A stretch of DNA of 64,000 bases, taken from assembly GCA_903924205.1 (NCBI GenBank), contig CAIYAP010000004.1, positions 62,001 to 126,000 on the forward strand. Direction: 5' to 3'. Below, one piece after another: positions 1 through 64,000 of this stretch. Under the pieces are notes generated by a model, which worked only from the letters and a program-made list of their open reading frames with translations, made no database searches and was not told the DNA's origin. The first letter of the stretch is position 1. Every line of letters starts with the position of its first letter. Made by a program: the position numbers and the translations under genes. This DNA is from an uncultured Actinomycetes bacterium. GTDB lineage: Bacteria; Actinomycetota; Acidimicrobiia; Acidimicrobiales; RAAP-2.

Positions 1-46
1 CGCCGGCTGCCACTATGCCGCCATCTGGGCGGCGCTGGGTCGCTAA
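1..46 (+). CDS. C-terminal tail of an upstream gene (partial)
   Basis: One frame is open from the window edge to a TAA at 44-46 and reads AGCHYAAIWAALGR. Its stop overlaps by three bases the TAG of the oppositely oriented SDR gene. Tail-to-tail stop overlaps recur in this window (near 9,402 and 13,899), which favours a real gene end. Fourteen residues are too few to name a product, and the frame could be open by chance. Confidence 0.35.
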   Translation, partial: AGCHYAAIWAALGR

Positions 47-804
47 AGAACGGGTGAGAGCCCGCCATCCAGATTGATGGCGGCGCCCGTGATGTATGAG
101 GCACGCTCCGACAAGAGAAAGGTCGCCACGTCAGCGAATTCATCGAGTCGCCCAAAACGACCCAGGGGCACCTCCATCGCCGTCGCAGCCATATCCATGA
201 ACTCTTGCGTCGTCATGTTGCTCGCGGCGGCACGACGCTCCCATTGCCCCGATTCAATAAGTCCGATAACGAGGGCATTGACGCGAATGCCTCGCGGCGC
301 CAATTCACCCGCGAGAGCTTTCGTCAACGCCAAGCCCGCCGCGCGCGAGGCCGACGTCGGCGTCGAGCCCGCACGGGGAGCTTTTCCCGCGGTGGCCACG
401 ATGTTCATGATGCTGCCGCCATCGCGCAGTACGGGCAAGAAACGTCGGATGAGGTCGGTTGCTGCAATGACCTTGAGTTCGTAGTCCTCACGCCATTGCT
501 GATCGCTCGATTCCGCCACCGACATTGCCGCCGACTTGCCCGCATTATTCACGAGGGCATCAATATGTCCCCATCGAGACATCACGGCATCCACAAAGGC
601 GGCACGTTGATCGGGCTCTAACAAATCAACGTCGCAGACGAGGGCATTGGGCACTTCCGTCGACAGGGATTCTCGACGTTGCGCATGTCGGCCGCCCGTC
701 GCGACCTGGGCACCGCACTGCGCGAGGCGCGCCACCAGCGCTCGACCGAGACCATCGGTTCCGCCGGTCACGACGATGACTTTGTTCTGCAAGTTCAGGT
801 CCAC
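43..804 (-). CDS. SDR family NAD(P)-dependent oxidoreductase
   Basis: Short-chain dehydrogenase/reductase of about 253 residues, likely cytoplasmic and using NAD(P). From the N-terminus it has the Rossmann motif TGGTDGLG, the LVNNAG segment, and an active-site region (SIMNIVATAGKAP ... TPTSASRAAGLALTKALA) in which the usual YxxxK is replaced by TPTSASRAA. It ends with the typical PLGRFGRLDEFA and YITGAAINLDGG segments. The missing catalytic Tyr makes activity uncertain; it may be a pseudo-enzyme or use other residues. A GTG start at 804 is chosen because it gives the usual N-terminus before NKVIVVTGG and because TAGGCT lies 7 nt upstream. The longest open frame (TTG at 885) would run into the divergent MFS gene. 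Substrate unknown. Confidence 0.85.
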   Translation of the reverse strand: MDLNLQNKVIVVTGGTDGLGRALVARLAQCGAQVATGGRHAQRRESLSTEVPNALVCDVDLLEPDQRAAFVDAVMSRWGHIDALVNNAGKSAAMSVAESSDQQWREDYELKVIAATDLIRRFLPVLRDGGSIMNIVATAGKAPRAGSTPTSASRAAGLALTKALAGELAPRGIRVNALVIGLIESGQWERRAAASNMTTQEFMDMAATAMEVPLGRFGRLDEFADVATFLLSERASYITGAAINLDGGLSPVL

Positions 805-811
805 GTCTGCG

Positions 812-817
812 AGCCTA
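812..817 (-). promoter_or_regulatory. Predicted leaderless -10 element of the SDR gene
   Basis: On the minus strand TAGGCT is followed by 7 nt and then the GTG at 804. The distance puts the transcription start on the start codon. The start was partly chosen from this motif, so it is not independent evidence. Confidence 0.45.
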
Positions 818-830
818 CGCAGGCCCCCAT

Positions 831-836
831 TACGCT
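831..836 (+). promoter_or_regulatory. Predicted leaderless -10 element of the MFS gene
   Basis: TACGCT is followed by 6 nt and then the ATG at 843. There is no Shine-Dalgarno sequence. It is back to back with the SDR promoter within 38 bp. Confidence 0.5.
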
Positions 837-842
837 GATTTG

Positions 843-2000
843 ATGCCAACTCGCGACCAGCAGACAATCGTGAATCGCTTGGCAATCGTGACCGCCCTCC
901 AGTGGACAGGCTCCACGATGGGCCTTCCTCTCTTGGCGCTATATCTCACCCATCGCGGACTCGCGACGGCGTGGGTCGGCGTGGTCATGGCCAGTTTCGC
1001 GGTCGCCGGTGTCGCTTCTCAGTTTCTGCTCGGGCACGCCGCCGACCGTTTCGGTCGTCGCATCGTCCTCGTGGGGGGCCTTATCGCCTACGCGATTGGT
1101 TCGCTGAGCTTCACTTTGCCCATTCCCGTCGGGTTCTTCATCTTGGGTCGAGCCCTACAAGGCGCCGGAGCGGGGGCGGAACAAGTGGCGGCGATGTCCG
1201 TGGTCGCTGACCTCGTTCCCAGCGACCAATTGGGCAAGTCCACCGCGAAGATTTATTCCGCGCAGTTATTTGGCGTCGTGTTCGGACCCCTGTTGGGCTC
1301 ATTGACATCGTTAGCCAATTTGCCCTGGGCCTTTGCCATCGCGGGGCTGCTGTCATGCGTGGCGGCCTTATCGGTTGTCGGGATCAATATTCCCCATGTT
1401 GTTCACGATGAGCCCCTGCCCCCATTACGCATCAATCGGCAAGTTTCTGGATCCACCATCGCCGCGGGCGTATTGGGTTTCGCCACGGGAGCCTACGAGT
1501 CGTGTTGGAGTCTGCTGATGCACGCGCATCACGCGTCGCTCTTTCAGATTCGATTGAGTTGGACCATGTTCGGCGTCCCCTGGTTGCTCCTGTCGCACGT
1601 GGGTGGCAAATGGGCCGACCGCTACGACCGACGCGTCATCGTCGTCGTCGGACTTCTCAATGCCTGCCTGTTTATCGCGACCTATCCGTGGATTAGAAAT
1701 CCGTGGTTGATGATTGCGTTCGGTTCGTTAGAGGCCGTTACGGCAGCTCTCACGGCGCCCTCCTCAGCGTCGCTACTGGCGGATGGGGCGGAACCACGAG
1801 AGCAAGGTCGTCGACAGGGTCTCGCTTCGACCGCCTCAACGGCGGCGCTGGGCATTGGGTCCATGTGTGCGGCCCCTCTTTTCGCTATGGCACAATGGTT
1901 GCCCTTCACCGCCGTGGCCGTTATCGGAGCCGGCGCCACCTTGACCATTCCCTTTATCTGGCGCGAGGTCGATGGACGCGCCATCAAAAGCCCCCGATAA
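843..2000 (+). CDS. MFS transporter (DHA1-like)
   Basis: Integral membrane protein of 385 residues with about 12 hydrophobic segments, the normal size for a major facilitator drug:H+ antiporter-like carrier. The loop between helices 2 and 3 carries the family A motif as GHAADRFGRR, and the related KWADRYDRR follows the central loop. The C-terminal half has the usual SSASLLADGAEPREQGRRQG loop. The ATG at 843 is used because a TTG directly before it is less likely and TACGCT stands 6 nt upstream. The divergent SDR neighbour may act on a related compound. The substrate cannot be told from sequence; efflux is the default expectation for this subgroup. Confidence 0.85.
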   Translation: MPTRDQQTIVNRLAIVTALQWTGSTMGLPLLALYLTHRGLATAWVGVVMASFAVAGVASQFLLGHAADRFGRRIVLVGGLIAYAIGSLSFTLPIPVGFFILGRALQGAGAGAEQVAAMSVVADLVPSDQLGKSTAKIYSAQLFGVVFGPLLGSLTSLANLPWAFAIAGLLSCVAALSVVGINIPHVVHDEPLPPLRINRQVSGSTIAAGVLGFATGAYESCWSLLMHAHHASLFQIRLSWTMFGVPWLLLSHVGGKWADRYDRRVIVVVGLLNACLFIATYPWIRNPWLMIAFGSLEAVTAALTAPSSASLLADGAEPREQGRRQGLASTASTAALGIGSMCAAPLFAMAQWLPFTAVAVIGAGATLTIPFIWREVDGRAIKSPR

Positions 2001-2006
2001 AGCAGT

Positions 2007-2034
2007 CGAGGCGGTGGCCGCAGCCACCGCCTCG
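2007..2034. terminator. Bidirectional hairpin between convergent genes
   Basis: A perfect 12-bp stem (CGAGGCGGTGGC and its complement) with a CGCA loop lies between the MFS stop (2000) and the stop of the binding protein (2054). A T-tract is weak on both strands, so termination may be inefficient or factor-assisted. Confidence 0.7.
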
Positions 2035-2053
2035 AACTACTGCGGCGTCGTGC

Positions 2054-3796
2054 TTACGCGGTAACCCAGATCTGCGACCAGAAGGTGGAACCACCATCAG
2101 GGTTGAAGCAGGGAGTGTTGTTCGCATCCGTGGCGTACGCCCAGTTCTGCACGTTGTTGTTCGCGGCCCACGCGGTCACGGTGATGTCGAGCCACAGGTA
2201 CGGCAGGTCCTTGGCGAACAAGGTGTCCACCTTGGCCCAGTCGTTCTTCTGTGCCGTCGAACCCGCGGGGCTCTTCATGGCGTCGAGCAATGCGGTCTGA
2301 ACAGCCTTGTCCGAGAGGTTCGAGAAGTTCACGAAACCACCCGCCCAGAACCACACCACGTTCAGCGACGGGTCAAGACCACCGAACTGCGACCACGTCG
2401 AGCAGTCATACTGCTTGAAGATCTTGGCGTTGATCAAGGCGTCCTGGTTCATTTTGCGCTGCGTGACGGTGATGCCGACCGCCGCCAACATGCCCTGGAT
2501 GAGGCTAAAGGCCGAGTCCTGGTAAGCGGAGCCAGACACCGTGTCGATGACGAAGCTCGGCGTCTTGTTGCCGTTCTTCTTCTTCCATGCCGCCACGGCC
2601 GCCCGGGCCTTGGTCTGGCTGAAAGCGGGGTAGCCCGATCCACCCTTCGGGAAGTACTTCGACGTCGAACGGTACACGCCGTCAGAAATCGAACCCACAC
2701 CATTGTCCAGCGCCGAGAAAACCGCGGGGCGGTTGATGGCGTACGCGCATGCGAGACGGATGTTGGGATCGGCGATGACCGACGTCATCGAGTGGTCCCA
2801 AGTGCCCGAGGAGTTCACGGCACCGGTCTGCCCGAGGAAGTTCTTTCCCGTCGTGTTGCAGATCAGCATGTTGTTCGACGGGTCGCGAGCCGCACCCTGG
2901 TCGTCCACAAAAGTTGCGCCGTGATTACCGATGTTGCCAGAGCCGTGGCTGCGCATGTCCGCGATAACACTGCCGTCCGTGTTCACCATCATGTCGATGG
3001 AACCGTTCTTGAGGTCGGTGTAGCGACCCTGAGGGTCCACAATCACCTTGAAGGTCATGCTGTCCAGGTAGGGCAGGGAACGACCCGCCGCATCCTTGCG
3101 CCAGTAGTTACCGTTCTTGTGCCAGTTGGACTGCTGGTTGAAGGTCCAGTCATGGTACGCAAAGGGACCAGTTCCCACCGGCGTGCCACCTGCCAAGGTC
3201 GACGGAGCGGCCATGTAGGCGATTTGCTGCTCGGCGAGGTGCAGGGGGAAGGTCGTCCACGGGTTAACGGTGACGTACTTCACCACGTAGGTGCTCACCT
3301 TGGTGCAGCTCTTGATCAGCGGCTTAATCGCCATTCCCACCGTGGCGTTGTTGTACGCCGCAGTGAAGTTGCCCACCACGTCGTCGGCGGTGAAGTCGGT
3401 GCCGTCGTGGAACTTGACGCCCTGACGGAGAGTCACCGTCCAGGTCGTGTACTTCGAGTCTGGCGTAGCCGAGATAGCCAACATCGGTGACCAGGTCGCG
3501 GTGCCGTCAGGCAATGACTTCGAGACAAAGAGCGGGTCGTAAACGGCATTCGCCACGCAGAAGCCAGCGGTGTCCAACTTGCCGAGTGCGCCACAGAAGC
3601 CGTTCATGCTCCCGACGTCCGAGCCAATGCCCACGGTCAGGTTTCCACTGGTGCGCGGCGTACCCGTATTCACACCCGTCGTGGCGCCCGCTGTGGTCGC
3701 CATCACGGCGTCGACCACGGTGCCGGCCATAGCCACTCCACCCAAAGTCGCCGCAGAGTGCGTTAGAAAAGTTCGACGGTCGTAGTTAGTAGCCAC
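2054..3796 (-). CDS. Tat-exported ABC transporter substrate-binding protein, family 5
   Basis: Extracytoplasmic solute-binding protein of the peptide/nickel/oligosaccharide class (SBP_bac_5), 580 residues. Residues 7-25 form a twin-arginine signal (DRRTFLTHSAATLGG), so it is exported folded. The mature part has the family marker VKFHDGTDFTADDVVGNF, then GTGPFAYHDW and the late WFWAGGFVNFSN region. The start is GTG at 3796 with an AAGGGGG Shine-Dalgarno sequence just before it. No family 5 permease or ATPase is adjacent; the next genes upstream encode an exporter of another class. It is therefore an orphan binding protein that may share the DppBCDF-type importer at 57-61 kb or one outside the window. 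Ligand unknown. Confidence 0.88.
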   Translation of the reverse strand: MATNYDRRTFLTHSAATLGGVAMAGTVVDAVMATTAGATTGVNTGTPRTSGNLTVGIGSDVGSMNGFCGALGKLDTAGFCVANAVYDPLFVSKSLPDGTATWSPMLAISATPDSKYTTWTVTLRQGVKFHDGTDFTADDVVGNFTAAYNNATVGMAIKPLIKSCTKVSTYVVKYVTVNPWTTFPLHLAEQQIAYMAAPSTLAGGTPVGTGPFAYHDWTFNQQSNWHKNGNYWRKDAAGRSLPYLDSMTFKVIVDPQGRYTDLKNGSIDMMVNTDGSVIADMRSHGSGNIGNHGATFVDDQGAARDPSNNMLICNTTGKNFLGQTGAVNSSGTWDHSMTSVIADPNIRLACAYAINRPAVFSALDNGVGSISDGVYRSTSKYFPKGGSGYPAFSQTKARAAVAAWKKKNGNKTPSFVIDTVSGSAYQDSAFSLIQGMLAAVGITVTQRKMNQDALINAKIFKQYDCSTWSQFGGLDPSLNVVWFWAGGFVNFSNLSDKAVQTALLDAMKSPAGSTAQKNDWAKVDTLFAKDLPYLWLDITVTAWAANNNVQNWAYATDANNTPCFNPDGGSTFWSQIWVTA

Positions 3797-4079
3797 GATC
3801 CCCCTTTGAAATTACGGTGACCTTCGTTGGCCCCCGGTCGCTTCCCCCTTTGGTAGCGACAATCTGGACATTACACAAAGAAAATCGACGTCAGGATTCA
3901 TCGGGACGACAATTTCTGTGAAGGTTTTCACAAGGTTCGCTGTGTAGACATGTCGACTTTGCCGTCATTTTCCGAGTCATTCTTGAACGCGATGACAATT
4001 CAGTTTCAGACGGAGCGCGGCGACAACGACATGACATTTCCATGTCGACCACCGCAACCGTGAACCAGACCGACCGGAT
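3797..4079. other. Intergenic region upstream of the orphan binding protein
   Basis: This 283-bp stretch separates the end of the ABC-2 exporter operon from the binding-protein start. It holds two inverted repeats, TGTGAA-GGTT-TTCACA at 3917-3932 and CGACATG/CATGTCG (7-nt spacer) at 4027-4047, plus the Shine-Dalgarno sequence near 3800. No convincing coding frame or RNA gene was seen. The first repeat looks like an operator about 120 bp before the start; the second may be a weak terminator for the exporter operon. Confidence 0.5.
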
Positions 4080-4874
4080 TTACGGCTGCAAAATGATTCG
4101 GAATCGACGAGCCGCCACGCGAAGCCCACCGATCAAGAGCGCCAGTAGCACGGCCACGTGGGCCAGCAGCACCCAATGGAATGAACCCACGGCGCACGCT
4201 TGAAGAATTGCCGACGAGTGATAGAGCGGCGATATCCACACCACCACGCGGAGCCACGAGGGGTACAGCGACACCGGAAAGAAGGTTCCCGAGAATAAAA
4301 AGAGGGGAAGGGTGACCGTCTGGACGATGTCGAGATCCTGCCAACCACGAATGTAAGTGCAGGCCGCCAAGCCCAATCCCGCAAAAGTGGCTGAGGTCAA
4401 CACTGCGGCGGGGAAACACAACAACGCCCACCATGACGCCACATCTCCGAGCAAGGCCATACATAACAAAAAGCTGGCGATGTAGAGGGCGCCACGAGTG
4501 ACTGCCCACGCGGCTTCTCCCACCGCAATGTCATTCACGTCGATGGGTGTCGTGAGAACTGCTTGGTAATTCTTCGCGACCTTCAGTCGAAAATACATGT
4601 TGTACAGCGACTCCGTAATGGCGCCGTTCATCGCCGAGGTGGCCAACATGCCCGGTGCCACGAAGGCGGCGTAGCTCACGATGTGGCCATCAATATGCAC
4701 TCCCCCAATTAGGGAGTTGAGGCCGAGCCCAATCGACAGGAGGTAAAAGAGCGGTTCGAAAAATCCCGATACCAAGATGACCCACTCGCGGCGATAGCGG
4801 TACACCTGTCGCTCGTACACGCGCGCGGCCCGACGCCAATTAAAGAGGTGTGGCGGAACCACCTGCAGGCTCAT
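4080..4874 (-). CDS. ABC-2 type transporter permease (subunit 2)
   Basis: Membrane subunit of 264 residues with about six hydrophobic segments and the ABC-2/NodJ-type C-terminus (TLPLFLFSGTFFPVSLYP, then ISPLYHSSAILQACAVG). It is the last gene of a three-gene exporter operon. The ATG at 4874 overlaps the upstream TGA as ATGA and gives a length matching its paralogue (263 residues). A start 39 nt further up is possible but would overlap more. It probably forms a heterodimeric channel with the upstream permease, driven by the ATPase at 5.7-6.6 kb. Drug, lipid or glycan export are all possible. Confidence 0.88.
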   Translation of the reverse strand: MSLQVVPPHLFNWRRAARVYERQVYRYRREWVILVSGFFEPLFYLLSIGLGLNSLIGGVHIDGHIVSYAAFVAPGMLATSAMNGAITESLYNMYFRLKVAKNYQAVLTTPIDVNDIAVGEAAWAVTRGALYIASFLLCMALLGDVASWWALLCFPAAVLTSATFAGLGLAACTYIRGWQDLDIVQTVTLPLFLFSGTFFPVSLYPSWLRVVVWISPLYHSSAILQACAVGSFHWVLLAHVAVLLALLIGGLRVAARRFRIILQP

Positions 4875-5662
4875 GAGGGGTCCAATCGACGCGTCAAATT
4901 TCGCTGCGCCCATCTCAGTCCCACGAGCGCCACGATCATCAAGACGCCGGCGTGAATAAGTAGAAGCGTGAAGTCACCGTGGCCCGTCATCGCCGCACGA
5001 CTCAGCACCACGGCGTGATAGAGGGGCATAATTTCCACGACGGGACGCAACCAGTGGGGATACGCGGAGAGAGGATAAAACGTCGCGGAAAACAGCGACA
5101 TGGGCATAATCGCAAATCTTTGGATAATGGCGAACTTCGAATCACTGGTCACCTGTGCGGAATACGCGAATACGGGTGCAGCAATGGACAGCCCCGTCAA
5201 CACCGAGATCAGTGGCACAACCATTGTCCACCAACTGTCGAGAGCGCCGAACGCTCCGACCACGGCCACGTTGATGACCGAGATGACCGCAACGCGCGCC
5301 GCCACATAGGCCAAGCGTCCTCGCACGATGTCCGTCACGCTCAACGGACTCGTAATGGCGACGTGGTAAGTCTTTTCCCACATCACGCCACCGAGGACTG
5401 GCCACATGCACTCGGCCGCCGCCGTCTGTGTCGCCGCCACGGCGACAAGCCCCGGTGCGATGTACTTCAGGTAGGTCGTCCCCGCGACGAGATGGTGGTG
5501 CGACGCGACGAGATGTCCCACACCCAGACCCATCGACGCCAGGTAGAGAACGGGATACAACACGTTGGACGTGAGGCTGGCTCGCCACGTGCGCTGATAA
5601 CGCTTCATTTCGGTCATGAAGTAGCGCGGCCACAGCACGCGTGGAGGTGTCGCGACCGTCAT
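4871..5662 (-). CDS. ABC-2 type transporter permease (subunit 1)
   Basis: Membrane subunit of 263 residues, related to the next gene: both have an RYxRxW-type N-terminal amphipathic region, a glycine-rich first membrane helix (LASMGLGVGHLV) and the FSATFYPLSAYPHWLRP ... MPLYHAVVLSRAAMTG segment typical of NodJ/DrrB-like proteins. Its ATG shares bases with the TGA of the ATPase gene (TGATG), so translation is likely coupled. Two different permeases with one ATPase suggest a heteromeric exporter. Substrate unknown. Confidence 0.88.
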   Translation of the reverse strand: MTVATPPRVLWPRYFMTEMKRYQRTWRASLTSNVLYPVLYLASMGLGVGHLVASHHHLVAGTTYLKYIAPGLVAVAATQTAAAECMWPVLGGVMWEKTYHVAITSPLSVTDIVRGRLAYVAARVAVISVINVAVVGAFGALDSWWTMVVPLISVLTGLSIAAPVFAYSAQVTSDSKFAIIQRFAIMPMSLFSATFYPLSAYPHWLRPVVEIMPLYHAVVLSRAAMTGHGDFTLLLIHAGVLMIVALVGLRWAQRNLTRRLDPS

Positions 5663-6588
5663 CAGTCGACCAAGGTCCGGCCCGTCAGACGAAGAAAGAC
5701 GTCCTCGAGCGACGCCCGACGGACGAGGGCGCTTTCCGGGGCGATGCCGGCGGCGTGAATGGCGGACAGGGTGGCATCGCCATCGTGAACGTACAACAAC
5801 GATCGATCTGGCAGCACTTCGAGACGATCGGCAAAGGGACGTAACTCGTCACTACGCGTCGCATGATCATTAACACCAAAGCGAAGTTCGAGGACTTCAC
5901 GGGAACTATGCGCCGAGATTAAGTCTCGCGGCGAGCCCTCCGCCACGATGAGCCCCTTATCCATAATGACGAGACGGTCGCAGAGTTGTTCCGCTTCATC
6001 CATGTAGTGCGTGGTGATCACCAGGGTGACACCGTCATTCTTGAGGCGATACAGCCGCTCCCACAGCAGGTGGCGAGCCTGGGGGTCAAGCCCGGTGGTG
6101 GGTTCATCCAAAATGACGAGTTCGGGCTTGTTGATCAACGAACGGGCAATGGTGAGCCGACGCTTCATTCCACCCGACAGCGCATCAACTTTCTCATCCT
6201 TCTTATCAGCGAGCTGAGCGAATTCGAGGAGTTCGGCACTTCGTTCGCGAATCAGGGCACGCGACAGTCCGTGATAGCGGCCGAAGATATACAGATTGTC
6301 GAGAACGGTCAGTTCACTTTCCAGCGAGTCCTCTTGAGTTACCACGCCGAGTCGCGAGCGCACCGTGGCTCCGTCGCGTTGAGGGTCCATGCCAAAAATC
6401 GAGAGATGACCAGAGCTCGGCGCCGCCACACCAGAGACCATTTTCATCGTGGATGTCTTACCCGCACCGTTGGGGCCTAAAAAGCCGAAGGTTTCACCCT
6501 TGTAGATGGCGAAGGAAATGCCACTGACAGCCTCGAAGGAGCCGTATCGCTTGACGAGGTGGTCGGCGCGAACGAGGAAAGAATCCAT
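5662..6588 (-). CDS. ABC-2 exporter ATP-binding protein (NodI/DrrA-like)
   Basis: Cytoplasmic ATPase of 308 residues. Walker A is GPNGAGKTST, the Q-loop is VVTQEDSLE, the signature is LSGGMKRRLTIA, Walker B is LVILDEPTTGLDP and the switch is TTHYMDEAEQL. These are canonical for the NodI/DrrA subgroup. The C-terminal 70 residues resemble the DrrA-type accessory region. The ATG at 6588 starts directly before FLVRADHLVKRYG; a longer frame to 6669 adds no family-like sequence. TACCCT stands 10 nt upstream. First gene of the exporter operon, divergent from the NCS1 permease. Confidence 0.9.
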   Translation of the reverse strand: MDSFLVRADHLVKRYGSFEAVSGISFAIYKGETFGFLGPNGAGKTSTMKMVSGVAAPSSGHLSIFGMDPQRDGATVRSRLGVVTQEDSLESELTVLDNLYIFGRYHGLSRALIRERSAELLEFAQLADKKDEKVDALSGGMKRRLTIARSLINKPELVILDEPTTGLDPQARHLLWERLYRLKNDGVTLVITTHYMDEAEQLCDRLVIMDKGLIVAEGSPRDLISAHSSREVLELRFGVNDHATRSDELRPFADRLEVLPDRSLLYVHDGDATLSAIHAAGIAPESALVRRASLEDVFLRLTGRTLVD

Positions 6589-6620
6589 AAGGGATTCAAG
6601 GGTAATCGCGCAGAACCTCA

Positions 6621-6675
6621 GGCGGCGTGATTTCGTCACCATAATGAACTTGTCGGTCGGGCACCTCACGCCGCC
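6621..6675. promoter_or_regulatory. Long inverted repeat around the NCS1 permease promoter
   Basis: GGCGGCGTGA at 6621-6630 is repeated perfectly inverted as TCACGCCGCC at 6666-6675. A good -10 candidate, CATAAT (6640-6645), lies between the arms. Arms on both sides of a promoter fit a DNA-looping or dimer operator; if transcription starts further up, they would instead form a stem in the mRNA leader. A Shine-Dalgarno sequence (GGAGGAG, 6691-6697) follows. Confidence 0.5.
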
Positions 6676-6702
6676 GGCCCTAGTTAATTGGGAGGAGTCA
6701 CC

Positions 6703-8232
6703 ATGACCGTTGAGTCATCGCTGCCGATCGAGGACCAAGCGTTCCACGTTGAGCAGCACGGAATTGATTACATCGCGCCGAACGAAAGATGGGCCACTGC
6801 GCGTGATATTGGGGCCATGTGGGCCGGGTCGTCAATCAATGTGGAGTACTTCATTTACGGCGCGTTGTTGATGGGCTTCGGATTTAGCTTTTGGACTGCC
6901 GTTGGCCTCATTGTGCTCGGTAATCTCTCCTTTCTTCTACTAGGCGTGGCATCACTGCAAGGCCCTCAGACGGGAACCACCGCCTTCACCTCTAGTCGAG
7001 CGGCCTTCGGCACGAATGGCAGTCGTATCGTGTCATTCTTCAACTGGATCACTCAGTTGGGCTTTGAAACTGAAGGTCTGATTCTCATCGTGGGCGCCGT
7101 GGTGATCTTGCTGCAGTATGCCGGCGTACACGTCACCAGCACGGAGAAGGTCATCGCCGTCATCGCCGCCACCTCCGTGCAGGCGGTACTCCCCTACCTC
7201 GGGCACGCAACCATGGTCAAGGTGCTGCGCGCACTCATTATCCCCTTCGTTGTCATTTTCGCGGTTTTTGTGGGTGTCGAGATGAACTACGCACACCCCA
7301 CCCACGTTGAAGTTTTTGCGCACGGCTGGGAGATGTGGACTGCGGGCCTTGCATTCGTGATTGCTCTGTCTGGCCTCGGCTGGACTGAATGCGGAAACGA
7401 CTACACGCGCTATCTCGCTGCTGACACGCGTCCACGCTCCGTGGTGGGATGGATTTTTCTAGGAACAGCCTTACCGGAAATGTTCATGATGATCCTTGGT
7501 GCCTTGGCATTCACGTTCCTGTCCAATAGCGGCATATGGAACTCGGCCAACCCCTTCGCTGCCCTCTACCACCAACACGGACTTCCGAGCTGGTTTGTCA
7601 TCGTGTTCCTTCTATTCGCCATCGTCCAGTTGTTCGGCATCAACTCTCTGGATCTCTACTCCTCAGGAGTCTCAATCCAGGCTCTGGGCTTGCCCCTCAA
7701 GCGCTACCAAGCCGTTTTGCTCGACAGCGTCATTGCGGGCATCTTGACAACGTGGGCAACTTTCACCTCGACCTTCGCCCTCTACATGAAGGACTTTGTC
7801 GGCGTCATCATCGTGTGGATTGCTCCCTGGTTCGCGATCTTCATCGTCGACTGGCTCCTTCGCCGTCGTCGCCTCCACGCGAGCGAACTTCAGCGCACCG
7901 ATAAGGGTGGCCTGTACTGGGGAATTGGTGGATTCAACATCAATGCCTTGATCGCCTTTGCCGTCGGTCTCGTCGCCGCGACAACCGCCTTTTCGAAGGC
8001 TCCACCGCCGGTCAACTTCCCGATGCACTGGATGACGCCATTTTCAAATCACTTTGGCGGATCTTGTGCCGCCGCTCTGGTGAAGGGTGAATGCACTGCC
8101 GGTTGGTACGGCGGTGCCGACCTCTCCATCTTCTTTGGCATGGGTGCTGCGGCGCTCGTCTACCTCGGCCTCGAATTGGTGACGGGTTACGTGCGTCGTC
8201 AGAACGAGGCACGGGACGCACTAACGCAATAG
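6703..8232 (+). CDS. NCS1 family purine/cytosine permease
   Basis: Integral membrane transporter of 509 residues with about 12 hydrophobic segments. The N-terminus (RWATARDIGAMWAGSSINVE) and GPQTGTTAFTSSRAAFG are typical of nucleobase:cation symport family 1 proteins of the CodB/PurP type. Start at ATG 6703 is fixed by GGAGGAG 5 nt upstream. The following genes encode a phosphoribosyltransferase, a cytosine deaminase and uracil phosphoribosyltransferase, so cytosine or a purine base is the likely cargo. An inverted repeat brackets its promoter. Exact substrate not provable from sequence. Confidence 0.88.
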   Translation: MTVESSLPIEDQAFHVEQHGIDYIAPNERWATARDIGAMWAGSSINVEYFIYGALLMGFGFSFWTAVGLIVLGNLSFLLLGVASLQGPQTGTTAFTSSRAAFGTNGSRIVSFFNWITQLGFETEGLILIVGAVVILLQYAGVHVTSTEKVIAVIAATSVQAVLPYLGHATMVKVLRALIIPFVVIFAVFVGVEMNYAHPTHVEVFAHGWEMWTAGLAFVIALSGLGWTECGNDYTRYLAADTRPRSVVGWIFLGTALPEMFMMILGALAFTFLSNSGIWNSANPFAALYHQHGLPSWFVIVFLLFAIVQLFGINSLDLYSSGVSIQALGLPLKRYQAVLLDSVIAGILTTWATFTSTFALYMKDFVGVIIVWIAPWFAIFIVDWLLRRRRLHASELQRTDKGGLYWGIGGFNINALIAFAVGLVAATTAFSKAPPPVNFPMHWMTPFSNHFGGSCAAALVKGECTAGWYGGADLSIFFGMGAAALVYLGLELVTGYVRRQNEARDALTQ

Positions 8233-8246
8233 TTCCTTTCGCGTTT

Positions 8247-8286
8247 CACAACGGCCCCTCGGAGATTTCTCCGAGGGGCCGTTGTG
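8247..8286. terminator. Strong hairpin between NCS1 permease and PRTase genes
   Basis: A perfect 19-bp stem with a two-base TT centre (arms 8247-8265 and 8268-8286) follows the permease stop. It lies between convergent genes and can act on both strands. T-tracts are weak. Confidence 0.75.
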
Positions 8287-8300
8287 ACGAGAATTCTGAT

Positions 8301-8909
8301 TTAGCCTTCCCAATCCTCTCGGTACGAACCGTCGGGGTTCTTCCGAAAAACGGGGAGTTCTCCGAGCGCGTGCACCAAAGCGGCGTCGTCACCTAGTGCC
8401 GACTTCCAGATAGCCGCTTCGGTCACGAGTGCGCCAATGGCCACCACCTCCGCACCGAGGCGACGTAGCAGGCGAAGTGACGCGCCGGTGGAGGCGCCAG
8501 TGGAGACCACGTCATCAACCAACGCGACTCGCTTGCCGCGAATGGTGTCAATACGCGCCGAGTCAAACATCAACACCTGCTCCTTCGCCGTGGTAATGGA
8601 GCGCACCGGTTCACTTTCGGCATCGGCGAGGTGGATTTTCGGCGTCTTGTGAAGGACCCCGTATTGACCAATACCGAGATGGCGGCTGACTTCGTGGACG
8701 ACGGGTATTCCCATGGCCGCGATCGTGACCACCACGTCGGGGCGAAAGGGCCGCAATATGTCGGCCAGTTCTCTCCCCGCGATGTCCAAGAACGACACCC
8801 CCATGTCCACGGTGATGAGGAGGGCAAGGGCCAAATCTTCCGTCAGGTCGGCGATAGGCAGCGAGACGTTTTGGGATCCAACAGTCGTGTGGTACCGAGT
8901 TTTAGTCAC
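8301..8909 (-). CDS. Purine-type phosphoribosyltransferase
   Basis: Type I phosphoribosyltransferase of about 202 residues. The PRPP-binding loop is VALVDDVVSTGAST, preceded by DVVVTIAAMGIPVVHEVSRHLG and the KTPKIHL segment seen in adenine/xanthine phosphoribosyltransferase-like proteins. It probably joins a purine base to PRPP in the cytoplasm. The GTG at 8909 is preferred because TATGCT lies exactly 7 nt upstream and the N-terminus then begins just before the conserved beta strand. ATG at 8921 or 8933 would put the start inside the shared promoter. Divergent from the cytosine deaminase and near upp. Base specificity (adenine, xanthine, guanine) unknown. Confidence 0.8.
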   Translation of the reverse strand: MTKTRYHTTVGSQNVSLPIADLTEDLALALLITVDMGVSFLDIAGRELADILRPFRPDVVVTIAAMGIPVVHEVSRHLGIGQYGVLHKTPKIHLADAESEPVRSITTAKEQVLMFDSARIDTIRGKRVALVDDVVSTGASTGASLRLLRRLGAEVVAIGALVTEAAIWKSALGDDAALVHALGELPVFRKNPDGSYREDWEG

Positions 8910-8916
8910 GGCGCGG

Positions 8917-8924
8917 AGCATACT
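8917..8924. promoter_or_regulatory. Symmetric bidirectional -10 region
   Basis: AGCATACT contains TATGCT on the minus strand (8922-8917) and CATACT on the plus strand (8919-8924). Each hexamer is followed by 7 nt and then a start codon: GTG at 8909 on minus, ATG at 8932 on plus. Two leaderless divergent genes therefore appear to share overlapping -10 elements. Confidence 0.55.
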
Positions 8925-8931
8925 GAAAGGC

Positions 8932-9405
8932 ATGAACAGCACGTCTCGTCCTCCTCTCTCGCGCGAACTTGCCGAACGTATGTTGGCCACCGCCATCGAC
9001 GAGGCTCGCCTCGGCCTCGCCGAAGGCGGCATCCCCATTGGCGCGGCCCTGTTCACTCGTGACGGCGAGTTACTCGGCTCCGGCCACAACCGTCGCGTGC
9101 AAGAAGACGATGCCTCTATTCACGCTGAGACGGACGCCTTTCGTCGTGCGGGACGTCGGCGCGATTACGCCTCCACAGTCATGGTGACGACGTTGTCTCC
9201 CTGCTGGTATTGCTCGGGCCTCGTGCGCCAGTTCAACATCGGAGCAGTGGTTATTGGCGAAGCCGCCACATTTCATGGCGGGCACGACTGGCTCGCCGAT
9301 CTCGGTGTCGAGATCATCGTTCTCGATAACGACGAGTGCACCACCCTGCTCGGCGAGTTCATTCACGAACATCCCGAGCTATGGCACGAGGACATCGGTC
9401 TCTAG
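8932..9405 (+). CDS. Cytosine deaminase, yeast FCY1-like
   Basis: Zinc-dependent deaminase of 157 residues converting cytosine to uracil. It has HAE in IHAETD and the zinc cysteines in LSPCWYC. Length and whole-protein pattern follow the small fungal cytosine deaminase (158 residues): GGIPIGA near the N-terminus, VVIGEA, and a C-terminus with FI, two acidic residues and EDIG close to the end. The E. coli CodA enzyme is unrelated. Start ATG 8932 has CATACT 7 nt upstream. The stop overlaps the stop of upp. With the NCS1 permease and Upp it completes a cytosine-to-UMP route. Guanine or other nucleobase activity cannot be excluded. Confidence 0.85.
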   Translation: MNSTSRPPLSRELAERMLATAIDEARLGLAEGGIPIGAALFTRDGELLGSGHNRRVQEDDASIHAETDAFRRAGRRRDYASTVMVTTLSPCWYCSGLVRQFNIGAVVIGEAATFHGGHDWLADLGVEIIVLDNDECTTLLGEFIHEHPELWHEDIGL

Positions 9406-10037
9406 CGAACGGGGAGGCCGAAAAGTCGGTCACCGGCATCGCCGAGACCCGGCACGATGTAGCCGACCTCATTGAGCCGAGCGTCCAACGCTGCCGCGAC
9501 GATGTAGGCATCCGGGTGACGCTCGTGGACAAAATCCACTCCCGGCTGAGCGGCGATCAAGCAGAGCACAGTGACATCGCGAGCACCGCGATCGCGCAGC
9601 ATGTCGAGCACGCACACCAATGATCCGCCCGTGGCGAGCATCGGGTCCACTAACACCACTGATTGCCCCGTGAGGTCGGTAGGGAGACCGTCGAGGTACA
9701 CGTCGGGCTGCAAAGTTTCTTCATTGCGGCGCAGCCCCACGAGGCACACTCGATGGCGTGGCAGGACTGCCTGGACGGCAGGGCTCATACCGAGGCCGGC
9801 ACGCAAAATCGGCACAATGACGTATTCGCGTTCCATGGCGAGCGCAGGAGCGCCATCGATGACGGGGGTATCGACCGTCGTGGCCACCGTGGGAGCATCC
9901 CGAAAAGCCTCGTATGCCAAGAAACGAGAGATCTCTCCCGCGAGACGCAGGAAGTCGGCATTCGAGGTCTTCTTGTCACGCAGCGACCGCACGTGCTCCG
10001 AGACGAGGGGGTGGTTAATTACGTTTAGTCGAGCCAT
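9402..10037 (-). CDS. upp: Uracil phosphoribosyltransferase
   Basis: Makes UMP from uracil and PRPP in pyrimidine salvage. The protein has 211 residues, the usual Upp length. Visible family features are LNVINHPLVSEHVRSLRDK at the N-terminus, PILRAGLGM, the PRPP loop VVLVDPMLATGGS, and the uracil-binding C-terminal GYIVPGLGDAGDRLFG. ATG at 10037 is chosen over a longer frame because the family starts close to LNVINHP and TAACCT lies 7 nt upstream. Its stop overlaps the deaminase stop tail to tail, and it diverges from the ABC exporter pair. Confidence 0.96.
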   Translation of the reverse strand: MARLNVINHPLVSEHVRSLRDKKTSNADFLRLAGEISRFLAYEAFRDAPTVATTVDTPVIDGAPALAMEREYVIVPILRAGLGMSPAVQAVLPRHRVCLVGLRRNEETLQPDVYLDGLPTDLTGQSVVLVDPMLATGGSLVCVLDMLRDRGARDVTVLCLIAAQPGVDFVHERHPDAYIVAAALDARLNEVGYIVPGLGDAGDRLFGLPVR

Positions 10038-10044
10038 GCCTGCG

Positions 10045-10050
10045 AGGTTA
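10045..10050 (-). promoter_or_regulatory. Predicted leaderless -10 element of upp
   Basis: TAACCT on the minus strand, 7 nt before the ATG at 10037. No Shine-Dalgarno sequence is present. Confidence 0.5.
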
Positions 10051-10080
10051 GGACTCGGGCGACTCATAATCGCGCACCAC

Positions 10081-10086
10081 TAGGGT
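10081..10086 (+). promoter_or_regulatory. Predicted leaderless -10 element of the ABC exporter pair
   Basis: TAGGGT followed by 7 nt and the GTG at 10094. It is separated from the divergent upp hexamer by 30 bp. Confidence 0.5.
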
Positions 10087-10093
10087 TGACCCA

Positions 10094-11959
10094 GTGGATG
10101 CGGCCTCGACATACGACATGGAAAATCGAGCCAACCAGCGTTTCGAGACCGTCGGTGTGCAGTCTCGTTTTCGTACCCCGCGGGCACGCATTGCCGCGGA
10201 CACATCGCTGACGTGGTGGCGTCGCATTTTGCCGGTGGTCATCAGCCACCGTGCCACTTTCGCGGGGGCCATCAGCCTGTCTTTTCTTTCCCTCATCGTC
10301 CAAACCGTCGTCCCCAACGTATTACGCGGCGCACTTGACAATCTCTCCCTCGCGACTCGATCGTCGGCCGCCGTGGCGGCGGCCCACCATTCGGTACTTC
10401 GTCACGATGTCATCACCATCATCGTGCTGGGACTGATTGCCGGTGCCACGGGCTACGTCGGTCGGCGCTTCATGTTCGCGACGGCGTACAACTTGGAATC
10501 CGACCTTCGCAACCTCATTTACGAACACATGACGTGGCTGAGCTTCTCCTTCTACGACCGCGTTCAGTCCGGCCAACTCATCAGTCGTGCCAACAGCGAC
10601 ATCCGTTCGGTGCAGATGTACGCCACTTTCGCACCTCAGATCATCGTGCAGTCGTTCATCGGCGTGGTGGCGTTCGGTTTCATGATGTCGATCAATGCCG
10701 TGCTCGCCGTGGTCGCCATGTTGGTCATGCCCCTTCTCTACCTGGTGGGCATCAAGATGCGCCGAATGATGTTCCCGATTTCGTGGATGATCCAGTCACG
10801 TTTGGCCGATGTGGCCACCATCGTTGACGAAAACATCAACGGTGTTCGCGTCGTCAAGTCATTTGCCCAAGAAGAGTCCGAGGTGAATCGCTTGGCGGAC
10901 GCCGCCGAACGCGTCGCGTGGGGCTACATCAAAGATGCGCAGTTCCGCGGTCAATACGCTCCGTGGGTTCAAAACCTGCCACAGCTGGGCCTCTCGCTGG
11001 TCTTGGGTGTCGGTGGCTGGTTAGTCATTGGCGGACATGCGTCGACCGGCACCATCTTGGCGTTCAACGCCTACCTCTTGATGCTGCAGGCGCCTTTCAT
11101 GATGTTGGGCCAACTCGTCATGATGGGCCAACGGGCGAAAGCCAGTGCGGAGCGCATCTTTGAAATCCTTGACGAGCGCCCCACCATCACGGAACGAAAT
11201 GGCGCCTTCGACCTCGTCGACGTTCGCGGCACCGTCGAGTTCGATCATGTCCGATTCGGATACGGAGATAATCCCGACATCTTGGTGGACTTTTCTGCCA
11301 CGCTGAATGCGGGTGAGACAGTCGCGCTGGTGGGACGCACCGGTTGCGGGAAGTCCACCGTGGCACGATTGTTACCGCGCTTTTACGACGTGCGCGAGGG
11401 TGACATCCGTATTGACGGGCACGCCATCACCGACTTAACCCTCACCAGTCTTCGCCACCAGGTCGGTGTCGTCCTTGACGAACCTTTCTTGTTCTCCGTC
11501 TCCATTCGCGACAACATCGCCTACGGGAAGATGGACGCCACCGACGCCGAGGTCGAAGCAGCCGCCATCGCCGCCAACGCTCACGAGTTCATCGTGAAGC
11601 TCCCCGATGGCTACAACACCGTGGTCGGCGAACGCGGCTACACCTTGTCGGGTGGGCAACGTCAACGCATCGCCATTGCCCGGACCTTGCTGGTCAATCC
11701 CCCCATCTTGATTTTGGATGACGCCACGAGTGCAATAGACGTGCACGTCGAGTCGGAGATTTACGCCGCACTACGCACCTTGCTGGCACATCGCACCACC
11801 TTGGTCATTGCCCACCGCGTCTCGACCATTGCCCTTGCTAGCCGCGTGATCTTGCTGGATGAGGGCCGAGTCATCGCCACGGGTACCCACGAAGAACTTC
11901 TGGCCACGACGCCGCTCTACGCGGAAGTCTTGGCGCAAACGACAGTGGAGGCCCAGTAA
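10094..11959 (+). CDS. Heterodimeric ABC exporter half-transporter, degenerate Walker B subunit
   Basis: Type IV ABC half-transporter of 621 residues: a six-helix membrane domain (about 50-340) and an ATPase domain (about 370-610). Walker A is GRTGCGKST, the signature LSGGQRQRIAIA is normal, but Walker B reads LILDDATS, with Asp at residue 543 where catalytic Glu is expected. The H-loop IAHR is present. This is the pattern of the non-catalytic partner in BmrC/BmrD- or TM287/288-like heterodimers. GTG 10094 has TAGGGT 7 nt upstream; ATG 10118 is an alternative. Its TAA overlaps the next ATG. Substrate unknown; lipids or drugs are usual. Confidence 0.92.
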   Translation: MDAASTYDMENRANQRFETVGVQSRFRTPRARIAADTSLTWWRRILPVVISHRATFAGAISLSFLSLIVQTVVPNVLRGALDNLSLATRSSAAVAAAHHSVLRHDVITIIVLGLIAGATGYVGRRFMFATAYNLESDLRNLIYEHMTWLSFSFYDRVQSGQLISRANSDIRSVQMYATFAPQIIVQSFIGVVAFGFMMSINAVLAVVAMLVMPLLYLVGIKMRRMMFPISWMIQSRLADVATIVDENINGVRVVKSFAQEESEVNRLADAAERVAWGYIKDAQFRGQYAPWVQNLPQLGLSLVLGVGGWLVIGGHASTGTILAFNAYLLMLQAPFMMLGQLVMMGQRAKASAERIFEILDERPTITERNGAFDLVDVRGTVEFDHVRFGYGDNPDILVDFSATLNAGETVALVGRTGCGKSTVARLLPRFYDVREGDIRIDGHAITDLTLTSLRHQVGVVLDEPFLFSVSIRDNIAYGKMDATDAEVEAAAIAANAHEFIVKLPDGYNTVVGERGYTLSGGQRQRIAIARTLLVNPPILILDDATSAIDVHVESEIYAALRTLLAHRTTLVIAHRVSTIALASRVILLDEGRVIATGTHEELLATTPLYAEVLAQTTVEAQ

Positions 11960-13902
11960 TGGCGTGGGGAGGCGGCTGGGGAGGCGGTGGCGGTGGCGGC
12001 ATGTTTGGCGGCCCCCACACGGGATCGAGTAACGGATTGCCCTTTGGTGGCATTCCCACCGAATTGATGAATGGTGTGAACAAGATTCTGGCAACCGAGC
12101 CAGAGCATCCCGCGAGCGACCTTGCCTTCACTCAATTGCCGACACCTGATGAGGCTCGTCGCCTCACCCTGCCGCTCTTATTGTCTCGCCACCAGGGACT
12201 CTTTGTCTGGGGTTCACTGCTGACCATCCTGATTGCCCTCTTCGGGCAAGTGGGACCCGCACTGGTCTCCATTGCCATTGACCACGGCATGTTGGCCGGT
12301 CACTATCACCTCGACATCGTGCTGTGGTGTGCCGCGGCGTATCTCGGATCGGCCGTCTCTACGGTGGTTGCCCAGCGAATTTCTGCCGTCGTGCAGGGCA
12401 AGCTCGCCAGCTACATCATGCGCGACCTGCGCATCCTGGTCTTCACCCACTTACAGCGACTCAGTCTCGACTTTTTCACCGAGGAAAAGGTCGGCGTCTT
12501 GATGAGCCGTATGACGAGTGACATCGAGAACCTTCAGCAGCTGCTGCAAGACGGCATCACGACCTTTGCTCAACAGGGCTTGACCATGATCATCATTGTG
12601 GCGGTGATGTTCTCCATGAACGTGACCTTGGCGCTTTGGACCTTGGTCCTCGTAGTGCCGATTCTGACCCTGCTCACCATCTGGTTTCACCGTCGAAGTG
12701 AGGCGGGATACGTCCGCAGCCGAGACGCCATTGCCGGCGTTCTCTCCGATCTCTCCGAGTCCCTCTATGGGATTCGAGTGGTGACGGCCAATAACCGCCA
12801 ACGTTTCAACATCAACAACCACCGAAATGTGGTGGGCAACTATCGCGACACGAACATGTACACCGGCCGCATCAACGCCACCTACGGTCCGGCGACCATT
12901 GCTATTGGAATCTTGGGCCAGGGACTGCTCCTCGGCATCGGCGGCTCCATGGTGATTTCGCACCACATGAGCGTCGGTGTTTTGATCGCGTTCTTCCTCT
13001 ACCTCAACCGATTCTTTGGACCCATCCAACTCCTGGTGCAGCAATACAACTTGCTCCAGCAGGGCCGCTCGTCCATCATCAAACTTCGCGAGCTCTTGGC
13101 TATGCACCCGTCGGTCAACGAAAAACCTCAGGCCGAAACTTTGCCGCGCCTCGACGGTCGTTTCGAATTTCGTAACGTCACTTTCGGCTACGACCCGGCG
13201 CGGCCGGTGCTCACTGATGTCAACTTGACCATCGAACCGGGTCAATCAATCGCCTTCGTCGGACCGACCGGTGCGGGTAAGTCGACCTTGGCGAAGTTGG
13301 CGACGCGTTTTTACGATCCCACCGACGGCGCCATTTTCCTCGATGGCCATGACTTGCGCGATGTCACACTGCATTCGCTTCGTTCACAACTAGGAGTGGT
13401 GCCCCAAGAACCCTTCCTCTTCGCGGGGACGCTGCGCAGCAACCTTCGTTTTGGCCGCCCGGAAGCCACCGACGAGGAGATCGACGAGGCGGTGGACCTC
13501 GTGGGCCTTCGCGACCTCGTGACGAGATTGCCGCGCGGACTTGACACCGTCGTGCACGAACGCGGTCAGACCTTGTCGGCGGGTGAACGTCAGCTGCTCG
13601 CTTTGGGTCGCGCATTTTTGGCACGCCCTCGAGTACTCGTGCTCGATGAAGCGACCAGTTCGCTGGACTTACAAAGTGAAACCGTTATCGAGCGCGCACT
13701 CGACCGCATTTTGGAAGGGCGCACCGCCATTTTGATTGCCCACCGTCTGACCACCGCTCAGCGTGCCGACCGCATCGTGGTGGTCGACCACGGCGGCATC
13801 GTGGAAGCGGGTTCACACCGCGAACTTGTTGCCCTCGGTGGCAAGTATGCCGGGATGTACCAGTCGTGGATTGATGCCGGCGGACGAGACTCGGCGATCT
13901 AA
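11959..13902 (+). CDS. Heterodimeric ABC exporter half-transporter, degenerate signature subunit
   Basis: Partner half-transporter of 647 residues. Residues 1-18 are almost all Gly with Trp (MAWGGGWGGGG), an unusual flexible N-terminal tail seen in some actinobacterial exporters. A membrane domain follows, then an ATPase domain with Walker A GPTGAGKST and an intact Walker B LVLDEATSSLD (Glu at 564). The signature is altered to LSAGERQLLALG. Combined with the upstream subunit, one composite ATP site keeps a normal signature plus catalytic Glu, and the other is degenerate in both. Start and upstream stop overlap as TAATG. Its stop overlaps that of the next, convergent gene. Confidence 0.93.
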   Translation: MAWGGGWGGGGGGGMFGGPHTGSSNGLPFGGIPTELMNGVNKILATEPEHPASDLAFTQLPTPDEARRLTLPLLLSRHQGLFVWGSLLTILIALFGQVGPALVSIAIDHGMLAGHYHLDIVLWCAAAYLGSAVSTVVAQRISAVVQGKLASYIMRDLRILVFTHLQRLSLDFFTEEKVGVLMSRMTSDIENLQQLLQDGITTFAQQGLTMIIIVAVMFSMNVTLALWTLVLVVPILTLLTIWFHRRSEAGYVRSRDAIAGVLSDLSESLYGIRVVTANNRQRFNINNHRNVVGNYRDTNMYTGRINATYGPATIAIGILGQGLLLGIGGSMVISHHMSVGVLIAFFLYLNRFFGPIQLLVQQYNLLQQGRSSIIKLRELLAMHPSVNEKPQAETLPRLDGRFEFRNVTFGYDPARPVLTDVNLTIEPGQSIAFVGPTGAGKSTLAKLATRFYDPTDGAIFLDGHDLRDVTLHSLRSQLGVVPQEPFLFAGTLRSNLRFGRPEATDEEIDEAVDLVGLRDLVTRLPRGLDTVVHERGQTLSAGERQLLALGRAFLARPRVLVLDEATSSLDLQSETVIERALDRILEGRTAILIAHRLTTAQRADRIVVVDHGGIVEAGSHRELVALGGKYAGMYQSWIDAGGRDSAI

Positions 13903-14816
13903 ACGGCGGACTCGGCCACGGCGCTGATTCGTGCGGCCATGTCGTCCCACAGGGGTTCGGGTATCTGGTGGCCCAAGCCGGGATAGCGGTGAAAGAGACT
14001 GTGTGCAATGGCAGCGTGCGTTGCCTCCCCCCCGTCAATCTGCACCAGCGGGTCATCCTCACCGTGAAGGACAAGGGTGGGTACCGTGACGTTCTTCAGT
14101 CCGTCGCGGCGATCTGGCGATGCGATGATCGCCGCGAGATGCCGCTGCACCCCGGCGGGGTGGTGAGCCCGATGAAGAGCGCTGACGGCTTGTTCGCGAA
14201 CCCACGTGGCGTCCGGCGAATAACTGGATCCCGCCGTCAATTGCCACGCCGCGAGTTCTTCGTCGAGGAAGGTTTCCAACGCGACACTGCGCTGCGACGC
14301 GTTGAGGTCCTCATCGAAGAAGGCGGCGAGGCTCTCACCGCGAGGGCGCAACATTCCTTCCACCACCTCGGGTGTCGACATGCCGGCACTCAAGAGATGC
14401 GGCGTGGACATGATGCTGGTCAGAGAGCGGACGAGCTGCGGGTAGCGAATGGCGAATTCCTGGGCAATCATGCCCCCCATGGACACACCCACCACGTGAG
14501 CACTGTCCCAGCCCACGTGTTCCATTAATCGCGCCGCGTCATCGGCCATATCGGCGATGAGGTAGGGCGCTGGCGCAGTGCCAAACAGCACCCCCGCCAT
14601 GTCGGGCACGCCCTCGTGATCACACCACTCGCTGAGTCCCACGTCGCGGTTGTCAAAGCCCAGCACGTGAAACTTGGCCCGTATCAAGGCGTCAATAAAT
14701 CCTTGCGGCCATCCGGTGATTTGCATGCCCAAGCCGCTGATGAGTAGTAACGGCTGATCGGTCGGGTCACCCCAGGTTTCGAACCACATAGCTGGGTGGA
14801 TATCCGCTCGAGGCAT
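13899..14816 (-). CDS. Alpha/beta hydrolase
   Basis: Hydrolase of 305 residues with the nucleophile elbow GVSMGG (Ser112), a downstream acid in HGEDDPL and the histidine in GLGHQIP. The N-terminus has the oxyanion region LLLISGLGMQITGWP, and FDNRDVGLS is characteristic of esterases similar to the RdmC/aclacinomycin methylesterase group. Its start lies only 6 bp after the stop of the acyltransferase gene, so the two are probably co-transcribed. Substrate unknown. Confidence 0.82.
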   Translation of the reverse strand: MPRADIHPAMWFETWGDPTDQPLLLISGLGMQITGWPQGFIDALIRAKFHVLGFDNRDVGLSEWCDHEGVPDMAGVLFGTAPAPYLIADMADDAARLMEHVGWDSAHVVGVSMGGMIAQEFAIRYPQLVRSLTSIMSTPHLLSAGMSTPEVVEGMLRPRGESLAAFFDEDLNASQRSVALETFLDEELAAWQLTAGSSYSPDATWVREQAVSALHRAHHPAGVQRHLAAIIASPDRRDGLKNVTVPTLVLHGEDDPLVQIDGGEATHAAIAHSLFHRYPGLGHQIPEPLWDDMAARISAVAESAV

Positions 14817-14822
14817 CGCTTG

Positions 14823-16016
14823 CTACATCCAGTAGGTCTGGCACAGCCATGCGGTGAGCCAGACGCCACCGATGCACACCAAGGCGATGGGGAGACTGAG
14901 CCACGGGTGGCGATTGAGGAAGGTCGAACGGCGCAACGGATTCTCAATCAAGTCATACGACAGCATGGAACACACCAGAGCGCCGAGAACTTGTTCGGCC
15001 CGCGAACTCGCGCTCATGGGTGTCGTGGCGTACGCCGCGGGAATCATTAACCAGCCGTAGTGCCACAGGTAGAGGGAGTACGAACGGTCGCCCACCCAGG
15101 TGAAGGGCTTGGTGGCGAGGTGCAGCGACGGCGAGTAGGCCACGTCGTTGCCACCGGTATAAATCAACAGGGCCGTAGCGCCCACCGGCCACCACATGAT
15201 GGTGCCAGGAACTCCGAGATCGGTCATCTTGACCGAGCACCAGCCGATGACCACGATGGCCGCCCACCCGATGAGAGCGCGGAACCATGCGGGGATAACC
15301 CGCGGGGCCAAGGGAATCGTGGCGACGAGTGCTCCGACGGCAAGCTCCCAGAATCGCGTGAACGGCGAATAATACGCGGTGACCGAGTTGAGCAGAGTCT
15401 CGTGGTAGCTCCACCACGCGGACGCGGCGATGATGATGACCAACGCCGCCGATACCGCCCAGCGGTGGTGACGGCCACGCACGATCAGGGCAATGGTAAA
15501 CACCACCAAGGGCCAGAAGAAGTAGAACTGCTCTTCCACCGCCAACGACCAGTAGTGCAAGATAAGAGACGGTGGCAGACCCGCGGTGAAGTAGTTAGTA
15601 CCGAGCGATATGAAGTGGAAGTTCGCGGAAAATAGCGACGCCCATCGCACGTCTGAATCCAGCTGAACGCCCGAGTAAGCACCGAGCCAGTAGTACGTGG
15701 CGATCACGGTCGCCATCAATACCACCGTGGCCGCCGGCATGATGCGACGAATACGACGGGCGTAAAAGATGCCGAGGTTGCGGGCGAACTCGTGTGACGG
15801 CTGGCGCAGTAACAGGCCCGTGATGACGAATCCACTGATGACGAAGAAAACATCGACACCGATGAAGCCGCCACCGAAGAATCCAACTTTGGCGTGCGCC
15901 AAGATCACCAGCGCGACCGCGATGGCGCGCAGACCTTGAACATCGCGACGGTATGCGCTCTCTCCCTGTTGCTCGGGCGTCAGGGTCTGCTCTGGGGACG
16001 TGGGGGGATTGTTCAC
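14823..16016 (-). CDS. Acyltransferase 3 family membrane protein (OafA-like, no SGNH domain)
   Basis: Membrane O-acyltransferase of 397 residues with about ten hydrophobic segments. The N-terminal YRRDVQGLRAIAVALVILAH and FFGGGFIGVDVFFVISGF are typical of acyltransferase 3 proteins that acetylate surface glycans. Many relatives have a C-terminal periplasmic SGNH domain; this one stops after the last helix. A stand-alone secreted SGNH protein is found at 41.7 kb. GTG at 16016 is preceded by AAGGAG. It lies between the LLM oxidoreductase and the hydrolase in one direction, probably one operon. Confidence 0.87.
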   Translation of the reverse strand: MNNPPTSPEQTLTPEQQGESAYRRDVQGLRAIAVALVILAHAKVGFFGGGFIGVDVFFVISGFVITGLLLRQPSHEFARNLGIFYARRIRRIMPAATVVLMATVIATYYWLGAYSGVQLDSDVRWASLFSANFHFISLGTNYFTAGLPPSLILHYWSLAVEEQFYFFWPLVVFTIALIVRGRHHRWAVSAALVIIIAASAWWSYHETLLNSVTAYYSPFTRFWELAVGALVATIPLAPRVIPAWFRALIGWAAIVVIGWCSVKMTDLGVPGTIMWWPVGATALLIYTGGNDVAYSPSLHLATKPFTWVGDRSYSLYLWHYGWLMIPAAYATTPMSASSRAEQVLGALVCSMLSYDLIENPLRRSTFLNRHPWLSLPIALVCIGGVWLTAWLCQTYWM

Positions 16017-16043
16017 CTTTTCTCCTTCGTAATGCGACGCGAC

Positions 16044-17096
16044 TTAATCGCCAACGATGTCTTTGACAGTTTCAATGAGGCTGGCATTGGTTTGACCCAA
16101 TTGCGGTAAGGGGTGAACGCCCAGGTGCGTCACGCCGGCTTCTTCAAAAGCCGCAATGCGTTCCGCCACGTAGCTCTTCGGGCCGATGAGAGTCGTGAGC
16201 TCACAGAACTCTGCCGGCACCGCTGCTTCAGCTTCACGCTTCTTGCCCGAAAGGTACAGGTCCTGGATTTCCTTGGCTTCCTTCTCGTAGCCGTACCTGC
16301 AGGCAAGTTCGTTATAGAAGTTCTTCTCCCGGGCGCCCATACCACCGACGTACAGCGCGATCATCGACCGCTGCAAATCGCGCAGCTTCAAGATGTCTTC
16401 ACCCTCGCCAATGGCCAAGAGGCCGCCCGCGACGGTCATGAGGTCGCCGAGAGCGCCATCACGCTTGGCGGCACCGGCCGCAAGGGGCGCACCCCAGACG
16501 TCGTAAGCCTTTTCCGGCACGTACAAAATGGGCATCCAGCCGTCAGCCACTTCCGCCGTTAGCTCCACGTTCTTTTCACCGAGCGCCGCAATCCAAATGG
16601 GAATTTCCGAGCGAACGGGGTGGGCGATGATTTTAAGGGCCTTACCGAGGCCCGTTCCCTTTTCTGGGGGCAGTGGCAAGGTGTAGTTCTTCCCCTCGTG
16701 AACCAGAGGGGCCTCGCGGCGCCACACGTCGCGACAAATCTCAATGATTTCGCGAGTACGTCCGAGGGGGTTCGTGTACGGAATGCCGTGGAAGCCTTCG
16801 ATGACCTGCGGGCCCGACGCGCCGAGACCCAAGTGAAAGCGCCCGTCGGACAATGCGTCAATACCCGCGGCGGTCATCGCAATCAGGGTCGGCGTGCGGG
16901 TGTAGATCGGCAAAATTCCCGCACCAATCTCCACCTTGTCCGTCAATGCTGCCAAGTAACCCATGAGAGAGGGTCCATCGAAGCCGTACGCCTCGGCTAC
17001 CCAGACCAAATCCAGTCCGGCCTTTTCCATGTCGGCGACGTCACGCGCGGCTTCCTTAAATCCACCGGCGTAACTGAGTTGTGTCGAAATCTTCAC
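16044..17096 (-). CDS. LLM class F420-dependent oxidoreductase
   Basis: Luciferase-like (beta/alpha)8 enzyme of 350 residues. Features include the N-terminal LDLVWVAEAYGFDGPS, the VEIGAGILPIYTRTP strand, ALSDGRFHLGLGASGPQVIEG and the C-terminal EEAGVTHLGVHPLPQ. The pattern matches the F420-dependent subgroup common in actinobacteria rather than FMN-dependent luciferases. Cofactor choice is inferred from family. GTG 17096 with an AAGGA Shine-Dalgarno sequence is the start. It diverges from the glutamate dehydrogenase gene and probably leads the operon with the acyltransferase and hydrolase. Substrate unknown. Confidence 0.86.
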   Translation of the reverse strand: MKISTQLSYAGGFKEAARDVADMEKAGLDLVWVAEAYGFDGPSLMGYLAALTDKVEIGAGILPIYTRTPTLIAMTAAGIDALSDGRFHLGLGASGPQVIEGFHGIPYTNPLGRTREIIEICRDVWRREAPLVHEGKNYTLPLPPEKGTGLGKALKIIAHPVRSEIPIWIAALGEKNVELTAEVADGWMPILYVPEKAYDVWGAPLAAGAAKRDGALGDLMTVAGGLLAIGEGEDILKLRDLQRSMIALYVGGMGAREKNFYNELACRYGYEKEAKEIQDLYLSGKKREAEAAVPAEFCELTTLIGPKSYVAERIAAFEEAGVTHLGVHPLPQLGQTNASLIETVKDIVGD

Positions 17097-17145
17097 GAAT
17101 AATTCCTTAACTTTCGCTCCGCCGTACCCTATCGCTCACCGCCAT

Positions 17146-18468
17146 GTGGCCTACGCTCACATGTGGACTTTCATGAAAGGATTCGGTGACAACGTGGTCA
17201 CTCAGCACGGCACTACCAGCGACGACGCCTTCAACCCGTGGGTGCGGGTAGTTGATCTCATCGAGCGCGCGGGTGCGCTGCTTGAACTCGACCGAGGGCT
17301 TATCCAGCGCATTGTGACCCCCGAGCGAGTCTTGGAAGTTGCCGTCCCCGTGCGTAAAGACAGTGGGGACATCGAGGTCTACACCGGGTGGCGCATTCAG
17401 CACGACACGAGTCGTGGGCCGGGCAAGGGCGGCATCCGTTTTCACCAGAGCGTGAACCGAGACGAGATTGCGGCGCTGTCGGCCGACATGTCCATCAAGA
17501 CCGCCGTCGTGAACATCCCCTACGGCGGTGCCAAGGGTGGTGTGAAGGTGGATCCCACCGAGTTATCACGTAGCGAGCTGGAGCGATTGACGCGTCGTTA
17601 CGCCTTTGATATCGCACAGTTCATTGGGCCCGACCGGGACATTCCGGCCCCCGATATCAACACCGACACACAGGTGATGAGCTGGATTATGGACACCATT
17701 TCCATGTTGCGCGGTCACAACTCTTTCGGGGTCGTGACGGGCAAGCCTTTGGCCATCGGTGGCACTCTGGGCCACGCGGGAGCCACCAGCGTGGGCGTCA
17801 CCATCTGCACCCTCTCCACATTGCGCAACCTCGGTGAGGACCCCGTCGGCAAGCGCGTCGTCATTCAGGGATACGGCAAGGTGGGCGCACCGTTAGTGCG
17901 CCTGCTCACCGACCGTGGAATGAAGGTCGTGGGTGTTGCCGATATTAAGGGTGCCATCTCGGTTCCAGGAGGCATTGACCCCGCCACCCTCGAACAGCAT
18001 TTCCTCGAGGCCCACACGGTGGTCGGCTACCCCGGCGCGGATGTGATTCCCGCGGAACAACTCTTTGACATCCCGAGCGACGTCGCGATTCCCGCCGCCC
18101 TCGGTGGAGTGATCACCGAAGCGGTGGCCAACTCGATGGCGGCGAAGATTGTGGTGGAGGCCGCCAATGGCCCCACCACGGGCGAAGGTTCTGCCGTGAT
18201 GAAGGAACGCAACATCATTGCGGTCCCGGACGTCTTGGCCAATTCGGGTGGCGTCGTCGCCTCGTACTTCGAATGGGCGCAGGACCTCCAGGGTTTCCTG
18301 TGGGAACCGGAATTGTTTACCCGCCGTTTGGAGCAGACCATGCAGTCCGCCTTCGATCACGTATGGGCCAAGCGTGAGCAGTGGGGTGTCTCATTTCGCG
18401 ATGCGGCGATTGCGGTGGGCGTTGAGCGAATCGCCGAGGCCACCACGCTCCGCGGACTATTCCCGTAA
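17146..18468 (+). CDS. Glu/Leu/Phe/Val dehydrogenase family protein
   Basis: Amino acid dehydrogenase, most likely glutamate dehydrogenase interconverting glutamate and 2-oxoglutarate plus ammonia. Up to 440 residues. Substrate-binding and catalytic regions are visible in GPGKGGIRFH, NIPYGGAKGGVKVDP and PAPDINTDTQVMSWIMD. The coenzyme domain follows with VVIQGYGKVGAP, and the end has VPDVLANSGGVVASYFEW. The exact start is unclear: GTG 17146 is the longest, but ATG 17173 or GTG 17194 would give a more usual N-terminus before the NPW segment. A TACCCT (17125-17130) may be its -10. NAD versus NADP use not resolved. Confidence 0.9.
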   Translation: MAYAHMWTFMKGFGDNVVTQHGTTSDDAFNPWVRVVDLIERAGALLELDRGLIQRIVTPERVLEVAVPVRKDSGDIEVYTGWRIQHDTSRGPGKGGIRFHQSVNRDEIAALSADMSIKTAVVNIPYGGAKGGVKVDPTELSRSELERLTRRYAFDIAQFIGPDRDIPAPDINTDTQVMSWIMDTISMLRGHNSFGVVTGKPLAIGGTLGHAGATSVGVTICTLSTLRNLGEDPVGKRVVIQGYGKVGAPLVRLLTDRGMKVVGVADIKGAISVPGGIDPATLEQHFLEAHTVVGYPGADVIPAEQLFDIPSDVAIPAALGGVITEAVANSMAAKIVVEAANGPTTGEGSAVMKERNIIAVPDVLANSGGVVASYFEWAQDLQGFLWEPELFTRRLEQTMQSAFDHVWAKREQWGVSFRDAAIAVGVERIAEATTLRGLFP

Positions 18469-18484
18469 AGATTCAGGTCGCCAC

Positions 18485-18522
18485 AAAAACTCCCCGTTCG
18501 CTGTGGCGAACGGGGAGTTTTT
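18485..18522. terminator. Rho-independent bidirectional terminator
   Basis: A 17-bp stem (AAAAACTCCCCGTTCGC and its complement, TGTG loop) ends in a T-run on both strands. It lies between the convergent dehydrogenase and rhodanese/MBL genes. Confidence 0.9.
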
Positions 18523-18539
18523 GTTATGCGGCGGAGACG

Positions 18540-19640
18540 CTATTGCGCAATGGCGCAGCGATTGGGGCCGAGCTCAAGACCGGCGACTTGTTCACTGGTG
18601 TAGCTATCGCCCGCATTGATTTTGACGATGTCGCGATAGTTCGGCGGACGGTCCTTTACGTGACTAATGGCCCACGCCACGAACTCGTCCTCAGGAAGCG
18701 CGAGGGCCGGCAAGGTCGAGCGCAACTCGCCCAGGGTCTTCGTCACGAGTTGGTCATGACGAACCTCGACTCCCGCACCAAAGTGGGCCGGCAAGATCTG
18801 GATGCTGTCGGGCAAGGGCAACACTCGTTCGTGAAGCGATTGCCATAGATGGTGGGCAAATTCCTCGGCCTGTTCCGCGAGGTCAGGGCGACCCACGCTC
18901 TCGAGGAACAGGGTGTCACCGGTGAACAGTGCTTCATCACCCAGTCGATACACGGTGGAGCCTTCAGTGTGCCCGGGAGCCGAGATGGCCTCGACCGTCA
19001 GCGCAACACCGGGAGCGAGCTCAATCTCAAATCCGTCACGCAAAGGTTCATAGGAAAAGGCGAAGGGGTCATGGGGGCTGAGGTACAAGGTGGCACCCGT
19101 CGCGGCCGACAAGGCACGAGCCCCACTGACGTGGTCGGCGTGCAAGTGAGTATCCACAATGGCGACGATGTTCCAGCCGTGGTCCTCGGCGAGCGACGTG
19201 TACTCCGTCAGGTCCACGGAAGGGTCGATCACCAGGCAGCGCTCGCCCGCACCTACGAGATAGCTCAAGCAGCCCTTGCCCCGTCGACGCACCTGCACCA
19301 CAGTGGCACCGCCGCGCACCTCGGTAACGGCTTCGTAGGTGGACCCCCACGCCGCCATGCCACCTTCAAACACCTCGGTGGCGATGCCGTGCGAGGCGAG
19401 AATTTCGGCGGCCGACGTGGCGCGCGCACCCCGGGCGCACATCACGACGATTCGTTGATCGACGGGAAGTTCACCGCGACGCGACTCCACTTGTCCCAAA
19501 GGGATGTTGACGGCACCCTCAATGCGCCAGTCGGCAAATTCGTCGGGTTCGCGAACATCGAGAAGGAAGATAGACATCGGGTAATCGAGTGCGGCCAAGT
19601 AGCTCGCAGCTGGCTGAGTCGTAAAAGTGGCAATGGTCAT
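18540..19640 (-). CDS. Rhodanese / persulfide-dioxygenase-like MBL fusion
   Basis: Two-domain protein of 366 residues. Residues 15-105 form a rhodanese domain with the sulfur-carrying Cys68 in MCARGAR. Residues 110-345 form a metallo-beta-lactamase fold with THLHADH (165-170), the SAPGHTEGS metal motif and a later histidine in LPAHFGAG, as in glutathione persulfide dioxygenases (ETHE1-like). It probably oxidises persulfide sulfur to sulfite and can pass sulfur through the rhodanese domain. ATG 19640 has TAGTCT 6 nt upstream. It diverges from a single-domain rhodanese gene 48 bp away. Acceptor thiol unknown. Confidence 0.88.
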   Translation of the reverse strand: MTIATFTTQPAASYLAALDYPMSIFLLDVREPDEFADWRIEGAVNIPLGQVESRRGELPVDQRIVVMCARGARATSAAEILASHGIATEVFEGGMAAWGSTYEAVTEVRGGATVVQVRRRGKGCLSYLVGAGERCLVIDPSVDLTEYTSLAEDHGWNIVAIVDTHLHADHVSGARALSAATGATLYLSPHDPFAFSYEPLRDGFEIELAPGVALTVEAISAPGHTEGSTVYRLGDEALFTGDTLFLESVGRPDLAEQAEEFAHHLWQSLHERVLPLPDSIQILPAHFGAGVEVRHDQLVTKTLGELRSTLPALALPEDEFVAWAISHVKDRPPNYRDIVKINAGDSYTSEQVAGLELGPNRCAIAQ

Positions 19641-19646
19641 GCCTCC

Positions 19647-19652
19647 AGACTA
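19647..19652 (-). promoter_or_regulatory. Predicted leaderless -10 element of the rhodanese/MBL gene
   Basis: TAGTCT, 6 nt before the ATG at 19640. A GGAGG lies in the gap but is too close to the ATG to act as a ribosome site. Confidence 0.45.
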
Positions 19653-19688
19653 TGTTTCACGGTGCCCCCAGTGCCCGCCAGGAGAACT

Positions 19689-20024
19689 ATGTCGCCCATC
19701 GCTGATGTCCCCTACGAAACAGCCCTCGATCTACTGGCCGATGGCGCCTATTTGCTTGATGTTCGCACCGATGACGAATGGAATGCGGGCCACTTCCCCC
19801 GCGCACATCACCTCGAATTAGCCCTTATCCCCGACAGCTTCGACACCTTGCCCGATGACGTTCTCATCGTGTGCGTGTGCCGTTCGGGTGGCCGCTCACG
19901 GCGCGCCGCCGAGTTTCTCGCGGACAAGGGATTCGACGCGGTGAATGCCGAGGGTGGCATGATCGCGTGGTCGGACGCCGGCTGTGAACTCGTCGGTGAT
20001 TCCGACGAACCGTCGATTAGCTAG
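19689..20024 (+). CDS. Single-domain rhodanese
   Basis: Small cytoplasmic sulfurtransferase of 111 residues. The active-site loop is CVCRSGGRS, with the second Cys as persulfide carrier, preceded by LLDVRTDDEWNAGHFPRAHH and followed by VNAEGGMIAWSDAG. The start ATG 19689 follows an AGGAG ribosome site. It diverges from the rhodanese/persulfide-dioxygenase fusion, which suggests joint work on sulfane sulfur. Physiological donor and acceptor unknown. Confidence 0.88.
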   Translation: MSPIADVPYETALDLLADGAYLLDVRTDDEWNAGHFPRAHHLELALIPDSFDTLPDDVLIVCVCRSGGRSRRAAEFLADKGFDAVNAEGGMIAWSDAGCELVGDSDEPSIS

Positions 20025-20060
20025 TCACCGTCGCTCCGCCAGGGAGCCCCCCGCTCAACC

Positions 20061-20684
20061 TTAAGACTGGTGGGAACCACGGACCGCACGCCAGCGGTGC
20101 CAGAAACCGTATGCGAGGCCGAGCACGATGATGGCGATCACGGGATATTGAATTGCCTTCATCGTGTGCGTGAGGTGGTCCCACTTGGTGCCGGCGGCAC
20201 GGCCCACGAGGACGAGCACCGTCGCCCAGATGGTCGAACCGACCACGGTGAAGAGGGCGAAGGGACCACGGGACATTTCCGCCACGCCGGCGGGCAAGGA
20301 AATGACCGAGCGCACGACGGGCACGACACGGCCAATAAGAACGGACCACACACCGAAACGGCCAAACCACCGCTCGGCCGAGTCCAGGTCCTTGTGGCTG
20401 AGCAGGATGTATTTGCCGTAGCGGTCCACCAAGGCCCGACCGGCGTAACGACCGACGTGATACGAAATCAACGCACCGAGGAGCTCGCCACCCACGCCCG
20501 CCACGATGACCGCGACGACACTCAGGGGGTGCGCGTGACTATGAGTGGACGCTACGAAGGCGGCTGCCGTCAGCGCGCCACCCAACCCGAAGATGATCTC
20601 TGAGGGCACCGGAATGCACATGGATTCCATCATCGCCAAAATGAAAATAGCGATGTAGCCGTGTTGAATGAGAAAGTTTTGCAC
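20061..20684 (-). CDS. DedA family membrane protein
   Basis: Membrane protein of about 207 residues with the DedA (SNARE-associated/VTT) pattern: MMESMCIPVPSEIIF near the N-terminus, a GGELLGALISYHVGRYAG segment, the FGRFGVWSVLIGRVVPVVRS signature with conserved Arg/Pro, and SLPAGVAEM. Members flip or scramble phospholipids or undecaprenyl phosphate. GTG at 20684 is favoured because CAGAAT lies 7 nt upstream and the protein then starts directly before the first helix; the longer frame to 20732 is possible. A terminator follows the upstream gene of the next operon. Confidence 0.88.
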   Translation of the reverse strand: MQNFLIQHGYIAIFILAMMESMCIPVPSEIIFGLGGALTAAAFVASTHSHAHPLSVVAVIVAGVGGELLGALISYHVGRYAGRALVDRYGKYILLSHKDLDSAERWFGRFGVWSVLIGRVVPVVRSVISLPAGVAEMSRGPFALFTVVGSTIWATVLVLVGRAAGTKWDHLTHTMKAIQYPVIAIIVLGLAYGFWHRWRAVRGSHQS

Positions 20685-20691
20685 GGGTGAG

Positions 20692-20697
20692 ATTCTG
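20692..20697 (-). promoter_or_regulatory. Possible leaderless -10 element of the DedA gene
   Basis: CAGAAT, 7 nt before the GTG at 20684. The match is weaker than the TANNNT examples and the start was partly chosen from it. Confidence 0.35.
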
Positions 20698-20729
20698 CCA
20701 GCCACGTGACGAGTGGGGCGGGATAAGAA

Positions 20730-20761
20730 CAATGGCCCAGCTCATACGAGCTGGGCCATTG
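20730..20761. terminator. Hairpin after the sugar-type ABC importer operon
   Basis: Perfect 14-bp stem (CAATGGCCCAGCTC and its complement, ATAC loop) directly downstream of the binding-protein stop at 20776. It lies between that operon and the DedA gene. No strong T-run. Confidence 0.7.
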
Positions 20762-20775
20762 TGACACGGGGTGAA

Positions 20776-22200
20776 CTAGTAGCCGAGAGACGAGTTATAA
20801 CTCTGAATGTCGGACGTCGTGGTGTTCTGGGCGTGTTGCAGTTCAGTCGTCGGTGACGGCCACGGCGACTGGGTCAGAGCGTCGAGGGTGGGGCCAAAGT
20901 CCGCCAGCACTTGCTCGTAGTCCGGAATGACCGGGCCCTGGGTGTTGTTGTCGTTCAGACCCTTCGAGAACTGGTCGAACGCCACTTGGTACCAAGAGAT
21001 CTGCTTCTTCAACGCGGTCTTCCAGGCGGCCTGCGAGTCGGTGCGAATCGGGAGGTAACCGGTACTTGCTGACCACGACGCCATCGACGTCTTGTTGGTG
21101 AGGAACTTGATGAAGTCCCACGCCGCGGACACCTGAGCGGCCGTGCCGTACTTCGGGATGAACAAACCGTTTCCGGCCGGCAACATCGAGCCGGTGGTCT
21201 TGCCGCTTAAAGTCGGCAGCGGCGCCACGCCCAGGGTGACGTTCTTGAACAAGGGCAGGGCCGAAGAGATGGATCCCAGAGCCGCCGTCGTGTCGAAGGT
21301 GATGCCGGCTTGGTCGTTCGCGATAGCGAAAATGTTGGCGTAGGCCTGCGTCAGCGAACCGGTCAGGGAGCTAGCCAATCCACCGTTACGGATGATGGTC
21401 TGCACCTTGCTCCAGTACTGCTGCGTCGTCGAGTTGTTGAAGGTGGTCGCCGTCGCACGCGAGCTGTGACCGTTGCCGTTGTTGACGAAGGCTTGGTCAT
21501 TCACGCTCAGCCAGGCCATGGTCAACCATGGGTCCTTCTTAATGGCCACTCCGTAGCGATAACCAGCGTGTTGGAGCAATGCCTCATCCGCGATGAGCTG
21601 GTCCATGGTGGTCGGTGCCTTGGCAATCTTGGCCTTCTTGAACGCCTGAAGGTTGTAGTACATCACCGGCGTGGAGACCGAGAAGGGCATGCCCGCTTGG
21701 GTGCCCGACACGACGTAGGAGTTCAGCGCCTTCTGAACGAAATTCTTTTTGTCCTTCTGGAACGCCGGGTCGGCCGCGATGCACGAAGCCACGGGGACCA
21801 AGGACTGAGTGTCCACCGCCTCTTGCGAGTCGAACTGGTCAAACTGCACGACCTGGGGGGCACCCGAGCCGCCATTGGCCAAGTCTGCGGTGTACTTCGT
21901 CCAGGTTGAGCCGTAGCCACCCGAGTCGTTCGAGTCCGTGACGTGCACCTTGTGCTGGCTCGCGTTGTACTTATTAATCAAGTCGAGAAGAACACCATGG
22001 TTGCCGGTGCCGCTGACGGCGCCGCCCGGCATCGACTCTTCAAAGGTGATGTTGATCGTGCTGGACGACTTCGCCACGAGGGACGGGTCGCACGACGTGG
22101 TCGCTTGAGCAGTTGCGCCGCTCAGCAATGTGGCTGACGTCAGGGAGGTAGCCGCGAGCACGAAGCTCGCCGCAACCTTGGTCAAAGATGAAGTTCTCAT
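20776..22200 (-). CDS. CUT1-type ABC transporter substrate-binding protein (UgpB-like)
   Basis: Secreted sugar or glycerol-phosphate binding protein (SBP_bac_1), 474 residues. Residues 1-33 are a Sec signal peptide ending near GATAQA. Family features: INITFEESMPG early, PQVVQFDQFDS, GMPFSVSTPVMYYN, then GNGLFIPKYGTAAQVSAAWDFIKFL and SWSASTGYLPIR, which resemble UgpB-like proteins. ATG 22200 is used; a TTG three codons further up is open but lies in the predicted -10 region. TACATT stands 7 nt before the ATG, so this gene may have its own leaderless promoter besides operon readthrough. Last gene of the four-gene importer. Ligand not resolved. Confidence 0.88.
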   Translation of the reverse strand: MRTSSLTKVAASFVLAATSLTSATLLSGATAQATTSCDPSLVAKSSSTINITFEESMPGGAVSGTGNHGVLLDLINKYNASQHKVHVTDSNDSGGYGSTWTKYTADLANGGSGAPQVVQFDQFDSQEAVDTQSLVPVASCIAADPAFQKDKKNFVQKALNSYVVSGTQAGMPFSVSTPVMYYNLQAFKKAKIAKAPTTMDQLIADEALLQHAGYRYGVAIKKDPWLTMAWLSVNDQAFVNNGNGHSSRATATTFNNSTTQQYWSKVQTIIRNGGLASSLTGSLTQAYANIFAIANDQAGITFDTTAALGSISSALPLFKNVTLGVAPLPTLSGKTTGSMLPAGNGLFIPKYGTAAQVSAAWDFIKFLTNKTSMASWSASTGYLPIRTDSQAAWKTALKKQISWYQVAFDQFSKGLNDNNTQGPVIPDYEQVLADFGPTLDALTQSPWPSPTTELQHAQNTTTSDIQSYNSSLGY

Positions 22201-22207
22201 ATACCGC

Positions 22208-22213
22208 AATGTA
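22208..22213 (-). promoter_or_regulatory. Possible internal leaderless promoter of the binding-protein gene
   Basis: TACATT, 7 nt before the ATG at 22200, in the 57-bp gap after the permease gene. It would let the cell make more binding protein than permease. Confidence 0.4.
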
Positions 22214-22257
22214 TGGGCTATGGGTTAACGACGAGTGACGTTTGGTCTGCCGGAAGA

Positions 22258-23082
22258 TTATTTAACGGCACCCGCGGTCAAACTACGGATGAGGTGCTTC
22301 TGGAAAAAGACCAGCAGGATGAGCAAGGGGGCCGTGGCAATAACCCCCGCCGCGAGGGTCAGGTTCGCCGTAGAAATGGTGCCACCGACCTGGCGGATAC
22401 CCATCTGGATCGTCTGAATGCTGGTGTTGTTGCCCGTTTCGAGCAGTGGCCACAGGTATTGATTCCACGCGCCGAGAAAGCCAAAGACAGCCAAGGCCGC
22501 GACTGAGGGTCGAGCAAGTGGCACCGCGACACGCCACAAGTACTTCCACGGGCCGTAGCCATCGATAATCGCAGCTTCGTGCATCTCTTTGGGAATCTGC
22601 ATGAATGCCTGCCTCATGAGGAAGATGCCAAAGCCCGTCGCCAAGAAAGGAATGACGAGACCCTGCATGGTTTCGTCAACATGCAAGGTGTGCACCGTTT
22701 GGAGGTTGGCAATAACCGTGACTTCAAAGGGAATCATCGACGTGGCCAGCATGAGGGCGAAGAGGATTCGCTTGAACGGAAAGGCGATGTACGCAAAGGC
22801 AAAGGCCGCCGAAATGGAGGTGACCACTTGCCCAACGGTGATGAGGGCTGACTGACCCAGTGACACCAGTAGATATTGGCCAAGGTTGCCACTTGAGAAC
22901 GCCTCACTAAAGGACTTCCAGACGGGGTGCAGGGGGATGAGCTGCGGGGGGATCGAAGAGATTTCCTTCAGCGTCATCAGCGATCCCGACAACAACACGT
23001 AGAGCGGGAAGGCCACAATGGCGGCGACAACGACGAGAACGACGTAGCGGCTCGCGAGACGAGCCAGGCGCTTAGTGGGCAT
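22258..23082 (-). CDS. ABC importer permease (MalG/UgpE-like)
   Basis: Membrane subunit of 274 residues with six hydrophobic segments. The cytoplasmic EAA loop, which docks the ATPase, reads EMHEAAIIDGYGPWKYLWRVAVPLARP. N-terminal and final helices are typical of the shorter carbohydrate (CUT1) permease. It overlaps the upstream permease gene by 11 nt. Role: forms the channel with its partner, powered by the ATPase at 24-25 kb. Confidence 0.93.
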   Translation of the reverse strand: MPTKRLARLASRYVVLVVVAAIVAFPLYVLLSGSLMTLKEISSIPPQLIPLHPVWKSFSEAFSSGNLGQYLLVSLGQSALITVGQVVTSISAAFAFAYIAFPFKRILFALMLATSMIPFEVTVIANLQTVHTLHVDETMQGLVIPFLATGFGIFLMRQAFMQIPKEMHEAAIIDGYGPWKYLWRVAVPLARPSVAALAVFGFLGAWNQYLWPLLETGNNTSIQTIQMGIRQVGGTISTANLTLAAGVIATAPLLILLVFFQKHLIRSLTAGAVK

Positions 23083-23986
23083 AGTGGACTCGCTTTTCGA
23101 GCAGGCGGAATTGAATCAACGTCACGAGGAGCGTGATCACGAAGAGCGCGATGGAGTAACACGCCGCGAGACCCGTGTTTTGGCTCACGTGCAGCAAGCG
23201 GTAGATGGCGTAAATCAACACGTTGGTGTGCGTGTAGGTCGCATTGGACGTCCCGATCATGATGTCAATTTGACCAAAACTTTGCAGCGAGAAGATCACA
23301 CCCACCACACCGCAAAAGAAAATCGTCGGCGACAGCAGTGGAAAGGTGATGCGCCACAAGCGAGTCCACGCCGTCGCGCCATCAACGCGAGACGCTTCCA
23401 TAATTTCATCCGGCAAACTCTGCAGGCCCGCCGTCAAAATGATGAAGGCCAGACCCACAAACTGCCAAGCCGAGACCAGGGCCATCGCGGGTAATCCCCA
23501 GGTCGGCGACGAGGTGATGTCGGGGAGGTGGATTCCCAACGTTTGCAGGTACCCCGTCTGGGGGCTCAGTATTACCTGAAAGACCACGGCCGCCACCGCT
23601 GCCGACGAGACGACCGAACTTGAAAAAATCGTGCGAAAAATGCGAATCCCGCGCAGTTGTTGGTGGGCCAGCACGGCCATGACGAGACCACCGATGACAC
23701 CGAGCGGCACCGTTATCAGCGCGTAGATCGCCGTGGACTTCACGGAGTCCCAGAAGTCGGCGCTGCCGAGCATGGTGGTGAATTGCGCCGTGCCGACGTA
23801 CCGACTGGGGAGGTTCGGAAACGGCGCCGCCTTAAAGAGCCCCATCTGGAAATTCTTGAAGAAGGGGTAATAGGTGAAGGCCGCGAAAATGACGAGTGCC
23901 GGCAGGACGAGTGCGAGACCCAGCCACCCATCGCGTCGTCGGCGAAAGACGGAGCCCCCAGGGGCGAGTGACGCTCGAGAACTCAC
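23072..23986 (-). CDS. ABC importer permease (MalF/UgpA-like)
   Basis: Membrane subunit of 304 residues with six hydrophobic segments and the EAA loop LPDEIMEASRVDGATAWTRLWRITFPLLSP. The N-terminal GWLGLALVLPALVIFAAFTYYPFF is typical of UgpA/MalF-type CUT1 permeases. Its GTG start overlaps the ATPase stop as GTGA, so the genes are translationally coupled. Confidence 0.93.
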   Translation of the reverse strand: MSSRASLAPGGSVFRRRRDGWLGLALVLPALVIFAAFTYYPFFKNFQMGLFKAAPFPNLPSRYVGTAQFTTMLGSADFWDSVKSTAIYALITVPLGVIGGLVMAVLAHQQLRGIRIFRTIFSSSVVSSAAVAAVVFQVILSPQTGYLQTLGIHLPDITSSPTWGLPAMALVSAWQFVGLAFIILTAGLQSLPDEIMEASRVDGATAWTRLWRITFPLLSPTIFFCGVVGVIFSLQSFGQIDIMIGTSNATYTHTNVLIYAIYRLLHVSQNTGLAACYSIALFVITLLVTLIQFRLLEKRVHYAH

Positions 23987-25029
23987 GAGAGCCTCGCTCC
24001 CGTGTGTCGGTCAAATACGTAAACCTGTCCGGTGGCAGCGAGGGCAATAGTGTCACCCAACGTCGGGACAGTGGCATGTTGGGCTTGACGCACCACCACG
24101 CGCTCATGAGTTGCCGTTTCGCAGACGACGTGGACATCCGCGCCTAACTCTTCGGCCACTACCACGGTGGCCGAAAAACCCACATCAGCAAGGCGAAGAT
24201 TCTCCGCTCGAATTCCCACGGTGACGTCGCGAGTATCCGCCACTGACGACGTACCAACGAGGTCGCCACCAATGTAGATCTGGCCGTCTCGAAGTTCACC
24301 GGCGACCAAGTTCATTCCCGGGGAGCCCAAGAAACCCGCCACGAAGGCATTGGCCGGCTCGTTGTACAGGTCAAGAGGTTTACCCACTTGCTGCAAGACG
24401 CCGCCCTTCATCACCGCAATGCGGTGGCCCATCGTCATCGCTTCCACTTGGTCGTGAGTTACGTAGACGGTGGTCACACCCAAACGGCGCTGCAGGGCCA
24501 CAATGTCCGCTCGCGTTTGCTGACGCAAGGTCGCGTCGAGGTTCGACAAGGGTTCGTCCATCAAGAACACGCGTGGTCGGCGCACGATGGCGCGGGCCAG
24601 AGCAACGCGCTGGCGTTGTCCACCGGACAGTTGCCCCGGCTTGCGGTCCGCCAACTCAGTCAGCGACACGGTCGCGAGTGCCTCGTTCACACGAGCAGCG
24701 ACCTCGGCTGCTGGCAACTTCGCATTCTTGAGAGGAAATTCGACGTTCTTGCGAACGGACATGTGAGGGTAGAGGGCGTACGACTGGAACACCATCGCGA
24801 TATCGCGATCCTTGGGTTCCATATTGGTCACGTCGGCATCGTCAATGTGAATAGTTCCCGAACTCACCTGTTCGAGACCAGCAAGAAGGCGCAGTGCCGT
24901 GGTTTTGCCGCAGCCCGATGGGCCGAGCAGTACCAGCAACTCGCCGTCGGCTACCTCAAGCGATAAATCTGTCAGCGCCGGCGTTCCACCAAAGATCTTG
25001 CTGACTGCATCAAAGCGCACCTGCGACAT
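23983..25029 (-). CDS. ABC importer ATPase (UgpC/MsmK-like)
   Basis: ATPase of 348 residues: Walker A GPSGCGKTTALRLLAG, Q-loop VFQSYALYPHM, signature LSGGQRQRVALARAIVRRP, Walker B VFLMDEPLSNLDA, H-loop YVTHDQVEAMTMG. Residues 240-348 form a TOBE/MalK-type regulatory region (VGIRAENLRL, then YVFDRHTGARL). ATG 25029 begins the four-gene importer operon and is divergent from the metallophosphatase gene, with 164 bp between them. The family carries glycerol-3-phosphate, maltose and other sugars. Confidence 0.94.
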   Translation of the reverse strand: MSQVRFDAVSKIFGGTPALTDLSLEVADGELLVLLGPSGCGKTTALRLLAGLEQVSSGTIHIDDADVTNMEPKDRDIAMVFQSYALYPHMSVRKNVEFPLKNAKLPAAEVAARVNEALATVSLTELADRKPGQLSGGQRQRVALARAIVRRPRVFLMDEPLSNLDATLRQQTRADIVALQRRLGVTTVYVTHDQVEAMTMGHRIAVMKGGVLQQVGKPLDLYNEPANAFVAGFLGSPGMNLVAGELRDGQIYIGGDLVGTSSVADTRDVTVGIRAENLRLADVGFSATVVVAEELGADVHVVCETATHERVVVRQAQHATVPTLGDTIALAATGQVYVFDRHTGARLS

Positions 25030-25193
25030 GGAGTAATTCCCTTCAGCGCCCCCGTCATCGAGGCATCAACGCGACACGCTAACGCCCCCAACCCTCGCAC
25101 GACGTGAGATTGACGGGACAATACGTGAACAGTTCGTGACGAGACCACATCGATATCGCCAACGGCGTCACACCTCGACGGCACAATGGAGCC
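25030..25193. other. Divergent regulatory region of the importer operon and metallophosphatase
   Basis: This 164-bp gap has candidate -10 sequences on both strands (CACAAT at 25182-25187 for the plus gene; TATTGT and TAGCGT on the minus strand) and a short GTGAACAGTTCGTG imperfect palindrome near 25124-25137. No RNA gene or coding frame seen. Confidence 0.35.
25182..25187 (+). promoter_or_regulatory. Possible leaderless -10 element of the metallophosphatase gene
   Basis: CACAAT followed by 6 nt and the ATG at 25194. Confidence 0.4.
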
Positions 25194-26195
25194 ATGAGTA
25201 GTTACGACATCATCGGCGACGTTCACGGTTCTCTCGACAAGTTGACTGACCTCCTGCACTCATTGGGATACCGAGGTGACATCCCTCAACACCCCGATGG
25301 ACGACAGGCAGTCTTTGTGGGAGACCTCATCGACCGCGGGCCTGCCGCGGCACAACTCGCGATTGTTCGACTGGTGGCAGCAATGGTCAGCGAGGGCTCA
25401 GCGATTGCGGTGATGGGAAACCACGAATTCAATGCGCTCGCCTACGCAACGCCGATCCAAGAAGGTTCGACGGTTTATTGCCGTTCGCACGACAATCCTT
25501 TGAATCAGGAGAAGCACGCGGAGTTCTTGTCCCTTACCGAGGCGGAACGCCAGGAGTGCTACGACTTCTTCTACTCAATGCCCCTGTGGGTGGAACTCGA
25601 CGGCGTTCGCGTCATCCACGCCTGCTGGCATCAGGCCACGATCGATGAAGTCGCCGCTCGACTTGGTGGCAACGCGCTTCGAGGTCCGGACGACATTCGT
25701 GCTGCAAGCGACCGTTCCAATCCGCTGTTTGGTCAGATTGAGTTCCTGCTCAAGGGGCCGGAAGTGTCGATCAGCTATCTCACGGGCGCACCCTTCTACG
25801 ACAAAGAGGGCACCCCGCGACACGGTGCTCGACTGCGGTGGTGGAAGAAGGCGGGTGAATTCCTCATCGACTTCGTGGAGTTGGGAGATCCCACGAAGCA
25901 CGGCGATGATTTCGACATCGCGCCCCTGCGTGCGCACCCCTTTACCAATCCTTTGGCCTACGACTCACACATCCCCGTCGTCTTCGGTCACTATTGGCGC
26001 CGCCGCAACCACCACGATCCCGAGTGGGCGCCGCACGTAGATGACTCCTATAGCGAGGTCACGGCCTGCGTGGACTTCAGCGCCGGAGGTGATGGTCCCC
26101 TCGTCGCCTATCGATTCAATTCGGGTGATGTGCGCATTCACCCCGAGAATTACGTCGTCGGGTCACTTTCGACGCCGAGTTCCGCGAGTAACTGA
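25194..26195 (+). CDS. Metallophosphoesterase (calcineurin-like)
   Basis: Phosphoesterase of 333 residues with the two-metal motifs in order: DVHG (about 9-12), GDLIDRG (about 46-52) and GNHEF (about 80-84), followed by a histidine in HACWHQ. The short spacing and the DxH...GDxxDRG...GNHE layout resemble the PPP-type/diadenosine tetraphosphatase PrpE-like group. Substrate may be a phosphoprotein, a dinucleotide polyphosphate or another phosphoester. Its last 46 nt overlap the end of the helicase gene on the other strand. It is divergent from the importer operon. Confidence 0.83.
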   Translation: MSSYDIIGDVHGSLDKLTDLLHSLGYRGDIPQHPDGRQAVFVGDLIDRGPAAAQLAIVRLVAAMVSEGSAIAVMGNHEFNALAYATPIQEGSTVYCRSHDNPLNQEKHAEFLSLTEAERQECYDFFYSMPLWVELDGVRVIHACWHQATIDEVAARLGGNALRGPDDIRAASDRSNPLFGQIEFLLKGPEVSISYLTGAPFYDKEGTPRHGARLRWWKKAGEFLIDFVELGDPTKHGDDFDIAPLRAHPFTNPLAYDSHIPVVFGHYWRRRNHHDPEWAPHVDDSYSEVTACVDFSAGGDGPLVAYRFNSGDVRIHPENYVVGSLSTPSSASN

Positions 26196-27772
26196 GCTCC
26201 CGCCACCACGTAGAGGCGACTCGACGCCCGAGTAATCGCAACGTAGAGCGGCTCGGCGCGAAAACCCTCGTCCCCGGCCACCACGATGACCACTCGATAT
26301 TCGAGACCCTTGGCGCGATTGGCGACTTCACAGGCCGGCTGCGACGGTGACTCGGCATCGGCGGGAATCAGATCGAGTTCGTTTCGCAGTCGGTCTCGAA
26401 GCACGCTGTCCGACGCCACCACTAATATGTCCGTGCGGGGCACCCCGGCGGCGGTCACCTCTTCGATGAGGCGGCGAGTAGCCGTGATGGCCTCATCCGT
26501 ATTGGAAATCGCGACGCCTCGCAGGACGCTGGCCACCGGCATTGACGACGGCGCGGACGCACCGTCTTCCAAGCGCCGCGCCAATCGAGCGATGTCGCGA
26601 GGGTTGCGCACATTCACCGTCAATTTCAAATTGATCCAGCCGGCATCCACGCTGGGTGGCGTAAAACCTCGATCGTGCAGTTGTTGGTTGCGATCCGCCA
26701 GCCAGAAGAAGCGATGTTCGCCCTCCTCCGCCAATAACGACTCGAGAAGACCGAGCCACGCCGGCGAAAAATCTTGTGCTTCGTCGACGATGATGCGGTC
26801 AAAACGAGCGGTGACCAGATGCCAGTTCGCCACGAGGTGCGCGGGGACTCGTACCGACCAATATTCCGAATCGTTGGTGTTAGGGAAGTCAACGGGCGGC
26901 ATACCGGGCAATTCGAGGGCGAGTCGCAAGAATGGCCCCGCCAATACCTCGCCCGATGTTTCATCATCCTCATCGGACGAGCCGTACCTCTCAAATTCCT
27001 GCGCGAGCTGGCGACCCAAAGGGTCGTTGTAGCAGGTCAGTAAGACTCGCTCGCCATCGAATACCCCTCGATGGGCCCATCGAGTGGCCAAATAGGTCTT
27101 ACCCGTACCAGCGCGTCCATCGACATAAATCCGCCGATTCGCGTCAAGCTCTTTCAGAGCGCCAACTTGCGCTTCGCAGACATCTTGAATTTGTTTCGCC
27201 ACGTTGCGATCCACTTGTTGGGGATCGTAGGTAAAGCGCGCGGTGGGCAAAAGAACCTCCACGACTTGCGTGAGCTGCTGCGACGTCAGCGGGGACGCTC
27301 CCGTAAAGAGACTTTCAATCGCCCGAGTGGGCTCGTCGAATTCGGAACCGAGTAACAACTGTTCGCGCTGCATACTCGGTGGCAACATGCCATCGAAGCG
27401 CACGCAGTCCGGCAGTGCCACGCCCCACGCCACGTGACGCGGCAGTCCCGGCACCGCAGTATCCAAGTATTCACGAAGCGTGTAGGCATTGTTCTTTGCC
27501 TGTTCGTCCGGAGTTTCGAATCGCTGCGACCGCTTCCACGCACCGTTCGAGAGATGAATCTCACCGCCTTTGATCTCGATGATGCCGAGACCGTACGTGG
27601 GGTGAAGCAGCACGACGTCAATCTCGTGATCTTTTCCCTCCCAGCGGAGATCAAAATTCGGGAGAACCAACCAGCGGTCATCTAAACGACGCACGAGGGC
27701 ATCAACCACCGTCTTTTCGGCCTGATTCACCATGAGATCAATACGAAAACTGTCGGGCAAGAGAGTCGCCAT
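26150..27772 (-). CDS. NERD nuclease-like / UvrD-like superfamily I helicase fusion
   Basis: Fusion protein of 540 residues. Residues 15-125 match the NERD domain, with E50-x-D52 and E66-x-K68 (HEID and IEIKGG), the acidic-lysine layout of PD-(D/E)XK-like nucleases. A P-loop follows at 219-226 (GRAGTGKT), then Walker B IIVDEAQD (327-334), and a C-terminal UvrD-like block (AKGLEYRVVIVV near 490, LYVAITRASSRLYVV). It probably cuts and remodels nucleic acid, in repair or in defence against foreign DNA. ATG 27772 has an AAGGAG site. It stands alone, without other defence genes nearby. Substrate not known. Confidence 0.87.
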   Translation of the reverse strand: MATLLPDSFRIDLMVNQAEKTVVDALVRRLDDRWLVLPNFDLRWEGKDHEIDVVLLHPTYGLGIIEIKGGEIHLSNGAWKRSQRFETPDEQAKNNAYTLREYLDTAVPGLPRHVAWGVALPDCVRFDGMLPPSMQREQLLLGSEFDEPTRAIESLFTGASPLTSQQLTQVVEVLLPTARFTYDPQQVDRNVAKQIQDVCEAQVGALKELDANRRIYVDGRAGTGKTYLATRWAHRGVFDGERVLLTCYNDPLGRQLAQEFERYGSSDEDDETSGEVLAGPFLRLALELPGMPPVDFPNTNDSEYWSVRVPAHLVANWHLVTARFDRIIVDEAQDFSPAWLGLLESLLAEEGEHRFFWLADRNQQLHDRGFTPPSVDAGWINLKLTVNVRNPRDIARLARRLEDGASAPSSMPVASVLRGVAISNTDEAITATRRLIEEVTAAGVPRTDILVVASDSVLRDRLRNELDLIPADAESPSQPACEVANRAKGLEYRVVIVVAGDEGFRAEPLYVAITRASSRLYVVAGAQLLAELGVESDPTT

Positions 27773-27900
27773 GATGCTCCTTATGAAGGGTCAGGCGAAG
27801 ATTACCGAGTATGAACGAAGCGCCGTCGAGTTACACCTCTTTCGGTGCTACGCGTTGATAGATATGCACGAAACGACCTCTGGTCTAGGCTGATAGAGCC

Positions 27901-30015
27901 ATGGCGGACGTCCACGATCTCAACGGAAAATCGCCATCATCGTCGGGAGATGTCGACCAATCGGCACAACTACGACAGCTCATTCGTGCCTACGACATGA
28001 ATCACGGGCTGACGGAGAGTTATTGGAACCAGACGCAGAGCCTGCGCAGCTCTCGCTTCTATCCCCTCTTATTAATTGTCATTCGTGTGGCGAAAATTCT
28101 GAAGCGACGGCGAGATGCCCGACAGGCGACGCGGCGAGCGCAAACCGCAGCGGTGCCCTCGGCCGCATCCTCCGCCTCCGCCCCGTCGTCCTCGACACCG
28201 CCATCTGTCCGTCGCTTACTCGGAGACATCAAGGGTGCTCTCGTGGTGGCCCTACGGGGACATCGAGCGGCTGACCCTCGTCACATTCCCGCCACCACGC
28301 CCTACGGCGAGTGGTTCGAGATGTACAACACGCCTCTGCCGCACATCCAAGGGGTCATCGACCGTCGTCTCGGCCTCTTGCGCAGTACTCCGACTATCAG
28401 CGTGGTGATGGCGCTGTACAACTCTGATGAGGCATATCTCACTGCGGCCCTGGACTCATTGGTCGCCCAGACGTACCCCCACTTCACCGTCATCATGGTT
28501 GACGATGGCTCACCTACCGACGTGGGTCGTCGTATCGCTGCCGACTACGCCGCACGCGATGAACGTTTCACGCTGGTTCAGCGCGAGGTCAACGGTGGCA
28601 TTTCGGCCGCGACGAACGACGCCATCGCCGCGGCCACCGGTGGCTGGATTGCCTTCATGGACCACGATGATGTGCTCGTCACCAACGCGCTCGCCCTGAT
28701 GGCGATGGCGATTGACCATCACCCCGCGTGGCAGATCATCTACAGCGACGAAGACTTGGCCAATGAGCACGGGGCGCTGTCGGTGCCGTACTTCAAGAGC
28801 GACTTCGACCCTCTGCTCTTGCTCGGTCAGAACTACATGGCTCACCTGGTGCTGGCTCGTCGCGACCTGGTGTCGGAGCTTGGGGGCTTGCGCAGCGACT
28901 ACGACGGCGCGCAAGATTGGGACTTCGTTCTTCGTGCCACGGAAACGGTGGGGCGCCAGGGTGTCGGCCACGTTCCCTTCATCCTCTACCACTGGCGCAG
29001 TCATCCACAATCAACTCGTCAAAATGCGGATGCCAAGCCCTACGCGTCGAGCGCCGGACACCGCGCCGTTGTGGATGCTCTCGCCCGTCGTGGCGTTGCT
29101 GCTCGCGTCGAACCGGTCGGTGTGGTGGGCTGGCAGCACGTGCATTTCGAGCTCCCCGCACCCTCACCGCGAGTGTCCATAATCGTGCCGACCCGTGATG
29201 GGTCCTTGCTACCGACCTGCATCAACTCGGTACTCGAGCGCACGGCGTATGAGAATTTCGAGATTGTGATTATTGACAATGGTTCGACTTCACCGGAGAC
29301 CGCCGACTACCTAGCGTCGTTGCCGGAGCGAGTTCGCGTCATCCGCGACGACAGCCCGTTCAACTACTCAGCACTACATAACCGCGCCGTGCCGTCGTGT
29401 CAGGGCGAGATACTCGTTCTCCTCAACGACGACACTGAAGTCATTAATCCCGACTGGCTCCGCGAGATGGTGAGCCTGGTGATGCAGCCAGGCGTCGGGA
29501 TCGTGGGCGCCAAATTGCTGTACCCCACTCACGCCATCCAGCACGCGGGCGTGGTCCTCGGTTTTGCCGGGGTCGCTGACCACGTGGGGAAACTCGCCCC
29601 CGCCGATTCCCCTGGATATTTTGGACGCATCGCGTTGCCCTGCGAATACTCCGCCGTGACGGCAGCCTGTCTCGCCATTCGCACATCCGTCTGGCACGAG
29701 GTGGGTGGACTGGACGAAAGTTTCCAAGTGGCGTGGAATGACATTGACCTTTGTCTCCGCGTTCGGGCACAGGGATGGGCCGTTGCGTACTCCCCCGACG
29801 CGCAGCTGTTTCACTATGAGTCTCTTACCCGAGGTAACGACTTCGACCCCGTTCGTTTCGGTCGGTACACGTCCGAAGTTGAACGCATGCGTCAGCGCTG
29901 GTTCGCCACGATGATGAACGATCCCTATTACAACCCCAACCTGTCCGTGTCGACGGGTTTGTACGAGTTGGCCCATCCTCCACGGGTCAGCCTCGCCTTT
30001 CACGGACTCGAATAA
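27901..30015 (+). CDS. Double-domain family 2 glycosyltransferase
   Basis: Protein of 704 residues with two GT2 domains. The first starts near residue 163 (TISVVMALYNSDEAY, VDDGSPTD, AFMDHDDVL). The second starts near residue 424 (VSIIVPTRDGSLL, IIDNGST, LLNDDTEVI, and a VGGLDESFQVAWNDIDLCLR acceptor region). The N-terminal 130 residues include an Ala/Ser/Pro-rich linker. It likely adds two or more sugars during surface glycan synthesis. TAGGCT lies 9 nt before the ATG. Its stop overlaps the next gene as TAATG. Donor and acceptor unknown; the nearby rml genes suggest deoxyhexose use. Confidence 0.9.
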   Translation: MADVHDLNGKSPSSSGDVDQSAQLRQLIRAYDMNHGLTESYWNQTQSLRSSRFYPLLLIVIRVAKILKRRRDARQATRRAQTAAVPSAASSASAPSSSTPPSVRRLLGDIKGALVVALRGHRAADPRHIPATTPYGEWFEMYNTPLPHIQGVIDRRLGLLRSTPTISVVMALYNSDEAYLTAALDSLVAQTYPHFTVIMVDDGSPTDVGRRIAADYAARDERFTLVQREVNGGISAATNDAIAAATGGWIAFMDHDDVLVTNALALMAMAIDHHPAWQIIYSDEDLANEHGALSVPYFKSDFDPLLLLGQNYMAHLVLARRDLVSELGGLRSDYDGAQDWDFVLRATETVGRQGVGHVPFILYHWRSHPQSTRQNADAKPYASSAGHRAVVDALARRGVAARVEPVGVVGWQHVHFELPAPSPRVSIIVPTRDGSLLPTCINSVLERTAYENFEIVIIDNGSTSPETADYLASLPERVRVIRDDSPFNYSALHNRAVPSCQGEILVLLNDDTEVINPDWLREMVSLVMQPGVGIVGAKLLYPTHAIQHAGVVLGFAGVADHVGKLAPADSPGYFGRIALPCEYSAVTAACLAIRTSVWHEVGGLDESFQVAWNDIDLCLRVRAQGWAVAYSPDAQLFHYESLTRGNDFDPVRFGRYTSEVERMRQRWFATMMNDPYYNPNLSVSTGLYELAHPPRVSLAFHGLE

Positions 30016-31097
30016 TGGCCACGCTGTCACGAGCTCAGCGACGCGCTCGTCGACGCTGGTACCTCTATCGCCGTGAGATTTGGCGGGCCGGTCTCGACAC
30101 GAGCTCACGACTCCGCCGAGTCGTGGTCGGTGCCATTCCGCCCATCGCGCTGGTCGTGGCAGTCGTCGATCGCTGCCGACCCGCGACGCGAGCACCGCGT
30201 GCGGTAATGCCGGTCGACGTGAACGCGCCTTTTCCGGCCGGCATCGCCACGACGACTGTGGACGAAGTCACCGACATCATCACTCGTGGTGCCGTCACCT
30301 CGAGACCCCGCCACGACCAGCCCCTCGTTTCGATTGTTATTCCCACGCGCGACCGACTCGATCTGCTGCGCGCGTGCATATCGTCACTCGAGCTCACGAC
30401 GTACCCGTCGGTCGACATCGTCATTGCGGACAACGATTCCATCGAGGCGGAGACGATCGCCTTCTTCGCCGAGACGGCCCACCGTGTGGTGCCCGCGCCG
30501 GGTGACTTCAACTACGCCCGCATCATCAACACTGCCGTTGCCCAGACGGCTGGCGACATCATTGTGACCCTCAACAATGATGTGGTTATCACGGACCCCA
30601 CGTGGCTTACTCGTCTTGTGGGCTACCTCCACGATGACGTGGGCATTGTGGGCTGCTCCCTCGTGGAGCCATCAGGTGAGAGCCAACACGTGGGTGTCGC
30701 CATTGCCCCGTACCCCCAGCATTTACGCGCGGGAGTGAACATTCCCGTCACCCACCCTCTCGTCACCACGCCACGGCGGGTGGCCGCGGTGACGGGAGCC
30801 TGCACGCTCATCTCGCGAGAGGCCTGGGATGCACTGGGTGGTCTTGATGAAGATCTGCGCGTCGTTCACAATGATGTCGACATGTGCCTGCGCGCGAACG
30901 TCCTCGGTTTTGCGACCGTCATCGCGACCGACGTGGTGTTACAGCACGCGGAAAGTTCGTCACGAGGGTCTCTCACGCCACCACCGGATATCTTCGCCTT
31001 CATGGCGAAGTGGGACATTTTGGGGTCATATCGCGACCCGTGGTTCCCCGCACACTGGCGAATCGTGGGCGACCGTATCCACTGGAGCGAGACATGA
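30015..31097 (+). CDS. Family 2 glycosyltransferase
   Basis: Single GT2 protein of 360 residues. The basic N-terminal 60 residues (RAQRRARRRWYLYRREI) may bind membrane or RNA-like charge. The catalytic domain begins near residue 103 with VSIVIPTRDRLDLL, then IVIADNDS, VTLNNDVVI and a GGLDEDLRVVHNDVDMCLR segment. It is similar in layout to the second domain of the upstream protein. Start and stop overlap the neighbouring genes, so the three form one unit. Confidence 0.9.
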   Translation: MATLSRAQRRARRRWYLYRREIWRAGLDTSSRLRRVVVGAIPPIALVVAVVDRCRPATRAPRAVMPVDVNAPFPAGIATTTVDEVTDIITRGAVTSRPRHDQPLVSIVIPTRDRLDLLRACISSLELTTYPSVDIVIADNDSIEAETIAFFAETAHRVVPAPGDFNYARIINTAVAQTAGDIIVTLNNDVVITDPTWLTRLVGYLHDDVGIVGCSLVEPSGESQHVGVAIAPYPQHLRAGVNIPVTHPLVTTPRRVAAVTGACTLISREAWDALGGLDEDLRVVHNDVDMCLRANVLGFATVIATDVVLQHAESSSRGSLTPPPDIFAFMAKWDILGSYRDPWFPAHWRIVGDRIHWSET

Positions 31098-33388
31098 TGG
31101 GTCACGGACGCGAGATCGCGACGCGCCTGTGGGCGTGGACGTGTCGCTACCCCTGGCTCATCATCGTGGCGGTCGTACTCGGAGCGAACGCGATTTACCT
31201 CTGCGGACTCGCCGACCCCAACCCCATGGCGTGGACGGGTGGACCACGCATCATTACCGCGTGCTTGCGCGCCTGCAATACGCCGTCACTTGATCCCAAT
31301 GCCGGTTTCATTACGGCCGCGGCCGGTCACGAATCGGCGATGTTGTGGCTGCACGGGCACCTGCCGTGGTGGGATTACTACCAAGGAGTGGGCGCACCAT
31401 TGGTCGGCGGCTTGCAGGCCGCCTCGTTTTCTCCCTTCACCCTCCTCTTGGCCTTCCCCAGTGGGCTGATGTGGGTCCACGTCATCTACGAACTCATCGG
31501 TGGATTGGCAACCTTCTTTGTCATGCGGCGAGTAACTCCGAGTGTGACGGGCGCCGTTCTCGCGGGCTCGCTTTTCGCCCTGAACGGAACATTCGCGTGG
31601 ATCGGAAACGCCGCCGTCAACCCCACCTGCTTCATACCCTTGCTGATTCTTGGTGTTGAGCACATCAGTGAACGAGTGCGTGGCGAGCGCCGCTACGGAT
31701 GGCGAGTCTTCGCACTCGCGCTCGCGCTGTCCCTGCTGGGTGGGTTTCCTGAGGTCACGTACCTCAGCCTCTTCCTCGTCGCCGCGTGGGGCTTCGTTCG
31801 CATGGGCCCCCTGACCTGGGTGCAGCGTCGCCACTTTGTGGGGCTGATCACGGGTTCTGCCGTCGCTGGCCTCGCGCTGGCGAGCCCCGTCCTCGTGGCC
31901 TTCGTTGACTACCTGCCGCACGCCTATTCGGGCTGGCACGGTTCGGGCGCTGCCAGCTCGCCGACCTTGCCCGGAAGTGCTCTGGCACTACTTGGCCTGC
32001 CCTACAACTTTGGTGGTCTGTGGCAACTGTCGACAGTCACCAACTTCTGGGGCCAGGCCGGTGGTTTCGTATCGCTGACCTCGCTTTTCCTCGCAGCCTT
32101 TGCTTTCCGACGCTCGTCATCTCGGGCCCTCCTGTGGATGCTGGCGGGGACCAGCGCCCTCTTCTTGTTGGGGTCCTTTGGCGTCGCACCGTTTCATCAG
32201 CTACTCGATCTCATTCCCGGAATGACGAAGACCGCCTATTCGCGTTACTCCCCCGTCATCTGGGAATTCGCTATCAGCGTGCTGGCGGGTTGCGGCGTGG
32301 CGGCAATACAGGCATCTCGACGTCGAGTGATGCCACTGGTGGTAGCGACCGCACTCTCGCTGTGGGTGGCCGGTAACTGGTGGCACTATCGCCAGCACCT
32401 CGCGTCGGCAACGACGCCCTTAGGTCACTCCTGGGATGCGTACCGCCTCGTGATCATCGGTTTCGTGGTGTGTGTCGCCTTACTGTTGTGGTGGCGTCAC
32501 CACGCCACCGTCATTCGCCTCGTCGCCATGGTCGCCATTATGGAGGCAGCCATGTTGTTTGCGATCCCAATGACGGGTGCCGCTAGCCACTCCGTGAACG
32601 ACGACGCCACGGTGAGCTTCTTGCAGGCGCACCTGGGAACTGATCGCTTTGCGACCCTCCACCCGCTCTTTCCGAATTGGGGCTCGTACTTCTCCCTGGG
32701 CTCCATTGAAGTCATCAACCTTCCCATTCCGAAGGATTTCGTGGCGTATTCAGCGATGTATCTCAACACCATGGCTCCTCAGCCGCAACAGATTTTGCCG
32801 CCGACCGATGGCGCCACCGGAACGGGATCGACGACGGATTTCCAAAACATGGTGGCGGCCCTGCTGCCGAATTACGAACACGCCGCGGTGAAGTATTTGT
32901 TACTGCCGAGTTCCATGAGCCTCGCGCCTTCGTTGGCCCACGCCGGTCTCACGTTGGTGCAAGCCGGCACCTACGTATCCATCTACCAGCTACCCCATCC
33001 GGAACAACTCTTCTCCGCGTCGGCCGGCTGCGTGGTGACCTCGCAGACTCTCGACACCGCCACCATTCATTGCACTCACTCCGGGACCTTGCTCCGCCGC
33101 GAAGAATTCATGCCTGGCTGGACGGCGACGAGTGGCAACGGAAGAGTGGGAATCACGCGCGTCGAGGGCCTGTACCAATCGGTGAGCTTGTCCACGGGAA
33201 CCCACACGGTGTCCTTCTCATTCCTCCCGCCGCACGAACGACTCACCATTCCGATGGTCGCGGGAGCGCTGATCGCTCTGTCAGTGGGCGTCTGGGGCCC
33301 CGTGCTGGCTAGATCCAGCCGAGGTCGCGGGCGATTTGCTCGACGTCGCCCACGCGAAGTCCTGAGCGGTGCTGCAGAGTCCGAATAA
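31094..33388 (+). CDS. YfhO-like polytopic membrane glycosyltransferase
   Basis: Large membrane protein of 764 residues with about 12-14 hydrophobic segments and a soluble C-terminal domain. Features fit YfhO-like (GT-C fold) proteins: an extracytoplasmic loop after helix 1, WWDYYQGVGAPLVGGLQAA, and a C-terminal FMPGWTATSGNGRVGI ... YQSVSLSTGTHTVSFSFLPP, which resembles the YfhO tail. It probably transfers a lipid-linked sugar to a surface polymer. ATG 31094 overlaps the upstream TGA (ATGA). The final 80 nt overlap rmlA on the other strand. Precise function unknown. Confidence 0.78.
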   Translation: MMGHGREIATRLWAWTCRYPWLIIVAVVLGANAIYLCGLADPNPMAWTGGPRIITACLRACNTPSLDPNAGFITAAAGHESAMLWLHGHLPWWDYYQGVGAPLVGGLQAASFSPFTLLLAFPSGLMWVHVIYELIGGLATFFVMRRVTPSVTGAVLAGSLFALNGTFAWIGNAAVNPTCFIPLLILGVEHISERVRGERRYGWRVFALALALSLLGGFPEVTYLSLFLVAAWGFVRMGPLTWVQRRHFVGLITGSAVAGLALASPVLVAFVDYLPHAYSGWHGSGAASSPTLPGSALALLGLPYNFGGLWQLSTVTNFWGQAGGFVSLTSLFLAAFAFRRSSSRALLWMLAGTSALFLLGSFGVAPFHQLLDLIPGMTKTAYSRYSPVIWEFAISVLAGCGVAAIQASRRRVMPLVVATALSLWVAGNWWHYRQHLASATTPLGHSWDAYRLVIIGFVVCVALLLWWRHHATVIRLVAMVAIMEAAMLFAIPMTGAASHSVNDDATVSFLQAHLGTDRFATLHPLFPNWGSYFSLGSIEVINLPIPKDFVAYSAMYLNTMAPQPQQILPPTDGATGTGSTTDFQNMVAALLPNYEHAAVKYLLLPSSMSLAPSLAHAGLTLVQAGTYVSIYQLPHPEQLFSASAGCVVTSQTLDTATIHCTHSGTLLRREEFMPGWTATSGNGRVGITRVEGLYQSVSLSTGTHTVSFSFLPPHERLTIPMVAGALIALSVGVWGPVLARSSRGRGRFARRRPREVLSGAAESE

Positions 33389-34091
33389 AGCCACCGGCTT
33401 CGTACAGCGATTCGAAAGTTCCCGTATCGAGCCAGGTCGTGGCACGAGGCAAGACGTCCACGCGCAGCTGATTCTTCGCGAGATACGCGAGATTGAGATC
33501 AGTAATTTCGAGCTCACCGCGAGCACTCGGCGTCAAGGCTCGCGCCATCGCCGAGGCCTGGTTGTCATAGAAGTAAATGCCGGGAATCGCGAATTGTGAC
33601 TTTGGTTGCGCGGGCTTTTCTTCGAGCGAGATGACCGTACCGTCGTCGGCGAACTCGACCACGCCGTAACGCTCGGGATCGGTGACCTGGTACGCGAAAA
33701 TCAGCGCCCCCTCGACGTCGTGATGTTGCGCCAACTGCGTCCCGAGGCCGGCACCATAGAACAAGTTGTCGCCGAGGATGAGTGCGCAGGCCTCCCCGTC
33801 GAGGAACTCTTCTCCCAAGATCAGTGCTTGCGCCAATCCGTTGGGCTGATCTTGAACCACCCATTCGATGGTGAGGCCGCAGAAAGATCCGTCGCCGAGA
33901 AGACGCTGGAAAGCCGCCTGATCATGCGGCGTCGTAATCATGAGGATGTCGCGAATACCCGCCAGCATCAATGTGGACAGCGGGTAGTAAATCATGGGCT
34001 TGTCAAAGACCGGTAGCAACTGCTTCGATACGGCCTTCGTCGTCGGATAGAGCCGAGTGCCGCTGCCCCCCGCGAGTACAATTCCCTTCAC
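33309..34091 (-). CDS. rmlA: Glucose-1-phosphate thymidylyltransferase
   Basis: Makes dTDP-glucose from glucose-1-phosphate and dTTP. N-terminal MKGIVLAGGSGTRLYPTT is the nucleotide-binding loop; LILGDNLFYG and the late LDTGTFESLYEAG are the usual RmlA motifs. Length 260 residues, shorter than the common 290-residue enzymes because the C-terminal dimer tail is reduced. The GTG at 34091 has TAAGGT 6 nt upstream. It diverges from rmlB and overlaps the YfhO-like gene tail to tail by 80 nt. Confidence 0.95.
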   Translation of the reverse strand: MKGIVLAGGSGTRLYPTTKAVSKQLLPVFDKPMIYYPLSTLMLAGIRDILMITTPHDQAAFQRLLGDGSFCGLTIEWVVQDQPNGLAQALILGEEFLDGEACALILGDNLFYGAGLGTQLAQHHDVEGALIFAYQVTDPERYGVVEFADDGTVISLEEKPAQPKSQFAIPGIYFYDNQASAMARALTPSARGELEITDLNLAYLAKNQLRVDVLPRATTWLDTGTFESLYEAGGFIRTLQHRSGLRVGDVEQIARDLGWI

Positions 34092-34097
34092 GTTGCA

Positions 34098-34103
34098 ACC
34101 TTA
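34098..34103 (-). promoter_or_regulatory. Predicted leaderless -10 element of rmlA
   Basis: TAAGGT, 6 nt before the GTG at 34091; no ribosome site. Confidence 0.5.
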
Positions 34104-34133
34104 GCAAGCGCCCCTTTTTCCAAGGAGAAGTCC

Positions 34134-35108
34134 ATGTCACGCGTTCTCGTTACTGGTGCCGCCGGGTTCATTGGTTCTCGTTTTGCCGAATTGCTCCTCG
34201 CCGACGCCGACCTCCTCGGGGTGACACAGATCACCATTCTCGACGCCCTCACCTATTCGGGTCGTCGCGAAAATATGGTGAACGTGCTGTCGGATGAGCG
34301 CGTGGATTTCGTCCACGGTTCGATTACCGATGAGCCCCTCGTCGATGAATTAATGGCGCGGCACGACCAGGTCGTGCACCTCGCGGCGGAGAGCCACGTC
34401 GATCGATCCATTACCGGCGCGGCGGCATTCTTCGTGACCAATGTTCTGGGAACTCAGACCTTGCTGGAAGCCGCTCGACGTCACGGCGTCTCGAAGTTCG
34501 TGCACGTGTCCACCGACGAGGTGTACGGCTCGATTCCGGAGGGCTCGTGGCCGGAAGAGCACATCTTGGAGCCCAATTCGCCCTACTCGTCCAGCAAGGC
34601 GGGTAGCGATTTGGCGGCCCTGGCCTATTTCAAAACCTATGGACTGCCCGTGTGCGTGACTCGTTGCTCGAATAACTATGGTCCACGCCAATTCCCCGAA
34701 AAGGTCATCCCTCTCTTCGTGACGAACTTGCACGATGGCTTCAACGTGCCGCTCTACGGCGACGGAGGCAACATCCGCGACTGGCTACACGTCGACGATC
34801 ACTGTCGGGGCATTTTGGCCGTGCTGCGCGCGGGGCGTCCCGGCGAGGTGTACAACATCGGCGGGGGCACGGAACTGACGAATCGTGAGCTCACGGACAA
34901 GATTTTGGCGCTGTCTGGCGTAGGTGATGAACGCATCACCTACGTGGACGATCGTCTCGGACACGACCGTCGATACAGCGTCGACTGGGGCAAGATTCAC
35001 CGCGAACTCGGCTACTCACCGCAAGTCGATTTCGCCACCGGCTTGGCGGACACCGTGCAGTGGTATCGCGACAATGAGTCGTGGTGGCGTCCCCTGGTGA
35101 CGCGATGA
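34134..35108 (+). CDS. rmlB: dTDP-glucose 4,6-dehydratase
   Basis: NAD-dependent dehydratase of 324 residues making dTDP-4-keto-6-deoxyglucose. The Rossmann loop is GAAGFIGSRF, AAESHVDRSI is the RmlB hallmark, VSTDEVYGS carries the catalytic Thr-Asp-Glu, and YSSSKAGSD supplies the Tyr-xxx-Lys. CSNNYGPRQFPEKVIP and the IRDWLHVDDHC segment are further RmlB markers. AAGGAG precedes ATG 34134. Its TGA overlaps the ATG of rmlC. Confidence 0.96.
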   Translation: MSRVLVTGAAGFIGSRFAELLLADADLLGVTQITILDALTYSGRRENMVNVLSDERVDFVHGSITDEPLVDELMARHDQVVHLAAESHVDRSITGAAAFFVTNVLGTQTLLEAARRHGVSKFVHVSTDEVYGSIPEGSWPEEHILEPNSPYSSSKAGSDLAALAYFKTYGLPVCVTRCSNNYGPRQFPEKVIPLFVTNLHDGFNVPLYGDGGNIRDWLHVDDHCRGILAVLRAGRPGEVYNIGGGTELTNRELTDKILALSGVGDERITYVDDRLGHDRRYSVDWGKIHRELGYSPQVDFATGLADTVQWYRDNESWWRPLVTR

Positions 35109-35677
35109 CCATGGAGTTCACGCCGCTGTCCATTTCGGGGGCGATGGTCATGGACAGCCCCGTGTGGGGTGACGAACGGGGCTTCTTTCGCGAATGGTTC
35201 AAGCTCAACGAGCTACGTGACGCGGGATTCGACTTTTCCGCCGCGCAGGCCAATTTGTCGCACTCGGCGCGAAATGTCGTCCGCGGACTTCACTATTCAG
35301 TGGCCCCCATCGGTCAGGCCAAGGCGGTCACCTGCGTCCTCGGATCGCTCGTTGACGTTCTCGTGGACATTCGCGACGGCTCACCGACTTTTGGTGCCGT
35401 CGAGTACGTCGAGTTATCCGCCAACGCCGGACGTACCGTGCTGATTCCCAGTGGCGTCGGTCATGGCTTTTGCGCGACCAGCGACCTTGCGGGACTCGCC
35501 TACTTGCTGACGTCGTCCTACGACCCCACCCAGGAACTTGAGGTTCATCCCCTCGACCCCGCCCTGGCGCTTAACTGGCCGCTCACCGGTGAACCAGTCC
35601 TTTCGGCCAAAGATGCGGCGGCGCCCACCCTGGCGCAGCGGCGCGCTAGCGGTGGTCTCGCAACCTTCCGCGCGTAG
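35105..35677 (+). CDS. rmlC: dTDP-4-dehydrorhamnose 3,5-epimerase
   Basis: Cupin epimerase of about 190 residues. It has GDERGFFREWF at the N-terminus, the catalytic histidine in NVVRGLHYS, the Tyr in GLAYLLTSSYDP and the C-terminal VLSAKDAAAPTL region. ATG 35105 overlaps the rmlB stop as ATGA; the longer frame from 35081 is inside rmlB. With rmlA and rmlB it makes dTDP-4-dehydrorhamnose. The reductase gene rmlD is absent here. Its stop directly abuts that of the next gene. Confidence 0.93.
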   Translation: MTMEFTPLSISGAMVMDSPVWGDERGFFREWFKLNELRDAGFDFSAAQANLSHSARNVVRGLHYSVAPIGQAKAVTCVLGSLVDVLVDIRDGSPTFGAVEYVELSANAGRTVLIPSGVGHGFCATSDLAGLAYLLTSSYDPTQELEVHPLDPALALNWPLTGEPVLSAKDAAAPTLAQRRASGGLATFRA

Positions 35678-36580
35678 TTATCGCGTGGGGGTCGTCGCCG
35701 AAATTCGACGCTCCGCGGTCCAGATCAACCGCGAGAGTGTGCTCACGCTCTCGCGGCCATACTGCTCCGAGGGATTGGCTGCGGTTTGAATCGCGACGAG
35801 GTATTCAGTATTTCCGAGCATGACGAATCCGGCCGAGTTGATACCCCACCCGCGGTCAAACGGAAACCAACCATTTTTTAAGCCCACCAGCGCTCCGGCC
35901 GTTTCACCCGTGCCCACACCAAAACGTTGGTAGTCCACGACGTGTTCCATGAGGCCCATCTCAAACTGCCGATCCGCATCGGTCAGTACTGCTGAAGGAA
36001 CGACCAAGGTGCGCAGCAACGCAATTTCGTCGTACGGCGTGGTGAGAGTCGCGCCCCAGTTATAGAAACTGGTGGTGTGTGACATTCCGATGAGCTGGTT
36101 GAAGGAGTTGAGGGCGGAGGGGCCACCTAATTCGTTGAACAAGGTGGTGGCCGCGTCATTATCTGAATGTTCCACCATCAAGGTGGCGAGGGAAATGTCC
36201 GAGTCGCTCAGAGGCTGACCCGTAATCTCGGCACGATGAAGCAGGGCCGCCAAGATGTCGATCTTTACCATCGATGCCGTCGGCATCGCCACGTCGGGGT
36301 TGTAGGTGTAGATCGCTCCGGTGCGCAGGTCGCAGACGGCCGCCGTGACGTCATTTCGTCGAGAGGATAGAAAGTTCACGATGGCGTGGTCCGCAAAGGG
36401 GTTGGGCGACAGCGTGATCGTGGTTGTCGGTATCGGTCGAGTCGAGCTCTCCGCCTGAATTCGGCCCATCTTGATGCCCAGGGATCCCACGCTGCCCATC
36501 ATCAGGGCGAGGCAGATGGCGACAATGCGACGCGGCGCGTGAGGAAAACGGCGGGGATGGGCGTGTCGGCCACGGGCCAT
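35678..36580 (-). CDS. Class A beta-lactamase-like serine hydrolase
   Basis: Secreted or membrane-anchored protein of 300 residues with an N-terminal hydrophobic segment (19-38). The serine hydrolase motifs are present: SMVK (103-106), SDN (139-141) and a KNG triad (VGLKNGW) near 236. The Glu-xx-Leu-Asn omega loop that gives class A enzymes deacylation is not visible: after SDN the sequence runs FYNWGATLTTPYDEIALL. It may be a penicillin-binding or regulatory homologue rather than an active beta-lactamase. ATG 36580 has TAAGGT 7 nt upstream. It abuts rmlC tail to tail. Confidence 0.82.
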   Translation of the reverse strand: MARGRHAHPRRFPHAPRRIVAICLALMMGSVGSLGIKMGRIQAESSTRPIPTTTITLSPNPFADHAIVNFLSSRRNDVTAAVCDLRTGAIYTYNPDVAMPTASMVKIDILAALLHRAEITGQPLSDSDISLATLMVEHSDNDAATTLFNELGGPSALNSFNQLIGMSHTTSFYNWGATLTTPYDEIALLRTLVVPSAVLTDADRQFEMGLMEHVVDYQRFGVGTGETAGALVGLKNGWFPFDRGWGINSAGFVMLGNTEYLVAIQTAANPSEQYGRESVSTLSRLIWTAERRISATTPTR

Positions 36581-36587
36581 AGTCGTT

Positions 36588-36593
36588 ACCTTA
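36588..36593 (-). promoter_or_regulatory. Predicted leaderless -10 element of the beta-lactamase-like gene
   Basis: TAAGGT, 7 nt before the ATG at 36580. Confidence 0.5.
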
Positions 36594-36623
36594 TCCAGCG
36601 CGACGTGTGAAAAAAGAGACGGT

Positions 36624-37463
36624 TCAGCCTCTCGCCGCCACCGTGACGGTGGTTAAGTCATCGCCCATAACGAGCTGCCCGGTGAACCCGCCAGCCAATT
36701 CCCGCCACTCGTCGTAGTGACCGAGGGGTGGCGCGGGCACGTAGTGGGTGAGCACCAAGGTGCGCACCCCCGCGCGCTCAGCCGTGTCGGCCGCCTGCCC
36801 CACGGTGGAGTGATAATCGAGAATGTCCTGGAACCGCTGACGGGGCACCAGCTTCACCAGATCTTCACGAATCACTGTCTGGACGTACGCATCGGCACCG
36901 ATGAGCAAATTGTCGAGGCTCTCGCACGGAATGCCATCACCACCGAGAACAATCGATACTCCCTCACGTTCACAGCGATACGCCACCGTCGGCTCTACCG
37001 GTCGATGGTTGCTCTCCCCCACCACCACTCGATAGTCGCCCACGGTGAACTCGTCACCGGCAGCCACCTCGTGAACCTCGACCTGAGGGCCTTCCAACAA
37101 ATCGTCATGATGCGCGACGCGATAACTGATATCTGGCCGCAACATGTCAAGAATTCCCTGGACAACGTCACGCGTTCCCGCGGGGCCATAGATAGGCAAT
37201 GGCGTCGGCTCACCGCTCATGACCCAGTATGTCGTGATGACGTCATTGAGATCACTGATGTGGTCAGAGTGCAGGTGAGTGAGTATCACGCCCGACAAGA
37301 AGGGGGGAATGACGCCGACGGCCGCGAGGCGCATCACGACTCCACGTCCCGCATCGCACAACACGTTGCTGATCCCCCCGCGAATCAAGGTGCTGGGGCC
37401 GGCGCGGTTCGGGTCGGGAAGCGGACTACCTGTTCCCAGCAGAACTATCTCACTATCGCTCAC
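36624..37463 (-). CDS. RNase Z-like MBL fold metallohydrolase
   Basis: Metallo-beta-lactamase fold protein of 279 residues. LLGTGSPLPDP begins the fold, THLHSDHISDL carries the first metal ligands, and later metal ligands are in ESNHRP, LGGDG and LTHYVPAP. The layout resembles the RNase Z/arylsulfatase subgroup. It could mature tRNA 3' ends or hydrolyse a small ester; no exosite arm typical of RNase Z is obvious. GTG 37463 has TACCCT 6 nt upstream. It is divergent from a small gene at 37.5 kb. Confidence 0.83.
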   Translation of the reverse strand: MSDSEIVLLGTGSPLPDPNRAGPSTLIRGGISNVLCDAGRGVVMRLAAVGVIPPFLSGVILTHLHSDHISDLNDVITTYWVMSGEPTPLPIYGPAGTRDVVQGILDMLRPDISYRVAHHDDLLEGPQVEVHEVAAGDEFTVGDYRVVVGESNHRPVEPTVAYRCEREGVSIVLGGDGIPCESLDNLLIGADAYVQTVIREDLVKLVPRQRFQDILDYHSTVGQAADTAERAGVRTLVLTHYVPAPPLGHYDEWRELAGGFTGQLVMGDDLTTVTVAARG

Positions 37464-37469
37464 GCGTTG

Positions 37470-37475
37470 AGGGTA
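37470..37475 (-). promoter_or_regulatory. Predicted leaderless -10 element of the RNase Z-like gene
   Basis: TACCCT, 6 nt before the GTG at 37463. Confidence 0.5.
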
Positions 37476-37519
37476 CTGGCGGCAGACCCCTCCGGGAGGT
37501 GATTGTCGCGACCGTCACG

Positions 37520-37525
37520 TACTCT
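37520..37525 (+). promoter_or_regulatory. Predicted leaderless -10 element of the small 37.5-kb gene
   Basis: TACTCT followed by 6 nt and the ATG at 37532. Confidence 0.5.
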
Positions 37526-37531
37526 GCAGAC

Positions 37532-37813
37532 ATGGCCATTTCCGCATCCACTGACATTCAACGCATTGCCACGGCGGCCGCGTCGCCCGGTTGGGACCTC
37601 GACGTCATCGACGGAAAAATTGTTGCCACGCGCGACTCGGGCGTGGAAGGCATGCCTTTCACGGTGATCGCGCGAAAAGGGGGTCGCGGCTTCAAGGTCG
37701 CGAAGTACCAGCCCGGTGATGACATCTCTGTTGAGGGTGAGGATATTGGCGAGATTTCTGGCAACCCACGCGACATGGGTCGAGCCCTTCGCTCACTCCT
37801 CGAAGAGGCATAG
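37532..37813 (+). CDS. Small conserved-looking protein of unknown function
   Basis: Protein of 93 residues, predicted soluble, not recognised. It shows a compact beta-rich pattern (WDLDVIDGKIVATR, PFTVIARKGGRGFKVAKY) and ends in a helical MGRALRSLLEEA. ATG 37532 is preferred over an upstream ATC-region start because TACTCT lies 6 nt upstream. It lies between the divergent RNase Z-like gene and a downstream hydrolase read in the same direction, 74 bp away. Function cannot be assigned. Confidence 0.7.
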   Translation: MAISASTDIQRIATAAASPGWDLDVIDGKIVATRDSGVEGMPFTVIARKGGRGFKVAKYQPGDDISVEGEDIGEISGNPRDMGRALRSLLEEA

Positions 37814-37887
37814 GGCGCGCGCGCGTCTCGCGCGGCGATTTCGTCGGTACTCTACGAAGCAGTTTTCCTCTCGAGATCGGAACCTCC

Positions 37888-38751
37888 ATGGACAGTTGCC
37901 TCACGCCCGACGGGCGCAGTGTGGAATTCATGACAACGGGTGAGGTCGCCGGCGACACCGTGGTCTACATCCATGGCACCCCCGGATCGGGCCTGTTAAT
38001 GGAATCTTTTCGCGAGATAGCCACCGCTCGTGGTCTTTTTTTGATCGGCATTACTCGTGCCGGATATGGCGGCTCTACTCGTCGCGCCGCCCGCTCCATC
38101 GCTGACTTCGTGGACGATGTGCGCTGCGTTCTTGATCACCTTGATCGCCGCTCCTACGTCGCGATTGGCTGGTCCGGGGGCGGACCGCACGCCATCGCCT
38201 GCGCCGCCGTTGACCCGCAGTGCCGTCAAGCGATTTCGCTCGCCGGCGTCGCACCGGTGGTCGATGACTTCGACTGGACCGAAGGTATGGGTCCGGAAAA
38301 TGTCGAAGAGTTCGCACGTGCCCGCGAAGGTGGCGCCGAGTATGAAGCGTCGATGCTCGACGCGGCTCGCGAGCTGGCCGCCATGACGGGTGACAACATC
38401 ATTGAGACTTTTGGTGGCCTGATCTCTCCCGTCGATGCCGCATCCATGAGCGACCCCGCGGTGCGCGCCTCCATGGCCGAGTCCCTCGCTTACGGCGTCT
38501 CTGCGGGTGCGGGTGGCTTCATTGACGACGACCAGGCATTCCTGCGGGACTGGGGCTTTGCCCTGACCGATATCACGACGCCGGTGACCTTGTTCTATGG
38601 CGATGAGGACTTCATGGTGCCCGCCACCCATGGCCACTACCTGGCGAAGACCCTGCCGAACGTCACCGCGTACCACCTTCCCGATGAGGGGCACATTTCC
38701 ATCCCTCTGAAGTTCTTGCCGCAGATCTTCGACGCCATCATTTCGGCGTAG
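37888..38751 (+). CDS. Alpha/beta hydrolase
   Basis: Hydrolase of 287 residues. Oxyanion region VVYIHGTPGSG, nucleophile elbow GWSGGG (Ser96), acid in YGDEDFMVP and histidine in DEGHISI complete the triad. The HGTPGSG loop is frequent in actinobacterial hydrolases. No ribosome site is obvious; a TACTCT at 37848-37853 would give a short leader. Convergent with an MFS gene. Substrate unknown. Confidence 0.85.
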   Translation: MDSCLTPDGRSVEFMTTGEVAGDTVVYIHGTPGSGLLMESFREIATARGLFLIGITRAGYGGSTRRAARSIADFVDDVRCVLDHLDRRSYVAIGWSGGGPHAIACAAVDPQCRQAISLAGVAPVVDDFDWTEGMGPENVEEFARAREGGAEYEASMLDAARELAAMTGDNIIETFGGLISPVDAASMSDPAVRASMAESLAYGVSAGAGGFIDDDQAFLRDWGFALTDITTPVTLFYGDEDFMVPATHGHYLAKTLPNVTAYHLPDEGHISIPLKFLPQIFDAIISA

Positions 38752-38758
38752 GGACCAC

Positions 38759-40033
38759 CTAGTTCGAGGCGAAAGCCTCGCTGGGTGCGTCGCGGCCATC
38801 TTCGGTCGCGGTCAAACTGTGACGCAAGGTCATCACGGCGGTCGCACCGACGAGTGATCCCCCCGCCACGAGTACCGGCCACCACTTCTCGAGGTGACTT
38901 TCGAGGATGATGCCGGTGATGGCTGGCGCCAACATGCCGGCCGTGCCCCAGGTAAGCCCAGAGGCCGCGTTGTAACGGCCCCGCAGATGCTCGGGGGCAA
39001 TGTCGTTCACCAGTGCGGGCGAGACGGGACTCCAGAGGGTTTCGCCCACAGCGAAAATTGCGGTCGATATACATAGCAGCGCTAGGGCACCCCACACCGC
39101 CACGTGAGCCGATACCCCCACCATGGTCCACGAGAGTGCCCAGAGCGCACCCACCGCTCCCATCACACGAGTGCGACTACGTCCCTCAATAAAGCGAAGG
39201 GCCAAATGTTGAACGAAAACGATAGTGAAGGTGTTGAAGGCAAATATCAGTCCCACCGCTTTAACGCTGACGTGATCCACATTGACCACGTAGATGGCAA
39301 ATCCCGCCTCGACCGATCCGTAACCAGAGATCAACAGCACCAACGAGCTCAGGACGAGGTGCACCATGCGACGATCACGAATGACCTGGTGCCAGCCCCC
39401 ACGCTCGCCCTCCACTTTCGTCGGCACCTCGACGAGCGGACCGCCGTGATGACGCAACGAAAAGTAGGCAACGCCCATGGCTGCCCACATCACTGCCGTG
39501 CCGAGATAGAGGTAGGTGAAGGTCATGGGATGGCTCAGCGAGACGACACTCATAGACACGAAGCCGCCGATGCCAATGCCAAAGTTCACCATGCCGAAGT
39601 TGAAACCGAAAGCGGCTTGACGCTGTTCGGCGGGAATGATGCGGGTGAGCAGTACCGAGCTGGGCCCCCAAATGGCCGAGCCACTTGCAGATTGCAGCAC
39701 CATGGCACCCACAATTTCCCAGGTGGTACTCGCAATCGCGTACCAGGTTTGACCCGCGACGGCGAAGGCCACCGCCGCGAGAATGATCCAGCGAGGCCCG
39801 ATACGGTCGACGAGTGAGCCCACCATGGGCGAGAGCGTCAAGACGATGAGCGCCCCGGCCGTCATCAATAGGGTGGCAAAGCCAATGGAGTGATGTCGAA
39901 CGTCATGGATGTAGATGACGTTGAGAGAAATGACGAGACCAGTTCCGAGGGCACCGATAAGGGTCGCGAGGAAGTAGCGACGTGCTGGCCCGACTAAAAG
40001 TTCACGGTATTCGGCGGGGAGATATTTAGTCAT
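38759..40033 (-). CDS. MFS transporter
   Basis: Membrane carrier of 424 residues with about 12 hydrophobic segments. The GSLVDRIGPRW segment is the motif A region after helix 2, and SALVNDIAPEHLRGRYNAASG is the corresponding cytoplasmic loop in the second half. The EHLRGRYNA form is common in DHA1/MdtG-like exporters. TAGCCT lies 9 nt before the ATG at 40033. It could export drugs or metabolites; substrate not predictable. Confidence 0.87.
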   Translation of the reverse strand: MTKYLPAEYRELLVGPARRYFLATLIGALGTGLVISLNVIYIHDVRHHSIGFATLLMTAGALIVLTLSPMVGSLVDRIGPRWIILAAVAFAVAGQTWYAIASTTWEIVGAMVLQSASGSAIWGPSSVLLTRIIPAEQRQAAFGFNFGMVNFGIGIGGFVSMSVVSLSHPMTFTYLYLGTAVMWAAMGVAYFSLRHHGGPLVEVPTKVEGERGGWHQVIRDRRMVHLVLSSLVLLISGYGSVEAGFAIYVVNVDHVSVKAVGLIFAFNTFTIVFVQHLALRFIEGRSRTRVMGAVGALWALSWTMVGVSAHVAVWGALALLCISTAIFAVGETLWSPVSPALVNDIAPEHLRGRYNAASGLTWGTAGMLAPAITGIILESHLEKWWPVLVAGGSLVGATAVMTLRHSLTATEDGRDAPSEAFASN

Positions 40034-40073
40034 GGCCCGTCAAGGCTAGGCGTCCATCGACGCCGCCCACTTC

Positions 40074-40763
40074 TTATGCCACGGTACCGGGTTGCCCCGC
40101 TCGGTCGGAGCGCAGCGGTAACAGCGCACTGATTCGCGTCAGAATGATAATGGCGAGGGCAACCCACGGGGCCCACGGGGCCAGGGCAACCGCCAAGACG
40201 CTCAGCGCCACGATGACGTACCAAATGATGAGGGCCACCGGTCGGCGCTGGCCACGAGTGCGAGCCGGGGTGGCGACCAGCAGTAGTCCGCGAGCGTGGG
40301 CGTAGCGGGCCGACCACACCGACAGCAATGTCGAGAGCAAGATGACCACGCTGACGGCTTCCACCCCCACCCAGAAGTCCGGGTGGCCCACTCCGGCCGC
40401 CAACAATTTGGTGGCGAAGGGAATCAAGGTTACGGTCAAGGTGCTCGCCAAAATAAAGAGACTCATGTAATGGTCAACTCCACGGAGTTGGCGCACTTGG
40501 CGATGTGACAACACCCAAGTTCCCGCAATCCATACGAATCCGAGCAGGGTGGCCAGCAAAGTCGGCCCTTGCTCACGAATCTGAGTGGCGAGGTGGTGGT
40601 GAGCAATATCGGTGTCGACCTTGAGATCGAGGACCAACACCGTGGCGGCGATCGCCAAGATGCCATCGATGAAAGTGACGAGGCGATGAGTGGCGTGAAT
40701 ACCTTGCTCGCCTGCCGTAAAGGTATAGACCTCGTCGATGACTCCGCGAATGGACCGTGACAT
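40074..40763 (-). CDS. TMEM175-like (DUF1211) membrane protein
   Basis: Six-helix membrane protein of 229 residues. The first helix reads RLVTFIDGILAIAATVLVLDL, close to the RxxxFSDGxxAIxxTLLVL signature of bacterial TMEM175 potassium channels, but with FID instead of FSD. The rest has the expected helices and a short C-terminal tail. It probably conducts K+ or a related ion; the changed residue may alter gating or selectivity. ATG 40763 follows a GGGAGG site. Longer frames upstream lack family-like sequence. Confidence 0.78.
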   Translation of the reverse strand: MSRSIRGVIDEVYTFTAGEQGIHATHRLVTFIDGILAIAATVLVLDLKVDTDIAHHHLATQIREQGPTLLATLLGFVWIAGTWVLSHRQVRQLRGVDHYMSLFILASTLTVTLIPFATKLLAAGVGHPDFWVGVEAVSVVILLSTLLSVWSARYAHARGLLLVATPARTRGQRRPVALIIWYVIVALSVLAVALAPWAPWVALAIIILTRISALLPLRSDRAGQPGTVA

Positions 40764-40788
40764 GCTGCCTCCCCTCGGCGCCGGAAGC

Positions 40789-41553
40789 CTAGGAGCCTCC
40801 ACCGCCTCCGTGGGGGAATTCGGACCACCCGCTGGCGTGAGCCCACGTCTCCGCACGGTCGAGAATGTCAATGATGAGCGAGTTCTTCGCGTAGGTGTAG
40901 CCAAATCGATCATCTGACCATTGCTCAGCCGCGGACAACTTCATTGCCTCGTAGCGCTCAGCGTCCTCGTCGTGGGTCCGTAGATAGTCCCGAAAAAGCA
41001 AGTGCTCACGTTCAAAGGCGCTCCCCGCGGCGCAGACGTGCACGTGGAGAGTGCGCGGTTCCGGCACGGGCGCGCAAAAGAAGCGGTGTTCGTCATCTCG
41101 AGTGAACAAGACCACGCCGAGTTCTTCGATGCGCGACCGATACGAATCCTCATCAGCCACATTGGGTACGGACACCATCACGTCCACGATGGGCTTCGCC
41201 GCCATTCCCGGAACTGACGTCGATCCCACGTGCTCCACTCGGGCGTTGGGTAGCGCGGCTCGTAATCGATCACTGAGGGATCGAAATGTGTCGACCCACT
41301 CAGCACGCGGAGGGACGACGACGATGTTCGCGTCAAAGCGAGGCGGGGCAACTCGTTCGAACCCTGGCCACAAGGTTGACTCAGATGCATCAGCGAGTAA
41401 CTGGCGACGCTCAATGGTGAGGCCGGCAACCTGGACTCCCGACCGTTCAGCCACCATCTCGTAGAGCTCAATAAGTCCGACCGAGCGCCCATGCTCGTGT
41501 CGCCGAGCGACCCAACAATCCATGACCTCTCGATCCACGCTGCTGAGTTCCAT
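40789..41553 (-). CDS. GrpB (UPF0157)-like protein with N-terminal extension
   Basis: Protein of 254 residues. The C-terminal 170 residues match GrpB/UPF0157, a nucleotidyltransferase-fold group, with VEHVGSTSVPGMAAKPIVDVMV and the HVHVCAAGS segment. The N-terminal 65 residues (ELSSVDREVMDCWVARRHEHGRS) are helical and have no clear match. ATG 41553 is chosen because TACCGT lies 6 nt upstream; the longer open frame to 42021 is antisense to the secreted SGNH gene. Function of the family is not established. Confidence 0.82.
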   Translation of the reverse strand: MELSSVDREVMDCWVARRHEHGRSVGLIELYEMVAERSGVQVAGLTIERRQLLADASESTLWPGFERVAPPRFDANIVVVPPRAEWVDTFRSLSDRLRAALPNARVEHVGSTSVPGMAAKPIVDVMVSVPNVADEDSYRSRIEELGVVLFTRDDEHRFFCAPVPEPRTLHVHVCAAGSAFEREHLLFRDYLRTHDEDAERYEAMKLSAAEQWSDDRFGYTYAKNSLIIDILDRAETWAHASGWSEFPHGGGGGS

Positions 41554-41559
41554 GACTTG

Positions 41560-41565
41560 ACGGTA
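41560..41565 (-). promoter_or_regulatory. Predicted leaderless -10 element of the GrpB-like gene
   Basis: TACCGT, 6 nt before the ATG at 41553. Confidence 0.5.
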
Positions 41566-41729
41566 ACGCCTCGACGAGGGCGTCGTGGTCGTCCATGACG
41601 GACCGCTCGATGCCGGACGGGTGATCACGGCGTTGACGTCCGTAACGGCAGCATCGAGAGCGTGAGAGGGACCGGGTGACGTACCGCTGCGACACGAAAA
41701 GTTCACCTGCAGGGCGTCTCGCCGTGCAC

Positions 41730-41735
41730 TACCGT
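41730..41735 (+). promoter_or_regulatory. Predicted leaderless -10 element of the SGNH gene
   Basis: TACCGT followed by 7 nt and the ATG at 41743. The same hexamer is used by the divergent GrpB-like gene. Confidence 0.5.
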
Positions 41736-41742
41736 CAGCATC

Positions 41743-42777
41743 ATGTTTCGACGTATCAGTCTCATCGCCCTGAGCCTCTCCGCCGCTGTCATTCCCCTGA
41801 GTTCGTCTCTCGTCTCGGCCGAGACGAAAATCGACCCCTGCGCGACGTACAACCCGCACGCCTGTTTCGCGGCAAATGTGACCTCGAGTGAGATCGCCGC
41901 CGCCATCAGCGCCGCTCACGCTCTCAAGACCTTGCCATCGACCACTCCGACGTTGAGCTACCTCAGCAGCGTCAAGACGGGTACTCGCTCCTATTTCATG
42001 CCCGCAGGACGCTGTGCGCAAGATGCCCTCCAGACCGATGGCAGCCCTCCGTCAATTGCCGATTGCACTCTGGTAAACCCCAGGAGCGCCCACACCGTCG
42101 TATTGACGGGTGATTCCCGTGCGGTCATGTGGACGACCGACCTCGTGACGCTCGCCCGTCAGTGGCAGTGGCGTCTCGTGGTCCTCGCGAAGCCCGGTTG
42201 CGTCGCGATGTCGGGTTCTATTACCCACTTGAACAATCCCGGAGGTTCGGCATGGGTCGCCTGCGACAATTTCCACACGGCGGTGATGAGCGACCTGCGG
42301 CAACTCAATCCAGACCTCGTCATCATTGCGTCCAACCCCGTTCAGTCCCTGGCGCCCGGCCAGTCGGGCACTATCTATAGCAACTCCCTGTCGTACTTCA
42401 CCTCCATGAAGTCGTCCGCACCGCGTGCCACTTTCATCCAACTCAACAACATGCCCAATGTGCAGTGGCCAGGCTCGCTGAACCCCGTGGGTTGCCTCTC
42501 CATGCACAAGACGGCCATCAACCTGTGCGACAAGGCCCCCGTGAGTCAAGGAGTGGCCAACGCGTCCATTGCCTCGGCGGACGCCGCGGCGTCGGTGTCG
42601 TCCATCAATATCGAGCCATGGGTGTGCAACAGCACCTGTCCGCCGGTCATTGCCGGGATGATCCCCTACGACCGCGACGGCATGCACCTCAACAATGTCT
42701 ATTCCGGATGGCTCGTGGGCGTTCTCTGGAGCGCCATCGCGGCAGTGCCACATTCCGGCATCCCCACCCCCACCTGA
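41743..42777 (+). CDS. Secreted stand-alone SGNH hydrolase/acyltransferase domain protein
   Basis: Protein of 344 residues with a signal peptide (1-26, SLVSA|E). It shows the SGNH fold used by the C-terminal domain of OafA-type acyltransferases: TGDSRAVMW with Ser125, WxxC-type aromatic contacts, and the catalytic pair DGMH (Asp312, His315). Several Cys pairs fit extracellular disulfides. It may complete O-acetyl transfer started by a membrane acyltransferase without its own SGNH domain, such as the one at 14.8 kb, or act as an esterase. TACCGT stands 7 nt before ATG 41743. Confidence 0.8.
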   Translation: MFRRISLIALSLSAAVIPLSSSLVSAETKIDPCATYNPHACFAANVTSSEIAAAISAAHALKTLPSTTPTLSYLSSVKTGTRSYFMPAGRCAQDALQTDGSPPSIADCTLVNPRSAHTVVLTGDSRAVMWTTDLVTLARQWQWRLVVLAKPGCVAMSGSITHLNNPGGSAWVACDNFHTAVMSDLRQLNPDLVIIASNPVQSLAPGQSGTIYSNSLSYFTSMKSSAPRATFIQLNNMPNVQWPGSLNPVGCLSMHKTAINLCDKAPVSQGVANASIASADAAASVSSINIEPWVCNSTCPPVIAGMIPYDRDGMHLNNVYSGWLVGVLWSAIAAVPHSGIPTPT

Positions 42778-42844
42778 TTGGCTCTCCCACGACGGCGAGA
42801 CCACGATTGCTACGGTGCTCGCAGACACGACGGGAGGCGCACTC

Positions 42845-43990
42845 ATGGGTGCAGGAATTGAGTGGGTCGTCAGAAGTTGCCGGTTGCTGCAACGCATTGG
42901 CGACGAATTTGAGACTTCACAGCCCTTTGCGGGACTACGGATCGGCACCGCTATTCACATGGAACCAAAGACGGTGGCCCTCATCCTGACGTTGCAACGT
43001 GGAGGCGCCGACGTGGTCGCCACGGGCAACCTCGGGTCAACGCAGCTTGAGGCTGCCGAGTATCTCCGGCAGCGTGGAGTCACGGTGGTGGGACAGCCGA
43101 CGACGGATCTACGCGAACACGACGGCTACTTACGCGAGCTGCTGGCAACTCAGCCAGATGTTCTATTAGACAACGGCGGCGACTTGTTCGTCCGATACCT
43201 CGAGAATCCGTATGAGCACTTGCGTGGCGGCACCGAGGAGACGACGTCGGGTCGCAATCGACTCCTTCCCCTCCGTGAGAAACTCAATCGGCCCGTTCTC
43301 GTTATCAACGACAGCCCCATCAAGCAATTCGCGGAGAATTATCACGCGGTGGGCCTGAGCGTTCTCGAGTCCTACTTACGCATCACCAATCGCACCCCCA
43401 ATGGTGAACGAGTCACGGTCTATGGATATGGACCGTGCGGCAAGGGCATCGCGGTGAACTTTCGAAACGCCTTCGCCAAAGTCACGGTGTGCGAGATTGA
43501 CCCCGTCAAGCGTCTCGAGGCGCATCTCGATGGATTCATGGTGGGTGACATCGATGCCGTCACTACCGACGCGGATGTCGTCATCACGTCGACGGGTGCC
43601 ACTCACGTCCTCACCACCCACCACCTCAGCCACTTCCGAGATGGGGTGATCTTGATCAACGCCGGTCACTTTCCAGACGAGATCGATGTGGCCGGCATGG
43701 CGATGTCGCCCACGGTGATCTCCTCATCGGCCACGTCTGACGGCATCACCACCTTTACGACCTCGGCAGGAAAACTCGTCCACGTGTTGGCGGGTGGTCA
43801 TATGGTGAACCTGAACGGACCTCGCCCCTTGGGCAATTCCATTGAATCGATGGATCTGGGATTCGCCCTGCAGTCCAAGTGTCTCGAAGCGGTAGCTCGG
43901 GGCTCAGTGACTGCCGCTGATGCGGTGGTGCCGGTACCTCGCTGGATTGACGAGTACGTTTCGGACGCCTACTTGGCGTCACGCGGTTAA
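42845..43990 (+). CDS. S-adenosylhomocysteinase-like protein with altered active site
   Basis: Protein of 381 residues similar throughout to S-adenosylhomocysteine hydrolase. Retained: HME (His38), EETTSG (Glu131/132), NDSPIK (Lys160), the NAD loop GYGPCGKG (194-201) and AGHFPDEID. Changed: the usual LDDGGD is LDNGGD (Asn110, replacing a substrate-binding Asp), and the Asp four residues after the catalytic Lys is Glu164. The canonical C-terminal KPDHYRY NAD-contacting tail is missing. Alignment to the known enzyme is from memory. ATG 42845 follows GGGAGG with 7-nt spacing. It may use a different substrate, or be a regulatory homologue. Confidence 0.82.
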   Translation: MGAGIEWVVRSCRLLQRIGDEFETSQPFAGLRIGTAIHMEPKTVALILTLQRGGADVVATGNLGSTQLEAAEYLRQRGVTVVGQPTTDLREHDGYLRELLATQPDVLLDNGGDLFVRYLENPYEHLRGGTEETTSGRNRLLPLREKLNRPVLVINDSPIKQFAENYHAVGLSVLESYLRITNRTPNGERVTVYGYGPCGKGIAVNFRNAFAKVTVCEIDPVKRLEAHLDGFMVGDIDAVTTDADVVITSTGATHVLTTHHLSHFRDGVILINAGHFPDEIDVAGMAMSPTVISSSATSDGITTFTTSAGKLVHVLAGGHMVNLNGPRPLGNSIESMDLGFALQSKCLEAVARGSVTAADAVVPVPRWIDEYVSDAYLASRG

Positions 43991-43994
43991 ACAA

Positions 43995-44372
43995 TCACTC
44001 CCACGTCTGGGCGCCCACGAGGGAGTCGTGATCACCCGGCACCTCCACCACGCAAAAGATGATGCCGGCGGGGTCACGTAACACGACCCAATCGTCTTGT
44101 CCGCCCACGTGAGTTGCCCCCGCTGCGAGGAGCCGCTCGCACTCGGCCTCCCGATTGTCCGTGTGAATGTCGAAGTGCACGCGCCCCTCATCGTCACCGA
44201 CACCCTGCAGGAGGAGGACTCTGCCACCCTCACTTTCGAAGGCGCTGTATTCGGGATACCTCTCCCCAGTCCGTGCCCTCGCCCCCACGGCAATTTCCCA
44301 AAAGGCGGTCGTCGCCTCTCGATGGCGATGCGGGATGTCCAGACACATGAGGGCTATACGAGATCGATGCAC
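43995..44372 (-). CDS. VOC (glyoxalase/dioxygenase-fold) protein
   Basis: Small protein of about 125 residues with two beta-alpha-beta-beta-beta units of the VOC superfamily: IALMCLDIPHRHREATTAFW early, VHFDIHTDNREAECERLLAAGA in the middle and VVLRDPAGIIFCVVEVP late. Metal ligands are not all evident, so it may be a binding protein or an unusual lyase. GTG 44372 is preferred because CAAAAT stands 6 nt upstream; a longer frame to 44441 is open but not family-like. Its stop lies 5 nt after that of the SahH-like gene. Confidence 0.72.
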   Translation of the reverse strand: MHRSRIALMCLDIPHRHREATTAFWEIAVGARARTGERYPEYSAFESEGGRVLLLQGVGDDEGRVHFDIHTDNREAECERLLAAGATHVGGQDDWVVLRDPAGIIFCVVEVPGDHDSLVGAQTWE

Positions 44373-44378
44373 ATCTAC

Positions 44379-44384
44379 ATTTTG
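44379..44384 (-). promoter_or_regulatory. Possible leaderless -10 element of the VOC gene
   Basis: CAAAAT, 6 nt before the GTG at 44372. The start was partly chosen from this motif. Confidence 0.35.
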
Positions 44385-44519
44385 CCAATAGCGAACCACG
44401 TGAGCCGGCACTTTTCGTGCAGGAGCCTGGTCGGCGCCCACGTCAAAATTTCTAGTGGGGCACTAGTAATTAGCCATGCGTGGGTGATACATTGAATCAA
44501 ATCATCCGGGGGGGGATTC

Positions 44520-47500
44520 ATGCGTCGCTTGCGCATTTCAGCAGTTGCTAGTTCACTTATTTTTGCGGGATCATTCTTACCAATGTCCGCAGCTCACGCG
44601 CAGGTCGTTCCGGCGTGGCAAGTGGTGGGCGGCCCGTCTACTCACGTCGCCGGCAACCGAGTGATTAGTCCGGCGTCGGGAAATGCTGTCATTGACTTTC
44701 GCGTCGGACTCGCACCGCGGAACGCCTCGTCGCTCGCGGCCCTCGCGGCGTCGGTCGCGAATCCGGCATCACCGAACTACCACCACTTCTTAACGTCACG
44801 GCAGTTCCGAGAGGTCTACGCACCCACCGCTGCCACGATTCGCCAGGTCGCGGGCTATTTCCGCAGCCAGGGACTCACCGTGTCTCGAAACGTCAGCGAC
44901 GGACTCGTCCTGCACGTCTCGGGGACGTTGGACCACACCGCTCAGGCACTTCGCACTCACTTTGATGCGGTACGCAGCGCGAAGGGCGTCCTCGGCGTTG
45001 CGAATGCCACCACGGTGTACTTGCCGAGCGTTATCGCCACCAGCGTGTCGGGCATTACGGGCCTCGACACCGCCGCTCGTGCCTTCTCCTACCTGTCACG
45101 GCCTCACACGGCCATCAGTGCGCCCACTTCGTGCCCCACGGCGGACACTGCCGAAGCAACCCGCCTCACCCACGGCCTCGCGCCCACGCCGGCGGATCAA
45201 GCCGCGGTATACGGCCTGAACGCGCAGTACGCCGCTGGCTACTCCGGCGCCGGTCGCAGTATCGGCATGCTGGAGTTCGCCGGCTACAACGAGTCGGACG
45301 TCAACTTCTATCTGTCCTGCTACGGACTTCACACCACCGTGACTTCCGTCAACATTGACGGTGGCCCCGACGCCAGCACCTTGACCAATGGTGAGTCCAT
45401 GGAGAGCGATCTCGACATCGAAGAGTCAGCCGTCTTGGCTCCCGGAGCGAACATTATTAATTACCAGTCCGCCAACACGCTGAACGCCTTTATTGATGTC
45501 TTTGCCAAGGTGGCGCAGGATGATGCAGTGTCCTCGCTGTCCGTGTCATGGGGCATCTGTGAGAATTCTGCCAACTCGGCGTCGTATCAGCCAGTACTGC
45601 AGCAGCTCGCCGCCGAAGGCATTCCCGTCCTCGTCGCGGCCGGTGACTCCGGCTCCGAGCAGTGTGCGTACAACGCCGCGCCCGGTGGCCACGCGGATTA
45701 CTCCTTGACGGTGGATGACCCGGCGAACTCACCCTGGGTGACCGCCATCGGTGGTCTCCAGCTGAACTCCTTCACCCCGGGTGACGCCACCGTATGGAAC
45801 GGCATTTGCGGAGGCGGCGTTCCTTGTGGTGGTGGTGGCGGCATGTCGTCGCTGTACGAGCGCCCCGTGTGGCAGACCGGTGACGGCGTCGACACCTCGC
45901 TAAGCGGTCGTCAGCTCCCCGACATTTCCGTCATGGGCGACCCACACACCGGTTTCATGGTCTATTACAACGGCCGGTTCGGATCGGTCGGGGGTACCTC
46001 CATTGGCGCACCCATCGTCGCGGCCATGGTGACGGTGGCCGCCGAAGCGTGCGGCGTGCAGGGAGTGGGCTTCATGAATCCGCGCCTGTACCAGATGGGC
46101 CAAGACGGCACCGGAATCATTGACATCACCACCGGATCAAACGACATGTATGGCACCGGTGGCTACAGCGCCACCACGGGTTACGACATGGCGAGTGGGC
46201 TCGGCACCCCCGACGCCTCCACCTTCCTTCCCGCGCTGTGTGGCGCCACTGGTTCCAGTTCGGCGACCCCGAATACCGCCGGTGAAACAAGCAATTGGTC
46301 GGTAACGGTGCCGACGGGGACTCACGCCATTACGGCGGGCACTCACCTGAGTGTCAAGTTGCTCAACAGCTCGTCGGCCATTTTGCCGACGAGTGCGGGC
46401 GCCTACACCATTAACGGTGCCACCGCTCTCGCCAGCGCGTCAAACGGCATCATCACTCTCACGGTGCCCGCCGACATCGCGGCAAACAGCACCATCGTTC
46501 TCGGCATCACGGGCGCCCAGAACTCCGCCACGGCTGGGGCGGTGATTGTGGAAGTGACAGACCCCACCGGCTACCTCCAAGTGGGTCAGATCCTGACCGG
46601 AGCAGCGCACATCACGTCCGTCGTCAATGATGCGCCGAGCAAGATTTCCCTAGGTGCCGAGTCCACGATCACGTTGACGGCATTTGATGGGACTACCCCG
46701 GTTCGAGGACAGAGCATCTTGGCGTCGACAACGGCCTCAAACCTGGTGGTCATCGACGCATCCAAGTCCACTGATGCCGCAGGACACGCCGTTCTGCACG
46801 TCGCGGGATCGGGCCTCGGACGAGGCAGCATCACCGTCATCGTCGGCCCCACCACCGTGAGTGTCTCGCTCAATGTCACGAACGGTGCCGGTTCGTCGGT
46901 ATCCAAGTTCGTCACCGCGAAGGGCGACAGCGTGCTCACGACCGGACGACCTGCCTCATCATCGAACTGTGGCGTCGTGGCTCTCACCAAGAAAGGCCAC
47001 CTGGCCAGCACATTCAAGGCTGTTGCAACAGGGTTCAATGCCATTTCGAAGGTTGCTTCGAGCCCGTCGGTGATTGATGGTCCGAATGGTGCGTGTATCG
47101 CCCTCTACGTGACCTCAACGGGTTCGCTTGACATGGCACGTCACCTCGCCGGTTCGAGCAGCATCAGCTCCACGACGGTGGTGTCATCCGGCGTCGCCAA
47201 GGTGGCACCGGGAGTTTCCATGACCGGCAGTTCTCTCGTGGTGGACTGGGTGTCCACCACGGGCCACCTCAACCTCTCGACCGTCGCCAGCACTCCGTAC
47301 TCCGTGACCACCTCTGACCTCACCTCGGCAACCTCCATTGCCAATCTGAGCATTACCGGACGCAACCTCCAGGGAAGCGTGGCGGTATCGGGATCAGCGA
47401 CGGTCATCTCGATCATCAGCGGTAAGACGGCCTGGGCTGTGACTTCCACTGGTTCAGACTGGACGGCGACTGACTTGTCGACCAATGCGGGTTACACCAA

Positions 47501-47894
47501 CAGTGGCAAGGCTGCGCTGACGGGCAATGCCGCAGTGGTCAGCACGAATTCCGCGGGCGGAATTCACGACTTCATCATCGCGACTCACGCGACGAATGGC
47601 CACATTGTGATTTTCAATCCGTCGCCCGATCAAGCGAACTACTGGTTCGTCAATGACGTCACCAGCAATCTCAGCACGCTGACGACCACGGCAGATATTG
47701 CGGTGTTCGACAATGGAGTTCCGACGGCCGCCGTCATCACCAAGTCAGGCGTCTCGCTTCTGGCCCTTCCTTCCCCCTTCCCCGCACCGTGGATTGCCAT
47801 TCCGGTGAAGGTAAGTGGAGCGAAGGCGACTTTCGCGAGCGGCACCCAAGCGGGTGCGTTGACCTCAGCGGGTGCGGTCTTACTGCACCTCTAA
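44520..47894 (+). CDS. Secreted sedolisin (S53) serine-carboxyl peptidase with long C-terminal extension
   Basis: Exported peptidase of 1124 residues. Residues 1-27 are a signal peptide; about 30-195 a Pro-kumamolisin activation domain (SSLAALAASVANPASPNYHHFL). The catalytic domain spans about 215-575: Glu295 and Asp299 in ESDLD, oxyanion Asp376 in AAGDSGS, Ser494 in GGTSIGAP, and calcium ligands in GIIDITTG and GYDMASGLGTP. Family members work best at acid pH. The remaining 550 residues are Ser/Thr/Gly-rich, with one Ig-like section (about 640-770) and further beta-rich repeats, perhaps for wall or polymer binding. A G-rich ribosome site precedes ATG 44520. Confidence 0.92.
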   Translation: MRRLRISAVASSLIFAGSFLPMSAAHAQVVPAWQVVGGPSTHVAGNRVISPASGNAVIDFRVGLAPRNASSLAALAASVANPASPNYHHFLTSRQFREVYAPTAATIRQVAGYFRSQGLTVSRNVSDGLVLHVSGTLDHTAQALRTHFDAVRSAKGVLGVANATTVYLPSVIATSVSGITGLDTAARAFSYLSRPHTAISAPTSCPTADTAEATRLTHGLAPTPADQAAVYGLNAQYAAGYSGAGRSIGMLEFAGYNESDVNFYLSCYGLHTTVTSVNIDGGPDASTLTNGESMESDLDIEESAVLAPGANIINYQSANTLNAFIDVFAKVAQDDAVSSLSVSWGICENSANSASYQPVLQQLAAEGIPVLVAAGDSGSEQCAYNAAPGGHADYSLTVDDPANSPWVTAIGGLQLNSFTPGDATVWNGICGGGVPCGGGGGMSSLYERPVWQTGDGVDTSLSGRQLPDISVMGDPHTGFMVYYNGRFGSVGGTSIGAPIVAAMVTVAAEACGVQGVGFMNPRLYQMGQDGTGIIDITTGSNDMYGTGGYSATTGYDMASGLGTPDASTFLPALCGATGSSSATPNTAGETSNWSVTVPTGTHAITAGTHLSVKLLNSSSAILPTSAGAYTINGATALASASNGIITLTVPADIAANSTIVLGITGAQNSATAGAVIVEVTDPTGYLQVGQILTGAAHITSVVNDAPSKISLGAESTITLTAFDGTTPVRGQSILASTTASNLVVIDASKSTDAAGHAVLHVAGSGLGRGSITVIVGPTTVSVSLNVTNGAGSSVSKFVTAKGDSVLTTGRPASSSNCGVVALTKKGHLASTFKAVATGFNAISKVASSPSVIDGPNGACIALYVTSTGSLDMARHLAGSSSISSTTVVSSGVAKVAPGVSMTGSSLVVDWVSTTGHLNLSTVASTPYSVTTSDLTSATSIANLSITGRNLQGSVAVSGSATVISIISGKTAWAVTSTGSDWTATDLSTNAGYTNSGKAALTGNAAVVSTNSAGGIHDFIIATHATNGHIVIFNPSPDQANYWFVNDVTSNLSTLTTTADIAVFDNGVPTAAVITKSGVSLLALPSPFPAPWIAIPVKVSGAKATFASGTQAGALTSAGAVLLHL

Positions 47895-47900
47895 TCTCCG

Positions 47901-47940
47901 AAAAAACGGGGCCGCTTTTCGAAGCGGCCCCGTTTTTTTT
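47901..47940. terminator. Rho-independent terminator after the sedolisin gene
   Basis: An 11-bp GC-rich stem (47907-47917 and 47922-47932) with a TTCG loop, an A-run before and eight Ts after. It can serve both the sedolisin gene and the convergent ABC-F gene. Confidence 0.95.
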
Positions 47941-47987
47941 ATTTCCGTACTGACATGGCTCCTCGAACGAGTGCGTCGTGGCGGCGC

Positions 47988-49691
47988 TCATGATTCCGTC
48001 AATGACAACCAACGATCCTCGGCTTCGGAAATTTGCTGTCGTAATGCCTGAAATTCCTTGTTGAGACGGCCGGCTTCCACGTAGTCCTCCGTCGCGGCAA
48101 TCTTTTCAGACAACTTGGCCGCTTGGCGTTCTAAACGGGCAATGTCCTTTTCAACTTCTCGGAGCAACTTGGCTGGCGACGGCGTCGTCACGGTCAAGCC
48201 TCCACCGCTAGCTGAATTCTCGATAGGGCTATCAATGACTCCCACGGATCGAGCTATCCACGCATCAATACCGCCCTGCACATCGGTCACCGTTCCGTTG
48301 GGGCGCACTTCGAGCAATCGCTCCGTGGTCATGCTGAGAAAGGCGCGGTCGTGGGACACCACAATTAAGGTGCCGGGCCATTCCGCCAGGAAACTCTCGA
48401 TAAGCCGGATGGTTTCGAGGTCGAGATCGTTGGTGGGCTCGTCGAGAATGAGAACGTTGGGACGAAGCGACAGGGCAAGGAGGAGCTGCAAACGACGGCG
48501 TTCTCCACCCGAGAGTTCGCGGGCTCTCGTCTGGGGCAGACTGCCCGTAAACCAGAATCGCTTCATCAGGGCCACATCGGCGGGGCTTCCGGGAATACCG
48601 CGAGGGCCCGCTACCAATTCCTGGACGGTCTTTGAATCGTCAAAGTTTCCGCCCTGCTGATCGAAATATGCCAGGACCACCGTCGGTCCGTGTTTCAACG
48701 TGCCGTGTGTGGGTTCGAATTCCTTTGAAAGGAGCCCAATGAGGGTGGACTTGCCGGCACCGTTCGGTCCCACGACACCGATGCGGTCTCCGGGGCCCAG
48801 CTCCAACGTGACATCAGAGATGATGGGGCGAGAGCCGTCGTACGCAAAATGCAAGTTGTGGGCCTTGACCACCGTATTTCCGAGACGGGGCATGTCGGCG
48901 CTCAGGTCTAGCTCCCCGTCGCGCGCTGCGGCTTCCTTTTTAGTGTTGAGCAAACGTTCCGCTGCGTCGATCCGAGCTTGCGGCTTAGTAGTGCGAGCCT
49001 TCACTCCTCGACGCAGCCACGCCAGTTCACGGCGAGCCAAATTCTTGCGTACCTGCTCGGCATTTTCGGCGCGCTCTTCGCGTTCGGCCTGTGCTTCGAG
49101 GAGCTTGGAATATCCACCGGCGTGGACGTAGGTGTGGCCACGGTCGATTTCCAGCATTCTCGTCGTCACTTGATCGAGCAAGAAGCGATCGTGGCTCACC
49201 AAGACAACCGCGCCACGAAAGTTCTTTATTTGCTGTTCGAGCCATTCAATGGCGCCGAGGTCGAGATGGTTAGTGGGCTCGTCCAATATCAAAACGTCGA
49301 ATGATTGCGCGAAGACGCGCGCTAGTGCCACTCGCTTGAGCTGGCCCCCGGAGAGAGACGAAATATGCGTGTCCGCGGCGGCCAACATCCCCAGACGGTC
49401 GAGTGCCGCATCAATTTCCCACCCCGACCCCAGAGCATCACGAACCGTGCCCTCGGGGAGGTGCGGAATTTGCTCCAAGAAGCCCACCGTCACGCCTCGA
49501 CCCGGACGAATACTGCCGCCGTCGGGGTGCAAGTCACCGGCAAGAATTTTCAGCAAAGTGGACTTCCCGGCACCATTGATGCCCACGACGCCGATGCGGT
49601 CACCGTCAGAAATAGTGATGGACAGATCACGAATCAAGGTGCGATCAGTGCCCTCAAAAGTGATGTGTTGAAGGTCTAGGAGAATCGCCAC
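47988..49691 (-). CDS. ABC-F family ATPase (Uup-like)
   Basis: Soluble protein of 567 residues with two ATPase domains. Walker A GINGAGKST and GPNGAGKST, signatures LSGGQLKRVALA and LSGGERRRLQLL, Walker B LILDEPTNHLD and LILDEPTNDLD. The linker WLRRGVKARTTKPQARI and the coiled-coil C-terminus (EVEKDIARLERQAAKLSEKI) are typical of Uup. It acts on the ribosome or on branched DNA, not as a transporter. GTG 49691 has TAGCCT 9 nt upstream. Convergent with the sedolisin gene. Confidence 0.92.
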   Translation of the reverse strand: MAILLDLQHITFEGTDRTLIRDLSITISDGDRIGVVGINGAGKSTLLKILAGDLHPDGGSIRPGRGVTVGFLEQIPHLPEGTVRDALGSGWEIDAALDRLGMLAAADTHISSLSGGQLKRVALARVFAQSFDVLILDEPTNHLDLGAIEWLEQQIKNFRGAVVLVSHDRFLLDQVTTRMLEIDRGHTYVHAGGYSKLLEAQAEREERAENAEQVRKNLARRELAWLRRGVKARTTKPQARIDAAERLLNTKKEAAARDGELDLSADMPRLGNTVVKAHNLHFAYDGSRPIISDVTLELGPGDRIGVVGPNGAGKSTLIGLLSKEFEPTHGTLKHGPTVVLAYFDQQGGNFDDSKTVQELVAGPRGIPGSPADVALMKRFWFTGSLPQTRARELSGGERRRLQLLLALSLRPNVLILDEPTNDLDLETIRLIESFLAEWPGTLIVVSHDRAFLSMTTERLLEVRPNGTVTDVQGGIDAWIARSVGVIDSPIENSASGGGLTVTTPSPAKLLREVEKDIARLERQAAKLSEKIAATEDYVEAGRLNKEFQALRQQISEAEDRWLSLTES

Positions 49692-49735
49692 GAGATACTC
49701 AGGCTACTGACCGTGCGGCACCGGCCGGCTCGAGG

Positions 49736-50227
49736 TCACGATGCCGGCGAGTTGATGGGAATCCAGGCCTCAATGGCGATCTGACTCTCGGTCACCGCAG
49801 CCATATACATTTCGAGATGTTGCCCGGCGCGCGTGGACAGACCGAGTGCTGGCACTTCTCTCATATACGCGGCGGTGTAGAAGTCATCGAGGCCCGACAC
49901 GGGGCCGCGATAGGGGAAGACAACGTACGAGCCACCCTCCAGCTCGAAATCCGCAAGCCCACCGGGGTCGGTCGCGTCACCGGTCGGCAGCGCAGTGGCC
50001 ACGTAGGTGATGCGATGAGGGGGAACGAGGTCGTCAGCGGGGGTGGAGACACCGACGAATTCGTAGTCCGACGAATCAAAGTTGGTCCCCAGGCGAGCGC
50101 AGAGTTCTTGCCATAACAAACTGATGACGGGCGCTGCATCGGCGGCGTCGGTCGCGAACGACGAGGGCACCACTGCCGAGCATGACCAGCCGGTGCGAGC
50201 GCTGCGGTCCGTGATCCAACTTTTCAT
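49736..50227 (-). CDS. GyrI-like (AraC effector-binding fold) protein
   Basis: Protein of 163 residues. The middle and end resemble the GyrI-like small-molecule binding fold: FVGVSTPADDLVPPHRITYVA, LADFELEGGSYVVFPYRGP, and LEMYMA ... IAIEAWIPI. Such stand-alone domains bind cationic drugs or other small molecules, or modulate gyrase. No HTH is present. ATG 50227 has TACCCT 6 nt upstream. It is divergent from trhO. The ligand is unknown. Confidence 0.65.
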   Translation of the reverse strand: MKSWITDRSARTGWSCSAVVPSSFATDAADAAPVISLLWQELCARLGTNFDSSDYEFVGVSTPADDLVPPHRITYVATALPTGDATDPGGLADFELEGGSYVVFPYRGPVSGLDDFYTAAYMREVPALGLSTRAGQHLEMYMAAVTESQIAIEAWIPINSPAS

Positions 50228-50233
50228 GCCTCG

Positions 50234-50239
50234 AGGGTA
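50234..50239 (-). promoter_or_regulatory. Predicted leaderless -10 element of the GyrI-like gene
   Basis: TACCCT, 6 nt before the ATG at 50227. Confidence 0.5.
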
Positions 50240-50281
50240 ACTTGCCGTGCGCTCTCGCCTCGATGACGGTATCCGCCGTCT

Positions 50282-50287
50282 TACAAT
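50282..50287 (+). promoter_or_regulatory. Predicted leaderless -10 element of trhO
   Basis: TACAAT, one base from the TATAAT consensus, followed by 6 nt and the GTG at 50294. Confidence 0.6.
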
Positions 50288-50293
50288 CGACGC

Positions 50294-51184
50294 GTGCGCG
50301 AACCGAAAGTAATCCTTTTCTACCAGTTCACGCCCTTAGCCGATCCCGAAGCTATTCATCAGTGGCAGCGTGTGTTGTGCGAGAGTCTCGGACTTCGCGG
50401 CCGCATCATCATCTCCCCCCACGGCATCAATGGAACGGTGGGGGGGGCCATGGCCGACGTGAAGAAATACATCCGGGCCACGAAGCGCTATCTGCCGTTC
50501 AAGAATATTGATGTCAAGTGGTCCGACGGTCGCGGAAATGACTTTCCCCGCCTGAGCATCAAGGTTCGCCCCGAACTCGTTGCCTTTGGCGTTCCGGACG
50601 AAATCATCGTGACCAGCGAGGGCATTTTGAACGGAGGCCTGCACTTGGCCCCGCAGGAAGTGGATCAGCTCGTCGCCGATCGCGGTTCTGACGTGATCTT
50701 CTTTGACGGCCGCAATGCCTTTGAAGCAGCCATTGGCCGCTTTCGTGGTGCCGTGGTTCCTGACGTCAAAACCACCCACGATTTCATCACCGAAATCGAG
50801 AGTGGAAAATATGACGATCTCAAAGAACGGCCCGTGGTGACCTACTGCACCGGAGGCATTCGTTGCGAAATCTTGACCGTGCTTATGAAAAATCGTGGCT
50901 TTCAGGAGGTCTACCAAATCGAGGGCGGCATCGTGAAGTACGGCGAGGCACGCGGAGATGATGGCCTTTGGGAGGGATCACTCTTTGTTTTCGATGAGCG
51001 AATGACCGTCGCTTTCTCCAATCACCCCACCTCGATTAGTAACTGCGAGATCTGTGGCACCGCCACCACCACCTACGTGAACTGCGCCGATCTGGCGTGT
51101 CGTGCCCTTCTCTTGATGTGCGAGGTGTGCGTGTCGGCGGGGCGCAATAACGCGTGCTCGACCGCCCATGCAGGACGGCGTTAG
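50294..51184 (+). CDS. trhO: tRNA uridine(34) hydroxylase (rhodanese-fold, TrhO/YceA)
   Basis: Protein of 296 residues matching TrhO, which adds oxygen to tRNA wobble uridine to form 5-hydroxyuridine. N-terminal ILFYQFTPLADP and ISPHGINGTVGG, then the LAFG/VPDEIIV region and a rhodanese domain (125-235) with Cys185 in TYCTGGIRCE. The C-terminus has a CxxC pair and further cysteines (CEICGT, NCADLACRALLLMCEVC) likely binding zinc. The GTG start has TACAAT 6 nt upstream, the clearest leaderless example in the window. Confidence 0.94.
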   Translation: MREPKVILFYQFTPLADPEAIHQWQRVLCESLGLRGRIIISPHGINGTVGGAMADVKKYIRATKRYLPFKNIDVKWSDGRGNDFPRLSIKVRPELVAFGVPDEIIVTSEGILNGGLHLAPQEVDQLVADRGSDVIFFDGRNAFEAAIGRFRGAVVPDVKTTHDFITEIESGKYDDLKERPVVTYCTGGIRCEILTVLMKNRGFQEVYQIEGGIVKYGEARGDDGLWEGSLFVFDERMTVAFSNHPTSISNCEICGTATTTYVNCADLACRALLLMCEVCVSAGRNNACSTAHAGRR

Positions 51185-51309
51185 AGCCCCTTCGTCATGG
51201 CGTCAAAATGTAAGAAAAATTCTCTTACAAATTTGACTATGACATGAAATCGTAAGGCATCGAGACTCGATTCCCTCGTCTCTGCGGAAGATAATTTCAA
51301 CTCCTGGGG

Positions 51310-51315
51310 TACAGT
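51310..51315 (+). promoter_or_regulatory. Predicted leaderless -10 element of the GH16 gene
   Basis: TACAGT followed by 6 nt and the ATG at 51322. The 130 bp upstream are AT-rich and gene-free. Confidence 0.5.
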
Positions 51316-51321
51316 TTGGAT

Positions 51322-52488
51322 ATGAAATTTAAACCGCAAATTGCACTCGCCGGTGCCCTTCTCGTTTCGGCGAGCTTCGTGACGATGTCTAACGGAGTCG
51401 CTGGCGCCGCGAACCCCCTCGCCGGTAAGCCCTGCTACGCCGTGGGTTCGACCACAACCGTCAGCTACATCAAGTACACCTGCATTTCGCATTCGGTGAC
51501 GTCGATCGTGAAAGGTAAGAAGGTCACCACGACAACCTTGATTTACGACGCGGGTGTTCAGCAGCCCATTCCGCCAAGTCTGCCCGCCGGGAACTTCGAC
51601 ACCACTCCAGGTGGACCGCTGATGTGGTCAGAGACTTTCACGGGTGCGGCCGGCACCGCGGTCGACTCTCGTGTGTGGACTCCGGTCACTGGTTACGGCA
51701 CCTACGGAACGGGTGAAATTGAGAACAACACGTCGCTGCCGGCCAACCTCGGCCTCGACGGATCGGGCAACTTGGCCATCACCGCCAAGTGCATCGCGAC
51801 CACCTCCCCTGGCTGCACCGCGACGGCGCAGCCCATGGGTCAAACCTGGACCAGTGCTCGTATTTGGACGGAAAACAAGCTGAACTTCCAGTACGGTCAG
51901 CTCGAAGCACGCATCTGGATGCCCACGGGATCATTCAACTGGCCGGCCTTCTGGATGATGGGTCAGGCGTACGCGTCCAACAGGACGGGCACTGGCTGGC
52001 CCTACTGTGGCGAGCTCGACATTGCCGAGGGTCTGCAGGGCAATACGCAGGACCAGGCCACGATTCACTCCAACATTCCCGGTACCAGCACGGACTGGGG
52101 ACAGGGCAATGGCCTCAGCCAGGTCGCACCGCTGACGACGTCGCAGATGACGTCCGGCTGGCACACCTACGGCATCCTGTGGAAGCCGAACTACATCGCG
52201 TACATCCTTGATGGCAAGGCCTGGGCAATGGACACCTACAACCCGACCACCCATCAGGTCACACAGACGGTGGGAACGGCAAGCATCTCCTACGGTCCGG
52301 GAACGGCTATCTCTTCGGTCGGCGGCAACTGGCCATTCAACGCGCCGTTCTTCATCATCTTGAACAACGCCGTGGGTGGTGTGTCGTCGCCAGTAGCGCC
52401 CAATGGCTCCACGGGCACCATGAAGGTGAACTGGATCAAGTACTACCAGTACGCCGGTTATGGCGCGGCGACGGTTCCCGCTCACTGA
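51322..52488 (+). CDS. Secreted family 16 glycoside hydrolase (beta-glucanase)
   Basis: Extracellular enzyme of 388 residues. Residues 1-29 form a signal peptide ending near GVAGA. A short Cys-bearing region (36-75) precedes the GH16 beta-jelly-roll (about 100-385). The catalytic motif ELDIAE gives Glu231 as nucleophile, Asp233 and Glu236 as acid/base. Sequences such as WPAFWMMG and GWHTYGILWKPNYIAYILDG are typical of laminarinase/endo-beta-1,3-glucanase-like members. It would cut beta-1,3 or mixed-linked glucan outside the cell. It lies next to genes for import and GH1 hydrolysis of the products. Exact linkage not provable. Confidence 0.9.
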   Translation: MKFKPQIALAGALLVSASFVTMSNGVAGAANPLAGKPCYAVGSTTTVSYIKYTCISHSVTSIVKGKKVTTTTLIYDAGVQQPIPPSLPAGNFDTTPGGPLMWSETFTGAAGTAVDSRVWTPVTGYGTYGTGEIENNTSLPANLGLDGSGNLAITAKCIATTSPGCTATAQPMGQTWTSARIWTENKLNFQYGQLEARIWMPTGSFNWPAFWMMGQAYASNRTGTGWPYCGELDIAEGLQGNTQDQATIHSNIPGTSTDWGQGNGLSQVAPLTTSQMTSGWHTYGILWKPNYIAYILDGKAWAMDTYNPTTHQVTQTVGTASISYGPGTAISSVGGNWPFNAPFFIILNNAVGGVSSPVAPNGSTGTMKVNWIKYYQYAGYGAATVPAH

Positions 52489-52518
52489 GAAAGAAAGCGG
52501 CGATGTCATCGCCACCAC

Positions 52519-52553
52519 AAAAAAACCCGCGGCCGGTGGCCGCGGGTTTTTTG
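52519..52553. terminator. Rho-independent terminator after the GH16 gene
   Basis: A 9-bp GC stem (CCCGCGGCC / GGCCGCGGG, 3-nt loop) flanked by seven As and a run of Ts. It lies between convergent GH16 and pentapeptide-repeat genes and works in both directions. Confidence 0.93.
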
Positions 52554-52590
52554 TTACCTGAATTCTTCACTCAGTGCGGAACTCTCGTCT

Positions 52591-54042
52591 CTAGCAATTC
52601 GCGCCCAGTTGACCAAAGACGATGCCGTCCGGGCAGGTCGCTCCCGTGAAGTTGGCGGAGCCACGTCCCGACACGCTGAGTAAGCGGGCCCCCGTGAAGT
52701 TGGCCCCGGAGAAATTTGCACCCGTGAAGGTGGCTCCGGACAAGTCCGCCGAGGTGAAATTTGTTCCCGACATGTTGGCCCCGGAGAAGTTGGCTTGGCC
52801 CAAGTTCGCACTGGCGAGATTGCCCTGCAGCACGGTGGCGCCCGTGAAATCAGTGCCGACCAGATGGCCACCGGGGATGTAGATACCGGACAGGTCCATA
52901 CCGGCAAAAACCACTCCGGACAATTGCGCGCCACCAATGCTCGCGGTGGCGCCGACGAAGTATTGGACGTAACCGCCTTGGTAAGGGCCGCTCAGCGCCT
53001 GCCATCCCGTCGGCAAGCTGGCGGGCGTCCCGACCTCGTACGACGTGATGAGGCCGTGAAAGTTGGCACCCGCGAACTTGGTACCGGTCACCGTCGCCAT
53101 CGACAATGATGCACCCGTCATATCCGTATTCGATAGATCAGCGTTGGTGAGATCCGCGCCGAAGAAGTTCGCGCCGGCGAGGTTGGCGGTCGTCAGGTCT
53201 GCGCCGGAGAGGTCCGCGCCACTGAGCACGGCGCCCGGTCCCACGAGGTAGGACTTGGCCAGCACCCAGCCCGCCGGCAACGAGGCGGGCTGGCCCACCA
53301 GCGACCCGCTGGTAACGCCGGTGAGTGTCGCGCCCGACAAATTCGCTGACGTCAGAGAGGCTCCCGTCAGTGTGCAGTCGGAGAGGTCGGCCGCCGAGAG
53401 GTCGGCGTTACTCGCGTCGACACCGGAAAGATCTGCTCCGGACAAATTTGCCGTCGATCCCAGCAAAAAGCCCGAATTTAAGGTCCAGCCGGAGGGCAAT
53501 ACAGCGGGAACACCGCCCACTGCCCCTGACGAGACGTGGGCCAGCGTGGCGTTCGTCAGCATCGCGTGGTTTAGATTCACGCGCGCCAGGTTCGCTCCTG
53601 ACAGGTTGGCACCAGTGAGATCGGTGGTCCCGAGATTGGCGCCGGCCAGATTGAGGTTGCGGAGGTCGGCACCCGCCAAATTGGCCGTGGGTCCAAGAAG
53701 GTAGCCGCCGCTCACCCGCCAACCCGCGGGCAAACTTGCTGGTTGACCGACAATGTGGCTCGAGGACGAGTGGGCCACCACGGCACCCTTGAGGGCGGCG
53801 TTCGTCAGGTTGGCCCCACGGAAATTCGCGCCACTGAAATTCGTACCCGCAAACTTTCCCGACACCTTGGCGAATCCTGCTCCACAAGTATGCGGGAGAA
53901 CGCTGATCGACGACAGCACACCACTCGCGCGGCAGGCGTAGTAGGTCGTACGTGGGGCAGCCGCAGTGACGGGTAACACCGACAACTCGGTGGCGGCGAC
54001 CGCCAATGTCAAAGCGACGACTGATCGAACCGAGCGACGCAT
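52591..54042 (-). CDS. Secreted pentapeptide-repeat protein with periodic inserts
   Basis: Exported protein of 483 residues with a signal peptide (1-28). It carries many A(D/N)LxG-type pentapeptide repeats (GADLSGADL, GANLSGANL), which form a quadrilateral beta-helix. At about residues 98, 176, 248 and 337 the helix is interrupted by a module of the form G-x-P-A-S-L-P-x-G-W followed by a G-Y-L-x-G-P segment. The last 30 residues hold two Cys. A GAAAGG site precedes ATG 54042. Role unknown; a surface scaffold is plausible. Read in the same direction as the downstream binding protein but with no evident functional link. Confidence 0.85.
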   Translation of the reverse strand: MRRSVRSVVALTLAVAATELSVLPVTAAAPRTTYYACRASGVLSSISVLPHTCGAGFAKVSGKFAGTNFSGANFRGANLTNAALKGAVVAHSSSSHIVGQPASLPAGWRVSGGYLLGPTANLAGADLRNLNLAGANLGTTDLTGANLSGANLARVNLNHAMLTNATLAHVSSGAVGGVPAVLPSGWTLNSGFLLGSTANLSGADLSGVDASNADLSAADLSDCTLTGASLTSANLSGATLTGVTSGSLVGQPASLPAGWVLAKSYLVGPGAVLSGADLSGADLTTANLAGANFFGADLTNADLSNTDMTGASLSMATVTGTKFAGANFHGLITSYEVGTPASLPTGWQALSGPYQGGYVQYFVGATASIGGAQLSGVVFAGMDLSGIYIPGGHLVGTDFTGATVLQGNLASANLGQANFSGANMSGTNFTSADLSGATFTGANFSGANFTGARLLSVSGRGSANFTGATCPDGIVFGQLGANC

Positions 54043-54079
54043 GTGCCCACCTTTCTCGCGTAACGAACCGAAGTTCGTC

Positions 54080-55801
54080 TTATGACTTCTTCAGTTTCGT
54101 CACCACGTAGGCCAGCGAGTTGCCCGCCGGACCCGGGTAGGCGTACTGGTTCTTCTCGGTGACCCAACCCGTAAATCGGGTGGTGGAGTACACGTCCCAG
54201 TCGGCACCGTAGAGAATGGGAGCTACCGGCACGTTATTGCTGATCACGGCAGACAGCGTGTTGACATTCGTCTGAAATGCCGGGGTGCCCGGCCTCGACG
54301 CTGCCAACTGCGTCAGCGCCGCCTGAGCCTGAGGATCCACGTAGTTACCGAAGTTGGTGGATCCGCCGGTGTTCGCGGGATCGTCCAGCCAGTTTTCGAA
54401 CTGCGAGTACGGGTTGGGGCCACCCGCGCCCCATCGAATAATGGCGTCAAAGTTGTGAGTCGCAATGTTGGCGTTCCACTGACCGGTCGACACACCCTGC
54501 GCTGACACGTTGATGTGAACGGCTTTGAGCTGTGACGAGATCAACTGCATGTCTTCCGCGTAGTCCGAATACGAGACCGGATCTTGGATGGTAAAGGCGC
54601 ACTGTGTCCCCGCGCTGAGGCCAGTGGCGGCGACTGCCTTTGGCTTAGACACCTGGAAGTAGCCCTTGTTATTGAGGGTGTAGCCCGCATCAATCAAGAA
54701 CGCCGACACTTGACTCGATGTCCATCCATTCACGTTGATGTCGTTCTTATAGGGACCGACGTAGGCCGACTGCAGCGGCGTCATTCCACTGCTCGACGTC
54801 GCCGGGTCTTCAAAACCAGTCTCGCCAATTTGCGACAACTGCTTTCGATTCATCGCCATCGAGATTGCCTTTCGGAAGGCGGCGTCAGCAAGGCAGCTCG
54901 TTTGACCGTGTGGTGCCGAGGGGCTGAGATTGAACCACAGGGTGACTGTCGAACCGGCCGGGTAGTAATAGTGGTTATGTGCCGGGTCAGTCGCCACGTA
55001 GGTGCGGGTGATTTGGGGGATGTCGTTTCCCGCCCAGTCGAGTTGGTGGGACACCAATGCCTGCGTGGCGGCCTGATTGGATGCGTAATACGGAATGTTG
55101 ACGCCAGTGACGTAGGGCTTCGGTGTGAGCTTCCAATGCGTGTTGTAGGTGTAGCTAATCATCTGGCCGCTGTAGCTCGTCGGCAAGTACGGGCCATTGC
55201 CGATCACCTTGTTGTTCGGCAATCCCACGGTGCCGCTGGTAATCAGGCTCGACGCGGGAATTCCCGCGTCACCCGCCACCGGAAAGATCAACACGCTGCC
55301 GATGGCTTGCTCGTTCGAGTACTGGGGGGTCGCGTAGGTCAAGGTGACCTTGCTACCGGAATACGTCGCCGGCTGAGCCAAGGTGGGGAGTCCGAAAATA
55401 TTAAGGCTCGCGTTGTTACTCATGGCGTTGAATTCATTTGCCACGTGCTGCGCGGTGAGGGCAACGCCATTGCTCCACGTCGCGAGTGGGTTCATCGTGA
55501 AGGTGATGACTTGGCCCGTGGAATTCACCGTTTCACTGGTGGCAAGCCATGGGTGCCACTCGTCGGCCTTCAGGGAGTTGAAAACGATGAGGGGTTCGAA
55601 CGACAGGGCATTGGTCGACATCTGTGTGCTGGTCGACTGGTAGTCAGCCGGGTTGAAGTTATTCGTGAAGGTCTGACCGACGTTGGTCTCTTCCGTCAAG
55701 ATCGTGGCGTTCGATGCGGCCCCGCCACTGGTCGCGGTTGCCGCCACGATGGAACTCGCCACCAAAGAGGTGCAGGCCACGGCAGTAAGGATTTTCCTCA
55801 T
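54080..55801 (-). CDS. ABC transporter substrate-binding protein, family 5 (oligosaccharide or peptide)
   Basis: Secreted binding protein of 573 residues, with a Sec signal peptide (about 1-29). Family 5 markers: SFEPLIVFNSL, WSNGVALTAQHVANEF, VIGNGPYLPTSY and the C-terminal ADWDVYSTTRFTGWVTEKNQYAYPGP, which resembles the sugar-binding members (cellobiose-binding type). The adjacent LacI gene, importer genes and GH1 enzyme make a beta-linked glucose oligosaccharide the likely ligand. A GAGAAG site precedes ATG 55801. Peptide binding is the alternative. Confidence 0.88.
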   Translation of the reverse strand: MRKILTAVACTSLVASSIVAATATSGGAASNATILTEETNVGQTFTNNFNPADYQSTSTQMSTNALSFEPLIVFNSLKADEWHPWLATSETVNSTGQVITFTMNPLATWSNGVALTAQHVANEFNAMSNNASLNIFGLPTLAQPATYSGSKVTLTYATPQYSNEQAIGSVLIFPVAGDAGIPASSLITSGTVGLPNNKVIGNGPYLPTSYSGQMISYTYNTHWKLTPKPYVTGVNIPYYASNQAATQALVSHQLDWAGNDIPQITRTYVATDPAHNHYYYPAGSTVTLWFNLSPSAPHGQTSCLADAAFRKAISMAMNRKQLSQIGETGFEDPATSSSGMTPLQSAYVGPYKNDINVNGWTSSQVSAFLIDAGYTLNNKGYFQVSKPKAVAATGLSAGTQCAFTIQDPVSYSDYAEDMQLISSQLKAVHINVSAQGVSTGQWNANIATHNFDAIIRWGAGGPNPYSQFENWLDDPANTGGSTNFGNYVDPQAQAALTQLAASRPGTPAFQTNVNTLSAVISNNVPVAPILYGADWDVYSTTRFTGWVTEKNQYAYPGPAGNSLAYVVTKLKKS

Positions 55802-56001
55802 CGCAGAACTTCTCGCTTTCCAACGGCACTGTTGTGCGCTTGTCGTCGCTGACGAAGGTTCAGGCTAGTTGAACGAGAGGTGAAAACTTCCGCACAGATC
55901 CGTTCGCAACGCTAGTGTCGGCCATCAGAGATGTAAGAATTTCTCAAACTTTCTTTGACGCTCGCGTCGGTGTGTGCATCTCGAGAAATCAGGAGGGGCG
56001 C
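55802..56001. other. Intergenic regulatory region of the binding protein and LacI genes
   Basis: About 200 bp between the divergent binding-protein and LacI genes, before the tandem operators. A TAGCCT on the minus strand (55867-55862) is a candidate -10 for the binding-protein gene, with about 60 nt of leader. No RNA gene or coding frame was recognised. Confidence 0.4.
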
Positions 56002-56030
56002 TGTAAGTGCTTACAATGTAAGTGCTTACG
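56002..56030. promoter_or_regulatory. Two tandem LacI-type operators
   Basis: TGTAAGTGCTTACA (56002-56015) is repeated 15 bp on as TGTAAGTGCTTACG (56017-56030). Each has inverted arms TGTAAG/CTTACA around a TG centre (6-2-6). They end 14 bp before the lacI start codon, which indicates autoregulation. Such arms are typical of LacI-family operators. Confidence 0.8.
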
Positions 56031-56044
56031 CTCAAGGGGGAGAT

Positions 56045-57112
56045 ATGGCCAAGGGGTCCGCCACGATTTACGACGTGGCCGAAGTGGCGTGCGTCTCTAT
56101 TGCCACCGTGAGCCGCGTCCTTAACGACTCAGCCAACGTCCGAGCCGACACGCGAGATCGAGTTCATGCCGCTATCAAGCAGCTTCACTTCGTGCCCAGC
56201 ACTGCGGCGCGCAGTCTGTCGGGCGGTCGCCGAGGGACTATCGGTTTGGCCTATCCGCTGGACGAGGAGCGCACCGTTGCCGCACCATCGCGTGAGGATG
56301 ATGCCAGCGTTCTGTACACCGACGCGATTATCCGTGGCGCATCATGGCAGGCCTCGCAACTGGGTTACTCGCTCTTCGCCTGCGCGGTTCGCATCGGCGG
56401 TAAAACTGATGCGCATCCCCTGCATCAATTGTCCAGCGCCGTCGATGGCATCATCTTGACGGACCGAGTGGTGAATAACGTCAAGGCCATGCGTATCGCC
56501 AAGCGCATGCACGCCGTGCACCTTTCCGGCTCGGGATCTTCACGATTTGGCGGAACCATTCGCGTCGACAACGGTGGCGGCATCACCGCGCTGGTGCGGC
56601 ACCTGGCGGGTGTCCATGGCACCTCAGACTTCGGTTTCGTGGGGGGCATCCCCGACAGCCCCGACGCCACCGCTCGATTCGATGCCGTCGTGAGCTCCGT
56701 TACTGAGGTGGGTGGACGGCTCGCGCCCGAGAATGTCCTGGTCGGCGACTTTTCCATGGCTCGAGCCGAGTCCGCGATCGAGGAACGGCTTCGCCATGGC
56801 AACCCTCTCCCCGATGTCTTCATCTGCGCCAATGATCAAATGGCGCTGGGAGTGGTGCGGGTGCTACATGAAAGTGGGCACCGTGTACCGGACAAGATTC
56901 TGGTGACGGGATTTGATGACATTCCCGTCGCGGGACAAATTTTTCCCACGTTGACAACGGTGAGGCAGCCGAGTTTTGAACTCGGGGTGGCCGCGGTAAA
57001 TATGGTCATTGGCTTACTCGACGGCGAGGTTTCCGTCGGAGCCATCGAGACTCTTCCCACGACCTTGGTCGTTCGTGGCAGCTGTGGCTGCCCTATCGAT
57101 CGGCCCCTGTGA
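56045..57112 (+). CDS. LacI family transcriptional regulator
   Basis: Repressor of 355 residues. Residues 6-27 form the helix-turn-helix (ATIYDVAEVACVSIATVSRVLN), followed by a hinge helix (RSLSGGRRGTIGLA). The periplasmic-binding-like effector domain occupies about 60-345, with GFDDIPVAGQIFPTLTTVRQP and the C-terminal RGSCGCP common to sugar repressors. ATG 56045 follows a GGGGGAG site; an earlier frame from 55955 lies across the operators. It should bind the tandem palindromes and control the import and GH1 genes. Inducer not known; a glucose disaccharide is likely. Confidence 0.93.
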   Translation: MAKGSATIYDVAEVACVSIATVSRVLNDSANVRADTRDRVHAAIKQLHFVPSTAARSLSGGRRGTIGLAYPLDEERTVAAPSREDDASVLYTDAIIRGASWQASQLGYSLFACAVRIGGKTDAHPLHQLSSAVDGIILTDRVVNNVKAMRIAKRMHAVHLSGSGSSRFGGTIRVDNGGGITALVRHLAGVHGTSDFGFVGGIPDSPDATARFDAVVSSVTEVGGRLAPENVLVGDFSMARAESAIEERLRHGNPLPDVFICANDQMALGVVRVLHESGHRVPDKILVTGFDDIPVAGQIFPTLTTVRQPSFELGVAAVNMVIGLLDGEVSVGAIETLPTTLVVRGSCGCPIDRPL

Positions 57113-57233
57113 CGATGGGTTCGCCGATGACTGACAAGAAGACGGAAGCACGCTCAGTCAGAACTAGCGTGTGGCAGGCACTTTGCCTCGCCGAGTGGCG
57201 AGCAACAGCATCGACGAGAAAGGGAACCACGGC
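57113..57233. other. Gap between lacI and the importer genes
   Basis: This 121-bp gap contains a TAGCGT hexamer (57165-57170) that could be a -10, and an imperfect hairpin, TTGCCTCGCC-GAGT-GGCGAGCAA (57183-57205). Neither is decisive. The gap is long for an operon, so an internal promoter is possible. Confidence 0.35.
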
Positions 57234-58214
57234 GTGACAACTCTGCTGCGACGTTTGGCCATCTATCTCTTCACCGCCTGGACGACTATCACGGTGAATT
57301 TCGTTCTCCCGCGGCTGATGCCGGGAGACCCCATTCAACAACTCATTGGCAAGCTGCAAGGTCGTGTGACGCCCGAAATGATTGCGGCCATCAAGGCACA
57401 ATTCGGTCAAGGCCTGAATCAGTCGATGTGGACGCAGTATGTCCATTACCTCACTCAACTACTTCACGGTGATCTCGGCGTGTCCATCACCTTGTCCTCG
57501 CCTGTCAGTGACGTGTTGTCGTCACAAATTTGGTGGACGGTCGGCCTGATTGGTGTCGGTGCGGTGGTTAGTTTCTTTATCGGCACCGCCCTCGGCGTTT
57601 TCTTCGGCTGGACGCGAGGATCGCGCGCCGATGTCGTCATTCCGGCCGCGACCTTCCTGCAAAGCGTGCCCTACTACTTCTTGGGCACCATTTTGATCAT
57701 GATCTTTGCCGCCACATTGCACTGGTTTCCCCTGATGGGTGCCTACGACCCGACCTTGTCGCCTGAGTGGAGCTGGACCTACATCGCCAGCGTTCTTCGT
57801 TACGGTGAATTACCCCTCGCCTCCATTGTGCTCAGTTCGCTAGCGGGTTGGATGCTGGGAATGCGCAACATGATGGTCACCACCATGAGCGAAGACTTTG
57901 TCCTCATGGCGGTGGCGAAGGGCTTGTCGCGCCGTCGCGTCATGTGGCACGCCGCTCGCAACGCCGTCTTGCCCTCCGTGGCCAATCTGGCACTCACCAT
58001 TGGATTACTCGTCTCGGGGTCACTCTTAGTCGAGCAAATTTTCAATTATCCCGGCGTCGGAAACTTGTTGGTCAACGCCGTCGGCAACGAGGACTACCCC
58101 TTACTGCAGGGGATCTTCTTGCTGATTACCTTCACGGTTCTGGGGGCGAACTTCCTCGCCGATGCGCTCTATTACGTCCTTGACCCGCGCACGCGAACGG
58201 CGGCGGTGCACTAA
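57234..58214 (+). CDS. DppB-type ABC permease
   Basis: Membrane subunit of 326 residues with six hydrophobic segments. N-terminal LPRLMPGDPIQQL and the permease loop EDFVLMAVAKGLSRRRVMWHAARNAVLP are the usual DppB/OppB patterns, and the end has YVLDPRTR. GTG at 57234 is favoured: it follows an AAAGGGAA ribosome site and starts the first helix region; a frame from 57171 adds an unlikely tail. It overlaps the next gene as TAATG. Family 5 importers carry peptides, nickel or oligosaccharides. Confidence 0.9.
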   Translation: MTTLLRRLAIYLFTAWTTITVNFVLPRLMPGDPIQQLIGKLQGRVTPEMIAAIKAQFGQGLNQSMWTQYVHYLTQLLHGDLGVSITLSSPVSDVLSSQIWWTVGLIGVGAVVSFFIGTALGVFFGWTRGSRADVVIPAATFLQSVPYYFLGTILIMIFAATLHWFPLMGAYDPTLSPEWSWTYIASVLRYGELPLASIVLSSLAGWMLGMRNMMVTTMSEDFVLMAVAKGLSRRRVMWHAARNAVLPSVANLALTIGLLVSGSLLVEQIFNYPGVGNLLVNAVGNEDYPLLQGIFLLITFTVLGANFLADALYYVLDPRTRTAAVH

Positions 58215-59161
58215 TGAAGTCACTACGTATCCCTCGCTCCCCCAAAGTCATTGTGGGGCTCATCATTTTGGGCATTTTCGTCGTACTCACCGTCATCGGG
58301 CCGTGGATCGCGCCCTACGACCCGAATGCCAACACTTTTATCCCGAATCTCACCCCCTCATGGGAGCACTGGTTCGGCACCACCACCTTGGGTCAAGACG
58401 TTCTGTCCCAGCTTCTGGTGGGTTGTCGCGTCACCATGGTGGTGGGTTTTATCGCCGGTTTGGTAGCGACGCTGATTTCCATTGCGGTCGGGCTGGCAGC
58501 GGGCTACATGGGTGGCCGCACCGATGAAGGCCTCTCGCTCCTCGCGAACGTCTTCCTGGCGATCCCGGGGCTTCCCCTCCTCATCGTGATCAATAGTTAC
58601 CTGCCCGCCGGATCGCAGGCCAATCCCCTCGTCGTCGGCCTCGTCATTGCCCTCACGGGCTGGGCGTGGGGGGCTCGCGTCCTTCGTGCACAGACCATGT
58701 CTCTGCGCGACCGCGATTTTGTCGAAGCGTCTCGCATCATCGGCGAGAAGCGGTGGCGCATTATGTGGAGCGAGATTGGTCCCAATCTCCTCCCCATCAT
58801 CGCGGCCTCGTTGCTCTTCACGATCTTGTACGCGGTCGGCGTGTACAGCACTCTGGCCTTCCTTGGCCTCACCAACGTCTCCACGTGGAACTGGGGAACC
58901 ATGATGTATTGGGCCCAGTCCAATAATGCGGCCCTCGCCAACGAGTGGTGGTGGCTGGCGCCGCCGGGCGTGGCCATTGCCCTCGTCGGTACCAGTTTGG
59001 CGCTCATCAATTTCGGCATTGACGAATTCATCAACCCCCGACTTCGTGCCGCGGGGCTCAGTGCCCGTCAGCGCCGTCGCGTGGGCCTCGCTCGTCGTCC
59101 GCGTCTCGGCTTCACCCCGGTCCTTCGTCAATCGACGGTTGACCCGAAGAAGGTCTCATGA
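58214..59161 (+). CDS. DppC-type ABC permease
   Basis: Membrane subunit of 315 residues with six hydrophobic segments. N-terminal NTFIPNLTPSWEHWFGTTTLGQDVLSQLLVG and the coupling loop DRDFVEASRIIGEKRWRIMWSEIGPNL identify the DppC/OppC partner. The C-terminal NFGIDEFINPRL is typical. It overlaps the ATPase gene as ATGA. Confidence 0.93.
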   Translation: MKSLRIPRSPKVIVGLIILGIFVVLTVIGPWIAPYDPNANTFIPNLTPSWEHWFGTTTLGQDVLSQLLVGCRVTMVVGFIAGLVATLISIAVGLAAGYMGGRTDEGLSLLANVFLAIPGLPLLIVINSYLPAGSQANPLVVGLVIALTGWAWGARVLRAQTMSLRDRDFVEASRIIGEKRWRIMWSEIGPNLLPIIAASLLFTILYAVGVYSTLAFLGLTNVSTWNWGTMMYWAQSNNAALANEWWWLAPPGVAIALVGTSLALINFGIDEFINPRLRAAGLSARQRRRVGLARRPRLGFTPVLRQSTVDPKKVS

Positions 59162-60228
59162 GCCTGACTGACGCGAATCTCGTCCTTCACGTCTCGAACT
59201 TTTCGGTGGACTACGGCTATGCCGACGAAGCTATTCGTGCGGTGACGGACGTCTCATTTTCTCTCGGGCGTTCGCGCGTCCTCGGCGTGGCGGGCGAAAG
59301 TGGATCGGGCAAGTCCACCTTGGTCTACGGCCTTACTCGCCTGCTTCGCGCACCGGGCGTCATCACCGCCGGTGACGTGAGGCTTCGTCTCAGCGGCGCA
59401 CGCGAGGGCGAGATCATCGACCTCCTCGCGGCCACGGAAGACGATCTGCGTGCCATTCGCTGGTCCGAGATTTCCATCGTGATGCAGAGTGCCCTCAACG
59501 CGCTCAACCCCCTGCACAAAATTGGCAAAGAATTCGACGAGGTCCTGCGCGTCCACGATGGCCGCCTGTCAAAGTCGCAACGCCGTCAGCGCGCCGAAGA
59601 ACTCTTGGCACTCGTGGGCCTACAGCCTGACCGCCTGCAGCGTTACCCCCACGAACTCTCCGGTGGCCAGCGTCAGCGCGTGATGATTGCTTTGGCTCTC
59701 GCCCTTCGCCCCCAGCTCGTCATCATGGACGAACCCACGACGGCGCTCGACGTGGTTACGCAGCGCGAGATCGTCTCGGAACTGCACGAGTTGCGTGAGC
59801 GACTCGGATTCGCCCTCATCTTCATCACCCATGACCTGTCCTTACTGGTGGAGCTCGCCGACGAAATCATGGTGATGTATGCCGGAAGAATCGTGGAGCG
59901 TGCGCCGGCCCTCGATCTGTACCGAGCCCCGCGTCACCCCTACACCTTGGGTCTCATGGAATCCTTCCCGCCACTGTCCGGTGAGCGCGTCGCGATGACC
60001 GGAATTCCCGGTTCTCCGCCGAATCTCAAGACGCCGCCCGCCGGGTGCCCCTTTCATCCTCGCTGTGCCTACGCGCACGACCGCTGCCGCAATGAGATGC
60101 CGCCGCTGAACGACATTGAAGATGGCGGTCGCTCGGTGGCGTGCTGGCTGCATGATCCGGCATCTCCCGTGGAGGTGCCGGTGAGTTTGTCGCGACGTGG
60201 CGACACCACTCCCGGAGGTGTGAAGTGA
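59158..60228 (+). CDS. DppD-type ABC ATPase
   Basis: ATPase of 356 residues. Walker A GESGSGKST, signature LSGGQRQRVMIALALALRP, Walker B LVIMDEPTTALD, H-loop ITHDLSLL. The C-terminal oligopeptide ABC extension holds the Cys cluster GCPFHPRCAYAHDRC, found in this family and able to bind an iron-sulfur cluster in some members. GTGA overlaps the following gene. First of the two ATPases. Confidence 0.94.
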   Translation: MSLTDANLVLHVSNFSVDYGYADEAIRAVTDVSFSLGRSRVLGVAGESGSGKSTLVYGLTRLLRAPGVITAGDVRLRLSGAREGEIIDLLAATEDDLRAIRWSEISIVMQSALNALNPLHKIGKEFDEVLRVHDGRLSKSQRRQRAEELLALVGLQPDRLQRYPHELSGGQRQRVMIALALALRPQLVIMDEPTTALDVVTQREIVSELHELRERLGFALIFITHDLSLLVELADEIMVMYAGRIVERAPALDLYRAPRHPYTLGLMESFPPLSGERVAMTGIPGSPPNLKTPPAGCPFHPRCAYAHDRCRNEMPPLNDIEDGGRSVACWLHDPASPVEVPVSLSRRGDTTPGGVK

Positions 60229-61238
60229 CCACTCGTGGTGACATTGTTCTTGACGCGCGGCACCTGTCGCGCACCTTCACCGCGCGACGCGAAAAGGGTT
60301 TCTTCAAAAAGAAGTACGGACAGCGCGCCGTCGATGACGTCAGTGTCACTCTTCGCGCGGGTGAGGTCTTAGCCATTGTGGGCGAAAGCGGTTCCGGCAA
60401 ATCCGTCCTCGCACGAATGCTGGCACGAATCGTTCCTCCGACCAGCGGTGAGCTGTGGCTCAACGAGTCTCAAATCGACCTCTCCGCCCGCCGTGGTATC
60501 GACTATGCCCGTCATGTCCAGTTAGTCCTGCAGGACCCTTTTGCGGCGATCAACCCCGTCCGCGGTATTCGCCATACCTTGGAGCGCCCTCTGCTCATTC
60601 ACGGGGCGAACAAGGGCGACGTCGTCGAGCGCTCCCGTGACGTATTGGCCAGCGTGTCGCTGACGCCGCCCGACGACTACCTCGAGCGATACCCCCACGA
60701 ATTGTCCGGTGGCCAACTCCAGCGCGTGAACATTGCCCGTGGTCTGGCCGTCAACCCCTCCGTGCTGCTGGCCGACGAGCCCATTTCCATGCTGGACGTC
60801 TCGGTGCGACTCGGTGTCCTCAACTTGTTGCGCGAGCTCTGCGACACTCACCTGCTCGCAATGATGTACATCACGCACGACATTGCGTCAGCTCGCTACA
60901 TCGCTGACGAAACTGCGGTGATGTATGCCGGTCAAGTCGTCGAGCGAGCCCGCGGCACCGCCATCATGGATGCCCCCGTCCATCCCTATACGCAGTTACT
61001 CATCAACTCCGTGCCCAACCCGGACCATCTCGCACGCCGCGACTCTGGCGCGAGCGAGGCAAAGGCCAGTGGCTTCAACCTCGATGGCTGCCGATTCAGC
61101 CCGCGGTGCCCGCAAGCCATGGACATCTGCCACGGCAACCAGCCGCCCGAGTTTGATCTCGGGGGTGGTCACACCAGTCGTTGTTGGCTGTCCGCGACCG
61201 ACGAGCAGCGCACCGCCGTCAGCATCGCGACGCGTTAG
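60225..61238 (+). CDS. DppF-type ABC ATPase
   Basis: ATPase of 337 residues. Walker A GESGSGKSV (Val where Thr is more usual), signature LSGGQLQRVNIARGLAVNP, Walker B VLLADEPISMLD, H-loop ITHDIASA. The C-terminal Cys cluster is DGCRFSPRCPQAMDIC. GTG start overlaps the previous stop. Together with the two permeases, the DppD-type ATPase and the binding protein at 54-55.8 kb it forms a complete importer. Confidence 0.94.
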   Translation: MTTRGDIVLDARHLSRTFTARREKGFFKKKYGQRAVDDVSVTLRAGEVLAIVGESGSGKSVLARMLARIVPPTSGELWLNESQIDLSARRGIDYARHVQLVLQDPFAAINPVRGIRHTLERPLLIHGANKGDVVERSRDVLASVSLTPPDDYLERYPHELSGGQLQRVNIARGLAVNPSVLLADEPISMLDVSVRLGVLNLLRELCDTHLLAMMYITHDIASARYIADETAVMYAGQVVERARGTAIMDAPVHPYTQLLINSVPNPDHLARRDSGASEAKASGFNLDGCRFSPRCPQAMDICHGNQPPEFDLGGGHTSRCWLSATDEQRTAVSIATR

Positions 61239-61241
61239 CCC

Positions 61242-62702
61242 TTAGCCTTTGTGGCGCGTGGCGGCCATTGCCTCGTCGAGATTCGGCAACTCGTTTGTTG
61301 CCGTGACGCCCTGATACCAGCGGAAGCTGCTCTTCGGGATGCGGCGGCCCGTGTCGTAGTCAATCCACACGATGCCAAAGCGGCGGGAGTATCCGAAGCC
61401 CCATTCAAAGTTGTCGAGCAGGCTCCAGATGAAGTAGCCCTTGAGGTTCACGCCATCGTCGATCGCACCGCGACAGGCCTCGAGGTGCTCGGTGAGGTAG
61501 CGAATGCGATCTGGGTCACGCACCACGCCATCGGTGCCGACGTAGTCATCGAAGGCCGCACCATTTTCCGTGATGTACAGGGGAATCTTGGTGTATTCCT
61601 GGTCGATGCGCACCAATAATTCGCGCAGGGCGGTCGCGTCAATTTCCCAGTCCATGGCCGTCTTCGGGCGACCCGGCGTTTCGACCCCGATAGTGCGAAG
61701 ACTGTTCACCGGTGGCGCTTCGGGTCGAGGTCCGACGTTAAAGCCCGCCATGCGTGCTTCCTGCTCGCGGCCCTCGCCCATGACGGTGCCCGGTCCGTAG
61801 AAGTTCACACCGAGGAAGTCAATCGGCGAGGAAATGATCTCCAGGTCGCCGGGCTGCACCACCGAGAAGCCCGGCGGGAAGGCGGAATACAACTCGACCA
61901 TGTCCTCGGGGTAGGTGCCCTTAAAGAGTGGGTCTAGCCAAATACGGTTTTGGTTGCCATCGGCGCGCCAGGTGGCATCGATGTCCACCTGCTCTTGTGT
62001 ACCAGAGCGCAGCACGCCGAGATTCAGCGTGAGTCCAATTTCGACCTCGGGAACAATCTTCCGAGCGGCCTGCACACCCAAACCGTGTGCGAGAAGAAGG
62101 TGATGCGTTGCCGACGCACCCGCGCCAATGTCCTCGCGACCAGGTGCGTGATGGCCATAGGCGTAGCCCAACCACGCACTGGTCCAGGGCTCATTGAAGG
62201 TGGTCCATTTCGAGATGCCGTCGAGGCGCTCGAGAACCGTCGCGGCGTAGTCGGCAAAACGATAGGCAGTATCACGGTTCGTCCAGCCGCCGACGTCTTC
62301 GAGCGACTGCGGCAGGTCCCAGTGATACATCGTCGGGAGCGGAATGATGTTGCGTTCGTGCAAACCTGCGATGAGGCGCTTGTAGAAATCAAGTCCCTTT
62401 TCGTTCGCGGGGCCCGTCACGTCAGGGTGGATCCGGGGCCACGCGATGGAGAAGCGATATGCGGATACCCCGAGATCGGCGAGAAGATCGAGGTCTTCGG
62501 CGTAGCGGTGGTAGTGGTCGCAGGCAATGTCACCGGTGTCGCCATTGAGAACGCGACCACTGTGATGACTGAACGTATCCCAAATGGATGGCGTACGGCC
62601 GTCTTCGGCCACCGCTCCTTCGATTTGGTAGGCCGCAGTGGATGTTCCCCACATGAAACCTTCTGGGAAGCGGCGAGATGACGGGGCGGGCTGTACTGAC
62701 AT
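61242..62702 (-). CDS. Family 1 glycoside hydrolase (beta-glucosidase)
   Basis: Cytoplasmic GH1 enzyme of 486 residues. N-terminal FPEGFMWGTSTAAYQIEGA, acid/base Glu171 in TTFNEPW and nucleophile Glu379 in YITENGAAF show an intact retaining enzyme. No signal peptide, so it acts after import. It would release glucose from cellobiose, laminaribiose or related oligosaccharides. An AGAGGA ribosome site lies before ATG 62702. It is convergent with the importer genes; the stops are 3 nt apart. Confidence 0.96.
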   Translation of the reverse strand: MSVQPAPSSRRFPEGFMWGTSTAAYQIEGAVAEDGRTPSIWDTFSHHSGRVLNGDTGDIACDHYHRYAEDLDLLADLGVSAYRFSIAWPRIHPDVTGPANEKGLDFYKRLIAGLHERNIIPLPTMYHWDLPQSLEDVGGWTNRDTAYRFADYAATVLERLDGISKWTTFNEPWTSAWLGYAYGHHAPGREDIGAGASATHHLLLAHGLGVQAARKIVPEVEIGLTLNLGVLRSGTQEQVDIDATWRADGNQNRIWLDPLFKGTYPEDMVELYSAFPPGFSVVQPGDLEIISSPIDFLGVNFYGPGTVMGEGREQEARMAGFNVGPRPEAPPVNSLRTIGVETPGRPKTAMDWEIDATALRELLVRIDQEYTKIPLYITENGAAFDDYVGTDGVVRDPDRIRYLTEHLEACRGAIDDGVNLKGYFIWSLLDNFEWGFGYSRRFGIVWIDYDTGRRIPKSSFRWYQGVTATNELPNLDEAMAATRHKG

Positions 62703-62782
62703 AGCTAAAGATTCCTCTACGGATTTGAGCGGCGAACCATTATCGCAAATGGCAAGGCATTAACGAGGTTTTACCTTTGCTG

Positions 62783-62796
62783 TCACGTGAACGTGA
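62783..62796. promoter_or_regulatory. Palindrome upstream of the GH1 gene
   Basis: TCACGT-GA-ACGTGA, with 6-bp arms and a two-base centre, the same geometry as the lacI operators but a different sequence. It lies 81 bp before the GH1 start, so it may be an operator for another LacI-family regulator. Confidence 0.4.
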
Positions 62797-62815
62797 GTGA
62801 AGTGGGAATAGCAAA

Positions 62816-62857
62816 ATCCCCCCTCGTTCACCGCGCGACGCGAGAACGAGGGGGGAT
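62816..62857. terminator. Hairpin terminator of the repeat-protein gene
   Basis: 14-bp arms (ATCCCCCCTCGTTC and its complement) around a 14-base loop. On the minus strand it follows the repeat-protein stop and ends in TTTT. Confidence 0.8.
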
Positions 62858-62870
62858 GTGTTGCGACTAT

Positions 62871-64000
62871 TTAGGCAGGAATCACGATGATGTCCACCAG
62901 GTCAGTGGCCTGGTTCACACTCTGGACGTAACTGCCGCCCGCGGTGATGACATCGGTGGTACTACCCACGGCACCGTTGGACGCAGGAAGACCACCATGC
63001 TCGGCGGGCGTGCCAATGACGAGCGCCATTCGCGTCCACGGGTTCGCACCTTCCGCGCCCAACGCTGTCCAGCCATCGCTGGTGTTATCCACCGCGCTGG
63101 CCGAGCTGTTGGTGTTGGTGATCGTGAAGGTGACATTACCGCTGGCGTCAGTCGTGCCGGTGATGTAGCCGCTGGCATCACCGCTCGAGCTCGACCAGTT
63201 GGCGGGGTTAGCCCCACCGAAGGTCGTGAGCAAGGTGACGGTGGTGTTGGCCAATGCATTGCCGTCATAACCGACCACGTGCCAGGTCTCCGTAAAGGTG
63301 GATCCCGCGGTCACGTAGGTGAAGTTCCAGTGGTCAGTGGCGGCGTAGTAGCTATTAATAAACCATTGGTCACCGTTCGACGTGAAGTCAATAGGCGTGG
63401 AATTCACCGTACCCGACACCCCGGTCATCGTGGCTACATCGGGCTGAGCGTGCGTCGGGCCCGTCGGCGGCGGCGGCGTGGAGCCACCGCTAGGGATAAC
63501 GATGAAGTCAACGAGGTCCGTGGCCTGATTGACGGACTTGATGTATGCCGCGCCGGCATTGATGACGTCCGTCGAACTACCGATGGCGCCACTGTCCTTG
63601 TCCAGACCAGCATTGTCAATTGGCGTCCCGATGACGAGAGCCATTCGGGTGAAAGGATTAGTTCCTTCGGCACCCAGAGCCGTCCAGCCATTCGTGGTGT
63701 CGCTCGGCGTCGTGCTCGGCGTTGTGTCCGTGTTCGTGATGGTGAAGGAGACATCTCCGTTCGAGTCAGTGGTGCCCGTCACGTGGCCGTTGGCGTCGAT
63801 ACCAGTCGCCGTCCAGTTCGCGTCGTTACCTGCGAAACCGGTGAGCAGGGTCACGGTGGTGTTGACCAACGGTGAACCGTCAAAGCCAACCACGTGCCAC
63901 GTCTCGGTGACGCTGGATCCCGCCGTGATGTACGTGAAGTTCCAACGGTCGCTCGGCGAGTAGTACGCGCGAATGAACCATTGGTCGCCTTGGGTCGTGA
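62871..64000 (-). CDS. Secreted or surface tandem-repeat protein (5' part outside window)
   Basis: The frame is open from the window edge to the stop at 62871; the start lies outside. It has two copies of a unit of about 205 residues (period about 615 nt). Each contains WNFTYxTAGSxxTETWHVVGxDG, an Ig/CBM-like NTTVTLLT strand, GxVTFTITNT, DGWTALGAEG, TRMALVIGTP and VNQATDLVDxIVIP. A SGGSTPPPPTGPT Pro-rich linker separates them. The repeat ends fit a polymer- or wall-binding surface module. Not recognised as a named family; no catalytic motif. Confidence 0.75.
   Translation of the reverse strand, partial: TTQGDQWFIRAYYSPSDRWNFTYITAGSSVTETWHVVGFDGSPLVNTTVTLLTGFAGNDANWTATGIDANGHVTGTTDSNGDVSFTITNTDTTPSTTPSDTTNGWTALGAEGTNPFTRMALVIGTPIDNAGLDKDSGAIGSSTDVINAGAAYIKSVNQATDLVDFIVIPSGGSTPPPPTGPTHAQPDVATMTGVSGTVNSTPIDFTSNGDQWFINSYYAATDHWNFTYVTAGSTFTETWHVVGYDGNALANTTVTLLTTFGGANPANWSSSSGDASGYITGTTDASGNVTFTITNTNSSASAVDNTSDGWTALGAEGANPWTRMALVIGTPAEHGGLPASNGAVGSTTDVITAGGSYVQSVNQATDLVDIIVIPA

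Follow-up and report, generated by a model that had tools for sequence, protein, structure and literature searches.

The SAHH-like gene and its active site

The window analyzed here is a stretch of 64,000 nucleotides from an uncultured bacterium of the order Acidimicrobiales (contig CAIYAP010000004.1, positions 62,001 to 126,000). Its forward strand contains a gene for a protein related to S-adenosylhomocysteinase (SAHH), preceded by a sequence resembling a ribosome-binding site and by a gene encoding a secreted SGNH-domain protein (Table 1). Upstream of the start at 42845 the frame stays open as far as an ATG at 42695, and a Met is aligned with the start at the same place in L003, the locus of a near relative whose protein is 87% identical. 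A previous sequence-only reading of this DNA had described an SAHH-like protein of 381 residues with changed catalytic residues, and this is borne out by the translation, the Pfam matches, and the alignment.

Table 1 Features at and next to the SAHH-like gene in the window.
Feature	Position	Strand	Basis
SAHH-like paralog, 381 aa (P0002)	42845..43990, stop codon included	+	ORF translation, Pfam, NCBIfam, and PDB sequence matches
GGGAGG, ribosome-binding-site-like	42832..42837	+	7 bases ahead of the ATG at 42845; read from the sequence
Codons of H38-M-E40-P-K42, the HxExK base-binding motif (His55/Thr57/Glu59 positions)	42956..42970	+	Sequence and alignment
Asn110 codon (AAC), catalytic Asp131 position	43172..43174	+	Sequence and alignment
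Glu164 codon (GAG), Asp190 position (2'-OH binder in mouse SAHH)	43334..43336	+	Sequence and alignment
Asn331 codon (AAT), His353 position, 2-residue insertion adjoining	43835..43837	+	Sequence and alignment
Secreted SGNH-domain protein, directly upstream neighbor	41743..42777	+	PF19040, E 4.3e-14

Both SAHH Pfam domains scored above their gathering cut-offs in the window protein, PF00670 (AdoHcyase_NAD) with E 8e-31 and 107.8 bits against a cut-off of 27, and PF05221 (AdoHcyase) with E 4.3e-16 and 59.3 bits against 25. The protein stayed below the cut-off of the ahcY equivalog model TIGR00936 (257.8 bits against 497.6) and passed that of the broader NCBIfam model NF004005 (293.6 against 275). 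Its nearest solved relatives by sequence are the Thermotoga maritima SAHH (5tov, the best PDB match, E 1.8e-67) and archaeal-type SAHHs. An AlphaFold model built from ten sequences had a mean pLDDT of 86.4 and a pTM of 0.73, with a low-confidence loop at residues 320-331 that is part of the changed base loop, next to Asn331. When this model was compared with the PDB using Foldseek, the best 50 matches were all SAHHs or SAHH-like proteins, the top one being 3x2f (E 1.2e-33). By fold and domains, the protein is clearly an SAHH relative.

We mapped the active-site positions with a HMMER alignment to the Pyrococcus furiosus SAHH and then converted them to mouse numbering, the second step being our own and shifting the later positions uniformly by 3. 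Glu57/Lys59, Asp128, and His298 of the P. furiosus enzyme are named in PMC10978960 (Koeppl et al.). In the alignment, Asn110 of the window protein falls on Asp128 and His275 on His298, which we took as mouse Asp131 and His301. The residues at the His55, Glu156, Thr157, Lys186, Asn191, and His301 positions are kept, as are the Rossmann-type NAD domain and both His on the 5' side, and the segment of Asn80, Thr84, and Gln85 is mostly conserved. Three positions are changed: Asp131 is Asn110, Asp190 is Glu164, and His353 is Asn331 with a two-residue insertion. The canonical residue set is thus incomplete, with His55, Glu156, Lys186, and His301 present and Asn, Glu, and Asn at 131, 190, and 353. Judged by these catalytic residues, the protein is clearly not a canonical SAHH.

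The Asn in LDNGGD, the Glu four residues past the Lys, and the retention of the catalytic His, Glu, and Lys (at the His55, His301, Glu156, and Lys186 positions) had all been pointed out in the sequence-only reading and were found as described; the change at His353 with its insertion and the base motif HxExK go beyond it. It had also listed the absence of the KPDHYRY tail among the oddities. The tail is indeed absent, and even the Thermotoga enzyme is longer by about 20 residues, but a short C-terminus is normal in archaeal-type SAHHs (PMC10978960), so that the loss of the tail is only a weak sign of altered function.

In mouse numbering, Lys186 and Thr157 bind the 3'-OH, Glu156 and Asp190 bind the 2'-OH, and His55, Asp131, and His301 bind the 5'-OH, while C4' receives a proton from Asp131 (PMC4647836). 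The oxidation machinery is thus kept in the window protein and the C4' acid/base is not. The rat SAHH mutants D130N and D189N of Takata et al. 2002 reportedly had strongly reduced rates. His353 recognizes the base through its main chain (PMC4647836), and its change alone therefore need not abolish binding. The HxExK motif has been described as characteristic of enzymes that favor S-inosylhomocysteine above S-adenosylhomocysteine (SAH), with a preference for hypoxanthine-containing substrates and with the Lys touching O6 of inosine (PMC10978960). The window protein has this fingerprint as H38-x-E40-x-K42.

A clade with a shared residue signature

We aligned 74 distinct sequences from the fetched loci, including the window protein. 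These were best matches and not a random sample, so the 44 sequences that fell outside the clade described here, mostly archaeal-type SAHHs of the window's phylum together with one ordinary SahH, are not representative of the whole family. Thirty of the 74 sequences carry the changes and group as a clade. In a maximum-likelihood tree of 73 rows, which took in no AgmF sequence, the 29 clade rows used formed one group (ultrafast bootstrap 100, SH-aLRT 99).

Position 131 is Asn in all 29 readable clade members, position 190 is Glu in all 30, and position 353 is Asn in 29 and Asp in one, while HxExK is present in 28 of 28 readable members. Lys186, Asn181, Asn191, His301, and Asn346 are kept in all 30 members, and Glu156 and Thr157 in 29 of the 29 that could be read at these positions. 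The Cys79 position is Gly (29/29 readable members) and the Cys195 position is Val (30/30). Phe189, which adjoins Glu190, is replaced by Ala, Gly, Val, Ile, or Leu, with Ala in the window protein. Outside the clade, Asp was found at both 131 and 190 in all 44 sequences, and position 353 was His in 43 and Asn in one. Four of the 44 also have HxExK, and this motif alone thus does not define the clade. Asn131, Glu190, and Asn353 together with HxExK form a small residue signature for the clade. On the tree the signature has a single origin, and finding the changes together is therefore no independent proof that they are functionally coupled.

The possibility raised earlier that the changes are alignment errors did not hold, as they recur in every readable member of the 30-member clade. 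An alignment artefact or a frameshift is ruled out by the same letters in separate genomes and by the purifying selection on the frame. Between the window gene and its counterpart in L003, dN was 0.086 and dS 1.12 by the NG86 method, and dN/dS was about 0.08, a ratio that rests on NG86 with dS above 1 and near saturation. The window frame is under purifying selection.

Diverged SAHH-like genes of other kinds were also seen. Genome G139, which is from the same order, contains two SAHH-like genes in tandem on the reverse strand (L022:188-1426 and L022:1411-2814). The product of the first has Thr at the His55 position, Ala at His301, and Asn at His353 with Asp131 and Asp190 kept, and that of the second is an intact HxExK type. 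The pair may represent another type of rebuilt SAHH and may form a heteromer. Another diverged SAHH paralog, outside the 30-member clade, is encoded in genome G031 (L039:1411-2682, reverse strand), with Lys186 changed to Arg, Asn181 to Ser, Glu156 to Asp, and His301 to Gln.

Distribution and gene neighborhoods

The clade is patchily distributed in Actinomycetota and Pseudomonadota. It was found in at least 6 of 148 genomes of the window's order, where the signature was read only in genomes with a locus, and in at least 2 of 396 genomes of the phylum sample (E <= 1e-85). At the same threshold, the phylum sample gave no match in four other listed genomes of the window's genus or in three other listed genomes of its family. 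In the order of the Rhizobiales genome G524, 9 of 297 genomes matched at E <= 1e-118, G524 included. Matches on plasmids came from Rhizobium, Ensifer, Pararhizobium, Vibrio, and Photobacterium, with the signature read in L048-L053. This scattered distribution fits horizontal transfer or repeated loss.

Whether the source genome has a normal SahH was a check proposed in the sequence-only reading. The genome (G000; 1.66 Mb, 97.5% complete) does encode an ordinary SahH, a 481-residue ORF at L001:1483-2928 with its Pfam match at G000:C2:124547-125968, which reached 629.5 bits with TIGR00936 and shares 28% identity with the window protein. The window gene is therefore an extra copy, and the idea that it is the only SahH of the genome is ruled out. 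An ordinary SahH was also present in all nine further clade-bearing genomes that were checked, in G527 as a match in two pieces of one frame, so that both genes occurred together in 10 out of 10 genomes checked. Within about 6 kb of the ordinary SahH of G000 (L104, G000:C2:118447-125968), we found a nucleoside hydrolase and a ribokinase-like match.

The position of the SGNH gene ahead of the window gene, noted from the sequence before, was confirmed, while a partnership between the two was rejected. The SGNH protein adjoins the gene in L003 as well, where it is 86% identical and most of the surrounding region is syntenic. When the 30 clade loci, some of them with short flanks, were searched by tblastn with the SGNH protein, only the window and L003 matched, leaving 28 other clade loci without it. 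As it lies beside the gene only in this near relative, the SGNH neighbor is probably not functionally informative. Other neighbors in the window are a small VOC-like protein on the opposite strand (named by eye) and, at 44520-47894 on the forward strand, a secreted protein of 1124 residues, which by eye resembles a pro-kumamolisin-type peptidase carrying a long extension at its C-terminus. No conserved partner was found around the window gene, and its neighbors point to no pathway. Comparing L003:3818-6844 with window positions 41374-41689 revealed a gene of about 2.8 kb (924 aa) in L003 that is absent from the otherwise syntenic window, the product of which starts like an adenylate-cyclase-type regulator (by eye).

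Several relatives lie among genes of nucleoside metabolism, most clearly in Vibrio nigripulchritudo. On a plasmid of this species, a nucleoside hydrolase, the clade gene, add (adenosine deaminase), and a ribokinase follow one another in a packed cluster, where adjacent genes overlap or are a few bases apart; a NupC transporter is nearby. The Naasia aerilata locus contains a BMP-type transporter, cdd, deoA (thymidine phosphorylase), UriH (a uridine-preferring nucleoside hydrolase), the clade gene, and an adenosine deaminase. In two genomes of G524's order, the clade gene is divergent from cdd and a sodium/solute symporter. In the related genomes of L090 and L091, from the same order, a gene for a LacI-type regulator (by eye) adjoins the clade member and a hydantoin/allantoin-racemase-like gene (by eye; L090:15000-15734 and L091:6997-7791) lies within about 7 kb of it. 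A Gfo/Idh/MocA oxidoreductase was located directly downstream in 4 of 26 clade loci from two phyla, namely Allokutzneria and three rhizobial plasmids, all belonging to the window protein's own subclade. Neither nucleoside-salvage genes nor this oxidoreductase were found at the window gene, and the remaining clade loci have assorted neighbors with no common theme. The neighboring genes were called with a simple ORF scorer and are rough. Most named neighbors were confirmed by family search; the Naasia cytidine deaminase, the regulators, and the racemases were named by eye, and the second cytidine deaminase with its symporter (L094) and the Gfo/Idh genes of L051 and L052 were matched by tblastn.

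We then counted nucleoside-salvage families across 26 loci of the clade (433 kb), 10 loci of canonical SahH genes (138 kb), and 10 control stretches that we chose ourselves (160 kb). L005, L006, L009, and L010 were left out of this count for their short flanks, and these four clade loci had no match to the families. Four of the 26 clade loci contained such families, as did 1 of the 10 ordinary SahH loci, and the 10 control stretches contained none. This excess was not significant (Fisher p 1.0 against the ordinary SahH loci and 0.37 against both controls pooled), and the comparison is partly circular because the reference genes were drawn from three of these four clade loci. The window protein's subclade includes none of the four. 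With no significant excess over the controls, we rejected the nucleoside-salvage context as proof of function and retain it as a lead only.

Proposed function and comparison with known enzymes

The members of the clade are probably enzymes acting on some other nucleoside. With about even confidence, we propose that the window protein is a catalytically competent enzyme of the SAHH fold that is not the methyl-cycle SAHH and would oxidize the 3'-OH of a nucleoside, the base of which is probably a 6-oxopurine, in an NAD-dependent manner. The residues for 3'-oxidation that are invariant across the clade, the ordinary SahH present in the same genomes, and the purifying selection all argue for this proposal. 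In the proposed mechanism, the protein would bind a nucleoside with a 6-oxopurine-like base and oxidize its 3'-OH with tightly bound NAD+. The step that follows would differ from the standard Asp131-assisted deprotonation at C4'. One option is that the Glu at 190, which is one carbon longer than Asp, acts as the acid/base for a different 5'-leaving group. Another is that the 3'-keto intermediate proceeds to a change of configuration or to release of the base. More weakly, the data suggest that the physiological role may be the breakdown or salvage of unusual nucleosides.

A more specific form of this proposal, which we regard as tentative, is that the clade would be a previously undescribed type of enzyme on the SAHH fold, by which a 3'-keto nucleoside would be produced with tethered NAD+ and no cut at C5'. 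The ketone would serve either for inversion at a sugar carbon or for expulsion of the base from C1', which in the latter case would make the protein an NAD-dependent nucleosidase, like the NAD-dependent glycosidases, and the Gfo/Idh/MocA oxidoreductase could be its redox partner in some lineages.

A different substrate had already been guessed in the sequence-only reading, with S-inosylhomocysteine as the example. The general guess fits the HxExK motif; hydrolysis of S-inosylhomocysteine is possible and is not the simplest reading. It belongs to an alternative that we consider doubtful, in which the protein is a second, specialized S-inosylhomocysteine hydrolase (SIHH) or SAHH that cleaves a 5'-thioether nucleoside (S-inosylhomocysteine, SAH, or a methylthio-nucleoside) with Glu190 or a His in place of Asp131. 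The motif is that of enzymes preferring S-inosylhomocysteine (PMC10978960) and both 5'-side His and most of the Asn80/Thr84/Gln85 segment are kept, but the accepted mechanism has Asp131 protonating C4' (PMC4647836), and AgmF loses all activity when the corresponding Asp is changed to Ala (PMC8599513). An adenosine deaminase lies near the gene in two relatives, whereas the canonical SahH in 10 of 10 genomes checked and the lack of a DadD-like deaminase in the source genome by PF01979 argue against a second hydrolase. DadD, an SAH deaminase, is presumably a member of PF01979, and the only two matches to this family in G000 (97.5% complete) are by eye an imidazolonepropionase and a dihydroorotase. 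With Asp131 replaced and no DadD-type deaminase among these matches, the simple S-inosylhomocysteine reading is weakened. The one adenosine-deaminase-family protein (PF00962) in G000 could in principle make S-inosylhomocysteine.

It is unlikely that the protein is a non-catalytic sensor of NAD or of a nucleoside. One catalytic Asp is lost, and non-hydrolyzing SAHH-like proteins of the AHCYL/IRBIT type exist in animals, but the sensor idea, also put forward earlier, gained no positive support: the 3'-oxidation residues are invariant across the clade, the gene is under purifying selection relative to L003, and in V. nigripulchritudo it is packed among catabolic enzymes. Quite improbable is an AgmF-like dehydratase or hydratase making or using a 4',5'-unsaturated nucleoside, since AgmF, which shows that the SAHH fold is capable of such chemistry without accepting SAH, is inactive as D129A and D188A (PMC8599513) and both Asp are changed in the likewise rebuilt clade pocket (Asn110 and Glu164), with no nucleoside-antibiotic cluster seen by eye in the gene lists around the window gene and its relatives.

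SAHH-like genes tend to be named adenosylhomocysteinase and to be counted as methyl-cycle enzymes, and this label is found on clade members in two Vibrio plasmid records. Recognizing the clade would correct such annotations with a signature that is small and testable. Should the 3'-OH oxidation that we propose be right, a conserved clade in which the oxidation half of the mechanism is retained and the C4' acid/base is lost would demonstrate that evolution has put this fold to a further use in nucleoside chemistry. If 3'-keto chemistry indeed leads elsewhere than C5', this would be a new reaction for the SAHH family. A search of titles and the starts of abstracts in part of the literature, which did not extend to the supplementary trees of the AgmF paper, found no description of the clade. 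A term search of a 2026 review (PMC13406329) gave no hit, and such enzymes are not mentioned in passages of PMC12955632.

AgmF, the angustmycin A dehydratase, is an SAHH relative like the window protein, does not accept SAH, and has bound NAD (PMC8599513). It keeps and needs two Asp (PMC8599513), equated by motif to positions 131 and 190, where the window protein has Asn110 and Glu164. The housekeeping SahH of the same genome shares the superfamily, the NAD domain, and the 3'-oxidation residues with the window paralog, which lacks the catalytic-domain insert and the C-terminal Lys/Tyr tail and differs in its pocket residues. The window protein has the fold, the three-domain layout, the short C-terminus, and the HxExK motif of the Thermotoga maritima and archaeal-type SAHHs (SIHH), as well as the residues at the Lys186, Glu156, His55, and His301 positions. 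It differs from them in having Asn for Asp131, Glu for Asp190, Ala for Phe189, and Asn for His353 with a 2-residue insertion, in its still shorter C-terminus, and in being encoded by an extra copy beside a canonical SahH.
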